35,950 nucleotides of DNA from a virus, in the IMG/VR virus record IMGVR_UViG_3300018481_000047, positions 1-35,950 of that record; one strand, written 5' to 3'. A program made the position numbers and the translations under genes. Every line of letters starts with the position of its first letter. Position 1 is the first letter of the stretch. This document shows, one piece after another, positions 1-35,950 of this stretch. The notes below the pieces were generated by a model that made no database searches, was not told where the DNA came from, and saw only the letters and a program-made list of their open reading frames with translations.

Positions 1-118
1 ATGTCGCAATCGCGCACTCGCGGCATCTCCGATGCGCTCGCGATGCTCTCCGGGCAGAGCAGCCAGGCCGCGCAGCGCACCCGCGAGCTCGGGGCGGGCC
101 TGGGCCGGGCGGGCAGCG
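1..118. repeat. Terminal direct overlap, left copy
   Basis: These 118 bases are identical to 35833-35950. The repeat lies inside a continuous reading frame, so it is best read as the overlap of a circular assembly and not as two real copies. The circle would be 35,832 bp. Confidence 0.95.
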
Positions 119-228
119 AGATGTTTCGTGGCTACAGCTACCGGCAACCGAGCTTTCAGGGCGGTGTCAGCACACCCAGCTACGCGGCGGAGATTGAAGA
201 CCTCAAGCGACGGGGGTTGTGGCGATGA
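1..228 (+). CDS. C-terminal part of an ejection-type virion protein (rest at 35182-35832)
   Basis: This frame has an in-frame ATG at base 1, but the same codons at 35833 continue a frame that begins at 35182. The segment is therefore the last 75 residues of a 292-aa protein split by the choice of window origin. The tail is rich in Ala, Ser, Gln and Arg and ends with a Tyr-rich stretch. The stop overlaps the next start (ATGA at 225-228). Position between the fibre and lysis genes suggests an internal virion (ejection) protein, as in P22- or T7-like phages; that role is inferred from position. Annotating base 1 as the true start would be an error. Confidence 0.85.
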   Translation: MSQSRTRGISDALAMLSGQSSQAAQRTRELGAGLGRAGSEMFRGYSYRQPSFQGGVSTPSYAAEIEDLKRRGLWR

Positions 229-1709
229 GTCTCTGGCTCCGAGGCGTGCCCCTCTCTCCCGAGGAGGAGGAAGAAGAGGGGGCTCCGCCGTTCGCCGCGC
301 CTCCGGACCCTGCGCCCGTGGTGGCGAAGGCGCCGAACCCCATCGCGGAGCAGATCGCCAAGCTGCGCAGGCGCCTCCTCGAGGAGGGCGGGGACGTCAA
401 CCCGATGGAGCTCGCCGCGGCCCAAGTGGCGGACGCCCGGCAGGGCGCCTTCGACCGCGCCAGCGACGCCATCTACAGCGCGTTCACCGGGCGGCCCTAC
501 CAGCAGATTGACCGCGGCCCAGGGCAGATGGAGGGCCTGCGCCAGCGCCAGGCGCTCACCGACTCCGGGCGCGACCGAGACGCGGGGAAGCTGAAGGCGC
601 TGGAGGGCCTCGAGGCGAACGAGCCCACCGGGCCGGGGGCAGACCTCCGTCGCTCCTTCTACCGCCGCTACTTCCCTGACCTTGCGGCCCAGATTGACGG
701 GGCCACCCCCGCGCAGCTGGACAGCGCCTTCCCGTACCTCAAGGAAGGGCTGGAGATGGACGCGAAGCGGGGCGCAGCCACGGCCAAGGGCGAGGCGGAC
801 GCGCGCGAGCACGACCCCAGCCACCCCCAGGCGAAGAGTGACCGGGAGACGCTGCTCCGGCTGTTCCCCGACATGGAGCACCTGGTGGAGGGCAAGAGCG
901 CCGCGCAGCTGAAGGAGCTGCGCAAGGCGCGCGAGGCCTGGGAGCGTCAGAAGCTCATCTCCACCGACAGGGGGCAGGCGGCGCAGGCAGACAGAGACTT
1001 CCGCAAGTCGATGGCGGAGTCGCAGCACGCCTTCCAGGCCCAGCAAGCGGCGGCGCAGCGAGCGGCGGCGGCTGAAGCGCGGGCGGCGGCGCAGGGCGAT
1101 GCTGCGGAGCTGCGGCGCAGCCTGGCGCACGAGAAGGAGGGTGAGCGGCTGATGAAGGCCACCCCCACCGAGGTGGCCGCGCTGGAGCAGAAGCTCAAGC
1201 AGGTGGTGGGCCTGGTGGGGAACTTCGACGAGACGAACAAGGCGGCCATCGCAGGCCTCACGCCAGGCGAGGCGCGGCTCCAGGCGGCGGGCGCCTTCGG
1301 GCAGTGGTTCATGTCCGACAAGGGGAAGGACGTCTGGCAGACGGCCAGCGGCATCGTCTCCACGCTCCTGATGATGCAGTCCGGAAAGACGGTCACCGAG
1401 CAAGAGGTGGGTCGCAAGCTGAACGAGCTCGGGCTGCGCACCGACGCGGGCCCGCAGCAATTCAGACGCGGCCTCGCCAACCTCAGGGGCGAAATCGCGG
1501 CCACCCTGCGCCAGATTCAGTCTGGCTATGACCCTTCGGTGGTGGAGACCTACAAGAAGCGGGGCGGAGTCACCCCCGACCGCATCGAGTCCATCGGCCA
1601 GGGCGCAGCACCCGCTCCCGCCGAGCCACTCCCCAAGAAGGGGGACACCAAGAAGCTCAAGTCCGGCAAGACGGCCATCTTTGACGGGATGAAGTGGGTG
1701 CTCCCGTGA
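225..1709 (+). CDS. Putative internal virion / ejection protein (494 aa)
   Basis: The ATG at 225 overlaps the previous stop. The protein has an acidic Glu run near residues 10-15, then long helical, Ala/Glu/Arg/Gln-rich stretches with strong coiled-coil character around residues 250-310 (alternating Ala, Gln, Arg). No enzymatic motif is visible. It sits second in a run of four large genes between the tail fibre and the endolysin, the place where podoviruses keep proteins that leave the capsid with the DNA. Composition and position support an ejection or internal core protein; there is no domain-level proof. The stop overlaps the next GTG start. Confidence 0.6.
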   Translation: MSLWLRGVPLSPEEEEEEGAPPFAAPPDPAPVVAKAPNPIAEQIAKLRRRLLEEGGDVNPMELAAAQVADARQGAFDRASDAIYSAFTGRPYQQIDRGPGQMEGLRQRQALTDSGRDRDAGKLKALEGLEANEPTGPGADLRRSFYRRYFPDLAAQIDGATPAQLDSAFPYLKEGLEMDAKRGAATAKGEADAREHDPSHPQAKSDRETLLRLFPDMEHLVEGKSAAQLKELRKAREAWERQKLISTDRGQAAQADRDFRKSMAESQHAFQAQQAAAQRAAAAEARAAAQGDAAELRRSLAHEKEGERLMKATPTEVAALEQKLKQVVGLVGNFDETNKAAIAGLTPGEARLQAAGAFGQWFMSDKGKDVWQTASGIVSTLLMMQSGKTVTEQEVGRKLNELGLRTDAGPQQFRRGLANLRGEIAATLRQIQSGYDPSVVETYKKRGGVTPDRIESIGQGAAPAPAEPLPKKGDTKKLKSGKTAIFDGMKWVLP

Positions 1710-3610
1710 GCGGCCTCACCCCCGAGGAGGAGGCGGAGCTCGCGGCCCTCAACGCGGGCACCAGCGACGAGGACGAGCTCGCCGAGCTCAACGCGCAGCT
1801 CCCCGAGCCAGAGCCGCCCTCCATGCTCGACTCTGGCCTGCGCGGAGGCCTCCAGGGCCTCACCGCTGGCTTCAGCGACGAGCTGGCGGGTGGCCTGGGC
1901 TCGCTGGTGCCCGGCCTGGACAAGGAGCCCTACGAGCTCGCGGGGGACATCCAGGAGAAGGGCTGGCGGGAGGGCCTCTTCGGGGGCCAGGAGTCCTATG
2001 AGCAGGTGCGCGACCGCGTCCGCGGGGAGAACGCAGCCGCGCGGGAGGCGAACCCCTGGACCTACGGCGTCACCGAGGTGGCCGGGGACCTGGTCAACCC
2101 GCTCAACAAGCTCGGCGGGAAGCTGGCGGGGCGCGTCGCCCAGAACGCCATCTCAGGCGTGGGGGCCTCAGAGGGGAAGACCGCGGGGGAGATTGCGCGG
2201 GACGCAGCGGGCACCGCGGCGGTGGGGGAGGCGCTGGGCCTCGGAGCTCGGGGAGTCGCCGCCGGGGCACGGGCGATCGCCAAGTCGAAGCCGGTGCAAG
2301 GGCTCGCCAACCGCGCCGCGGTGAAGGCGGCGGGTGGCATCCAGCACAACATGCAGCACCTGGGGCAGGAGGAGGTGGAGCCGCTGGGCAAGGCGATGCT
2401 CGACGCGGACCTCATCCCGCTGCCCACCCACTGGGAGAACTCGAAGAAGAAGATTCTCGATCGCTCCAAGGCGTTCAAACAGAAGAGCTGGGACAAGGTC
2501 GAGTCGGTGCTCGCCTTCGTCGACCAGGAGACCGGGAAGCACTTCAACTGGGCCCAGGCCAAGCGCAACATCGATGCAGCCATTGGCAGGATGTCTCCGA
2601 TGCAGCGGGAGATGGTGGCCCCGATGCTGGAGCGCATCGCCCGCAACTTCGAGACGAACGTGGCCGAGGGCGGGGGCTTCGCCGCGGCCAACCGGATGAA
2701 GTCCGACCTCTACGACGGCATCAATTACAAGGCGGACCCCAAGCTCAAAACACGGATGGAGAAGGAGCTCGTGCGGGCGCTCAAGGAGGAAATCGAGCGC
2801 CAGGTGGGGGACGTCTTCGGGAGCGTGGCCACGAGAGGGAAGGGGCCCGCTTCCACGGTTGAAGACCTCCGCCTCAAGGCGCCTGGGTACGGGACGCCCG
2901 CCGATGAGCTCACCGCCTGGGGCGTGCACCCGGACTCCGTGCCGTTCGACATCGGCGGGGTGATGCGGGGAGAGGAGCCCACGCAGTGGCTCGCCAACAC
3001 GCCAGCGGCTTCAGACTGGTTCCGCCGGCACGGCTACATCCCCGAGGCAGAGGGGACAGCCAAGGAGGTCTGGAACAAGCCCCCTGCGCCCTGGCCCTCG
3101 AAAGCAGCCGCTGCGAAGACCGCGGGGGAAGACGCAGCCGCCCAGCTGCGCAAGGCCAATGCCGACTACGGCACCGGCACCGAGGCTGCGAAGCTCGCGC
3201 GCAAGGGTTGGAACCGGGAGATGGGCAACAACCAGGTCAGCCTCACGGATGTCATCTTGGGTGCGGGCGCGCTCGGTGGCGGGATGAGCACCGGCACCGG
3301 AGCGGGCACCATAGGGGGCACGGGCACCGGCCTTGGGCTGATCATCGCCAACCAGCTCAAGCGCAGGCGCGGGGACGCGCTGGTCTCCAAGGGCCTGCGG
3401 AACATGACCGGGGCCACGGGCGCCACCGGCTCCAAGCTGGCAGGCCTCTACGCTCGCGAGACGCAGCGCCAGGACCCTGACGTCTACCGCCCAGGCGTCC
3501 CCGAGGGCGTCGATGAGGAGACCTGGCGGGCGCTCCTGACTGAGCTCGCGAAGGGCCCCGCGGAAGCGGGCAAGAGCGCCACCTGGTGGTGGGGACAGAA
3601 GCCGCGATGA
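1706..3610 (+). CDS. Putative large internal virion / ejection protein (634 aa)
   Basis: The GTG start at 1706 overlaps the preceding TGA. The N-terminus is acidic (EEEAELAALN, DEDELAELN), followed by a Gly-rich region and a predominantly helical middle. Near residues 512-552 there is a Gly/Thr/Ala/Ile-rich hydrophobic stretch (GAGALGGGMSTGTGAG, then GLGLIIAN) that could insert in a membrane and is followed by KRRRG. A weakly amphipathic Gly-rich membrane segment near the C-terminus fits a protein that helps DNA cross the envelope. No lytic transglycosylase motif is recognised. Function is inferred from order and composition. Confidence 0.6.
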   Translation: MSGLTPEEEAELAALNAGTSDEDELAELNAQLPEPEPPSMLDSGLRGGLQGLTAGFSDELAGGLGSLVPGLDKEPYELAGDIQEKGWREGLFGGQESYEQVRDRVRGENAAAREANPWTYGVTEVAGDLVNPLNKLGGKLAGRVAQNAISGVGASEGKTAGEIARDAAGTAAVGEALGLGARGVAAGARAIAKSKPVQGLANRAAVKAAGGIQHNMQHLGQEEVEPLGKAMLDADLIPLPTHWENSKKKILDRSKAFKQKSWDKVESVLAFVDQETGKHFNWAQAKRNIDAAIGRMSPMQREMVAPMLERIARNFETNVAEGGGFAAANRMKSDLYDGINYKADPKLKTRMEKELVRALKEEIERQVGDVFGSVATRGKGPASTVEDLRLKAPGYGTPADELTAWGVHPDSVPFDIGGVMRGEEPTQWLANTPAASDWFRRHGYIPEAEGTAKEVWNKPPAPWPSKAAAAKTAGEDAAAQLRKANADYGTGTEAAKLARKGWNREMGNNQVSLTDVILGAGALGGGMSTGTGAGTIGGTGTGLGLIIANQLKRRRGDALVSKGLRNMTGATGATGSKLAGLYARETQRQDPDVYRPGVPEGVDEETWRALLTELAKGPAEAGKSATWWWGQKPR

Positions 3611-4074
3611 CTCCGCCCCCGCCGGAGCCTCATCCGGAGCGGGCAGCCTTCCTCGCCCACCTCCTGCGGCTGATGGGGGTGCCGTACATCTACGGGGGCC
3701 GCAACACCAACGGGGTCGACTGCTGGGGCCTCATCGCGCTCGCCTACAAGGAGGCCGGCGGCTCGGTGCGCCTCATCGCCTGGTGGACGGACGTGGCCTG
3801 GAACACGCTGGGGAAGCTCGACAGCGAAGCGGAGCTCCAGCCTGGAGACCTCGCCTTCTACGGGGGCGCCGGGCCGAAGGACGTGGCCCACGTCATGGTC
3901 TGTCTATCCAACGGCCTGGTGATGGGCGCCTCCGGGGGAGACTCCACAACAAAGACAATCCCCGAGGCGCTCAGGGTCGGTGCGAAGGTGAAAGTCTTTG
4001 AGTCATTGACTGCCTACAACAAGCAACGAGGAGACTTCAGGGGCTTCAGACGACTCGCTTTCAGAGGTGAGTGA
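3607..4074 (+). CDS. NlpC/P60-type cell-wall peptidase, likely endolysin (155 aa)
   Basis: NlpC/P60 enzymes cleave peptide bonds in peptidoglycan with a Cys-His pair. Here the family signature is clear: GVPYIYGGR followed by GVDCWGLIALAYKEAG puts the nucleophile at Cys39. LQPGDLAFYG and VAHVMVCLSNG put the His at residue 95. There is no signal peptide, so release needs the adjacent holin. The ATG at 3607 overlaps the previous TGA; an in-frame start at 3586 lies inside the upstream gene and is less likely. The next gene overlaps by one base. The role could instead be a virion-associated lysin used at entry, but adjacency to a holin favours lysis. Confidence 0.85.
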   Translation: MTPPPPEPHPERAAFLAHLLRLMGVPYIYGGRNTNGVDCWGLIALAYKEAGGSVRLIAWWTDVAWNTLGKLDSEAELQPGDLAFYGGAGPKDVAHVMVCLSNGLVMGASGGDSTTKTIPEALRVGAKVKVFESLTAYNKQRGDFRGFRRLAFRGE

Positions 4075-4571
4075 TGGACCCCATCCCGCTCCCGGTCTCA
4101 GACGCGCCGAACGTCCTCGGCTCCATCCTCGTCGGGCTCTACAGCCTGCTGGCGCCCCTCCTCATGGCCGCGGTGGCCTTCGGGGTGCGGTGGCTGAACG
4201 AGCGCACCGCGAGCAACCGGGCCCTCAAGGTCCTCGGCCAGGTCGCGGAGGTGGTTCAGAGCGTGGTGGCACACGTCGAAATCTCGATGCGCCCGCTGGT
4301 GCAGAAGGCCCTCGAGGACGGCAAGCTCACCCCGGAGGAGGCGACGGAGCTGAAGAAGCACGCGCTCGACCTGGTGAAGGACAGCTTGGGGACAGAGGGA
4401 CTCGAGGCGCTCAAGCGGGCACTGGGGCTCACCGGAGACGGAGCGGTGGCGACCTACCTGTCCGGTCTGGTGGAGCGGGCCTTGGGCCTCCAGCGGGCCG
4501 CTGGAACCCTCCCGCCCCCAGCTCCGAACGGGGCCAGCTCGTCTTTTCAGACCGGCCATTCCTCGAAGTGA
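4074..4571 (+). CDS. Putative holin, LLH-like (165 aa)
   Basis: One strong hydrophobic segment (about residues 14-40, LGSILVGLYSLLAPLLMAAV) is followed by a long amphipathic helical region (VLGQVAEVVQSVVAHVE, then LTPEEATELKKHALDLVKD). This layout of an N-terminal membrane helix, a V-x-x-V-E-type helix and a charged helical tail matches the LLH family of phage holins. The gene directly follows the NlpC/P60 enzyme with a TGATG overlap, which supports a lysis role: permeabilising the inner membrane to release the endolysin. GTG at 4071 is an alternative start. The C-terminal 30 residues are Pro/Ser-rich and probably disordered. Confidence 0.7.
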   Translation: MDPIPLPVSDAPNVLGSILVGLYSLLAPLLMAAVAFGVRWLNERTASNRALKVLGQVAEVVQSVVAHVEISMRPLVQKALEDGKLTPEEATELKKHALDLVKDSLGTEGLEALKRALGLTGDGAVATYLSGLVERALGLQRAAGTLPPPAPNGASSSFQTGHSSK

Positions 4572-4771
4572 GGGATGGCCTCTCGGCCGTGCTCCCTGTG
4601 GCTCGCGTTCATCTCGACGCAATGGCCACCTGGGAGAGCACCCGAGGCGTGGCACTCCGGGCCGAGGCCGGAGCCCGCGTTTCCGACGTCCTCGGGCTCT
4701 TCGCCTTTGGGGAGTGGCGGCCCGCCTCTCGAGGAATCACGCTCGGGGCGGGCGCCCGCGTCACCTTCTGA
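4568..4771 (+). CDS. Small 67-aa protein in the lysis cassette, beta-strand rich
   Basis: The GTG start overlaps the holin stop (GTGA). The protein shows alternating hydrophobic residues (VALRAEAGARVSDVLGLF, then FGEWRPASRGITLGAGARVTF) and ends in Phe, as the last strands of outer-membrane beta-barrels do. The frame is open upstream through the holin gene, so a longer overlapping product is possible. In phages of Gram-negative hosts this slot usually holds the spanin or another envelope-disrupting protein. No lipobox or coiled coil is seen, so a spanin role is not supported. The stop faces the 3' end of the minus-strand gene below. Confidence 0.45.
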   Translation: MRDGLSAVLPVARVHLDAMATWESTRGVALRAEAGARVSDVLGLFAFGEWRPASRGITLGAGARVTF

Positions 4772-4976
4772 GGCCCACTATCCGCGCGACACTCCTCCCC
4801 ACGAAGGCTGTCCCGTTCAGGATGAACACCTCGCCCTCCCGCATGAATGGGTGGGCAACAAGCGTGAAAGGGCAAAGCGTCTCCGCGCTCACTACCGTGG
4901 ACGCGGTCAGCTGCGGGCGACGCACGAAGAGCGCGCCCAGCGCTCCCAGCAGAGCCTCTCGCCTGGTGAGCTTCAC
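4761..4976 (-). CDS. Small exported or membrane-anchored protein (71 aa), unknown
   Basis: The frame starts at GTG 4976 and begins VKLTRREALLGALGALFV, a short basic-hydrophobic N-terminus with a twin-Arg-like RRE. It looks like a signal peptide or anchor. The rest (LCPFTLVAHPFMREGEVFIL) is compact. Codon third positions are mostly G or C, as in sure genes here, and the plus-strand frames opposite look random. It overlaps the preceding gene tail-to-tail by 11 bases. No clear ribosome site precedes the GTG. Codon usage hints that upstream coding (from about 5130) continues in another frame, so this may be the 3' part of a longer or frameshifted gene. Confidence 0.4.
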   Translation of the reverse strand: MKLTRREALLGALGALFVRRPQLTASTVVSAETLCPFTLVAHPFMREGEVFILNGTAFVGRSVARIVGLRR

Positions 4977-5286
4977 GCCCGGAGCGTAGCTCGCTCGGGT
5001 CGCGGATGAGCGGCGCGCAGTAGTCGCACGGCATGGGGCCGGAGTGTCGACAGCCCCGGTCCACTGACAACCCAAGCGACAGCTGCCTCCCATCCTCAAC
5101 CGGTTGTGTCTTTGCCCTCGCCGTCGACATCTGAACCACCATTCCTTGTGTCCGACCCACTCGAATCATCGGACGTGGCGGGGTCAAAGATGCGGACGGG
5201 AGCACTCACCTGCCCGGCGCCCGTTGGGTCCGATAAGGTTGATTACGTAAACTGAGCTAGGAAACGACCTGGAATGTCAGACCGGC
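4977..5286. other. Intergenic stretch with a candidate minus-strand frame and weak plus promoter
   Basis: The minus frame from ATG 5130 begins MSTARAKTQPVEDGRQLSLG and has gene-like third positions until about 4980, including CRHSGPMPCDYC with possible metal-binding residues. Below 4976 its codon use deteriorates while the frame of the 71-aa gene improves, a +1 shift. On the plus strand, 5236-5260 is AT-richer and contains the palindrome TTACGTAA. Only poor promoter matches precede the HNH gene. No RNA gene is seen. Confidence 0.3.
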
Positions 5287-5309
5287 ATGGCAGAACAGTT
5301 AACCATGCC
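5284..5309 (+). promoter_or_regulatory. Inverted repeat enclosing the HNH start codon
   Basis: GGCATGG (5284-5290) and CCATGCC (5303-5309) are perfect 7-bp complementary arms around a 12-nt loop. The first arm contains ATG 5287 and the second contains the in-frame ATG 5305. As RNA, both candidate starts would sit in the stem, which could restrict translation. No strong Shine-Dalgarno sequence lies upstream. Confidence 0.45.
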
Positions 5310-5772
5310 ATCCTACGACAACCCCGAAGATTTCTGGCGCAACACGAAGGCCGAAGGCGACTGCCTGATTTGGCAAGGGCCCCTCGTTCCTGTCACCGGC
5401 TACGGCTACGTCTTCCGCAACGGGAAGGTGAACCGCGCGCACCGCGTGGCGTGGGAGCTGGCGAATGGCCGGCCGCCACCGCCAAGGAAGTACGGCCCGG
5501 GAGGGCTGGTCATCCTGCACGCATGCGATCGGCCCGCCTGCGTCAACCCAGCGCACCTCAGCCTCGGAACCCAGGCCGAGAACCAAAAACAGGCCACCCA
5601 ACGGGGTCGCGGCAAGCCTCGGGGCCGGGCCAGCCTGACCGCGACGGACGCGACCGAAATCAAGGCGGCGCTGGCCCGTGGCGAGCTTCAGGCCACCATC
5701 GCCCTCCGGTTCGGGGTCACGCCAGCGGCCATCTCCCATATCAACACCGGGAAGACCTGGGGCCACATCTAG
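5287..5772 (+). CDS. HNH homing-type endonuclease (161 aa)
   Basis: The HNH fold is clear: WQGPLVPVTGYGYV, AHRVAWEL (His52), ILHACDRPACVNPAHL (His78, Cys80, Cys85, Asn87, His90) and GTQAENQ (Asn99). The common HHC motif is HAC here. The C-terminus (ALRFGVTPAAISHINTGKTW) is a helix-turn-helix-like DNA-binding tail often joined to such nucleases. These enzymes nick or cut DNA and often spread as free-standing homing genes in phages; some assist packaging. It sits alone between the lysis genes and the early operon, far from the terminase, so a mobile nuclease is more likely than a packaging nuclease. ATG 5305 is an alternative start. It converges with the next minus-strand gene with a 2-base gap. 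Confidence 0.85.
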   Translation: MAEQLTMPSYDNPEDFWRNTKAEGDCLIWQGPLVPVTGYGYVFRNGKVNRAHRVAWELANGRPPPPRKYGPGGLVILHACDRPACVNPAHLSLGTQAENQKQATQRGRGKPRGRASLTATDATEIKAALARGELQATIALRFGVTPAAISHINTGKTWGHI

Positions 5773-5774
5773 CC

Positions 5775-6263
5775 TCACTCCGTCCACGCCTTGCGGAGGG
5801 CGTAGTCCATCTCGCTCCGAGCCGAGTCCCGCTCCTCGCGGTACGTCTCGGCGCGTTCATCTAGCCGCACCATCGCCTCGCTGAGGTCGGCCACTACCTG
5901 GTCCCTGCGCGCGATCTCGCTCTTGGCTGCCGCCAGCCCCGTGGTGAGGCTCTCGCACTGGGCCCGTAGCCGCACGAGTTCAATTCGGATGCCTTCGTCG
6001 TGGCGGTCGCAGACATCCTGCTCCACGGCCACCTGGTTGAGCGCCGCGGCCAGCCCATCGCGCTCCTTCATCACTCTGCGGAGGCGCTCCCAGAGCATCC
6101 CCTCGGCAAGCGCCGCGCCGCAGAGGCCCTGGGCGAGGCGGTGCATGGTCGCCCCGTGGTGGCTCGTCGCCGCGCAGTCGAGACAGACGCCCCAGACGCA
6201 GCTGGGGTCCGGCTGGAAGATGACCACCGCCTCCGCACCGCACTCGCAGCGGAGAGCGCTCAC
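5775..6263 (-). CDS. Coiled-coil protein with N-terminal Cys/His cluster (162 aa)
   Basis: The GTG start overlaps the upstream stop (GTGA). Residues 6-8 (CEC) and CVWGVCLDCAATSHH could bind a metal ion. From about residue 60 onward the sequence is a long, highly charged helix (ERLRRVMKERDGLAAALNQV to the end) typical of a coiled coil. It is the last gene of the early operon. Function is unknown. Similar Cys-cluster plus coiled-coil arrangements occur in many uncharacterised phage early proteins. Confidence 0.65.
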   Translation of the reverse strand: MSALRCECGAEAVVIFQPDPSCVWGVCLDCAATSHHGATMHRLAQGLCGAALAEGMLWERLRRVMKERDGLAAALNQVAVEQDVCDRHDEGIRIELVRLRAQCESLTTGLAAAKSEIARRDQVVADLSEAMVRLDERAETYREERDSARSEMDYALRKAWTE

Positions 6264-6772
6264 AGGTCGCCCCGGCCGTGCGGGAAGTCAGGCTGCCCCT
6301 CGGCCACCGCACGAGCTCGGGCCTGCAACGCCAGGCGCTCGCACTGCGCGCGGACGTAGGGGATGTCGCGGTAGACGCCACCTTCGCGTGGGCCGAGAAG
6401 GACCTCCGGCAGAAACCGGCCACTGTCGGCCGGGCGGAAGTCCCCATAGTGGGCCATGTCGAAGCCTAGCCAGAAGACGTTGTCAGGCTCCCCTGGCTTC
6501 GGGACGTGACAGACGTCGCCCTTGCACGCGCTGGCGTAGGTCAGTCCTCCGTGCACCTCGACGCCATCGAGCGCGTCGGCGCTGTAGCCCTGCCCATGCC
6601 ACGGGTGGCCCGGCGGCATCCCGACGTAGCCGCAGAGGTGGCCGGTCACCTGGCGGGTGATGAGACACGGGAACCCGTAGGCCTCGAATTCGACCCTGTC
6701 CGGCTCGTCCTTCCAGGGCCCCGCTGGCCACGTCGACTTGTCGATCACCCTCTCCTCTTTGGTCTGCGTCAT
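6260..6772 (-). CDS. Conserved phage protein of unknown function (170 aa)
   Basis: I chose ATG 6772 because GGGGAGGG lies about 9 bases upstream; an upstream in-frame start at 6814 has no such site. The protein resembles a family common in phages and actinobacterial elements, with a shared pattern: AGPWKDEPD, LCGYVGMPPGHPWHG, VHGGLTYA, then FWLGFDMAHYGDFRP and YVRAQCERLA near the end. The conserved His, Asp and Gly residues suggest a folded enzyme-like or metal-binding domain, but no activity is established to my knowledge. It is in the early operon, four bases after the small Cys-rich gene. Confidence 0.75.
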   Translation of the reverse strand: MTQTKEERVIDKSTWPAGPWKDEPDRVEFEAYGFPCLITRQVTGHLCGYVGMPPGHPWHGQGYSADALDGVEVHGGLTYASACKGDVCHVPKPGEPDNVFWLGFDMAHYGDFRPADSGRFLPEVLLGPREGGVYRDIPYVRAQCERLALQARARAVAEGQPDFPHGRGDL

Positions 6773-6776
6773 CAGC

Positions 6777-6944
6777 TCACCCTCCCCTTTTGTCAGAGCC
6801 CGCCAGGAGCGCATCGGTGCACAGCCGCGCGTAGTGCTGCGCCCAGCACGTGTGACACGTCCGCTGAGGCTCGCATCGGCACTCCAGCTGCGTGAGGGCG
6901 CAGACCAGCGCGTCAGCCTTGGCCGCGAGCTCGGTGGGGCTCAT
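6777..6944 (-). CDS. Small Cys-rich protein (55 aa)
   Basis: The short gene starts at ATG 6944, overlapping the previous stop (ATGA), and ends at 6777, leaving a 4-base gap before the next start. It begins MSPTELAAKADALVCAL and contains CRCEPQRTCHTCWAQH, a CxC...CxxC arrangement with a nearby His that probably holds one zinc ion. The exact fit between neighbours and G/C third positions make it a real gene despite its length. Function is unknown. Confidence 0.7.
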   Translation of the reverse strand: MSPTELAAKADALVCALTQLECRCEPQRTCHTCWAQHYARLCTDALLAGSDKRGG

Positions 6945-7132
6945 GGAACCTCCCGATCGACTCGCGCCCTCTCGACGAAGGCCATCAGGGCCTCGAACAC
7001 CTCGGGCTCAAGCACGATGGTGTTGGTGACGTGGATTCCCTCGTGCGCCCCCGTGGTCAGGACCACCGAGCCGTAGCCATCGGTCCGGGCGTAGACCCCG
7101 TCACCCAGGTAGAAGCCCTCGAGCGCACTCAC
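6941..7132 (-). CDS. Small hypothetical protein (63 aa)
   Basis: The GTG at 7132 overlaps the upstream stop and has AAGGTGG upstream; an upstream GTG at 7150 lies inside the preceding gene. The sequence (GFYLGDGVYARTDGYGSVVL, later VTNTIVLEPEVFEALMAFVE) looks like a small beta-sheet domain followed by a helix. Many phages encode similar short proteins with a YLGD...VYA...VVLTT core; the function is not known. It is co-transcribed with its neighbours through 4-base overlaps. Confidence 0.65.
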   Translation of the reverse strand: MSALEGFYLGDGVYARTDGYGSVVLTTGAHEGIHVTNTIVLEPEVFEALMAFVERARVDREVP

Positions 7133-7344
7133 GGCGCCACCTTCTTCCACGGGTCAGGCACGCCCTGACACAAGAGGCAGTCCGGCTCAGACTTCGCCTT
7201 GTGGTCGTTGTCGTTGTGGCTGTTCTCCCAGAGCGACCAGTCCTCGCACGGGGGGCACAACTCCAGGCCTGACCCGCCGTCGTTGGTGAGCTTGCCGCAG
7301 GCGCGGCACTTCACCGGCTGGTTGCCGCGACTGAAGCGCCTCAT
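7129..7344 (-). CDS. Zinc-finger protein, CRACGKLT family (71 aa)
   Basis: CRACGKLTNDGG followed by LELCPPCEDW provides a four-cysteine zinc site. The surrounding pattern (VKCRACGKLT, ENSHNDND) belongs to a small family widespread in phages and plasmids whose function is undefined. A further CxxC (CLLC) near residue 58 may extend the site. ATG 7344 overlaps the previous stop and the stop overlaps the next GTG, so translation is probably coupled. Confidence 0.7.
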   Translation of the reverse strand: MRRFSRGNQPVKCRACGKLTNDGGSGLELCPPCEDWSLWENSHNDNDHKAKSEPDCLLCQGVPDPWKKVAP

Positions 7345-7568
7345 CGCGCACCTCCAAACTGCTCCACCATGTCGGGGTCGGAGACGAAGGCCACTACGAA
7401 GCCCAGCTCGTGAATGAGCTGGAGGTCGCGCTTGTCGAGCGTCTTCTTCCCCGCGAGCTGGGCGAAGAGGTGGGCGTTGTGGCAGTGCGGATACACCTTC
7501 GTCAGTCCGTACACGTTGCGAGCAAAGACAGAGACGGTGGGAGCGGGACTCGGAACATTCGGTTGCAT
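7341..7568 (-). CDS. Small hypothetical protein, first gene of a promoter-led early sub-operon (75 aa)
   Basis: ATG 7568 is preceded by AGGAGAAG with about 6 bases spacing, the best ribosome site in this cluster. An upstream start at 7592 is less likely. The core VYGLTKVYPHCHNAHLFAQL plus LDKRDLQLIHELGFVV resembles a small phage family with the pattern VYG...YP.C..A..FA..AG.KTL, of unknown function. A sigma70-like promoter sits 42-70 bases upstream. Confidence 0.7.
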   Translation of the reverse strand: MQPNVPSPAPTVSVFARNVYGLTKVYPHCHNAHLFAQLAGKKTLDKRDLQLIHELGFVVAFVSDPDMVEQFGGAR

Positions 7569-7609
7569 GGGGACTTCTCCTGAACGCCCCACTGGGGGCG
7601 ACAGGGAGA

Positions 7610-7638
7610 GTCATAGGCCAACGGTTAACCATCGTCAA
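7610..7638 (-). promoter_or_regulatory. Sigma70-type promoter for the 7568-to-5775 genes
   Basis: On the minus strand, TTGACG (7638-7633) and TATGAC (7615-7610) are separated by 17 bases. The spacer holds the perfect palindrome GGTTAACC and the string CCGTTGG. The string resembles part of the shared element upstream of two other early genes, so an operator within the promoter is plausible. Transcription would start about 35 bases before ATG 7568. Confidence 0.6.
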
Positions 7639-7645
7639 CACGCGG

Positions 7646-7927
7646 TCAGGCAGCCTCTCCCCTCGCGAGGAGGTGCAGCTGGGTGGCGATGTAGCGGTAG
7701 AGGGTAACCCCCTGCTTTCGGGCCTGCTTGCCGAGCTCGGCGAGGTCATCGAGCCTCACCCGGGTGGCGATGAGCTGGGTCTGCATCCTGGGGAGCACCT
7801 CGCCGGGGTCTCTCAGGGACTTGAGCGAGGAGCCCCGCCGGAGCTGGTGGTAGTGCGGCTCGCAGAGCCCCAGCGCCCTCGCCTCTCGAGCACAACCCCT
7901 GAACTTGCACGCTGTCGCCTTTGCCAT
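7646..7927 (-). CDS. Zinc-knuckle plus ribbon-helix-helix protein, candidate regulator (93 aa)
   Basis: Residues 7-25 hold a C-x4-C-x9-C-x2-H site (Cys7, Cys12, Cys22, His25), the type found beside phage HNH and recombination proteins. Residues 54-88 read as a ribbon-helix-helix: strand (ATRVRLD), helix (DLAELGKQARKQG), helix (TLYRYIATQLHLLA). Such proteins bind DNA as dimers and often repress their own operon. ATG 7927 has GGAGG upstream. A 16-bp element shared with the recT leader lies 10 bases upstream. This is the most regulator-like protein in the early region, but its target is not known. Confidence 0.6.
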   Translation of the reverse strand: MAKATACKFRGCAREARALGLCEPHYHQLRRGSSLKSLRDPGEVLPRMQTQLIATRVRLDDLAELGKQARKQGVTLYRYIATQLHLLARGEAA

Positions 7928-7936
7928 GGTGGCCTC

Positions 7937-7952
7937 CGTATACCAACGGCCA
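7937..7952 (-). promoter_or_regulatory. Shared early element, copy 1
   Basis: The minus-strand sequence TGGCCGTTGGTATACG matches 15 of 16 bases with 11210-11225 upstream of recT. It contains GTATAC and a possible -10 (TATACG). Here the -10 would place transcription almost at the ATG, so a protein-binding site is as likely as a core promoter. Confidence 0.5.
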
Positions 7953-7954
7953 GT

Positions 7955-9172
7955 TTACTCGGGGGCGGCTTCGCCCGCCTCCCCTTCGGTCTCCGCGGGG
8001 ATGGCCCAAGGGGAGGGCTTGTGCCGGGTGACCGTCTGGACCTTCTTGACCTCCAGCGCCCTCGCCTGCTCCAGCCGATCGAGAATCCGCCGCACCTCCG
8101 TCGAGACGGCCGGGCGCTCCCCCTTGGGCATGTCCCGCACCCGTTTCATCACCAGGCGCTTTAGGTCCGCCTGGGAGAGCCTCTCCTCCGCGACGATGGC
8201 CGCTCTCACCTCCGGCCCCAGCTCCGCCTCGAGGATGTTCCGGGCCTTCGGGACGTCGATGGACTTCCGGGCGGTGACCTTCACCCCGTACACCCAGCCA
8301 TTAGGCAGGGGGACCGGGTGGGCCACCGCGTACTCCTCGAGGGCCGCCCTCACCTTCCTGGTCGCCTCCTCGAGGAGCTCCAGGTTGGAGAGGGCCATGG
8401 CTGCGCTCTCCTCGTCAATCATGGGGCTCGCGGCGTGAAAGCCCATGGTCACCAGCGCCCGCTTTGCCGGGCAGAAGGGGAAGGCCGGACAGAAGGTGCA
8501 CCAGCGGCCCTGACGGGTCGGGAGCCGGGTGGGCTCGGAGTGGCTGGCCATGTGCCCGTAGCGGGTGCGGAGCTCGGTGAGGGCGTCCTCCACCACGTCC
8601 AGGTCGATGTCGCCGAGCTCCGCGCTGTCGAAGTACGGCTCCAGCGCCCCGGGCCGGATGATGCCGACCACCGCCTTCCGCTTGCCGTAGAGGGTCGCGG
8701 CCAGGAGGGCGTAACCCCTTAGTTGCCAGTTTTCCCGCACCGGCCCCAGGTCGCGAAAGCCGCTCTTGTAGTCGATGACAATCACCGCGTCGCTCGTGGT
8801 GCCCAGCACGTCGAGCGTGCCCACGAGCTCGCCGGGGCGCTTGAGGCGGTAGGCCTCGTCGCGGGAGATGCCTCGCCCGAGCTCGCGCGCCGTCATCCGG
8901 TCGAGGTCGAGGGCGATGGCAACCTCGTAGGCGAACCCGTCCGCGTTCAAGGTCTGCATCGCGTCCACGTCGATGGATTCGAGCGCCTCCTGGTGCTCCT
9001 TCGGCGCCGCGGCCAGCGCGGCCTCCCGCCCCATCGTCGGGACGCGCTGGAGGAAGGCATGCACCACGTGGCCGTAGGAGGCCCACGCGCCCTGGGTCGG
9101 CGACTGCTGGAGGACGAGCGAGGCGGTGCACTCGATCGCCCGCTCCAGACCAGACATGGAGATTTCAAGCAT
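7955..9172 (-). CDS. RecB/Cas4-like PD-(D/E)XK exonuclease (405 aa)
   Basis: Motifs in order: Cys15, GHVVHAF with His38, Glu83, VGTLDVLG with Asp121, AVIVIDYKSG with Asp134 and Lys136, and QLRGYALLA (Gln150, Tyr154). These are the His, D, DxK and QxxxY motifs of RecB-family nucleases. WCTFCPAFPFCPA adds Cys225, Cys228 and Cys234, which with Cys15 could hold a 4Fe-4S cluster as in Cas4 and AddB. The C-terminal 165 residues are helical and of unknown role; phage DUF2800-like proteins have a similar plan. It likely resects DNA ends for the RecT-like annealase at the operon start, like lambda Exo with Beta. ATG 9172 has AAGGGG upstream and overlaps the preceding gene by 8 bases. Confidence 0.8.
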   Translation of the reverse strand: MLEISMSGLERAIECTASLVLQQSPTQGAWASYGHVVHAFLQRVPTMGREAALAAAPKEHQEALESIDVDAMQTLNADGFAYEVAIALDLDRMTARELGRGISRDEAYRLKRPGELVGTLDVLGTTSDAVIVIDYKSGFRDLGPVRENWQLRGYALLAATLYGKRKAVVGIIRPGALEPYFDSAELGDIDLDVVEDALTELRTRYGHMASHSEPTRLPTRQGRWCTFCPAFPFCPAKRALVTMGFHAASPMIDEESAAMALSNLELLEEATRKVRAALEEYAVAHPVPLPNGWVYGVKVTARKSIDVPKARNILEAELGPEVRAAIVAEERLSQADLKRLVMKRVRDMPKGERPAVSTEVRRILDRLEQARALEVKKVQTVTRHKPSPWAIPAETEGEAGEAAPE

Positions 9173-9407
9173 CGCCGAACCCCTTACTCGTCTCGCGGTT
9201 CGCCCACGCGCCGATCGCGTCGTACACGGCATGGAGCATTGCCGGCGGGGACTCCGCCATCCCCACCAGGTGGCACGTCTTCGCAAGACCTGCCACGAAG
9301 GTCATCTTCAGGCACAGGCGCATCGACTCGGACTCGAAGCCGGGCGGCAACTCTTTGGTGGAGACGAACTCCCGCCACAGCTCTTCGACGTCGACCTTGG
9401 GCGTCAT
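9165..9407 (-). CDS. Small hypothetical protein (80 aa)
   Basis: ATG 9407 overlaps the upstream stop (ATGA). The protein starts MTPKVDVEELWREFVSTKEL and is mostly helical, with MRLCLKMTFVAGL and PPAMLHAVYDAIGAW suggesting a small helical bundle. No known motif is recognised. It overlaps the exonuclease gene by 8 bases and may be translationally coupled to it, so an accessory role in recombination is possible but unproven. Confidence 0.65.
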   Translation of the reverse strand: MTPKVDVEELWREFVSTKELPPGFESESMRLCLKMTFVAGLAKTCHLVGMAESPPAMLHAVYDAIGAWANRETSKGFGDA

Positions 9408-9610
9408 TGCGGATGAATCCCCTGACAGCCGAGCTCGCTGGGCTCGGCGCGGATGTAGATGCCTGAGACGGTGACCCGCTGACAGGCACAACAGACCTCC
9501 AGCGGGCCGGCCTCGGAGCCGGCATCCAAGCGGACCCTCACCGCCACACGGTTCGGCTCCCGCGCGTCCCAGCACTCGGCACAGAGGGCGTGTCGCCAGC
9601 GACTGCTCAC
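9404..9610 (-). CDS. Small zinc-finger protein, CCACQ...SGIYIR family (68 aa)
   Basis: The GTG start at 9610 overlaps the preceding stop. CAECWDAREP early and EVCCACQRVTVSGIYIR later provide two cysteine pairs for one zinc ion. The pattern C-x2-CW...CC-x2-C...SGIY-x-R is a small family common in actinobacterial and other high-GC phages, with no assigned function. It could bind nucleic acid or mediate protein contacts. Confidence 0.7.
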   Translation of the reverse strand: MSSRWRHALCAECWDAREPNRVAVRVRLDAGSEAGPLEVCCACQRVTVSGIYIRAEPSELGCQGIHPQ

Positions 9611-9783
9611 AGCCCCTCCCTCGCCCGCATCACCGCGATGAGCGCGTCGTCCACCTCGATGGCAAGGCGTGAGAGCGCATCCTGAACGCCCTTCCGCTCG
9701 GTGGAGGACGCCCACCGCTGAAGCGCCTGGCGAAACTGGGCGAGCATCCGTGAGCCCTTCTCGTCGATCTCCTCGGGCTTCAT
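9607..9783 (-). CDS. Small helical protein (58 aa)
   Basis: ATG 9783 overlaps the preceding stop and has GGAAGG close upstream. The protein (MKPEEIDEKGSRMLAQFRQA to the end) is entirely helical and charged, with heptad-like spacing. No family is recognised. Its placement between two 4-base overlaps and its codon use support it as real. It could be an inhibitor or adaptor, as many early phage microproteins are. Confidence 0.6.
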   Translation of the reverse strand: MKPEEIDEKGSRMLAQFRQALQRWASSTERKGVQDALSRLAIEVDDALIAVMRAREGL

Positions 9784-9995
9784 TCCTTCCCTTTCTTCGA
9801 GAACTCGGAGGCCTTCGGGCAACTGCTGAAGTGAGAGACGTAGGAGGACGCGGCGCGGATGGCCACCGGGTTCCCGTCCGCGTCGTCGCGGAGAATCCAG
9901 CACGGGGCCCGCTTGTCGAGCACCTGTGTCTTCCCCTCCATGTCCTTCGCGAAGATGAGGGGGATGCCACAGGCCTTACAGGGACGTTCGGTCAT
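9780..9995 (-). CDS. Small Cys-containing protein (71 aa)
   Basis: ATG 9995 overlaps the upstream stop. It begins MTERPCKACGIPLIF with a CxxC pair, then KRAPCWILRD and HFSSCPKA, giving four cysteines plus a His for one zinc site. The pattern (CxxCG-x-P-I/L-x-F...LD...HFxxCP) is seen in many phage proteins that pair a zinc ribbon with a beta-hairpin; function is unknown. It is fourth in the recT-led operon by position. Confidence 0.65.
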   Translation of the reverse strand: MTERPCKACGIPLIFAKDMEGKTQVLDKRAPCWILRDDADGNPVAIRAASSYVSHFSSCPKASEFSKKGKE

Positions 9996-10228
9996 TCGGC
10001 CTCCCGCTCGCGCGCGAGCTCGCCCAGCAATCGCTTCGCCTCTTCCGGCCCGAGGGCATCGCGGACCATCTCGTCTGCCTCCTCGATGGTGCAAGCGTCG
10101 GCGAGAATCCTCACCAGCGCGCGGCGCCACCGCAGCTGATCAACCAGTCCGTCAGCTATGACCTCCAAAGCATCGGCGGCCCGTTCCGCGGCAAGGGTGG
10201 CGCGGTCAACGTCGCGGTCCTCGCTCAC
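9992..10228 (-). CDS. Small helical hypothetical protein (78 aa)
   Basis: The GTG start at 10228 overlaps the recT stop (GTGA), so translation is probably coupled to recT. The protein is helical and charged (DRATLAAERAADALEVIADG, later EEADEMVRDALGPEEAKRLL). No motif is recognised. Its coupling to the annealase gene suggests a recombination or early-takeover role, which is inference only. Confidence 0.6.
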   Translation of the reverse strand: MSEDRDVDRATLAAERAADALEVIADGLVDQLRWRRALVRILADACTIEEADEMVRDALGPEEAKRLLGELAREREAE

Positions 10229-11178
10229 GCCCCAGCCTTCTTGTTGGCGATGATGGCCTTGCAGTCCGCGTACGCCTTCGAGATGCGCTCCTGGATGTCC
10301 TGCGGAAAGGCACCGACCTCCTTCGCCAGCGCCTTCACGCCCTTCTCATCGTTGGCGTTCGCCGCGGCGAACATCTTGCCAATGAGCGCCTGTGCCGCGC
10401 TGTCGGGGTCGCCTCCGCTGGCCTTCGGCTTCTCCTCGGCTGGAGCCGATGGCTGCGCTGGGCTCGCCTCCACCACCTCCCCGGTCTCCGCGTTGAAGTC
10501 GCTCGGGGGCTCGGGGGCCCGCGAGGCCTCCATCTCCTCGAGCACGTTCGACCGCTCCGCGCGCCGCATGGGGCCCATGTCCTTCTCTTTGACCTCCTCC
10601 CACTCGTCGGTGGTGCCCACCGCAAGGACGATGTCGCTGTAGACGTAGTCAATCAGCGCGGAGGCCGCGCGCCAGCGGAGCATGTTCGCCCGGTAGGCGC
10701 TCCAGGTGGACTTGCCGGTCAGCCCCGCCTTCTCCGCGTCCTTGAACGTGAATGTCGCCTTCTGCGGCCCCTCCGTCCCCACCCGCTCCGTCTCGAAGGT
10801 GGCTGACTCGTTGTCGGAGTGCGTGCAGCGGAAGTATTTGCAGACGTCCCGCCGCGCCTGGACGAGGGCGATTTTCAGCTGGGCCGAGACGTAGGGCTTC
10901 CCCTGGATGACGTTGACGCCCCGGATGGCAGCCAGGGGGCTGAGACCGAGCTCGCGACCCAGGAGCATGACGATGAGCACATCGTTGGGCTTCTTCTTCA
11001 GCGCGTCGGGGATGATGGCCGCGTCGCTGAACATCTTCGCCATCCGCCAGGCCTCCTCGAGGTCGGTGGGCTCGAACCCCAGCGGGGGCTTCCCCGCCTT
11101 CGCCATCGCTCCCCCCATCTCCATCGTGGCCAGCTGCGCTCCGTTGCTGGTCGTCTTCTGCGTCGTCGGGTCCGCCAT
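10225..11178 (-). CDS. RecT-like single-strand annealing protein (317 aa)
   Basis: The sequence follows the phage RecT-type pattern. AWRMAKMFSDAAIIPDAL and DVLIVMLLGRELGLSPLAAI lead into VIQGKPYVSAQLKIALVQAR, then KATFTFKDAEKAGLTGKSTW, MLRWRAASALIDYVYSDIV and a Pro/Glu/Ala-rich C-terminus. The AEKAGLTGK...RA.S.L motif is characteristic. These proteins coat and anneal single strands during recombination and concatemer formation. ATG 11178 is preceded by AAGGAGAAG. It is the first gene of the early operon, with the partner exonuclease six genes downstream. An upstream in-frame extension to 11415 lacks gene-like codons and is rejected. Confidence 0.8.
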   Translation of the reverse strand: MADPTTQKTTSNGAQLATMEMGGAMAKAGKPPLGFEPTDLEEAWRMAKMFSDAAIIPDALKKKPNDVLIVMLLGRELGLSPLAAIRGVNVIQGKPYVSAQLKIALVQARRDVCKYFRCTHSDNESATFETERVGTEGPQKATFTFKDAEKAGLTGKSTWSAYRANMLRWRAASALIDYVYSDIVLAVGTTDEWEEVKEKDMGPMRRAERSNVLEEMEASRAPEPPSDFNAETGEVVEASPAQPSAPAEEKPKASGGDPDSAAQALIGKMFAAANANDEKGVKALAKEVGAFPQDIQERISKAYADCKAIIANKKAGA

Positions 11179-11209
11179 CTGCTTCTCCTTGGGTGGTCGT
11201 ACGTGGGCG

Positions 11210-11225
11210 CGTATACCATCGGCCA
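11210..11225 (-). promoter_or_regulatory. Shared early element, copy 2 (recT leader)
   Basis: The minus-strand sequence TGGCCGATGGTATACG differs by one base from 7937-7952. TATACG could serve as a -10, giving a leader of about 25 bases with the Shine-Dalgarno AAGGAGAAG. The -35 position has no consensus, so an activator or operator function of the TGGCCGWTGG part is likely. Confidence 0.5.
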
Positions 11226-11482
11226 CTGACATCAGGCCCGAGGAATCGCCCGGTCTGGTAGACTTCTCCCCAAGTTCTCCCTCGTAAGTCCCTGTGACCA
11301 AACGAAAGACAACCACCCACGCGCCCCCGTGGTGCTTCTCCGGCCCCGTCCGAGACGCGGAGCTAGGTGGGGCGTGGTGGTGCCGTGTGGGGAGAGAGTT
11401 TTTCGATGCGCTCATGCCTCCCCGCAGGCGTAGGGTTGCGGACGCTTCGTGTCAGACCCCGGATCTAAGTGGGCAAACAAAG

Positions 11483-11512
11483 AGCGGTCACCGGGGGCTA
11501 ACCGGTGCCGCT
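11483..11512. promoter_or_regulatory. Imperfect hairpin/dyad in the divergent region
   Basis: AGCGGTCACCGG (11483-11494) pairs with CCGGTGCCGCT (11502-11512) with one bulged T and a 7-base loop. There is no T-run, so it is not a standard terminator. An operator or leader-RNA structure is possible. Confidence 0.4.
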
Positions 11513-11532
11513 CCGACAACCCGCAGCATCGA

Positions 11533-11554
11533 TTCAAAGGGGAAGACCTTTGAA
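11533..11554. promoter_or_regulatory. Perfect 8-bp inverted repeat, operator-like
   Basis: TTCAAAGG (11533-11540) and CCTTTGAA (11547-11554) flank a 6-base spacer, giving a 22-bp dyad. It is AT-richer than its surroundings and lies 80 bases before the initiator start. The size fits a dimeric repressor site. Confidence 0.45.
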
Positions 11555-11635
11555 GAGCCGCGTTTCGACGCACCATCTAGCAACGCCCTCCGACATCCGC
11601 CAAGCCCGCATCTCGACTGTGACGCGGGGGCAACA

Positions 11636-12661
11636 GTGAGCGGGGGGTTGTGGCTCCAGGTTGACGTTGATTTCTCGGATGACCCCCGCGTCATCGACGC
11701 GGCCGCGGAGCTGGGCGTCGACCCCGACTATTTGGCTGGGAAGATGCTCCGGGTCTGGGGCTTCACCCTGAAGCACGCGCCCAGCGGGGTCATCGAGAGC
11801 CGGAGCCCGGCGGAGATCGTCGAGATGGCCGCCCGCTGGCCCACCGAAAGGCGCGGCGAACTGGTGGCCGCCCTGCATGCCGTTGGGCTTATTCACGTGG
11901 CCAAAACGCGCGCAGAGATGCGCGGATGGGTCGAGCGCTACGGTCGCCTCGTGGTGGTCCGCGAGAAGGCCAAAACAAAGAAGCGCCGGCAAAGACTGAA
12001 GAAATCCTCAGAACGTCCCCAGGGACGTCCCCCCATGCGTCCCGGGGACGTCCCCCAAATGTCCCCGGGGGAGAGTAGAGGAGAGGAAACATATAGAGAT
12101 CCGGCGGACGGACGGACGGAGAGCCGTTCAGGACCAGCCCCAGAGCCTTCAGTCCGTCCGTCCGTCCGTCCCCCCATGGCACCCTCTGCCGAGATTGAGG
12201 GGCTCTGGGCCGCGCTTTCGGCCGCGGGCGGCGCAAAGGCCGGAAGGCGCCCGCCAGACCTCGCGGAGCTCTGGGCGCTGGTGAAGGGCTCCCCCACCAT
12301 CCCGCGAGCCGTAGCGGCCTACGTGCGGGCCCTGAAGCAGACCGGGGAAGGAAGCCTGCGCAACAAGTCCGTCGACAACTTCCTCCGCACCGCGGCGTGG
12401 CGCATCGAAGCGGAGCCCGAGTTCATGCCGGAACCAGACCCGGAACCGCTCCCGGCCTGTGAGCTGTGCGACGAGATTGCCTCCGGCTTCGGCCCTGGCT
12501 ACTGGGTCCGATTCGACTCCTACGGGCACCGCCTGTGTAAGCGCTGCTTCGACGCGAAGCCCGCCAGCGTCGAGACCGTCGATGCGATGTCTGTCTGGGT
12601 GGCGTCGCGCCGACGCGAGCTCAGCACCCCAATTCTCCCAGCCCTCGAGGTGGTCCGATGA
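11636..12661 (+). CDS. Putative replication initiator with internal origin-like repeats (341 aa)
   Basis: GTG 11636 is chosen because the preceding 114 codons of the open frame look random, while GLWLQVDVDFSDDPRVIDAA starts a recognisable phage replication-protein N-terminus. Residues 5-100 read as a winged-helix-type domain, with LAGKMLRVWGFTLKHAPSG and LVAALHAVGLIHVAK. A basic stretch (EKAKTKKRRQRLKK) follows, then a Pro/Arg/Gly linker (about residues 124-180) encoded by the repeat array. The C-terminal domain ends with CELCDEIASGF...RLCKRCFD, a zinc ribbon. The layout resembles lambda O, whose gene also contains the origin. It is the first gene of the plus-strand replication operon and overlaps the next start (ATGA). 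Helicase or helicase-loader genes are not recognised nearby, so host helicase recruitment is inferred. Confidence 0.6.
   Translation: MSGGLWLQVDVDFSDDPRVIDAAAELGVDPDYLAGKMLRVWGFTLKHAPSGVIESRSPAEIVEMAARWPTERRGELVAALHAVGLIHVAKTRAEMRGWVERYGRLVVVREKAKTKKRRQRLKKSSERPQGRPPMRPGDVPQMSPGESRGEETYRDPADGRTESRSGPAPEPSVRPSVRPPMAPSAEIEGLWAALSAAGGAKAGRRPPDLAELWALVKGSPTIPRAVAAYVRALKQTGEGSLRNKSVDNFLRTAAWRIEAEPEFMPEPDPEPLPACELCDEIASGFGPGYWVRFDSYGHRLCKRCFDAKPASVETVDAMSVWVASRRRELSTPILPALEVVR
12013..12170. other. Candidate replication origin inside the initiator gene
   Basis: GTCCC occurs in direct orientation at 12015, 12027, 12039, 12050 and 12061, a spacing of 12, 12, 11 and 11 bases. An AT-rich stretch follows (12087-12100, 11 of 14 bases A or T) in otherwise GC-rich DNA. 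Then come four GGAC units (12105-12120) and four inverted GTCC units (12153-12168). Iterons next to an AT-rich unwinding tract inside the initiator gene are the classical lambda-type origin plan. Confidence 0.55.
12105..12168. repeat. 16-bp perfect inverted repeat of a tetranucleotide
   Basis: CGGACGGACGGACGGA (12105-12120) and its exact reverse complement (12153-12168) surround a 32-base loop. The arms are (GGAC)4 and (GTCC)4 microsatellite runs encoding parts of the initiator linker (SVRPSVRPP). They can form a strong cruciform or RNA hairpin and are prone to slippage. Confidence 0.85.
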
Positions 12662-12948
12662 GCAACCCCAAGGCTGTCCTCGCCCACAAGTTCTTCTCCG
12701 ACGACTCCGGGGCGCTACGCGCCGCGTCGGCCAAGGCCAAGGAGCTCGACCCCGCGGCCTTCGCGTGCAGGCCTCGGGACGCCCCGGCCTCCGCGCGCTG
12801 TCAAATCCGGCTCAACGTCGAGCGGGTGGAGAAAGACGGCGTCCACGTGACCACCCTGCTCTGCGGCTCAGGGCGGACCTGGGCGGAGGCCCTGGAGATG
12901 TTCTGGAACTGGCACCAGGACCAGCTCAAGCCGGGGAGAGACGCTTGA
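12658..12948 (+). CDS. Hypothetical protein in the replication operon (96 aa)
   Basis: ATG 12658 overlaps the initiator stop. The protein begins MSNPKAVLAHKFFSDDSGAL and has a beta-rich middle (CQIRLNVERVEKDGVHVTTL), then GRTWAEALEMFWNWHQ. Cysteines occur singly, so no zinc site is evident. No family is recognised. Tight overlap on both sides indicates co-translation with replication genes. Confidence 0.65.
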   Translation: MSNPKAVLAHKFFSDDSGALRAASAKAKELDPAAFACRPRDAPASARCQIRLNVERVEKDGVHVTTLLCGSGRTWAEALEMFWNWHQDQLKPGRDA

Positions 12949-13172
12949 GCCTCGAGGAGGCGATCGCCAAGCTCCGCGAGGTGAACCCGGGCGTCGAGCT
13001 CGTGGCCCACCTGGCCCCGGACGTGGTCCTCCCCGAGCTCGCCCGCCTGGGGGTTCTCGAATTCCGCGGTGACCCCGATGTCCCGCCGGGCGAGGCGCTC
13101 ATCCTCACCCGCCCGGAGTCGGAGCGGCGGAAGACCGAGATGCGGGTGAACGCCACGCGGGGGCTCGCGTGA
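12945..13172 (+). CDS. Hypothetical protein with TTG start (75 aa)
   Basis: The TTG at 12945 overlaps the previous TGA and is preceded by GGGGAGAG, which decides the start; the frame is open further upstream but with poor codon use. It reads LEEAIAKLREVNPGVELVAH, then DVVLPELARLGVLEF and a basic end (SERRKTEMRVNATRGLA). No motif is recognised. The stop overlaps the next GTG. Confidence 0.6.
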   Translation: MSLEEAIAKLREVNPGVELVAHLAPDVVLPELARLGVLEFRGDPDVPPGEALILTRPESERRKTEMRVNATRGLA

Positions 13173-13363
13173 GCGCGAAGACGCTGGCCTCGGAAGCCCA
13201 GCGGGCGCTGGAGGCGATGGCGCTGGAGGCGCTCGCCCCGCCCGCGAAGCCCCCGCGCTGCTACGTCTGCGACAAGCCCCAGGGCGTCTCGCCGGGGGTG
13301 CTCGTCTGCGCCTCCTGCGCGCTCCAGATTTGTCGGACCCACCGGATAGGGGACAGGGCGTGA
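13169..13363 (+). CDS. Small zinc-finger protein (64 aa)
   Basis: The GTG start overlaps the preceding stop. After a helical N-terminus (EAQRALEAMALEALAPP) come CYVCDKPQG, VCASCALQICRTH: Cys pairs plus C-x-x-H, enough for one or two zinc ions in a B-box-like order. No function is known. It is one of several tiny zinc proteins in this operon. Confidence 0.65.
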   Translation: MSAKTLASEAQRALEAMALEALAPPAKPPRCYVCDKPQGVSPGVLVCASCALQICRTHRIGDRA

Positions 13364-13452
13364 GCAAGCCAGACGAGCCGAAGCCCGAGCCACCGCCAGA
13401 CGACAAGCGAGGCTGGCACGCCGACCCGTGGCTCACGCGGGAACTGCCGTGA
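13360..13452 (+). CDS. Candidate 30-aa microprotein
   Basis: The GTG at 13360 overlaps the previous stop and the frame ends at 13452, overlapping the next GTG. The product (about VSKPDEPKPEPPPDDKRGWH then ADPWLTRELP) is Pro/Asp/Lys-rich and probably disordered. Its only support is the exact overlap at both ends in an operon where every gene shows it, so it may instead be a coupling leader. Confidence 0.4.
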   Translation: MSKPDEPKPEPPPDDKRGWHADPWLTRELP

Positions 13453-13589
13453 CGAGCGCCCAGGCCAGAGGCCGGGCCCGGAGAGTGACGGCGACCGCCT
13501 GCATGGGCGTGTTGTTCGGCTGGTACGGGGCGCAGGCTGGCCTGATGCTGGGGGTCTTCAAAAGCGCCAGTTCGGAGAGGGACTCTTGA
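13449..13589 (+). CDS. Small single-pass membrane protein (46 aa)
   Basis: The GTG at 13449 overlaps the previous stop. A basic N-terminus (SAQARGRARRVTATA) precedes a hydrophobic segment (CMGVLFGWYGAQAGLMLGVF) and a short polar tail (KSASSERDS). This is the plan of a small inner-membrane protein with an inside-positive N-terminus. Its role is unknown; small membrane proteins in early phage operons often act in superinfection exclusion or host takeover. The stop overlaps the TTG of the next gene. Confidence 0.55.
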   Translation: MTSAQARGRARRVTATACMGVLFGWYGAQAGLMLGVFKSASSERDS

Positions 13590-14524
13590 GCCGCCCTAAG
13601 CGCCCAGAAGAGCGGCAGGCGTCGGTGGTTACCTGCGTGGAATGCGGGTGCGCAGCCCCACGAACGGGGCCAGTGCAAAAATACTGCGAGCCATGCTCTA
13701 TCGAGAAGCAGCGCGCCCGACAGGCGAAATGGCAGCGGACCTACGGCAAGCCGCCCAACAAGGCGCTGGTTACGGCTCGCAGAGAACGCGTCCGGGCGAC
13801 TGCCGGAGCGGCCAGTATCGGCGTGGCCGGCGGAATCGGGTGGAACCCTGCGGACGTGGTTCCGCTGCTCTGGCGGGTTGAGGTCGGCATTCCGTATAGC
13901 GAAGCAATTTCTAAGAATGCAGTGCACCAACTCGACCACCGCGGCCACATCTTCCTGAGGCGCAAGTCGAGCCAGATGCGGAATGCGATAGCCATTGCCG
14001 TAAAAGCAGCTATCGGCGGGCGAAGAGTTGTGACCAACAAAATCTGGCTCGACATCCTTATCGAGAAAGCCACCCACAAAAGCGATGCCGTCAACTCCGT
14101 CGACACCGTCTGCGACGCCGTTAAAATGGCCATCCCCGTTGACGACCGGTGGTATGCCATTCGGCGGTTGGATTGGCGCGTTGTGAAGACGAATCCAATG
14201 ATCGTCGTCGGCATAGGCCAGGACTCGGACGTCGACTCTCAAGTGTGTTCGATGTGCGGGGGCGTGAAGCCGCTCGAGGCATTCAATAGGAACCGAGCAA
14301 ACAAGAAGACTGGCCGCAACCGCGAGTGCTCGATGTGCCGTATCTCGGAGCGCAGCCTCGAAAGCCAGACTCGGAGAGCCGCCCTCCCGCCACCCCGGAA
14401 CGCGCTTTCAGGCCAGGCTCAGTTATTCGCCAGTGACGCCGCGCCGCTATCGGCCTCCAACGCTATGCTGCCGCTGCGTCGCCGTGTCGCGACGCCAGCG
14501 GTCTACAGGCCAACAAAGGAGTAG
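13586..14524 (+). CDS. RusA-like resolvase candidate flanked by two zinc ribbons (312 aa)
   Basis: The TTG at 13586 overlaps the previous stop. Cys17, Cys20, Cys34 and Cys37 form an N-terminal ribbon (CVECGC...YCEPC). Residues about 120-212 resemble RusA Holliday-junction resolvases: KSDAVNSVDTVCDAVKMAI followed by VDDRWY, with Asp167, Asp177, Asp186 and Asp187 near expected acidic positions, but the second RusA Asp is Val169. Cys221, Cys224, Cys248 and Cys251 form a second ribbon (CSMCGGVKPLEAFNRN...CSMC) of the kind seen on HNH and phage recombination proteins. The gene is GC-poor for this genome (31 of 60 bases in 13981-14040 against 42 of 60 in 14641-14700), a sign of recent acquisition. 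The enzyme call is tentative. Confidence 0.5.
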   Translation: MSRPKRPEERQASVVTCVECGCAAPRTGPVQKYCEPCSIEKQRARQAKWQRTYGKPPNKALVTARRERVRATAGAASIGVAGGIGWNPADVVPLLWRVEVGIPYSEAISKNAVHQLDHRGHIFLRRKSSQMRNAIAIAVKAAIGGRRVVTNKIWLDILIEKATHKSDAVNSVDTVCDAVKMAIPVDDRWYAIRRLDWRVVKTNPMIVVGIGQDSDVDSQVCSMCGGVKPLEAFNRNRANKKTGRNRECSMCRISERSLESQTRRAALPPPRNALSGQAQLFASDAAPLSASNAMLPLRRRVATPAVYRPTKE

Positions 14525-14528
14525 CGCC

Positions 14529-14834
14529 ATGAGCAAAAAGCCTCCCGTCGCATTCCCTCCGGACAAACCGCGTCTGATGGCAGTCGAGGGGAAGCCGGAG
14601 CCGAAACCCACGCCCGCGCAGGTGGTGAAGTTCTGGGGGGTGGCCAGGCTCGACACCGGGGGCTACCACGTGGTGGAGGTCGACCTCCCGCTCGATGACC
14701 CGCGGGTGCGCGTCACCACCCGCTCGCGCCTGCCCAAACACCACGCCTATGAGCAGCTCATCCTCGCCAGCCGGCGGGGCGTCTTCATGCCCCCGCCAAG
14801 GCCTCACGGGCAGGGCGGCGGGGGCGCGGCGTGA
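14529..14834 (+). CDS. Hypothetical protein (101 aa)
   Basis: ATG 14529 follows AAAGGAG at a good distance, one of few genes here with a gap before it. The N-terminus is Pro/Lys-rich; the core (KFWGVARLDTGGYHVVEVDL, then SRLPKHHAYEQLILASRRGV) is a small beta-helix mix seen in scattered phage proteins without function. The C-terminus is Gly-rich. Normal GC resumes here, bounding the low-GC insert upstream. Confidence 0.6.
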   Translation: MSKKPPVAFPPDKPRLMAVEGKPEPKPTPAQVVKFWGVARLDTGGYHVVEVDLPLDDPRVRVTTRSRLPKHHAYEQLILASRRGVFMPPPRPHGQGGGGAA

Positions 14835-15166
14835 TTGACCTCATCCGCGTCCTCGCCTGGCCGGTGGCCTGCGTGGCGATGTTCGGCCTGGCGCTGTGGT
14901 TCCTCCGCCGAATGGAGCACGTCTTCCAGGGGATGCTCAACGCGAGGCTCAAGCTGATGACCCAACACTCCCTCGAGGCGAAGGAGTACGCGGAGCAGGC
15001 CCGCGAGCTCGCGAAGAAGGCCCACGAGCTCTCTGCGCGGCTGGAGCAGGCCCTCACCCGCACGGAGGCCCAGGTCTCCGAGCTCCAGGACCACCTGGAG
15101 CGTGTCGACAACCGCACCGCGCCTGTCGACAAGGGCCGGGTTCCTGCCATCAAATTCGGGCCATGA
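14831..15166 (+). CDS. Membrane-anchored coiled-coil protein (111 aa)
   Basis: The GTG start overlaps the previous stop. Residues 3-25 (DLIRVLAWPVACVAMFGLAL) form a membrane segment. It is followed by a long charged helix (EAKEYAEQARELAKKAHELS, then RTEAQVSELQDHLERVDN) with clear heptads. The type Nin-TM-coiled coil resembles i-spanins and also holin-like or exclusion proteins. Its place in a replication operon far from the lysis genes argues against a spanin. Function is open. Confidence 0.6.
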   Translation: MIDLIRVLAWPVACVAMFGLALWFLRRMEHVFQGMLNARLKLMTQHSLEAKEYAEQARELAKKAHELSARLEQALTRTEAQVSELQDHLERVDNRTAPVDKGRVPAIKFGP

Positions 15167-15384
15167 CCAAGCCAACCGTTGGGAGAGTGGTGCACTACCA
15201 GGCCTACGGCACACCGGGGGGCGAGTTCCCCGGTGTGCCCCGCGCGGCAATCATCACCGAGGTGCACAGCGAGACAGAGGTGGGCGTCTGCGTCCTCAAC
15301 CCCTCCGGCATCTTCTTCAACCGCGTCTCCTACGACGCGGACGGGAAGCCTGGCTCGTGGCGCTGGCCGCCGAGGGAGCCATGA
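15163..15384 (+). CDS. Conserved small phage protein, VGRVVHY...GTPGGE family (73 aa)
   Basis: ATG 15163 overlaps the preceding stop. The sequence PTVGRVVHYQAYGTPGGEFP, RAAIITEV, GVCVLNPSGIFFN and a terminal WRWP matches a very common phage and actinobacterial small protein, probably an SH3-like beta barrel. No function is established. It is in the run of overlapping genes ending at 15572. Confidence 0.7.
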   Translation: MTKPTVGRVVHYQAYGTPGGEFPGVPRAAIITEVHSETEVGVCVLNPSGIFFNRVSYDADGKPGSWRWPPREP

Positions 15385-15572
15385 TCTGCTCCCACTGCGG
15401 TCGCGAGGTGAACTGGCACCAGGCCAAGCGCGAGGGCTGGCTCTTCTCGAGGGTCACCCCGGGCACCGGAGAGCGCGTGCCGCACTGCCCGGCTTGCGAG
15501 AAGGCCCGCCGGGCCCTCAGCAAGGCGGCCCACCAGGCAGAGCAGAAGACCCGCGAGGCGGCGGCGGGCTAG
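15381..15572 (+). CDS. Small zinc-ribbon protein (63 aa)
   Basis: ATG 15381 overlaps the previous stop. CSHCGREVNW at the N-terminus and HCPACEKARRAL in the middle give two CxxC knuckles, a typical zinc ribbon. The C-terminal helix is basic and Ala-rich. It ends the plus-strand replication operon, its stop overlapping the stop of the convergent partition operon, so the two operons collide without a terminator. Confidence 0.65.
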   Translation: MICSHCGREVNWHQAKREGWLFSRVTPGTGERVPHCPACEKARRALSKAAHQAEQKTREAAAG

Positions 15573-15775
15573 AGCCCCAGCCCAGCGCGGACGAAGCGGA
15601 GGATGCACTCGCCGCAGACGTCCTTCGAGGTGCCGAGCTGGGCCCCGGTGATGGCCATCCACCCGTTGGGCACGCGCTGAAGCGCAGCGTCCAGCGGGGA
15701 GGGCTCGATCGCCCCGCACACGTCGCACTTCGACACGTGCACCTCGGTGGTCTTCTTCTCGGTGGTGCGGCTCAT
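15569..15775 (-). CDS. Small zinc-binding protein in the par operon (68 aa)
   Basis: ATG 15775 overlaps the stop of the upstream ribbon-helix-helix gene. It starts MSRTTEKKTTEVHVSKCDVC and later has GWMAITGAQLGTSKDVCGEC, giving two CxxC pairs. The pattern CDxCG...GW...DxCxxC recurs in the 84-aa gene at 17588-17842, suggesting paralogues. Function is unknown. Confidence 0.65.
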   Translation of the reverse strand: MSRTTEKKTTEVHVSKCDVCGAIEPSPLDAALQRVPNGWMAITGAQLGTSKDVCGECILRFVRAGLGL

Positions 15776-16062
15776 GCCCGCCTCGCCCGCACCACCGCCT
15801 CCGAGAGGAGCTCCGCCGCGAGCTCGCCGATGCGAACCTCCCGCGCCGCGGCCATCTGGAGCAGCTCCCGCCGCAAGGCGGGCTCGCAGTAGATGGCGAT
15901 TCGCCCCCGCTCCCCACCACCAGCAAGCCGCACGTACCCGGGCCGGGACTTCGAGGGCACCTTGCGCAAGCGTGGCTCGGGGGCCACCGCCAGCGGCGGG
16001 GGCTTCTCCTTCACCGTGCGCTTCTGCGTGAACGTGGGCAGCGGCTTTGGCTTGGCGCTCAT
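15772..16062 (-). CDS. Ribbon-helix-helix-like partner of ParA, candidate centromere-binding protein (96 aa)
   Basis: ATG 16062 overlaps the parA stop (ATGA), the usual coupling of a ParA and its small DNA-binding partner. Residues 1-45 are basic and Pro-rich. GRIAIYCE (about 53-60) fits a beta strand; PALRRELLQMAAARE and RIGELAAELLSEAVVRA fit two helices of a ribbon-helix-helix fold. Type Ib plasmid partition systems use such ParG/Omega-like proteins to bind the centromere and repress the operon. The N-terminal tail could carry an arginine finger, as in ParG; Arg residues at 31-33 are candidates. The fold call is by eye. Confidence 0.6.
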   Translation of the reverse strand: MSAKPKPLPTFTQKRTVKEKPPPLAVAPEPRLRKVPSKSRPGYVRLAGGGERGRIAIYCEPALRRELLQMAAAREVRIGELAAELLSEAVVRARRA

Positions 16063-16712
16063 CTTGTCGACCTCCCCACCAACGAGAAAACCTCAGAGGC
16101 CAGCGCGCGGGCTTCCTCCGCCGCCCTGTCGCGCGGAGCGTACTGGGCCACACCGACGCCCGCCCCGATGCTCTCACCCCACGCCGTCCGGTGGGTCACC
16201 ACCGTCCGAAGGACGGGCAACCCCACGTCCCCCAGACATCCGCGCAAGGCCTGGCCCAGCGTCGTCCGCGGCATCACCCGCGACATCACCAGCGCGCCGC
16301 GAAGCTTGGGCCTCAGCGTCTGCGCCCGCTTCAGCGTCTCCACCGCCGCGCGCAGCGCCCACACGTCCCCGGCAAACTGTCCGCAGGGGATGATGGCCAC
16401 ATCCGCCGTCAGCAGCGCGGACACCTGGACATCATCCGAGCGGCCCGGGGTGTCGATGAACACGTGCCGGAAGCGCCGGGCCAGTCGCGGGAGCTGCTCC
16501 TTGGAGTGCATCCCTCGCCCCATCGCTGTCACGGTCGGCGGGCACAGGCCTCGCTCCGCGGCCATCCCCAGCGCCTCAAGGAGCGTCCCTTGTGCATCCG
16601 CGTCGACCGCGAGCACCTCACCGCCCCTCGAGGCTGCCTCCCACGCCAAAGCAAGCGCCAAGGTGGACTTACCTGTCCCCCCCTTCTGCGAGATGAGCGC
16701 CACCGTAGCCAT
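16059..16712 (-). CDS. parA: ParA/MinD-type ATPase, partition protein (217 aa)
   Basis: The deviant Walker A KGGTGKST (residues 10-17), VDADAQGT (Asp39) and HVFIDTPG make this a ParA/MinD-superfamily ATPase. At 217 aa with no N-terminal helix-turn-helix it matches short ParA proteins of type Ib plasmid partition systems. It would bind nucleoid DNA in an ATP-dependent way and move plasmid or prophage copies apart with its partner encoded just downstream. ATG 16712 is set by the family start MATVALISQ; the longer open frame upstream is not coding. The upstream region carries two copies of the dispersed ATTGCGCCAT motif and a possible promoter (TTGTGG, 17 bases, TATGGC). ParA on a virion-encoding genome without integrase suggests plasmid-style lysogeny. 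Confidence 0.85.
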   Translation of the reverse strand: MATVALISQKGGTGKSTLALALAWEAASRGGEVLAVDADAQGTLLEALGMAAERGLCPPTVTAMGRGMHSKEQLPRLARRFRHVFIDTPGRSDDVQVSALLTADVAIIPCGQFAGDVWALRAAVETLKRAQTLRPKLRGALVMSRVMPRTTLGQALRGCLGDVGLPVLRTVVTHRTAWGESIGAGVGVAQYAPRDRAAEEARALASEVFSLVGRSTR

Positions 16713-16829
16713 CGACCCATTGCGCCATACCGCAACCGCGCGACTGCCACAAGGCGCGATTTCGCCATGTTGCGATTGTGACACAGGGCAAGTTGACAAG
16801 CCTAAGCGGTTTGGTGGATAAGTAGGCCC
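16713..16829. promoter_or_regulatory. Divergent parA control region with repeated motif (candidate centromere)
   Basis: ATTGCGCCAT (16719-16728) and ATTTCGCCAT (16759-16768) are direct copies 40 bases apart. GCGCGATTTCGCCATG (16754-16769) matches 14 of 16 bases with the reverse complement of 35832-35847. On the minus strand TTGTGG and TATGGC, 17 bases apart, could be the parA promoter, overlapped by a motif copy. This is the expected place for a parS-like site and autoregulation. Confidence 0.5.
16793..16822 (+). promoter_or_regulatory. Sigma70-like promoter for the 16830 operon
   Basis: A perfect -35 TTGACA (16793-16798) is followed after 18 bases by GATAAG (16817-16822). The ATG at 16830 is only 7 bases beyond the -10, so the transcript would be leaderless or start within the gene. 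Confidence 0.4.
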
Positions 16830-17108
16830 ATGGACGCAACCAACGCAATGCAGACGATTCGGATCGGCGGTCGGGACTTCACGGTCGCGGTGGAGCAGAG
16901 CGCGCCCCTGGCGGACGGCACCACCCTGGCGGTGTACTTCCTCACCGGCAAGCGGGGCGCGACCTATGGGACCATGCGGTGCATGCGCGACGGGAAGCAC
17001 ACCGACCTGATGTTTCTGGCCCACGCTGGCCGAGGGTTCGGCATCCCCGCCGGCTTCGAGCGCGTCCGCCTCACCGACCGCAACGGCACCCTCGAGGTGG
17101 TTCAGTGA
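16830..17108 (+). CDS. Hypothetical protein (92 aa)
   Basis: ATG 16830 starts a short plus-strand operon divergent from parA. The protein is beta-rich (IRIGGRDFTVAVEQSAPLAD, TTLAVYFLTGKRGATYGTMR, FERVRLTDRNGTLEVVQ). The LTGKRGATY-x-x-x-R string appears in scattered phage proteins without assigned role. No ribosome-binding site is visible upstream, consistent with leaderless translation from the nearby promoter. In-frame ATG 16848 is an alternative start. Confidence 0.6.
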   Translation: MDATNAMQTIRIGGRDFTVAVEQSAPLADGTTLAVYFLTGKRGATYGTMRCMRDGKHTDLMFLAHAGRGFGIPAGFERVRLTDRNGTLEVVQ

Positions 17109-17311
17109 GCCGCTGGTCAGACGCCACGCACAACTGGAAGCGGAGCCGCGTCCTCGCGGCTGGGGCCAAGGGCGGGATGGAGTGCCCCGCCTGCGGCTCC
17201 ACCGAGGAGAAGGAGGACAACGGAGACACCCGCGAGCCCACGCTGTTGTGCCTCGCCTGCGGTGAGCAGTTCGACCTGGAGCCGGAGCATGACGATGACG
17301 AGCAAGCGTAA
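17105..17311 (+). CDS. Small zinc-ribbon protein (68 aa)
   Basis: The GTG start overlaps the previous stop. CPACGSTEEKEDNG and LLCLACGEQFDLEPEHDDDE give two CxxCG knuckles, a classical zinc ribbon with an acidic tail. Such ribbons occur in transcription factors and in many phage small proteins; a transcription role is possible before the late genes but is not shown. Confidence 0.65.
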   Translation: MSRWSDATHNWKRSRVLAAGAKGGMECPACGSTEEKEDNGDTREPTLLCLACGEQFDLEPEHDDDEQA

Positions 17312-17591
17312 GAACCCCCACGCGGTGGCGCTGGGCCGCAAGGGGGGCAAGGTGACGTCCCCCGCCAAGCGCGCCGCGGTGCGCGCCAACGGCGCCAAGG
17401 GGGGCACCAAGGTGGAGCTCGTGCAGGGCGTCCACCCCGAGGCGGAGCTGGTGGAGCTCACCCCGCAGGGCTGGTGGTACAAGGCGGGCACCCCGGCTGC
17501 GTGGCAGTGGCTCAAGCGACACAGCACCGCTCGACGTGGGGAGCGCGGCGCGGTGCTCTGGCTCGCGCCCAAGATGACGGGTGGCAAATGA
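17289..17591 (+). CDS. Basic protein with a KNPHAVALGRKGG motif (100 aa)
   Basis: ATG 17289 (or 17295) lies within the end of the previous gene. The N-terminal RKNPHAVALGRKGGKVTSPA and VRANGAKGG belong to a common small basic family in bacteria and phages in which the Gly-Gly-Lys pattern repeats. The second half (GWWYKAGTPAAWQWLKRH) is Trp-rich. It likely binds nucleic acid, judging by charge; the role is unknown. Confidence 0.6.
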   Translation: MTMTSKRKNPHAVALGRKGGKVTSPAKRAAVRANGAKGGTKVELVQGVHPEAELVELTPQGWWYKAGTPAAWQWLKRHSTARRGERGAVLWLAPKMTGGK

Positions 17592-17842
17592 GGCGCACCG
17601 AGAAGCGAGAGGAGACCAAGGTGGTCGCCTCCACCGTGTGGTGGGTGGAGTGCGATCGCTGCGGGGAGGCGGGCCCGGAGGAGGAGCAACCCAAGGGCTG
17701 GTGGACCCTCGAGGAGGCGCCACCTAACGGCTCGTGCAGGACGCGGGATGTGTGGTTTGACCTCTGCCCACCCTGCTCCGCGGTCACCCGGGGTGAACTG
17801 ATTGCCGCACGGGGACGGCTGCTCTCAGGCTCGTTGAAGTAG
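17588..17842 (+). CDS. Small zinc-binding protein, paralogue-like to the 15569 gene (84 aa)
   Basis: ATG 17588 overlaps the previous stop. VECDRCGEAGPEEEQ and FDLCPPCSAVTR supply two CxxC pairs around a GWWTLEE segment, the same order as the par-operon protein at 15569-15775. The C-terminus is helical and basic. The TAG stop begins the conserved box upstream of the terminase genes. Confidence 0.65.
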   Translation: MRRTEKREETKVVASTVWWVECDRCGEAGPEEEQPKGWWTLEEAPPNGSCRTRDVWFDLCPPCSAVTRGELIAARGRLLSGSLK

Positions 17843-17875
17843 CGCGATGTCGCACTCGCGTCATTTCGCTAGAAT
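17840..17875 (+). promoter_or_regulatory. Box upstream of the packaging genes
   Basis: TAGCGCGATG (17840-17849) is identical to 22405-22414 upstream of the scaffold gene, and the following 20 bases are similar in both. ATGTCGCACT (17847-17856) is a motif copy on the minus strand. TAGAAT (17870-17875) is a good -10, but without a -35 and only 9 bases from the ATG. Confidence 0.45.
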
Positions 17876-17884
17876 CGAGGGCGC

Positions 17885-18313
17885 ATGGCGCTTCAGAAGA
17901 AGCCGGAATCAAGGCCCAAGCCCAAGCGCGACGCCAAGGGCCGGCTCCTCAAGGGAGGGACGGCCAACCCTGGCGGACGGCCGAAGGGCCTCGCCGCGTA
18001 CATCCGCGAGAAGACCAGCGACCTGACGGAGGTGGCGGAGTTCATGCTCGCCACCATGCGCGGGCGCCCAGTCATCGGCGAGGGCGAGGAGATGAGCATC
18101 CACCACATCCCCGCGATGCGGGACAGGCTCGACGCGGCGAAGTGGCTCGCCGACAGAGCCATCGGGAAGACTCCGGACGTGGTGGCCCTCGAGGCGACCC
18201 ACCACGGCGAGGACGGGCCCCGGCTGAAGGAGATGACCAGCGCGGCCTTGCTGAAGCTACTCGACGCGACCGAGGAGCCCCGAGGTGACGCTTCCAGCGA
18301 AGCTGAGGAGTAA
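17885..18313 (+). CDS. Putative small terminase subunit (142 aa)
   Basis: The gene directly precedes and overlaps the large terminase by 29 bases. The N-terminus is basic (KPKRDAKGRLLKGGTANPGG then RPKGLAAYIREKT); the GG-x-x-NPGGRPKG pattern is that of DUF5681-type proteins that often lie before large terminases. The rest is helical (MRDRLDAAKWLADRAIGKTP). Small terminases recognise the packaging site and load the large subunit. The identification rests on size, basic N-terminus and position. Confidence 0.65.
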   Translation: MALQKKPESRPKPKRDAKGRLLKGGTANPGGRPKGLAAYIREKTSDLTEVAEFMLATMRGRPVIGEGEEMSIHHIPAMRDRLDAAKWLADRAIGKTPDVVALEATHHGEDGPRLKEMTSAALLKLLDATEEPRGDASSEAEE

Positions 18314-19916
18314 GGAGCTCCGCGAGCTCCGGGCGCTCATCTCGGAGCAGGAGCGCCAGGCCCTCCGCCCCGAGCTCGTCGCCGAAGCCTGGCGCCGCGG
18401 CGACCTGGTCTACAAGCTCCACGACGGACAGCGGGGCATCCTCCAGCGCTGGAGCGCCACCAGCTTCTCCCGCCTGGTGCTCGAAATCGCGCGCCGCTGG
18501 GGGAAGACCTGGCTCCTGTGCTGCGTCTCGGTGATGGTCTGTCTGCGCAAGCCCGGAGCGGTGGTGGTCTACGGCGCGCCGACCCTCAAGCACCTCAGTG
18601 CGTTCATCCTCCCCACGCTGGAGGCCATCACCCGCGATGCGCCGGACGGCCTCGGGGGCAGCTTCAACACCGCCAGCGGGGAGTGGCGCTTCCCCAATGG
18701 GAGCGTCATCCGGCTCTTCGGTTGCGATGACAAACACAAGGCGGATAGGGGGCGCGGCACGGGGGCGGACCTCGCCATTTTGGACGAAGCCGGCTTCATT
18801 CCGCTCTGTCGCTACGTGCTCAAGAGCGTGCTCCGCCCGCAGACGCTGCACACCGGGGGGCGGACACTCATCGCGTCGACCCCAGCGGAAGAGCCGGACC
18901 ACGACTTCACCGCGCTGGCGGAGCGGGCGGAGTCCCGCGGCAACTACGAGCGCGCCACCATCCACGACAACCCGCTGCTCACCGAGGAGCAGATTGCTGT
19001 CTTCATCGCGGAGGACGCGGCGGACGAGGGGATGGCCCCCGCCGAATACCAGCTCACCGACGACTTCCGCCGCGAGTACATGGCGGAGCGAGTCGTCAAC
19101 AAAATGCTGGTGGCCGTGCCGGAGTGGGAGCACCAGCGCGCCCAGCTCCTGGTCGAGCGGAAGCGGCCCGAATACTTCGACGGGCTCGTCAGCCTCGATT
19201 TCGGCGGTGCAGACCCCCACTTCGCGCTCCTCGGCTACTTCGATTTCAAGCGGGCAGTCACCTACGTGGAAGAGGAGGTCTTCCTTCACGGCGGGGAGAC
19301 CACCGCCGAGCTCGCCGCGGCGCTGAAGGCGGCGGAGCGGCGGTGCTGGGGCGTGGACCGCTGGGAGGGGACGGTGCGCGGCGCCTTCGAGGGCTACGAC
19401 AGGCTCCTCGCCAATCTGCCCGACGAGATGAGCGAGGCCATCAACCAGTCCGCGCCGCACCAGCCCCTCGCTCGCTTCGCCGACCACGACACCCAGCTCA
19501 TCAGGGACCTCTACCAGCTCCACGGCATCCTCTTCGTCCCCACCGACAAGAGCGACAAGCGCCACCACGTGAACCTCCTCCGGGTGGCCATCCGCGAGGG
19601 GACCTTCGAGGTGCACCCGCGCTGCAAGCACCTGGACAGGCACCTGCGCACCACGATGTGGAAGGACCACCGCCGCAAGGACTTCGCGCGCAAGCACGAG
19701 GAGCACGGGGACGGGGTGGACACTGCCAGTTACCTGCTCCGCAACGTCGACCCCCAGCGGAACCCCTACCCCAAGCGGGTGGACGCCTGGGGCCACGACG
19801 CCACCCCGCGAGCTCGACCTCAGGCGCCCCTCGAGGATGAGGTGCGGCCATCCGACATCATCTCCGCCATGGTCGGCGGGAGCCGCCTCGCTCGACGGTT
19901 GACCCGAAGGCGGTAG
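18285..19916 (+). CDS. terL: Terminase large subunit (543 aa)
   Basis: This ATPase-nuclease drives DNA into the procapsid and cuts it. Residues 70-75 (RRWGKT) are the variant Walker A typical of terminases. ADLAILDEAGF is Walker B with Asp167 and Glu168, and IASTP near 196-200 is the coupling motif. The nuclease domain begins YFDGLVSLDFGGADP (Asp305, Asp310) and includes HGDGVDTASYLL near the C-terminus with a third acidic residue. Length is normal for the family. GTG 18285 overlaps the preceding gene by 29 bases; no better start is apparent. A headful mechanism would fit a circular map but cannot be decided from the motifs. Confidence 0.92.
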   Translation: MTLPAKLRSKELRELRALISEQERQALRPELVAEAWRRGDLVYKLHDGQRGILQRWSATSFSRLVLEIARRWGKTWLLCCVSVMVCLRKPGAVVVYGAPTLKHLSAFILPTLEAITRDAPDGLGGSFNTASGEWRFPNGSVIRLFGCDDKHKADRGRGTGADLAILDEAGFIPLCRYVLKSVLRPQTLHTGGRTLIASTPAEEPDHDFTALAERAESRGNYERATIHDNPLLTEEQIAVFIAEDAADEGMAPAEYQLTDDFRREYMAERVVNKMLVAVPEWEHQRAQLLVERKRPEYFDGLVSLDFGGADPHFALLGYFDFKRAVTYVEEEVFLHGGETTAELAAALKAAERRCWGVDRWEGTVRGAFEGYDRLLANLPDEMSEAINQSAPHQPLARFADHDTQLIRDLYQLHGILFVPTDKSDKRHHVNLLRVAIREGTFEVHPRCKHLDRHLRTTMWKDHRRKDFARKHEEHGDGVDTASYLLRNVDPQRNPYPKRVDAWGHDATPRARPQAPLEDEVRPSDIISAMVGGSRLARRLTRRR

Positions 19917-19956
19917 ACTCTGGCGCATTCTCGAAGGTGCCGTCTCTGGAGCCGCA

Positions 19957-22122
19957 TTGTCCCGCTCTGAGCCGTATTACTTCGCCTGCGCCAGGCCGGA
20001 AGACATCGGGCAGTCCCTCGTTGCCCGCCTCGAGGAGATTCGAAAGCGCGACGAGACGGCGAGCGCCCGAAAGGACCAGTTCGCCCTCGCCTACAACCAC
20101 TATTACGGCTGGGACCTCGGGCAGGGCAGCACCAGCGAGGTGGCGCGCGGTGGCGACCAGGGCGAGCTCGCCACCATCCGGGTGAACCACGCGCGGCGCG
20201 CGGGCAAGTCCCTCCTCTCCCTCCTCCTCGGGCCCCGCTTCAGCTGGCGGCCCCAGGCGCCCAACGGGAGCGTCGGCGGGCGCAAGGCGCGGCTCCTCGC
20301 CGACGCCATCCTTGAGCACCAGATGAAGCGCCGGAAGCTCGCCTTGTTGATCGCCCGCTGGGTGGAGGTCGGCATCGTGACAAGCGAGGCCTTCATTTTC
20401 TCGGAGTGGGACGTCTCTGAGGGGCCCGAAATCGGCATCGACGAGGAGACCGGGCAGACGTTGCGCGAGGGCGACATCACCTACCGCGTCCTCCCGCCCT
20501 GGGACGTGACGCGCGAGCCTGACGCGAAGTGCTTCGACGAGTCCCCCTTTCTCTACGCCCGGGTGTGGCGGAACAAGTGGGACCTCGCCGCGATGTATGG
20601 CCAGGACATCCTCGGCCAGCCCTGCGCGGAGAAGATTGTGGCGGCCACCGATGACGCCCGGGTGCGAAGCCTCTCTGGGGCGCTTCACTTCCCCGCGAGC
20701 GGCGACCTCATCCCGGTGAACTACTTCTTCCACCGCCCCTCGCCTGCGCTGCCCGAGGGGCGGGAGACGCTCTTCGTCAACGCGGACGTGGTGCTCCGAG
20801 ACAGGCGCCTCAAGCCGGTCTACCCCTCCGGCATCCCGCTCACCCGCTTCGCCATCGACGAGCAATTCGACACGCCTCACGCCTATTCGAGCTGGTGGGA
20901 CGTGCTCGCCTCGCAGGAGGCAATTGACGGGGTGGAGTCGGCGGTGGCCACCAACCTGCTCAACTACGGCACCCAGTCCATTGCCATCGAGCAAGGCACC
21001 AAGTCCTCGGTGGACAGCGCCTACGGGGCCAAGGCCTTCTACTTCCCTCGCGGTGGCAAGCCGCCCTCCCCGCTGATGGTCGCCACCCTCCCGCCCCAGG
21101 CGCTGGAGTACCTGGACCGCAAAGAGGGCCAGATGCTCCAGCTGGTGGGGCTGAATGAGACGTTCATGGGGTCACCGAACACGGCGCAGATGAACGCGCA
21201 AGCGTTCGCCTTGCTCAGTTCGATGGCCGTGCAGGCCAACTCGCCCTCCCAGAACATGCTCCTCGAGGCGCTCTCCACGCTGGGGACCAACATCCTCGGG
21301 GTGTACTCGGCGAACGTCACCGAGCCGCGGCTGGTGCCCGTGGTGGGCAAGCAGAACAAGTCCATCCTCACCGCGATGCGCTACGTGGGCAGCGAGCTCG
21401 CCCCCATCGAGGCCTGTCCCGTCGACATCGGCAACGCCCTGGAGCAGACAGCCCCCGGGCGCTTCCAGCTCGCCACGCTCTACGCGGACAGGGGCTGGCT
21501 CACCACCCCGGAGCAGTGCCAGCAGGTGCTGGAGACGGGGCGAATGGAGCCGGCGGTGCAGTCGCTGCGAAACCGGCTGCTCATCCTCCAGGCGGAGAAC
21601 GAGGACCTCAAGGACGGCAAGGAGCCCCAGGTCCACGCCTGCGATGATCACCTGATGCACTTCAAGGAGCACGCGGGCGACGTGCTCAACGATTCCGAGG
21701 CCCGCGGAGACGCTCAGGTGCTCCAGGTGACGCACGCCCATCTCGACGCGCACTACCGGGAGTACTGGGGCCTCCCCACCCATCGCATCAACCCGATGAC
21801 CGGGATGCCGGAGCTCGACCCGATGACGGGCCAGCCCATCCCGATGACGGTGCAGGAGGACCCCCAATACCCGGTGCGCCTGCGCATCATGCTCGGACAG
21901 GTGCCCCCCGCGATGGCGGGCCCGCTGGACCCGCTCGCCGGCTCACCCGCGCAGATGCCAGCGCCAGAGGGCGGAGCCCCGGTAGACGGTGCGGCTCCAG
22001 CTCTGGCGGGCTCCCCTTTCGCGGCGGCGGGCGCGACGCAGCCTCCCAACCCAGTGGCTGGAGGCAGTCCCTTTGACCCGGCCGGCGGAGGCATCGGCGC
22101 AGCACCTCTCGCGGTCCAGTGA
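19957..22122 (+). CDS. Portal protein, P22-type (721 aa)
   Basis: TTG 19957 has GGAG six bases upstream and starts MSRSEPYYFACARPEDIGQS. The body follows large podoviral portals: RKDQFALAYNHYYGWDLG, TIRVNHARRAGKSLLSLLLG, VLPPWDVTREPDAK, NQ-rich helices (QMNAQAFALLSSMAVQANSP) and a long helical C-terminus, then a Pro/Gly/Ala-rich tail. At over 700 aa it is the size of P22 gp1-like portals, which form the dodecameric vertex for packaging and ejection. Position right after the large terminase supports the call. Confidence 0.85.
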   Translation: MSRSEPYYFACARPEDIGQSLVARLEEIRKRDETASARKDQFALAYNHYYGWDLGQGSTSEVARGGDQGELATIRVNHARRAGKSLLSLLLGPRFSWRPQAPNGSVGGRKARLLADAILEHQMKRRKLALLIARWVEVGIVTSEAFIFSEWDVSEGPEIGIDEETGQTLREGDITYRVLPPWDVTREPDAKCFDESPFLYARVWRNKWDLAAMYGQDILGQPCAEKIVAATDDARVRSLSGALHFPASGDLIPVNYFFHRPSPALPEGRETLFVNADVVLRDRRLKPVYPSGIPLTRFAIDEQFDTPHAYSSWWDVLASQEAIDGVESAVATNLLNYGTQSIAIEQGTKSSVDSAYGAKAFYFPRGGKPPSPLMVATLPPQALEYLDRKEGQMLQLVGLNETFMGSPNTAQMNAQAFALLSSMAVQANSPSQNMLLEALSTLGTNILGVYSANVTEPRLVPVVGKQNKSILTAMRYVGSELAPIEACPVDIGNALEQTAPGRFQLATLYADRGWLTTPEQCQQVLETGRMEPAVQSLRNRLLILQAENEDLKDGKEPQVHACDDHLMHFKEHAGDVLNDSEARGDAQVLQVTHAHLDAHYREYWGLPTHRINPMTGMPELDPMTGQPIPMTVQEDPQYPVRLRIMLGQVPPAMAGPLDPLAGSPAQMPAPEGGAPVDGAAPALAGSPFAAAGATQPPNPVAGGSPFDPAGGGIGAAPLAVQ

Positions 22123-22134
22123 CAGGGGGAACGG

Positions 22135-22407
22135 ATGACGACACGCAGACGCCCACCGGCACCAGCCAAGCGCGGTGAGCCAGAAGTCGAGGATGAACCC
22201 AGCCTCCCGCCGGACATGCCGGAGGAGCTCAAGGCCTGGGCCACGGGCGCGGAGCCTGAAGTCGCCTCCCGACACGTCGCCCCGGACGACCCCACCCCGC
22301 CGCCCCGGCCCGCTCGCTCCGCTCCTCGAGGCGCCTGCGTCTGCCCCACCTGCGGCACCACCACCACCGCCGCGGTCTGCGCGGTCGACGGCACGCAGCT
22401 GACATAG
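22135..22407 (+). CDS. Small protein with C-terminal zinc ribbon (90 aa)
   Basis: ATG 22135 follows a purine-rich AGGGGGAACGG. The N-terminal two-thirds is Pro/Glu/Arg-rich and likely disordered; the end has CVCPTCGTTTTAAVCAVDG, a CxxC plus further Cys. A zinc-ribbon gene between portal and scaffold is unusual in podoviruses. It may be an assembly factor, but this is inference. The TAG stop opens the conserved regulatory box. Confidence 0.6.
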   Translation: MTTRRRPPAPAKRGEPEVEDEPSLPPDMPEELKAWATGAEPEVASRHVAPDDPTPPPRPARSAPRGACVCPTCGTTTTAAVCAVDGTQLT

Positions 22408-22581
22408 CGCGATGGCAACACGCGCACATCTCGCAATCACCGAATAAGGGGAGCGCAACATGGCGGAAGCTTCGAACGGCGCGGGCGCGCAGTCACCAAC
22501 CAACGGCATCGCGCCATCGCAAAATGGCGCAAGCGCGCCATCGCCACACGGCACCAGCGCGACACCTGGCAATGGCGCGAC
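22405..22581. promoter_or_regulatory. Regulatory box and motif cluster around the scaffold start
   Basis: TAGCGCGATG (22405-22414) repeats the box at 17840. Motif copies in either orientation are ATCTCGCAAT (22428-22437), ATCGCGCCAT (22508-22517), ATGGCGCAAG (22524-22533), AGCGCGCCAT (22532-22541) and ATGGCGCGAC (22572-22581). They span the 52-base gap and the first 40 codons of the next gene, where the protein is low-complexity (NGA/NGT repeats), as if the DNA signal and not the protein is constrained. Confidence 0.45.
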
Positions 22582-23473
22582 CGTGCGCGGGCCAGATGGC
22601 AAGTTCGTCTCCACCGCCGGCAAGGCGCCTCCCGTGCCGGGTGTGCCGGGTGAGCCACCGCCGGGGGAGGGGACGCCCGCAGAGCAGGAGCGGCGCTTCA
22701 AGCGCAAGCTGAACGTCCTCGGGCGGGAGGAGGAGGCGGACCTCTCCGAGGAGGAGCTCTGGCGGGAGGTCCAGATGGGCCGCGGGATGCGGGCCAAGCT
22801 GGACCAGCAGCTCAAGGCGCTCAAGGCGCGGGAACGGGAGATTGTCTCCCTCGAGGAGCGCTTCTCCACCGACCCTCGCGCCATCTTCGAGGCCAAGGGG
22901 ATGGACCCGGTGGACTTCGCCAAGTCCGTCCTCGGCGAGCACGCCAAGCGGGAGCTGATGAGTCCGGAGGAGCGGCGGGCCTTCGAGGCGGAGGAGAAGC
23001 TGGCCAAGCTGGAGGCCCTCCAGAAGCAGCACGAGGAGAAGCAGAAGAGCCAGCTGGAGCAGGAGCGCAGCGCCCGCCTCTGGGAGCACGTCGCCCCGCA
23101 GTTCGAGTCCGCGATGGCGGAGCTCAGCATCCCCAAGACGCGGACCACCCTCGCCGAGATGGCCAAGGTGGGGATGGAGTTCCTTGACCTCGGCATCCCG
23201 CTAGAACCGCGCCAGGTGGTGGCGGAGACGAAGCGGCGGCTCCAGTCCGGGCATGACTCCTACCTCGATGCGCTCGACGCCAAGTCCCTGCGGGAGCGCC
23301 TGGGTAAGGAGCGCATCCGAGAAATCCTCCGCCTCGAGATGGAGGAGCGCAAAGCGAGCCAGGGCATCACCCCCTCCCCGGTGAAGGAGGTTCCCCGCGG
23401 CCCTCCGACACCGAAAGAGGAGGCCAAGCGCTACCTCACCGACTCGGAGCTGCGGGCCAAGCTTCGGCGCTGA
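22460..23473 (+). CDS. Putative scaffolding protein (337 aa)
   Basis: ATG 22460 has AAGGGGAG upstream. Residues 1-50 are a low-complexity Asn/Gly/Ala/Ser/Pro stretch; the rest is a highly charged helical rod (EEEADLSEEELWREVQMGRG, KLEALQKQHEEKQKSQLEQE). It ends with a Pro-rich segment and basic C-terminus (YLTDSELRAKLRR), like the coat-binding helix-turn-helix of P22-type scaffolds. Size, helicity, acidic-basic pattern and location between portal and coat all fit a scaffold that directs procapsid assembly and then leaves. Confidence 0.75.
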   Translation: MAEASNGAGAQSPTNGIAPSQNGASAPSPHGTSATPGNGATVRGPDGKFVSTAGKAPPVPGVPGEPPPGEGTPAEQERRFKRKLNVLGREEEADLSEEELWREVQMGRGMRAKLDQQLKALKAREREIVSLEERFSTDPRAIFEAKGMDPVDFAKSVLGEHAKRELMSPEERRAFEAEEKLAKLEALQKQHEEKQKSQLEQERSARLWEHVAPQFESAMAELSIPKTRTTLAEMAKVGMEFLDLGIPLEPRQVVAETKRRLQSGHDSYLDALDAKSLRERLGKERIREILRLEMEERKASQGITPSPVKEVPRGPPTPKEEAKRYLTDSELRAKLRR

Positions 23474-23868
23474 CGGCCGGAGGGGACCAGCGGCAGGTGT
23501 CCCTGAAGAGTGTGGGCCTTCCTCATCCGTTGGGCCTGTAGAACCCGCCGCCTTTCCCTGCTAGCCTCCCTCCTCGCTACTTCTCACCGAAGGGCAACGG
23601 GCGCACTGCGCTACCCGGCCTCGAGGTGAGGAGGCGAAGGCCTTCAGTGGGCGCACCGCGCTACCCTCTCAAGTCCCTCGACGCTTCGGACGTCGACCGG
23701 CCACACGCGGGCGCATCACGCTACCCGGGCTCACGCGACCCCCAGGCGACCCCAACGACTTCTCCCGGGCCCAACCCTTCACGGCCCGCGTGGATGCGCT
23801 CGCCCTCTCGCGTGCCCCGGGCCGCGGGCTTTCTTGGGCGCGAGCTCCGCCGGCCACCGGAGTGAGAC
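23474..23868. other. Long leader region before the coat gene, with three 19-bp repeats
   Basis: This 395-base stretch contains three repeats (23598-23616, 23648-23666, 23708-23726), the palindrome GAAGGCCTTC and a TTCG-capped hairpin (23678-23696). A 79-codon GTG frame (23626-23865) ends just before the coat gene, but its Arg/Pro/Ser-rich product and mediocre codon use make it doubtful. No tRNA is seen. It is the longest non-coding gap in the late region. Confidence 0.5.
23598..23726 (+). repeat. Three near-identical 19-bp repeats
   Basis: The copies read NGGGCGCAYYRCGCTACCC: CGGGCGCACTGCGCTACCC (23598), TGGGCGCACCGCGCTACCC (23648) and CGGGCGCATCACGCTACCC (23708). Start-to-start distances are 50 and 60 bases, roughly five and six helical turns. 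The core of copy 1, GCGCACTGCGC, is a perfect odd palindrome; the others are degenerate. A protein-binding or RNA-structure role is likely. Confidence 0.75.
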
Positions 23869-25122
23869 ATGGCTGAGGTGACGGTTTCGGAAGCACAGGG
23901 CATGTACAAGCGCCTCTATGACCCGGAGGTGGTGGACGTTCGCCCCCGGAGCGCAGTGGGTCAGCGCGCCATCCCCTTCAACAAGCGCAAGCGGCTCGGC
24001 GAGTCGTACCAAATTCCTGTCGCGGTGAAGATGCCGAACGGCTTCACCTACGCCGGCAGCTCGGGCGCGGCGGCGACGTTGAACGCGGCGCGGAACATGG
24101 TCATCAAGCAGGCCTCGGCCACCGGCTACGAGCTCGACCTGCGCGAGGAAATCACCTGGAAGGCCATCTCCCAGGCGGTGGAGGACGGGGAGGGCGCGTT
24201 CGGCTCCCTGGTGCAGACGGTCCAGGGGGCGATGATCGGCAGCTCATCGAACCGCCTCGAGGCCACGCTGCTTCATGGTCAGCGCGGCTATGGGACCATC
24301 GAGTCGGTCGCGGACGCGGGCAGCTCGCAAGTGAACGTGGTCATCACTGCGGCCACCTGGAGCAACGGCCTTTGGTGGGCGTGCGGACAGGGCTCAACCT
24401 GGGATGCCTTCACGTCGACAACCAAAAACAACGCCACGGGCGTCCTGGTGCTGCAGGCCATCACCAGTTCCACCCGCACCCTGAAGTTCGACCACTCGGG
24501 GACCTTCTCGTCCGAAGTGGCCGCGGGCGACGTCCTCTACCCGCAAGGGGCCTACGACGGCACCACGCACACCGATGCGCCGGGCCTGCTCACCCAGTGC
24601 AGCAACACCACCGGCACCAGCCTCGGCCTCAGCGCCACCACGTACATCAACTGGGGCGCGAACACGTACACGGCCACCGGGCCCATCTCGCACGGGATGA
24701 TTGAGGACGCGGTGTCGCGTCTGCGCGACCGTGGTGCGGAGGGCCGGCTCCAGGTCTGGCTCTCCAACAAGCGCTACAGCACGGTGGCGATGGAGGTGGC
24801 GTCCCTCCGGATGGTGACCGACGCGTCGCCGATGCAGAAAATCGGCGTCAAGGGCATCACCATTCAGAGCGCGGACGTCGGGGACATCGAAATCATCAAC
24901 AACCCGATGATGAAGGACGGCGAGTTCCTCATCCTGCCCGTCGAAGAGTGCGAGCGCGTGGGCTCCTCGGACATCACCGACAAGCTCCCCGGTCTGAACA
25001 AGGGCGAGTTCTTCCGGTACGTCCAGGACAAGAACACCTGCGAGTTCGGCGTCTATTCAGACCAGGCCGTCATCTGCAAGCGGCCCAACTGGTCGATGGT
25101 GGGCACCGGCCTCACCGACTAG
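23869..25122 (+). CDS. Major capsid protein (417 aa)
   Basis: ATG 23869 is preceded by CCGGAGTGAGAC. The protein begins MAEVTVSEAQGMYKRLYDPE and shows features of HK97-fold coat proteins: an N-arm, YQIPVAVKMPNGFTYAGSSG, a spine-like helix (LVQTVQGAMIGSSSNRLEAT), a beta-rich insertion from about 150 to 260 with Thr/Ser-rich strands, and a C-terminal part with VWLSNKRYSTVAMEV and DIEIINNPMMKDGEFLILP. The latter ends in the usual beta-sheet of the A and P domains. Position after the scaffold gene and a separate long leader fit a highly expressed coat. Confidence 0.85.
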   Translation: MAEVTVSEAQGMYKRLYDPEVVDVRPRSAVGQRAIPFNKRKRLGESYQIPVAVKMPNGFTYAGSSGAAATLNAARNMVIKQASATGYELDLREEITWKAISQAVEDGEGAFGSLVQTVQGAMIGSSSNRLEATLLHGQRGYGTIESVADAGSSQVNVVITAATWSNGLWWACGQGSTWDAFTSTTKNNATGVLVLQAITSSTRTLKFDHSGTFSSEVAAGDVLYPQGAYDGTTHTDAPGLLTQCSNTTGTSLGLSATTYINWGANTYTATGPISHGMIEDAVSRLRDRGAEGRLQVWLSNKRYSTVAMEVASLRMVTDASPMQKIGVKGITIQSADVGDIEIINNPMMKDGEFLILPVEECERVGSSDITDKLPGLNKGEFFRYVQDKNTCEFGVYSDQAVICKRPNWSMVGTGLTD

Positions 25123-25131
25123 CAGCGGCGC

Positions 25132-25164
25132 GGGAGCGGGGGGACGTTTGCCCTTTCCGCTCCC
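25132..25164 (+). terminator. Stem-loop after the coat gene, possible attenuator
   Basis: GGGAGCGG (25132-25139) and CCGCTCCC (25157-25164) are perfect 8-bp arms around a 17-base loop, ten bases after the coat stop. Only a weak T-rich tail follows, so full termination is uncertain. The 159-base gap to the next gene also contains a small GCCT-TCGGG-AGGC hairpin. Confidence 0.4.
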
Positions 25165-25281
25165 TTGCCTTCGGGAGGCTCGCGCGGCGCATCCCCTTTC
25201 GTCTCGCGAGTCCTCTCGTTTTTCGAGTCCGCCTCTCCCCTCCGCTGTCTGTCGTTCCCCTCAATCGAGAGTGAGTGAGCA

Positions 25282-26472
25282 ATGCCCGCAACCACGCTGA
25301 CCATCGAAACCCTTGAAGGTGAGGACCCCCTCAACGCTGCCTACCCCAACAACTTCGCCGACAAGGCCAAGCGGCTGCGGGCCTTCGCCCGGCACCTGAT
25401 GTCTGTCATCGGCGGGATGCGCCGCGGAGGTGGGGCCACCGTCCGCTACGGCACCGCCGCTGCGTCGGCCGTCGTCACCTGCGCCACCGTCGTGACGGGA
25501 AACACCGTCACCATCAACGGGCAGGCGCTCACCGCGACGCAGCACAACTCCACCGGGACGGTGACCTGCACCGCCTCGGGCATCGACGCGGCGGACACGG
25601 TCACCATCGGCGGCATCGTCCTCACCGCGAGACAGCACCGCGCCAAGGGCACCATCACCTGCTCCTCGGCGGACGCGGCCGACAACGTCACCATCGACGG
25701 GGTGACGTTCGTGGGCACCTCAGGCGCGGTGGTGCTGGGTGAGGCGACCTACAGCGTCGACACCGGCAACACCGAGGCGGCCACCAGCCTGGCGGCCCAA
25801 ATCAACGCCCACGTGGTCACCGCGGCAAAGGTGACTGCGAGCTCTGCGGCTGGCGTGGTCACCGTGCGCGCGACGGAGGCCTACCAGGGCACCGCAGGCA
25901 ACGCGCTGACCCTGGCGACGACGGACGCGACGGACCTCGCGGTCTCTGCCGCGACGCTCACCGGAGGCACGGCCCTCGCCGCGGCAGGGGCTGAGTTCGA
26001 CATGAGCGGCACCGACGCGCAGGTGGCGACCTCGCTTGGGGCGGCCATCAACGCGCATCCGACGATGTCCCTGCTGGTGACGGCCAAGGTTGCCACCAAC
26101 GTGGTGACCGTCCGCGCTGTCACCGCTGGCGCGGGCGGAGACGCCATCACGCTGGCCAGCTCCGACGCGCAGCTCGCGGTCTCCGCCGCGACGCTGGCCA
26201 GCGGCGCGACGGTGGCCAGCAATCAATTCGACTTCACCGGCACCAACACGCAGACCGCCGCGTGTCTCGTGGCTGCGCTCGCGGCCTCTGCCACCTCGCT
26301 GGTGAGCGGCCACGTGGTGGGGAGCAACGTCGCGGGGGTGGTGACCATCTCGGCGAAGAAGAAGGGGCTCCTCGGCAACGCCATCACCATCGCTTCGAGC
26401 GGCGCCACGCTCGCCATCACCGGCTCCGTCTCGCGGCTCGCGGGCGGCACCGAGACCGCGGTGAACTACTGA
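25282..26472 (+). CDS. Repeat-rich structural protein, possible head decoration or fibre (396 aa)
   Basis: After a helical N-terminus (NNFADKAKRLRAFARHLMSV), the protein is built from beta repeats. Two or three short units carry NTVTINGQALTATQH, DTVTIGGIVLTARQH and DNVTIDGVTFVG. They are followed by about three longer units of roughly 80-90 residues with AA-x-LAAAINAH, GVVTVRA, GNALTLATTDA and AATLTGGT. Ala, Thr, Val and Gly dominate. Similar repeats occur in phage virion proteins on head or tail surfaces. A location right after the coat gene favours a decoration or head-fibre role. No enzymatic motif is visible. Confidence 0.65.
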   Translation: MPATTLTIETLEGEDPLNAAYPNNFADKAKRLRAFARHLMSVIGGMRRGGGATVRYGTAAASAVVTCATVVTGNTVTINGQALTATQHNSTGTVTCTASGIDAADTVTIGGIVLTARQHRAKGTITCSSADAADNVTIDGVTFVGTSGAVVLGEATYSVDTGNTEAATSLAAQINAHVVTAAKVTASSAAGVVTVRATEAYQGTAGNALTLATTDATDLAVSAATLTGGTALAAAGAEFDMSGTDAQVATSLGAAINAHPTMSLLVTAKVATNVVTVRAVTAGAGGDAITLASSDAQLAVSAATLASGATVASNQFDFTGTNTQTAACLVAALAASATSLVSGHVVGSNVAGVVTISAKKKGLLGNAITIASSGATLAITGSVSRLAGGTETAVNY

Positions 26473-26795
26473 TGGAAGCCAGGCTCCTCAGTCAGGGCGG
26501 CTTCGCTCAGGCGCTCTCCGGCACCCCGACGTTGCTGGGGGCCATCGTCAGTACCACCACCATCAACAACGGGGACACCGCGGTCCCCTTCACCATCCCG
26601 CCCGGGGCGCTGATTCTGATCCAGCCCAGCGCCGCGGTGCACATCTACCCGGTGTCGAGCGTCACCGGGACGGCCACCACCGCCAACGGGGTGAAGCTCG
26701 TGACGGACGAGAAGTTCATCATTCGGATGACGGCAGACCGGCCCTTCCTTGCCATCGTGGGGGCGGCCACCACGCGCGTCTGGGCCCTCACGTGA
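26472..26795 (+). CDS. Small beta-rich virion-module protein (107 aa)
   Basis: ATG 26472 overlaps the preceding TGA (TGATG). The protein (LGAIVSTTTINNGDTAVPFT, PPGALILIQPSAAVHIYPVS, ADRPFLAIVGAATTRVWALT) is an all-beta fold with hydrophobic strands, like small capsid-associated or trimeric decoration proteins in similar gene positions. No signature decides between the two. Confidence 0.6.
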   Translation: MEARLLSQGGFAQALSGTPTLLGAIVSTTTINNGDTAVPFTIPPGALILIQPSAAVHIYPVSSVTGTATTANGVKLVTDEKFIIRMTADRPFLAIVGAATTRVWALT

Positions 26796-27079
26796 GCTGG
26801 GCGTCCCCAGAGGCAGCGGCCTTCGTGGGGACGCTCGCGGGCGCCTTCGTCGCGGCGCTCGTGCCGGGCCTCATCCTCGCCTGGCGCAGCGGGAAGTTCT
26901 CCGCCTTCACCCACCAGACGGAGCTGCGACTGACGCAGGGAAACACGGCGCTGGCGGACCTGCGCAAGGTGGACCTGGAGCAGGCCGACCAGCTCGGGAT
27001 GGTGCGGACGCACACGCAGACCCTCGAGGCGCGGGTGCGCGCCCTCGAGGAGGAAATCCGAACCCTACGGAGGTCGTAA
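26792..27079 (+). CDS. Membrane plus coiled-coil protein in the virion gene block (95 aa)
   Basis: The GTG start overlaps the previous stop. Residues 8-31 (AAAFVGTLAGAFVAALVPGL) form a membrane segment and residues 45-95 a charged coiled coil ending EARVRALEEEIRTLRRS. This is the plan of an i-spanin or of a small envelope-associated protein, yet it sits between head genes. Either a displaced lysis protein or a structural membrane-penetrating component is possible. Confidence 0.6.
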   Translation: MSWASPEAAAFVGTLAGAFVAALVPGLILAWRSGKFSAFTHQTELRLTQGNTALADLRKVDLEQADQLGMVRTHTQTLEARVRALEEEIRTLRRS

Positions 27080-27372
27080 TGCAGGACATCCCCCCTGAAG
27101 TCCTCGCGGCGCTGCGCTCGGTCTACTCGGGCATGGACAAGTACGCCTCCCAGGCCAACGCGAAGGAGATGCGCGAGCTCTACATGCCCAAGCCCCCGGG
27201 CGCTCCGGGCGAGGAGATGCAGGAGGAGCCTGGCCCTGCCCCCGAGGCGGAGCAGGTGCCCGGAGCCGAGGGCGCGGACATGCTCAAGGCCGACGCGATG
27301 CCGGAGGAGGGCGAGGAGGAGCTGGAGCTGTCCCCGGAACTGATCGCCTCGCTCTTCGGCGAAGAGGGGTGA
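27079..27372 (+). CDS. Acidic small protein (97 aa)
   Basis: ATG 27079 follows GGAGG, overlapping the previous TAA (TAATG). The first 40 residues are helical (PPEVLAALRSVYSGMDKYAS), the rest is Pro/Glu-rich and strongly acidic, ending LELSPELIASLFGEEG. It resembles disordered small head-assembly or adaptor-associated proteins by composition only. Confidence 0.55.
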   Translation: MQDIPPEVLAALRSVYSGMDKYASQANAKEMRELYMPKPPGAPGEEMQEEPGPAPEAEQVPGAEGADMLKADAMPEEGEEELELSPELIASLFGEEG

Positions 27373-27375
27373 GCC

Positions 27376-28305
27376 GTGGCCAACCGCTGGCTCGCGCAGA
27401 CGCTCCTCGACTCGGTGAAGCGGCGGGGGTTGATTCCCACCGCGGACGAGACGTTCGCCGCGGCGGACCTCTACCAGCTCCTGGACGAGGAAACCCGCGG
27501 CTACATCCTCCCGCTCCTGCGCGAGGTGCATGAGGAGTTCCTCCACGTCCGCCACGACCAAGCGCTGGTGGCGAGCCAGTCGGAATACCCGCTCCCCGCC
27601 CGCTGCGCCGCGGAGGCGCTCAAGATGGTCTGCCTCGACGCGGACGGCTCCGGCGTCTTCACCCCGCTGGCCCGGGTGGAGCCGGAGCGGGCCAACCGCC
27701 GCACCTCCGAGCTCTCTGGCGGAGTCGTCTGCTACTACCTCGAGGATGACGCGGTGGTGCTGGTGCCTGCCCCTGCGGCGGGCGTGAGCGGCTCCCTGCG
27801 TTTCGTCTACCTCAACCGGCCCAACCTCCCGGTGGTGGGCACCGCGGCGGCGGAGGTGACGGCGATCGACACCGGCACCCGCGCGGTGACGTGCCGGCTG
27901 GCGGACCAGTCGAGCGCCACCGTCCCCGCCACCTTCACGAGCTCGGAGACCTACGACCTCATCAAAGGGACGCCCGGCTTTCGCTCCCTGGGTGTCGACC
28001 TCGCGGCCACGGTGGCCAGCAACGTCCTCACCTTCACCGCGACGCTCCCGAGCTCGCTCGCGGTGGGGGACTTCGTCGCCCTGGCCGGGCAGTCCCCGGT
28101 GGTGCAGCTGCCCGCGGAGATGCACCCGCTCCTCTCGCAGCGGGTCGCCTTCGTGGTGCTCGATGCCATCAGCCCAAGAGAGAGCGCCAAGGCAGAGCTG
28201 ACGCTGGAGAAGATGGAGCTGAAGTTTCGCTCCCTCTTCGAGAACAGGACCGAGGCCCAGCCCCGGTACGCCCACAACTTCCACGCGGTGGGGTGGAAGC
28301 GATGA
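27376..28305 (+). CDS. Putative head-tail adaptor (309 aa)
   Basis: GTG 27376 has GAGGGG upstream. The N-terminal 60 residues are helical (WLAQTLLDSVKRRGLIPTAD, LREVHEEFLHVRHD). Then a beta domain (VFTPLARVEPERANRR, VVCYYLEDDAVVLVPAPAAG) is interrupted by a Thr/Ala-rich insertion. The end is helical with QLPAEMHPLLSQRVAFVVLD and KMELKFRSLFENRTE. Podoviruses place a ring-forming adaptor (P22 gp4, T7 gp11) directly before the nozzle gene, as here. The call rests on order and fold impression. Confidence 0.6.
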   Translation: MANRWLAQTLLDSVKRRGLIPTADETFAAADLYQLLDEETRGYILPLLREVHEEFLHVRHDQALVASQSEYPLPARCAAEALKMVCLDADGSGVFTPLARVEPERANRRTSELSGGVVCYYLEDDAVVLVPAPAAGVSGSLRFVYLNRPNLPVVGTAAAEVTAIDTGTRAVTCRLADQSSATVPATFTSSETYDLIKGTPGFRSLGVDLAATVASNVLTFTATLPSSLAVGDFVALAGQSPVVQLPAEMHPLLSQRVAFVVLDAISPRESAKAELTLEKMELKFRSLFENRTEAQPRYAHNFHAVGWKR

Positions 28306-30989
28306 GCGTCCTCTCCATCCGCAAGGCCGCAGGCCTGCACACGACCGCGAACAACCTGGACAGCGTCCCCGAGGGCGCGCTGGCCAAGGCGGACAACTGC
28401 GTCATCCGCAGCCTGGACACCATCGAGAGCAGGCGAGGCCAGAAGGTAGCCACGAGCTACGTCTACGCCGCGGGCCTCGCTGGGGACCTGTTCACCAACC
28501 TGTACTTCTACGGCGGGGGAATTCTCGCCCGGGCAGCCGGGGGTGCAGTGGCGCGCGATACCGGCTCCGCCTGGACCGCGTACACGGGCAGCGCGACCAG
28601 CGCGAGCTCCTACCGACTGAAGGCGGCGGAGAGCGCCGGGCGCCTCTACTTTGCGGCCTCCACCGGGGTGAAGCGCCTCAACAGCCTGACGTCCACTGCG
28701 CTTCAGGTTGCGGGCGTGGGACCCCTTACGGTCGACTGGGAGAACAGCCTCGTCATCGCTGCCTCCAACGGCTTCTTCGCGGTGAATCGCGCGGTGGCCT
28801 ACTCCGCGCTCCGGGCGCGGCGTGACCCTGCGAACAAGGAGATTGTCGGCCCACCCGCCTCCCGGCTCATCCTCACCAACCCGGCCTCCGCGACGGTGGC
28901 CATCGGGAGCCTCTCGCGCACCGGCACCACCGTCACCGCGACCACCAGCGCCGCGCACGGGTTCATGGCGGGCCAGGTGGTGGTGCTCTCTCCCGGGGAG
29001 GCCGACTTCGCCGCCGGTAACAAGACCATCACCAGCGTCACCTCCACGACCTTCACGTACACGGAAGCAGGCAGCGCCACCACGTCGACGGTGGAGCACG
29101 CCTTCAGCATCGGCACCGCCTACGTCCGCCTCACCGTCTACGTCGACAGCGAGGCCGCGGCGGGAGACATCCTCCGCGTCTACCGCTCGAAGCAGAGCGC
29201 CACCGCGGCGGACCCGCCCTCCGACGAGTTGGGCCTGGTCTACGAGACGCTCCTCACCTCGAGTCACATCACTGCGGGCTATGTGCAGTTCGCCGACGTC
29301 TGCCCGGACGACTTCATCGGAGACCCCGCCTACTTCTCTCCCTCGCAGGAGGGGGAGCTGGGCGCCAACAACGAGCCGCCCCTCTGCGATGACCTCGCCT
29401 CCTTCGATGACTGCCTCTGGTTCGGCAACGTCGAAGAGCGCAGCTCGCTCACGCTGAGTCTCCTCGCGGTGGGCGGAAGCGCGGGCATCACCACCGGAGA
29501 CATCCTCCACCTGAGGCCGGACGGCGGCACCGCCATCGACCTCACCGCCGGAACCCACTTCACCGTCTGGAACACCGGAGACCCCTTCACCGACGTGGAG
29601 CGCACCGCGCAGTCCATCGTCTCCGGCATCGTCGCCAACGTCGGGAACACCCTCATCCGCGCCGAATACCTCTCCGGCTTCGACACTCAGCCGGGCGTCA
29701 TTCGCATCACCCACGAGCAACCCAACGCCTCCAGTTACATCACCGTCTGGATTTCAGCCCATGGTGCGGCCTTCAACCCGGTGCTGCCCACGAGCGAGGG
29801 CGACGTCCGCTCCTACGGCTACGCCCGCCCCAACCGGGTGATGCACAGCAAGCGGGGGCAGCCGGACGCCGTGCCGGCGGCCAACTTCATCGACGTGGGC
29901 GAGGAGGGCGACGCCATCCTTCGCATCATCCCGCTTGGCGACAAGCTGATGGTGCTGAAGCAGCGCAGCGTCTGGGCCATCACCGGCCCTCTGCCCGGTG
30001 GCAGCTGCTTCCGGGTGGGCGGAGCGCTGGAGACGCTCGCCCCAGACAGCGCGGCGGTGCTCCAGGACCGGCTCTACGTCCTCACCACCCAGGGCGTGGT
30101 GGCCATCTCTGAGGCCGGCTTCTCCTTCGTCGGCCTGCCCATCGAGCTCGACATCACCAGCCTCTACGGCTCGACCACGCTGTCCTACGTGAAGACCCTC
30201 GGCTACGGCTTCGCCTACGAGAGCGAGCGCTCCTACTTCCTCGGGCTCCCCTCCGCCGCCGGAGACACCGCCTGCACGCAGTGGTTCGTCTTCTGCGTGC
30301 TCACCGGAGCCTGGACCCGATGGCCCATCACTCGCCTCGCGGGCGGGGTGAACCCTGCGACCGACCTGCTCTACATGGTCGAGCCCACCTACAACCGCCT
30401 CTTCGTCGAGAAGAAGTCGTTTGCCGCGACCGACTACTCCGACGCGGAGACGGCCTTCACCATCTCCTCCATCACCAGCACCGCCCTGGTCTCGGTCGGG
30501 CACTCCGCCGTCATCGGCGACGTCGTTGTCCAGGGCAGCGCATCGAGCATCGTCACCGCCACCACCTCCACCACCATCACGCTGCAAAGCCTGAGCGGCT
30601 TCACCACCGGTTCTGCCACCCTCCACGTCGCCATCAGCTGCGAGGTCCGCTGGCAGAGCCTGCACATGGACGCGCCCGCGCAGCTCAAGCACCTCCAGCA
30701 TCTCAAGGTGTTCTTCCGACACCTCGCCTTCCGCCTGGCCACGCTGACCGTCGCCACCGAGCAAGTGACGACGGGGGCGATCGCCAAGAGCTTCTCCCGC
30801 TCCGGCTACACCCTCGCCTTCACCGGCTCCCTCGGACCTCGCAACGAGCAAGCGCTCATCCCTCTCGAGCACGGGCGGGCCGCGTACTTCGATGTGACGT
30901 TCGCCATCCGCGAGGCCCGCGCCCGCTGGAAGCTCCAGGGGCTGGAGGCCAAGTTCGAGGCCACCACGGAGAAGGAGCCGCGCACATGA
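28302..30989 (+). CDS. Tail nozzle protein, T7 gp12 / P22 gp10-like (895 aa)
   Basis: ATG 28302 overlaps the previous stop. The start, AAGLHTTANNLDSVPEGALA followed by DNCVIRSLDTIESRRG, is typical of podoviral nozzle or hub proteins that begin by listing virion residues around an N-D-x-x-P-x-G-A-L motif. The rest is beta-propeller-like: ILRIIPLGDKLMVLKQRSVW, ALETLAPDSAAVLQDRLYVL, GVVAISEAGF, FVFCVLTGAWTRWPI. An insertion (about 190-260) and another near 710-770 carry Thr/Ser-rich Ig-like repeats. The C-terminus is a beta sandwich. It would close the tail tube and anchor fibres. Confidence 0.8.
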   Translation: MSVLSIRKAAGLHTTANNLDSVPEGALAKADNCVIRSLDTIESRRGQKVATSYVYAAGLAGDLFTNLYFYGGGILARAAGGAVARDTGSAWTAYTGSATSASSYRLKAAESAGRLYFAASTGVKRLNSLTSTALQVAGVGPLTVDWENSLVIAASNGFFAVNRAVAYSALRARRDPANKEIVGPPASRLILTNPASATVAIGSLSRTGTTVTATTSAAHGFMAGQVVVLSPGEADFAAGNKTITSVTSTTFTYTEAGSATTSTVEHAFSIGTAYVRLTVYVDSEAAAGDILRVYRSKQSATAADPPSDELGLVYETLLTSSHITAGYVQFADVCPDDFIGDPAYFSPSQEGELGANNEPPLCDDLASFDDCLWFGNVEERSSLTLSLLAVGGSAGITTGDILHLRPDGGTAIDLTAGTHFTVWNTGDPFTDVERTAQSIVSGIVANVGNTLIRAEYLSGFDTQPGVIRITHEQPNASSYITVWISAHGAAFNPVLPTSEGDVRSYGYARPNRVMHSKRGQPDAVPAANFIDVGEEGDAILRIIPLGDKLMVLKQRSVWAITGPLPGGSCFRVGGALETLAPDSAAVLQDRLYVLTTQGVVAISEAGFSFVGLPIELDITSLYGSTTLSYVKTLGYGFAYESERSYFLGLPSAAGDTACTQWFVFCVLTGAWTRWPITRLAGGVNPATDLLYMVEPTYNRLFVEKKSFAATDYSDAETAFTISSITSTALVSVGHSAVIGDVVVQGSASSIVTATTSTTITLQSLSGFTTGSATLHVAISCEVRWQSLHMDAPAQLKHLQHLKVFFRHLAFRLATLTVATEQVTTGAIAKSFSRSGYTLAFTGSLGPRNEQALIPLEHGRAAYFDVTFAIREARARWKLQGLEAKFEATTEKEPRT

Positions 30990-31408
30990 GCCGCCTCCGT
31001 CGCCTCTCGGTGGGGGACTTCCCGGGCGCTCCGCCGTGGTTCGGGCGCCTGGTTTCGACCCTGAACCAGATTCTCACCGACATCGCCACCGACAAGGAGC
31101 CCGCCAGCAGCGTGGCGGTAGGGCGCAACGCCGGCACGGCGCTGTGCCGCTACGTCGACCTGGCATTCCACGCCCCGGAGAACATCGAGGACGCCTTCCC
31201 GCTCTACCTCCAGCACGACCTGCCGGTGCCCCCGCGTGAGGTCCGCGTCTCACACACCACGGACCTCACCAACGCAGCCAACGTGAACGTCTCCGCGGTC
31301 CAACCGACCTGGGACCCCGCGGCGGACGGGAAGCGGGTGGCCATCCGCCACATCTCCGGCCTCATCTCCAATCACAAGTACGTGCTCACCTTCGCGGTGC
31401 AGGCATGA
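30986..31408 (+). CDS. Small tail-associated protein (140 aa)
   Basis: ATG 30986 overlaps the nozzle frame by 4 bases. The sequence SVGDFPGAPPWFGRLVSTLN at the start and RVSHTTDLTNAANVNVSAVQ later suggest a short helix followed by a beta domain. Many podoviruses carry such a small gene between nozzle and fibre, probably a fibre adaptor or virion-surface protein. No specific family is recognised. Confidence 0.55.
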   Translation: MSRLRRLSVGDFPGAPPWFGRLVSTLNQILTDIATDKEPASSVAVGRNAGTALCRYVDLAFHAPENIEDAFPLYLQHDLPVPPREVRVSHTTDLTNAANVNVSAVQPTWDPAADGKRVAIRHISGLISNHKYVLTFAVQA

Positions 31409-33870
31409 GAGCCATCCCTCCGCCGCCCCCTGAGACGCATCGCAAGTGGGCCTTCTGGCCGGTGCTGGCCTTCGCCCTCGTCATCTGGGCCGGCTTCTGC
31501 GGCTTCGTCGCTCGCGCGGACTTCCGCGTCTTCCAGACGGGCGCGGACGCCGGCATCGCGCAGGGAATCGACTGCTACAACGCCACGTGCTCGCGCACGG
31601 GCTCGCTCCTGACGATGACGGGCGGCGGCGGCGGGCAGTGGGTCCAGGTCGACGGTGGGCTCCACCACGGCGCGGCCGTCAGCATCGACGCAGGCCTCTT
31701 CGCGCGCAGCCTCACCACCAGCGGGAGCCTGCGGGCTGGGTCTGCCTGGTTCAACGGCGCGGTCGCGATCGACGCAGGCCTGACCGTCATCGGCAACACG
31801 GGCGTGCAGGGGAATGGCGTCATCACCGGGAGCCTCATCACCGGCCCGTCCTGGCACAACGGGACGCTTGGAGTCGACGCGGGCGTGGTCATCCTCCACA
31901 CCGCCACCAACTTCCCGCTCCAGGTGACGAGCGTCGCGGCCGGGCAGGACGGCATCCTCTCCCTGCACTCGTCCTCGGCCACCGGCTTCAACACCATCCG
32001 CTTCAACAACTCGAGCGACGTCACCAAAATGTCGTTCGGCTACGGCGGAGCCTCCACCGCCTCGCCTTACACCTCGTCGCCCTATCTCTTCACCAGCGCG
32101 AGCGAAACGTTCAAGTGGATCAACGCCAACAACGTCCATGGGACCTGGGCGGGCTCCACCGGGAACCTCGTTTGGGATACGCCCACTTTCGCGGTCGACG
32201 CAGCCAACAACCGCGTCGGCGTGGGCACCGTCTCGCCCGCGGTCGCCTTCGACGTCCTCAACTCAACGAGCGGCTCCGCGATGAAGGTGCGATCCTCGAG
32301 CACGAGCGCCTTCTCCACCATCTTCTTCGCCGACTCGTCCGACGCCACCGCGATGAGCTTCGGACACGGCAACAGCGCCACGTCCTCGCCCTACACCTCG
32401 CGGGCGTACCTCTTCACCGCGGCCTCGAAGGACTTCAGATTCGTCAACAACGGGAACGTCCACGGCGAATGGACCAGCAACGGGAACCTGGCTTGGGACA
32501 CCGACGTCCTCTACGTCGACGCGGCCAACAACCGCATTGGAGTGAACGACGCCACTCCGAGCGTCGCGCTGGATGTGACCGGGGCGATCTCCTCCAGCTC
32601 CACCATCACGGGAGTGACCGGGACGTTCACGGGCGCGCTCTCCGGAAACGGCTTCACCTCGGGCAACGCGTACATCAACGGCTCGCTGGGGGTGGACGCT
32701 GGGGTCACTGTCGCTGGTGCCCTCAACGTCGTGGGGGCGATCGCCACCAACTCCACGCTCGCTTGCAACGGCAACGCGACGCTGGGTGATGCGTCTGGAG
32801 ACACACTCACCATCGCGGGCACCGCTGTCAGCGCGACCAACGGCCTGGTCATCACGTCCGCCGGTGCCGGCATCGGGGTCGACATCGCCGCGGGCGGCTC
32901 GGGCACCATCGGCCTCCGAGGCACCGGCAACGGCTCCAGCGTGGGCGTGCGCGGGGTGGGAGGCGCCTCGGGCCCAGGCTGCTCCTGTGCGGCGGGTTCC
33001 ACCTCGGGCCAGGGCATCGTGGCCACCGCCTCCTCCGGCTCTGCCAGCGCGGGCGTGCTCGCGACCGGCGGCGGAACGAACGGCCGCGGCGTGGACGGCA
33101 CGGGCGGCGGGACCTCGGGCGTGGGCGTCTTCGGGACGGGCGCGAGCACCTCCGGCACCGGCACCCACGGGCAGGGCGGCGGCTCGGGCTCTGGCGTGCG
33201 AGGCATCGGCGGAGCCACCGGCATCGGCGGCAACTTCACGGGAGGCGCCACCTCCGGCATCGGGGTGGTGGGCACCGGCACCAACGTCTCCGCGGGCGTG
33301 CGCGGCGTGGGCGGGAGCAGCGGAGGGCGAGGCGGGGAGTTCGTCGGGAGCGCGAATGGCGATGGCCTCTCCGTCTCCGTCGACACCGGGAGCACCGGCA
33401 AGGCCATCAACATGGATTCGACCAACGGCACCGGCTACGCCTTCTACGCCATCGCGGACCAGAGCTCGCCCGTCTCCGCGGTGGGCCGGTTCGCCACGCA
33501 GGACACCGACCCGAGCGTGGCCGTGAATGGTGACTTCTACGTCTACAGCGGGAACGAGTCGTTCCGGGTCTACACGCGCAGCGCCTGGCGCGAACTCCAG
33601 GTCCTCGGGAAGGACTCCACCGACAACAGCGGAAGTCCCGGCGCGACCACCATCAACAAGCCTAACGGCCGCTTCGCCGTTGCGATTGCGGCGACCTCGG
33701 TGGTGGTGACCAACTCCTACGTCGCGGCGGCCTCGCAGGTGATGGTGACGCCGATGGACCTCGATGCAACCTGCACCCTCTACAAGGTCGTTCCGGCGGC
33801 TGGCTCCTTCACGCTGACCGTCAACGCGGCGTGCACCGCAGCCACGAAGTTCATGTTTTCGGTGGAGTGA
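31405..33870 (+). CDS. Tail fibre-like protein with N-terminal membrane segment (821 aa)
   Basis: ATG 31405 overlaps the previous stop. After a Pro-rich start, residues 15-36 (WAFWPVLAFALVIWAGFCGF) form a hydrophobic segment, odd for a fibre. The body has repeats with (D)AANNR-(V/I)-G-V...PSVA-x-DV and beta-helix units. Residues about 495-660 are Gly-rich units of the type G-x-GV-x-G-x-GG-x-SG (VGVRGVGGASG, RGVDGTGGGTSGVGV), probably a thin fibrous shaft. The end (SGNESFRVYTRSAWRELQVL) resembles C-terminal fibre domains. It likely binds the host surface. There is no chaperone or peptidase motif. Confidence 0.7.
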   Translation: MRAIPPPPPETHRKWAFWPVLAFALVIWAGFCGFVARADFRVFQTGADAGIAQGIDCYNATCSRTGSLLTMTGGGGGQWVQVDGGLHHGAAVSIDAGLFARSLTTSGSLRAGSAWFNGAVAIDAGLTVIGNTGVQGNGVITGSLITGPSWHNGTLGVDAGVVILHTATNFPLQVTSVAAGQDGILSLHSSSATGFNTIRFNNSSDVTKMSFGYGGASTASPYTSSPYLFTSASETFKWINANNVHGTWAGSTGNLVWDTPTFAVDAANNRVGVGTVSPAVAFDVLNSTSGSAMKVRSSSTSAFSTIFFADSSDATAMSFGHGNSATSSPYTSRAYLFTAASKDFRFVNNGNVHGEWTSNGNLAWDTDVLYVDAANNRIGVNDATPSVALDVTGAISSSSTITGVTGTFTGALSGNGFTSGNAYINGSLGVDAGVTVAGALNVVGAIATNSTLACNGNATLGDASGDTLTIAGTAVSATNGLVITSAGAGIGVDIAAGGSGTIGLRGTGNGSSVGVRGVGGASGPGCSCAAGSTSGQGIVATASSGSASAGVLATGGGTNGRGVDGTGGGTSGVGVFGTGASTSGTGTHGQGGGSGSGVRGIGGATGIGGNFTGGATSGIGVVGTGTNVSAGVRGVGGSSGGRGGEFVGSANGDGLSVSVDTGSTGKAINMDSTNGTGYAFYAIADQSSPVSAVGRFATQDTDPSVAVNGDFYVYSGNESFRVYTRSAWRELQVLGKDSTDNSGSPGATTINKPNGRFAVAIAATSVVVTNSYVAAASQVMVTPMDLDATCTLYKVVPAAGSFTLTVNAACTAATKFMFSVE

Positions 33871-33874
33871 CCCA

Positions 33875-35182
33875 ATGAAGAAGCGCCGCGAAGACATCGA
33901 GACGCCAGAGGTCGAGCCACCGATTCACCGGCTACCGCCCTCCACGCCCAGACCTCGCCCGGTGGGGACGGGCACCACCGCGGCGGACCCGCTCACCACC
34001 CAGATTGAGCAGTGGATGGCGGGCATGCAGGGCTCGCAGGGGACGCAGGCGTCTCCCACGGGGGCGACGCTCACCCCGCCGCCAGCTGACCCGGACGTAG
34101 ATGAGACGGTGCTTCCTCCGGGTCCGGCTCCAGTGGGGAGCGATGCGCCTCCTGTGGCTGGCTCGCAGCACATCAACTTCGGCTACCTCTACGGCCTCAA
34201 CCAGGACAAGGCCGGCGCCCAGGCGAAGCGGCTGGCGGCGGAGGCGCAGCGGCGAGCTCGCAAGGCCAAGGGCGACGTCCAGGCCGCGGCGGGGACGTTC
34301 AACCGGGACCTCCTCGCGGGGAGCGGGGCTGGCTACAACGGGGAGTACATTCCCACGAGCCAGCCCACCACCACCCGCTACAACGCGGACGGCACCGCCA
34401 GCGTCAAGCAGGGCCTCGCCGGCTCACCCCAGAAGAGCGGGAGCGGGCTGCCCGCGGGGGCCATCACCCAGACGGAGGCCCTGGCTCGCTCCCAGCAGAA
34501 GTACACCGGGCCGGATGGGCTCGCCGACTACGGGAGTCTCCTCGAGGGCGCCACCAAGGCCCAGAGCTTCGCCGAAGGCCTCGGGGGCGACAGTGCCGCG
34601 CTCCAGGGCACGCTCGCCGACTGGCTGGGAAACCTCGGGGGCTACGGGGTGAACCCGGCAGGGACGAGCGTCAAGGGCCGCTGGACGGGGGCCCTCCTGG
34701 GGGCGGCGGGGGGCGATGAGTTCCGCGAGCTCGCCAAGCGCTACGGCTCGCTGGTGGAGGACACCCAGGCGACGCAGGCGGACGCGGAGGCGCGAGCCAA
34801 GGCGGCGGGCATCAAGACCGAGGAGGACGCCAAGCTCTACGACACCGCGCTGGGCGACTACCTGGGCACACAGAAGGCGCTCGACGCGAGGGCAGCGGAG
34901 GGGAGTCGCGCGCCTGCGCCGAAGGCGACCAAGCCCACCTACGAGGAGTTCCAGGGGCAGAGCAGGAAGACGCCGTTGGGTGCCATCATCAACGGCGCGG
35001 ACGGTGACGACCAGGTGCGCACGCTGCCCAAGGATGTCTACGACGAGCTCACCCCGGAGGAGTTCGAGGCCCTCCGGAAGATGTCGCCGGGGGACTTCGA
35101 GAAGTGGTGGGAGGTCCGGCTGGCGGAGCGCGAGCGCTGGGGCCCCCGGAGCACCTGGAAGCACCGAAAGGCGGTGTCGTGA
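33875..35182 (+). CDS. Putative internal virion / ejection protein (435 aa)
   Basis: The gene begins ATG 33875 after GGAGTGACCCA. The N-terminal 90 residues are Pro/Thr-rich and disordered; then a helical region (DKAGAQAKRLAAEAQRRARK) and Gly-rich loops. The C-terminus (LTPEEFEALRKMSPGDFEKW then WEVRLAERERW) is helical. It precedes three further genes of the same style up to the endolysin. No catalytic motif is seen. An ejection role is inferred from position. Confidence 0.6.
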   Translation: MKKRREDIETPEVEPPIHRLPPSTPRPRPVGTGTTAADPLTTQIEQWMAGMQGSQGTQASPTGATLTPPPADPDVDETVLPPGPAPVGSDAPPVAGSQHINFGYLYGLNQDKAGAQAKRLAAEAQRRARKAKGDVQAAAGTFNRDLLAGSGAGYNGEYIPTSQPTTTRYNADGTASVKQGLAGSPQKSGSGLPAGAITQTEALARSQQKYTGPDGLADYGSLLEGATKAQSFAEGLGGDSAALQGTLADWLGNLGGYGVNPAGTSVKGRWTGALLGAAGGDEFRELAKRYGSLVEDTQATQADAEARAKAAGIKTEEDAKLYDTALGDYLGTQKALDARAAEGSRAPAPKATKPTYEEFQGQSRKTPLGAIINGADGDDQVRTLPKDVYDELTPEEFEALRKMSPGDFEKWWEVRLAERERWGPRSTWKHRKAVS

Positions 35183-35950
35183 TGGAGTGGCTTGCGGCCC
35201 TCGGGCCTCTCTTGCAGCTGGCGGGCTCTGGTGCAGGCGCCATCCTCTCCGGCAAGGACGAGGAGGCGGCCCGCGCCTACCTCCTGCGGCTCCTGGACGA
35301 GTCGGAGTCGATGGGGGTGCCGGAGCTGGAGCGCCTCAACCCCCAGCAGCTGGGGCGCAGCGCCGCGGGGGACATCTCCGCTGACCCCGAGCTCGTGGCC
35401 GCGCAGCGGCTCGCGCTGGCGATGCTGGCGGACGTCACCGACGACGGCATCACCGCGGCGGACAGGGCGGAGATGGCCCGGCTGGGGAACGAGTCCTCTC
35501 GCATCGCCCGCGCCAACCAGGCCGGCATCAGGGACCAGCTCGCCGCGCGGGGGATGCAGGGGTCCGGCATCTCCTACGCCCTCCAGCAACAGGCCGGACA
35601 GGACGCGACCCAGCGGGCCTCCCAGGGGGCGCTGGACCTGAACGCCCAGGCGATGCGCCAGCGCCTCCAGGCGGTGCGGGACACTGGCTCCCTCGCCGGC
35701 CAGATGCGCGGCCAGGACTACGAGGAGCGGGCGCGGTCAGCGGCGGCCCGGGACGAGGTGGAGCGCTTCAACGCGGCGGCCCGGGAGCGGTCCAACGCCT
35801 ACAACGCGAGCTTGCCAGCGCAACGTTTCGACATGTCGCAATCGCGCACTCGCGGCATCTCCGATGCGCTCGCGATGCTCTCCGGGCAGAGCAGCCAGGC
35901 CGCGCAGCGCACCCGCGAGCTCGGGGCGGGCCTGGGCCGGGCGGGCAGCG
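35182..35950 (+). CDS. Ejection-type virion protein, N-terminal part (continues at 1-228)
   Basis: ATG 35182 overlaps the preceding stop (TGATG). It starts MEWLAALGPLLQLAGSGAGA, a hydrophobic Gly/Ala-rich segment that may insert in a membrane. It continues with helical, Ala/Gln/Arg-rich sequence (LAARGMQGSGISYALQQQAG). At 35833 the same frame enters the repeated 118 bases, so on the circle it runs on to 228, 292 aa in all. The short hydrophobic start and helical body fit the smallest podoviral ejection protein (compare T7 gp14 or P22 gp7 in size), by analogy only. Confidence 0.75.
   Translation, partial: MEWLAALGPLLQLAGSGAGAILSGKDEEAARAYLLRLLDESESMGVPELERLNPQQLGRSAAGDISADPELVAAQRLALAMLADVTDDGITAADRAEMARLGNESSRIARANQAGIRDQLAARGMQGSGISYALQQQAGQDATQRASQGALDLNAQAMRQRLQAVRDTGSLAGQMRGQDYEERARSAAARDEVERFNAAARERSNAYNASLPAQRFDMSQSRTRGISDALAMLSGQSSQAAQRTRELGAGLGRAGS
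35833..35950. repeat. Terminal direct overlap, right copy
   Basis: The sequence is identical to 1-118. The repeat begins in mid-gene at an internal ATG, which argues against a genuine terminal repeat of the packaged DNA and for circular closure of the assembly. Confidence 0.95.

What the first reader, a model, noticed from the sequence alone, without database searches (positions are those of the whole stretch)
12013..12170. Origin-like iteron array inside the replication initiator gene
Seen: five GTCCC direct repeats at 11-12 bp spacing (12015, 12027, 12039, 12050, 12061), an AT-rich tract at 12087-12100 and a (GGAC)4/(GTCC)4 inverted pair, all in the linker of a winged-helix-type protein. 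Known: lambda places iterons and an AT-rich tract in the middle of gene O. Inference: the linker is shaped by DNA function, since its protein sequence is low-complexity Pro/Arg/Gly. The one-turn spacing is shorter than lambda's, so binding would be continuous along one DNA face.
Basis: partly seen in the sequence, partly recalled or inferred. Interest (0 to 1): 0.75.

Follow-up and report, generated by a model that had tools for sequence, protein, structure and literature searches.

The report
Phage replication origin inside initiator gene
This phage very probably starts copying its DNA inside the gene for its own replication starter protein, at a cluster of binding-site repeats beside an easily opened purine-rich stretch; the general plan is known from phage lambda, and the same two-part signature turned up here in many phage starter genes of several protein families.

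Summary
They use all three reading frames and exceed every one of 20,000 synonymous recodings. Relatives with 20-27% identical N-domains carry different repeats at the same place, mostly followed by the same kind of tract, (AGAGA)n with 5-nt period. One 18-mer of that tract, scanned blindly through viral contigs, falls mostly in replication-initiator genes; 70 of 90 testable proteins match this initiator's own family. A scan for GTCCC pairs plus tract found 35 loci, against 2 for a scrambled core. Best reading: a lambda-style origin inside the initiator gene, with the N-terminal winged helix binding the repeats and the tract as opening site. The window also has lambda's third part, an inverted repeat. 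Corrections: the repeats read better as 2.5 units of 22-24 bp, close to lambda's spacing; GC-skew extremes do not point here. Origin activity and binding are untested. A new member of a known kind; I found no description of the cross-family tract.

The parts
11636..12661 (+). Replication initiator gene (GTG start assumed; 341 aa)
   Evidence: phrog_9474 'replication initiation protein' E 4.2e-19, phrog_2509 E 2.4e-6; no convincing Pfam family
11636..12010 (+). N-terminal winged-helix domain plus long helix (residues 1-125), predicted DNA-binding domain
   Evidence: AlphaFold2 block pLDDT about 76-96 apart from the first 10 residues; VIA-align Z 5.8-6.4 to five RepA_N-type initiator N-domain structures 5kbj, 4pql, 4pt7, 4pta, 4ro3
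12011..12188 (+). Disordered linker (residues 126-184) whose DNA holds the putative origin
   Evidence: no secondary structure, low pLDDT falling to about 41
12015..12072 (.). Iteron array: GTCCC at 12015, 12027, 12039, 12050, 12061 and inverted GGGAC at 12022, 12045; about 2.5 units of 22-24 bp
   Evidence: synonymous-codon null 0 of 20,000; three reading frames
12067..12099 (+). Purine tract GGGGGAGAGTAGAGGAGAGGAAACATATAGAGA, GC-rich form of the (AGAGA)n tract of relatives; proposed opening site
   Evidence: purine run 38 of 20,000; codon rarity 1 of 20,000; conserved beside iterons in relatives
12087..12099 (.). AT-rich end of the purine tract (AAACATATAGAGA)
12103..12174 (.). Inverted repeat, arms 12103-12120 (GGAC repeats) and 12152-12174 (GTCC repeats); accessory element
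   Evidence: folding z -4.3 for the 80 nt after the tract; lambda has an inverted repeat at the same place (sequence)

Best explanation
It is the phage's theta-type replication origin, placed inside its initiator gene. Inferred steps: the initiator's N-terminal winged-helix domain binds the GTCCC/GGGAC half-sites as paired units; the assembled complex melts the adjacent purine/AT-rich tract; one exposed strand of the tract recruits the host replicative helicase directly or through a loader; the long inverted repeat downstream is an accessory part. Shown here: the repeats, the tract, DNA-level constraint on both, their fixed order in distant relatives, the initiator family and predicted fold. 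Not shown: binding, melting, origin activity.
For: Gene is a phrog_9474 replication initiation protein. The array cannot be a by-product of the linker peptide: 0 of 20,000 recodings, three frames. Tract written in codons used 3-12% of the time (AGT, AGA, GGA, GAA, ACA, TAT, GAT), 1 of 20,000. Distant relatives have other repeats (GTAACG at 12 bp, GTCAC, CGCCGGACGACC) at the same place, most followed by an AGAGAAGAGAAGA-type tract. In 107 of 123 relatives of the Xanthomonas CP2 initiator, CGTTACC abuts TARAGAAGA or AGAGAAGA. GTCCC pair plus tract: 35 viral loci against 2 for a scrambled core; 10 of 10 representatives chosen from them are initiators or DnaD-like loaders; neither control hit looks like one. 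Blind scan with AGAGAAGAGAAGAGAAGA: 105 non-redundant loci, 70 of 90 testable proteins match phrog_9474; 78 of 100 have 3 or more copies of a 6-mer in the 92 nt upstream, mean 3.48 against 1.98 in control windows, 39 different cores. Fold resembles RepA_N initiators; in pSK41 of that family the binding sites also lie inside the rep gene (PMC5703833).
Against: GC-skew extremes lie at 4.5 and 32.9 kb, not at 12 kb. The tract is only about 60% AT over 30 bp and other spots in the window are more AT-rich (13.9, 5.2, 4.0 kb). The window's own 5-nt period is weak (lag-5 match 0.50; lag 2 is higher at 0.61, lag 10 is 0.52). No close relative with the same protein was found. One of the six phage relatives (Paenibacillus phage Harrison, L003) has no clear AGAGA tract. 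A downstream hairpin is not a general feature of relatives. Fold Z of 6 is tied with unrelated winged-helix proteins.
Confidence: 0.86

Rival explanations
1. The repeats are initiator-binding sites that regulate the gene or copy number (autorepression, handcuffing), while replication starts elsewhere.
For: GC skew does not point to 12 kb; iterons of known plasmids also serve copy control (general knowledge).
Against: The recurrent pairing of iterons with a codon-constrained purine tract on the 3' side in several initiator families is what an opening site needs and has no clear role in repression; no second array of this repeat in the window.
Confidence: 0.08
2. Low-complexity Pro/Arg/Gly linker and GC-rich composition produce the repeats by chance or by selection on the peptide.
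For: The genome is about 68% GC and the linker is disordered.
Against: 0 of 20,000 synonymous recodings reach the count; GTCCC sits in three frames, so the peptide is not what repeats; rare codons are used.
Confidence: 0.02
3. Only for the tetranucleotide arrays at 12103-12174: they are a slippage (phase-variation-like) or transcript hairpin element, unrelated to the origin.
For: 4-bp units in a coding frame would shift the frame on slippage (inference); relatives show hairpins here only sometimes (29% with z under -1.5, against 10% at +150 nt and 24% at -400 nt).
Against: Lambda has an inverted repeat at the same position after its A-rich tract, and several relatives have perfect hairpins there made of other sequences.
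Confidence: 0.3

Closest known systems
Phage lambda ori inside gene O
   Same: Initiator gene carries iterons, then a purine/A-rich tract, then an inverted repeat, in this order on the coding strand; half-sites contain TCCC/GGGA; iteron spacing 20-24 bp (PMC7466680). Lambda O also binds single-stranded DNA of its AT-rich region (PMC7466680).
   Different: No sequence membership in O-like PHROGs or Phage_rep_O; lambda iterons are 18 bp with half-sites about 7 bp apart, and its tract is A-rich with TTATT, not AGAGG-like.
pSK41-type RepA_N plasmid origin (Rep boxes within rep)
   Same: DnaD-like N-domain of about 120 residues binds repeats in the centre of its own gene; the linker encoded by the origin is dispensable (PMC5703833); fold match to 4pt7, 4pta, 4pql, 5kbj.
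   Different: No RepA_N sequence match; no AGAGA tract is described for pSK41 in the passages read; phage, not plasmid.
SPP1 oriL inside gene 38
   Same: Direct repeats plus AT-rich opening region inside the initiator gene (PMC6316719).
   Different: SPP1 has a second origin (oriR) and its own loader and helicase; none of these was seen here among the genes scanned.
P1 oriL inside repL
   Same: Origin lies within the initiator coding sequence, supported by synonymous substitutions in an AT-rich region (PMC9948254).
   Different: No iterons are mentioned in that paper's main text.
DnaA-trio and DnaD recognition element of bacterial oriC
   Same: A short, strand-asymmetric motif array next to initiator boxes, read as single strand (PMC10201434).
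   Different: Dominant period is 5, not 3, across relatives; initiator is not DnaA; functional equivalence is inference only.

Membership tests
phrog_9474 replication initiation proteins | profile match of the protein | tested here: met
   E 4.2e-19 over residues 6-163
Origin embedded in the initiator gene (lambda-type layout) | iterons inside the initiator coding sequence | tested here: met
Origin embedded in the initiator gene (lambda-type layout) | A-rich or AT-rich tract directly 3' of the iterons | tested here: met
   purine tract 12067-12099, AT-rich at its end only
Origin embedded in the initiator gene (lambda-type layout) | initiator binds the iterons | not testable with these tools
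   winged-helix fold only
Origin embedded in the initiator gene (lambda-type layout) | replication starts there | not testable with these tools
   GC skew, an indirect sign, does not point there
Lambda O protein family (Phage_rep_O, O-like PHROGs) | sequence profile match | tested here: not met
   no such match at E up to 1
RepA_N initiators | sequence profile match | tested here: not met
   not among Pfam matches up to E 1
RepA_N initiators | N-domain fold | tested here: inconclusive
   Z 5.8-6.4 to five RepA_N-type N-domain structures over nearly the whole domain, tied with other winged-helix proteins
DnaA-trio element | trinucleotide period in the opening tract | tested here: not met
   dominant period is 5 in 72 non-redundant tracts (lag 5 z 22; lag 3 z 6.5)

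The most novel reading that the evidence does not exclude
The 5-nt purine tract is a general single-strand recognition element of phage origins, a phage counterpart of the DnaA-trio or DnaD recognition element. It would be kept across many initiator families while the iterons beside it change freely, so that the tract alone locates origins in thousands of unannotated phages. The window would then be a GC-rich variant (AGAGG instead of AGAGA).
Probability: 0.4. Interest if true: 0.75.

Novelty: new member of a known kind. Interest (0 to 1): 0.52.

Why it matters
Origins of most phages are unmapped. Here a DNA signature (variable iterons plus a constant 5-nt purine tract, read from inside the initiator gene) picked out replication initiators from viral contigs with no protein information. 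If the tract is the opening or helicase-entry site, origins can be predicted from sequence, and a clean experiment with synonymous mutations can test it in any cultured relative such as Xanthomonas phage CP2. It also offers an explanation for the recurring REEKRREEK-like stretch in phage replication proteins: DNA signal written into protein.

Tried and rejected
A scan for three GTCCC at 12 bp mostly returned proteins with 4-residue repeats (WDSV/RDAA types) and few initiators; rejected as a family probe. The search with alignment A1 failed for lack of conserved stretches. No PDB sequence relative of the initiator profile. Foldseek against PDB gave nothing below E 0.001. The idea that a hairpin after the tract is universal was tested and not supported: 29% against 10% at +150 nt and 24% at -400 nt. 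The trio idea (3-nt period) was rejected in favour of 5. A first codon-null script timed out. The tract of the window itself as a scan pattern found only 3 loci, one of them (L288) a protein of initiator-like layout without any PHROG match. A text search for the tract sequence found no phage paper on it. PMC7924643 (a Francisella phage paper holding both 'replisome organizer' and 'iteron') was listed but not read.

Full report
WHAT IS THERE. The window is a circular phage record of 35,832 bp with a 118-bp end repeat, about 68% GC. The ORF from GTG 11636 to 12661 matches phrog_9474, replication initiation protein, E 4.2e-19. Next to it on the other strand lie a RecT-like annealing protein and an exonuclease. 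Two inverted copies, GGGAC at 12022 and 12045, were not mentioned. Together they form GTCCCcaGGGAC, then GTCCC, then GTCCCgGGGAC, then GTCCC, then GTCCCcggggGA: about 2.5 units of 22-24 bp.

IS IT MORE THAN CHANCE. Keeping the peptide and drawing codons from the phage's own genes, no recoding of 20,000 reached five forward copies or seven on both strands. The copies lie in frames 1, 1, 1, 0 and 2, so the peptide is not what repeats. Directly after the last repeat comes a purine tract, 12067-12099, the purine-richest stretch of the + strand. Its codons (AGT, AGA, GGA, GAA, ACA, TAT, AGA, GAT) are each used 3-12% of the time in this phage; 1 of 20,000 recodings is as unusual. The predicted structure has a winged helix and long helix up to residue 125, no structure from 126 to about 184, then small helical elements. 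The DNA features sit in the disordered part.

WHAT RELATIVES SHOW. tblastn against phages gave only distant relatives, N-domains about 20-27% identical. Their linkers carry different repeats at the same place: GTAACG at 12-bp spacing (Manatee Spring phage, Xanthomonas CP2 and Olaya), GTCAC (Paenibacillus Harrison), CGCCGGACGACC (nd4). Except in Harrison, an AGAGAAGAGAAGA-like tract follows. A wider set of CP2-type initiators from Pseudomonas, Akkermansia, Planctomycetes and viral contigs commonly has the order TAACG, TAACG, CGTTA, CGTTACC, tract; 107 of 123 have CGTTACC directly joined to TARAGAAGA or AGAGAAGA, two joints one base apart. TAACG and CGTTA are used in more than one reading frame. 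In 72 non-redundant tracts the strongest self-match is at lag 5 (z 22) and lag 10 (z 17).

BLIND TESTS. (1) Pattern GTCCC-gap-GTCCC-gap-GAGNAGAGNAGA, no protein information: 35 viral loci; the same pattern with CTGCC: 2 loci. All ten representatives that I chose from the 35 hits for a family scan are initiators or DnaD-like loaders (phrog_9474/2509, 2562, 3729, 186); neither control hit looks like one. Many of the 35 are near-copies of one another, so the number of independent cases is smaller. L253 (GTCCCGGGACTGTCCCGGGACAGTCCCGGCGAGAGGAGAGGAG) is nearly the window's design. Upstream of the tract, 78 of 100 have a 6-mer in 3 or more copies (mean 3.48, own control windows 1.98, Wilcoxon p 7e-17), with 39 different cores. 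So repeats vary and the tract stays.

HOW IT MOST LIKELY WORKS. Inference from anatomy and named precedents: the N-domain binds the half-sites, the complex opens the tract, and a helicase enters there. The N-domain model aligns best with a set that includes RepA_N-type initiator N-domains (4pql, 4pt7, 4pta, 5kbj, 4ro3; Z 5.8-6.4), though other winged-helix proteins tie; 4pt7, 4pta and 4ro3 are named as RepA_N structures in PMC7145576, the other two by their entry titles only. In the RepA_N plasmid pSK41 the N-domain binds four boxes in the middle of rep, and the linker encoded there is dispensable (PMC5703833). Lambda's own sequence shows iterons, then ACAAAAGAAAAAAGAAAAGATTATT, then GTCAGAG...CTCTGAC; the window has the same three parts in the same order, with (GGAC)4/(GTCC)5 as its inverted repeat (folding z -4.3).

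WHAT DOES NOT FIT. Cumulative GC skew has its minimum at 32.9 kb and maximum at 4.5 kb; in lambda the detrended minimum is near ori. The tract of the window is weaker in period than those of relatives. Hairpins after the tract are frequent but not general. No experiment on this phage was found.

KNOWN OR NEW. Origins inside initiator genes are established: lambda O (PMC7466680), SPP1 gene 38 (PMC6316719), pSK41 rep (PMC5703833), P1 repL (PMC9948254). The window is a new member of that kind, not a member by sequence of the lambda O or RepA_N families. What I could not find described in the papers searched (open-access library only) is the constant 5-nt purine tract beside variable iterons across initiator families. 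That is the more interesting lead, and the absence of a paper in this library is not proof that it is unknown.

Noticed in passing
window 12458-12547: The initiator's C-terminal part has a four-cysteine zinc-finger-like motif (CELC ... CKRC).
   Followed up: no
L002 1643-1662, L004 1642-1660, L006 1642-1660: CP2-type initiators carry a further GTAACG/CGTTAC palindrome inside the winged-helix coding region, about 200 bp upstream of the main array; possibly a second initiator site.
   Followed up: no
L023, L048, L085, L105 and others: Many viral contigs encode long arrays of 4-residue repeats (WDSV/RDSV, RDAA/WDAA types, some next to GYGQHDAxWIGFY) whose DNA mimics 12-bp GTCCC iterons; a trap for iteron searches and an uncharacterised repeat protein group.
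   Followed up: no
L251-L285, L359: Iteron cores with GTCCC recur in several initiator types (phrog_9474/2509, Lin1244_N, phrog_3729, phrog_186), suggesting shared ancestry or module exchange of origins between initiator families.
   Followed up: partly
L142 (1805-2710 gene), L162, L184, L198, just after the tract: Several relatives have perfect short-loop hairpins (loops such as TAAC, TTAC) directly after the purine tract.
   Followed up: partly
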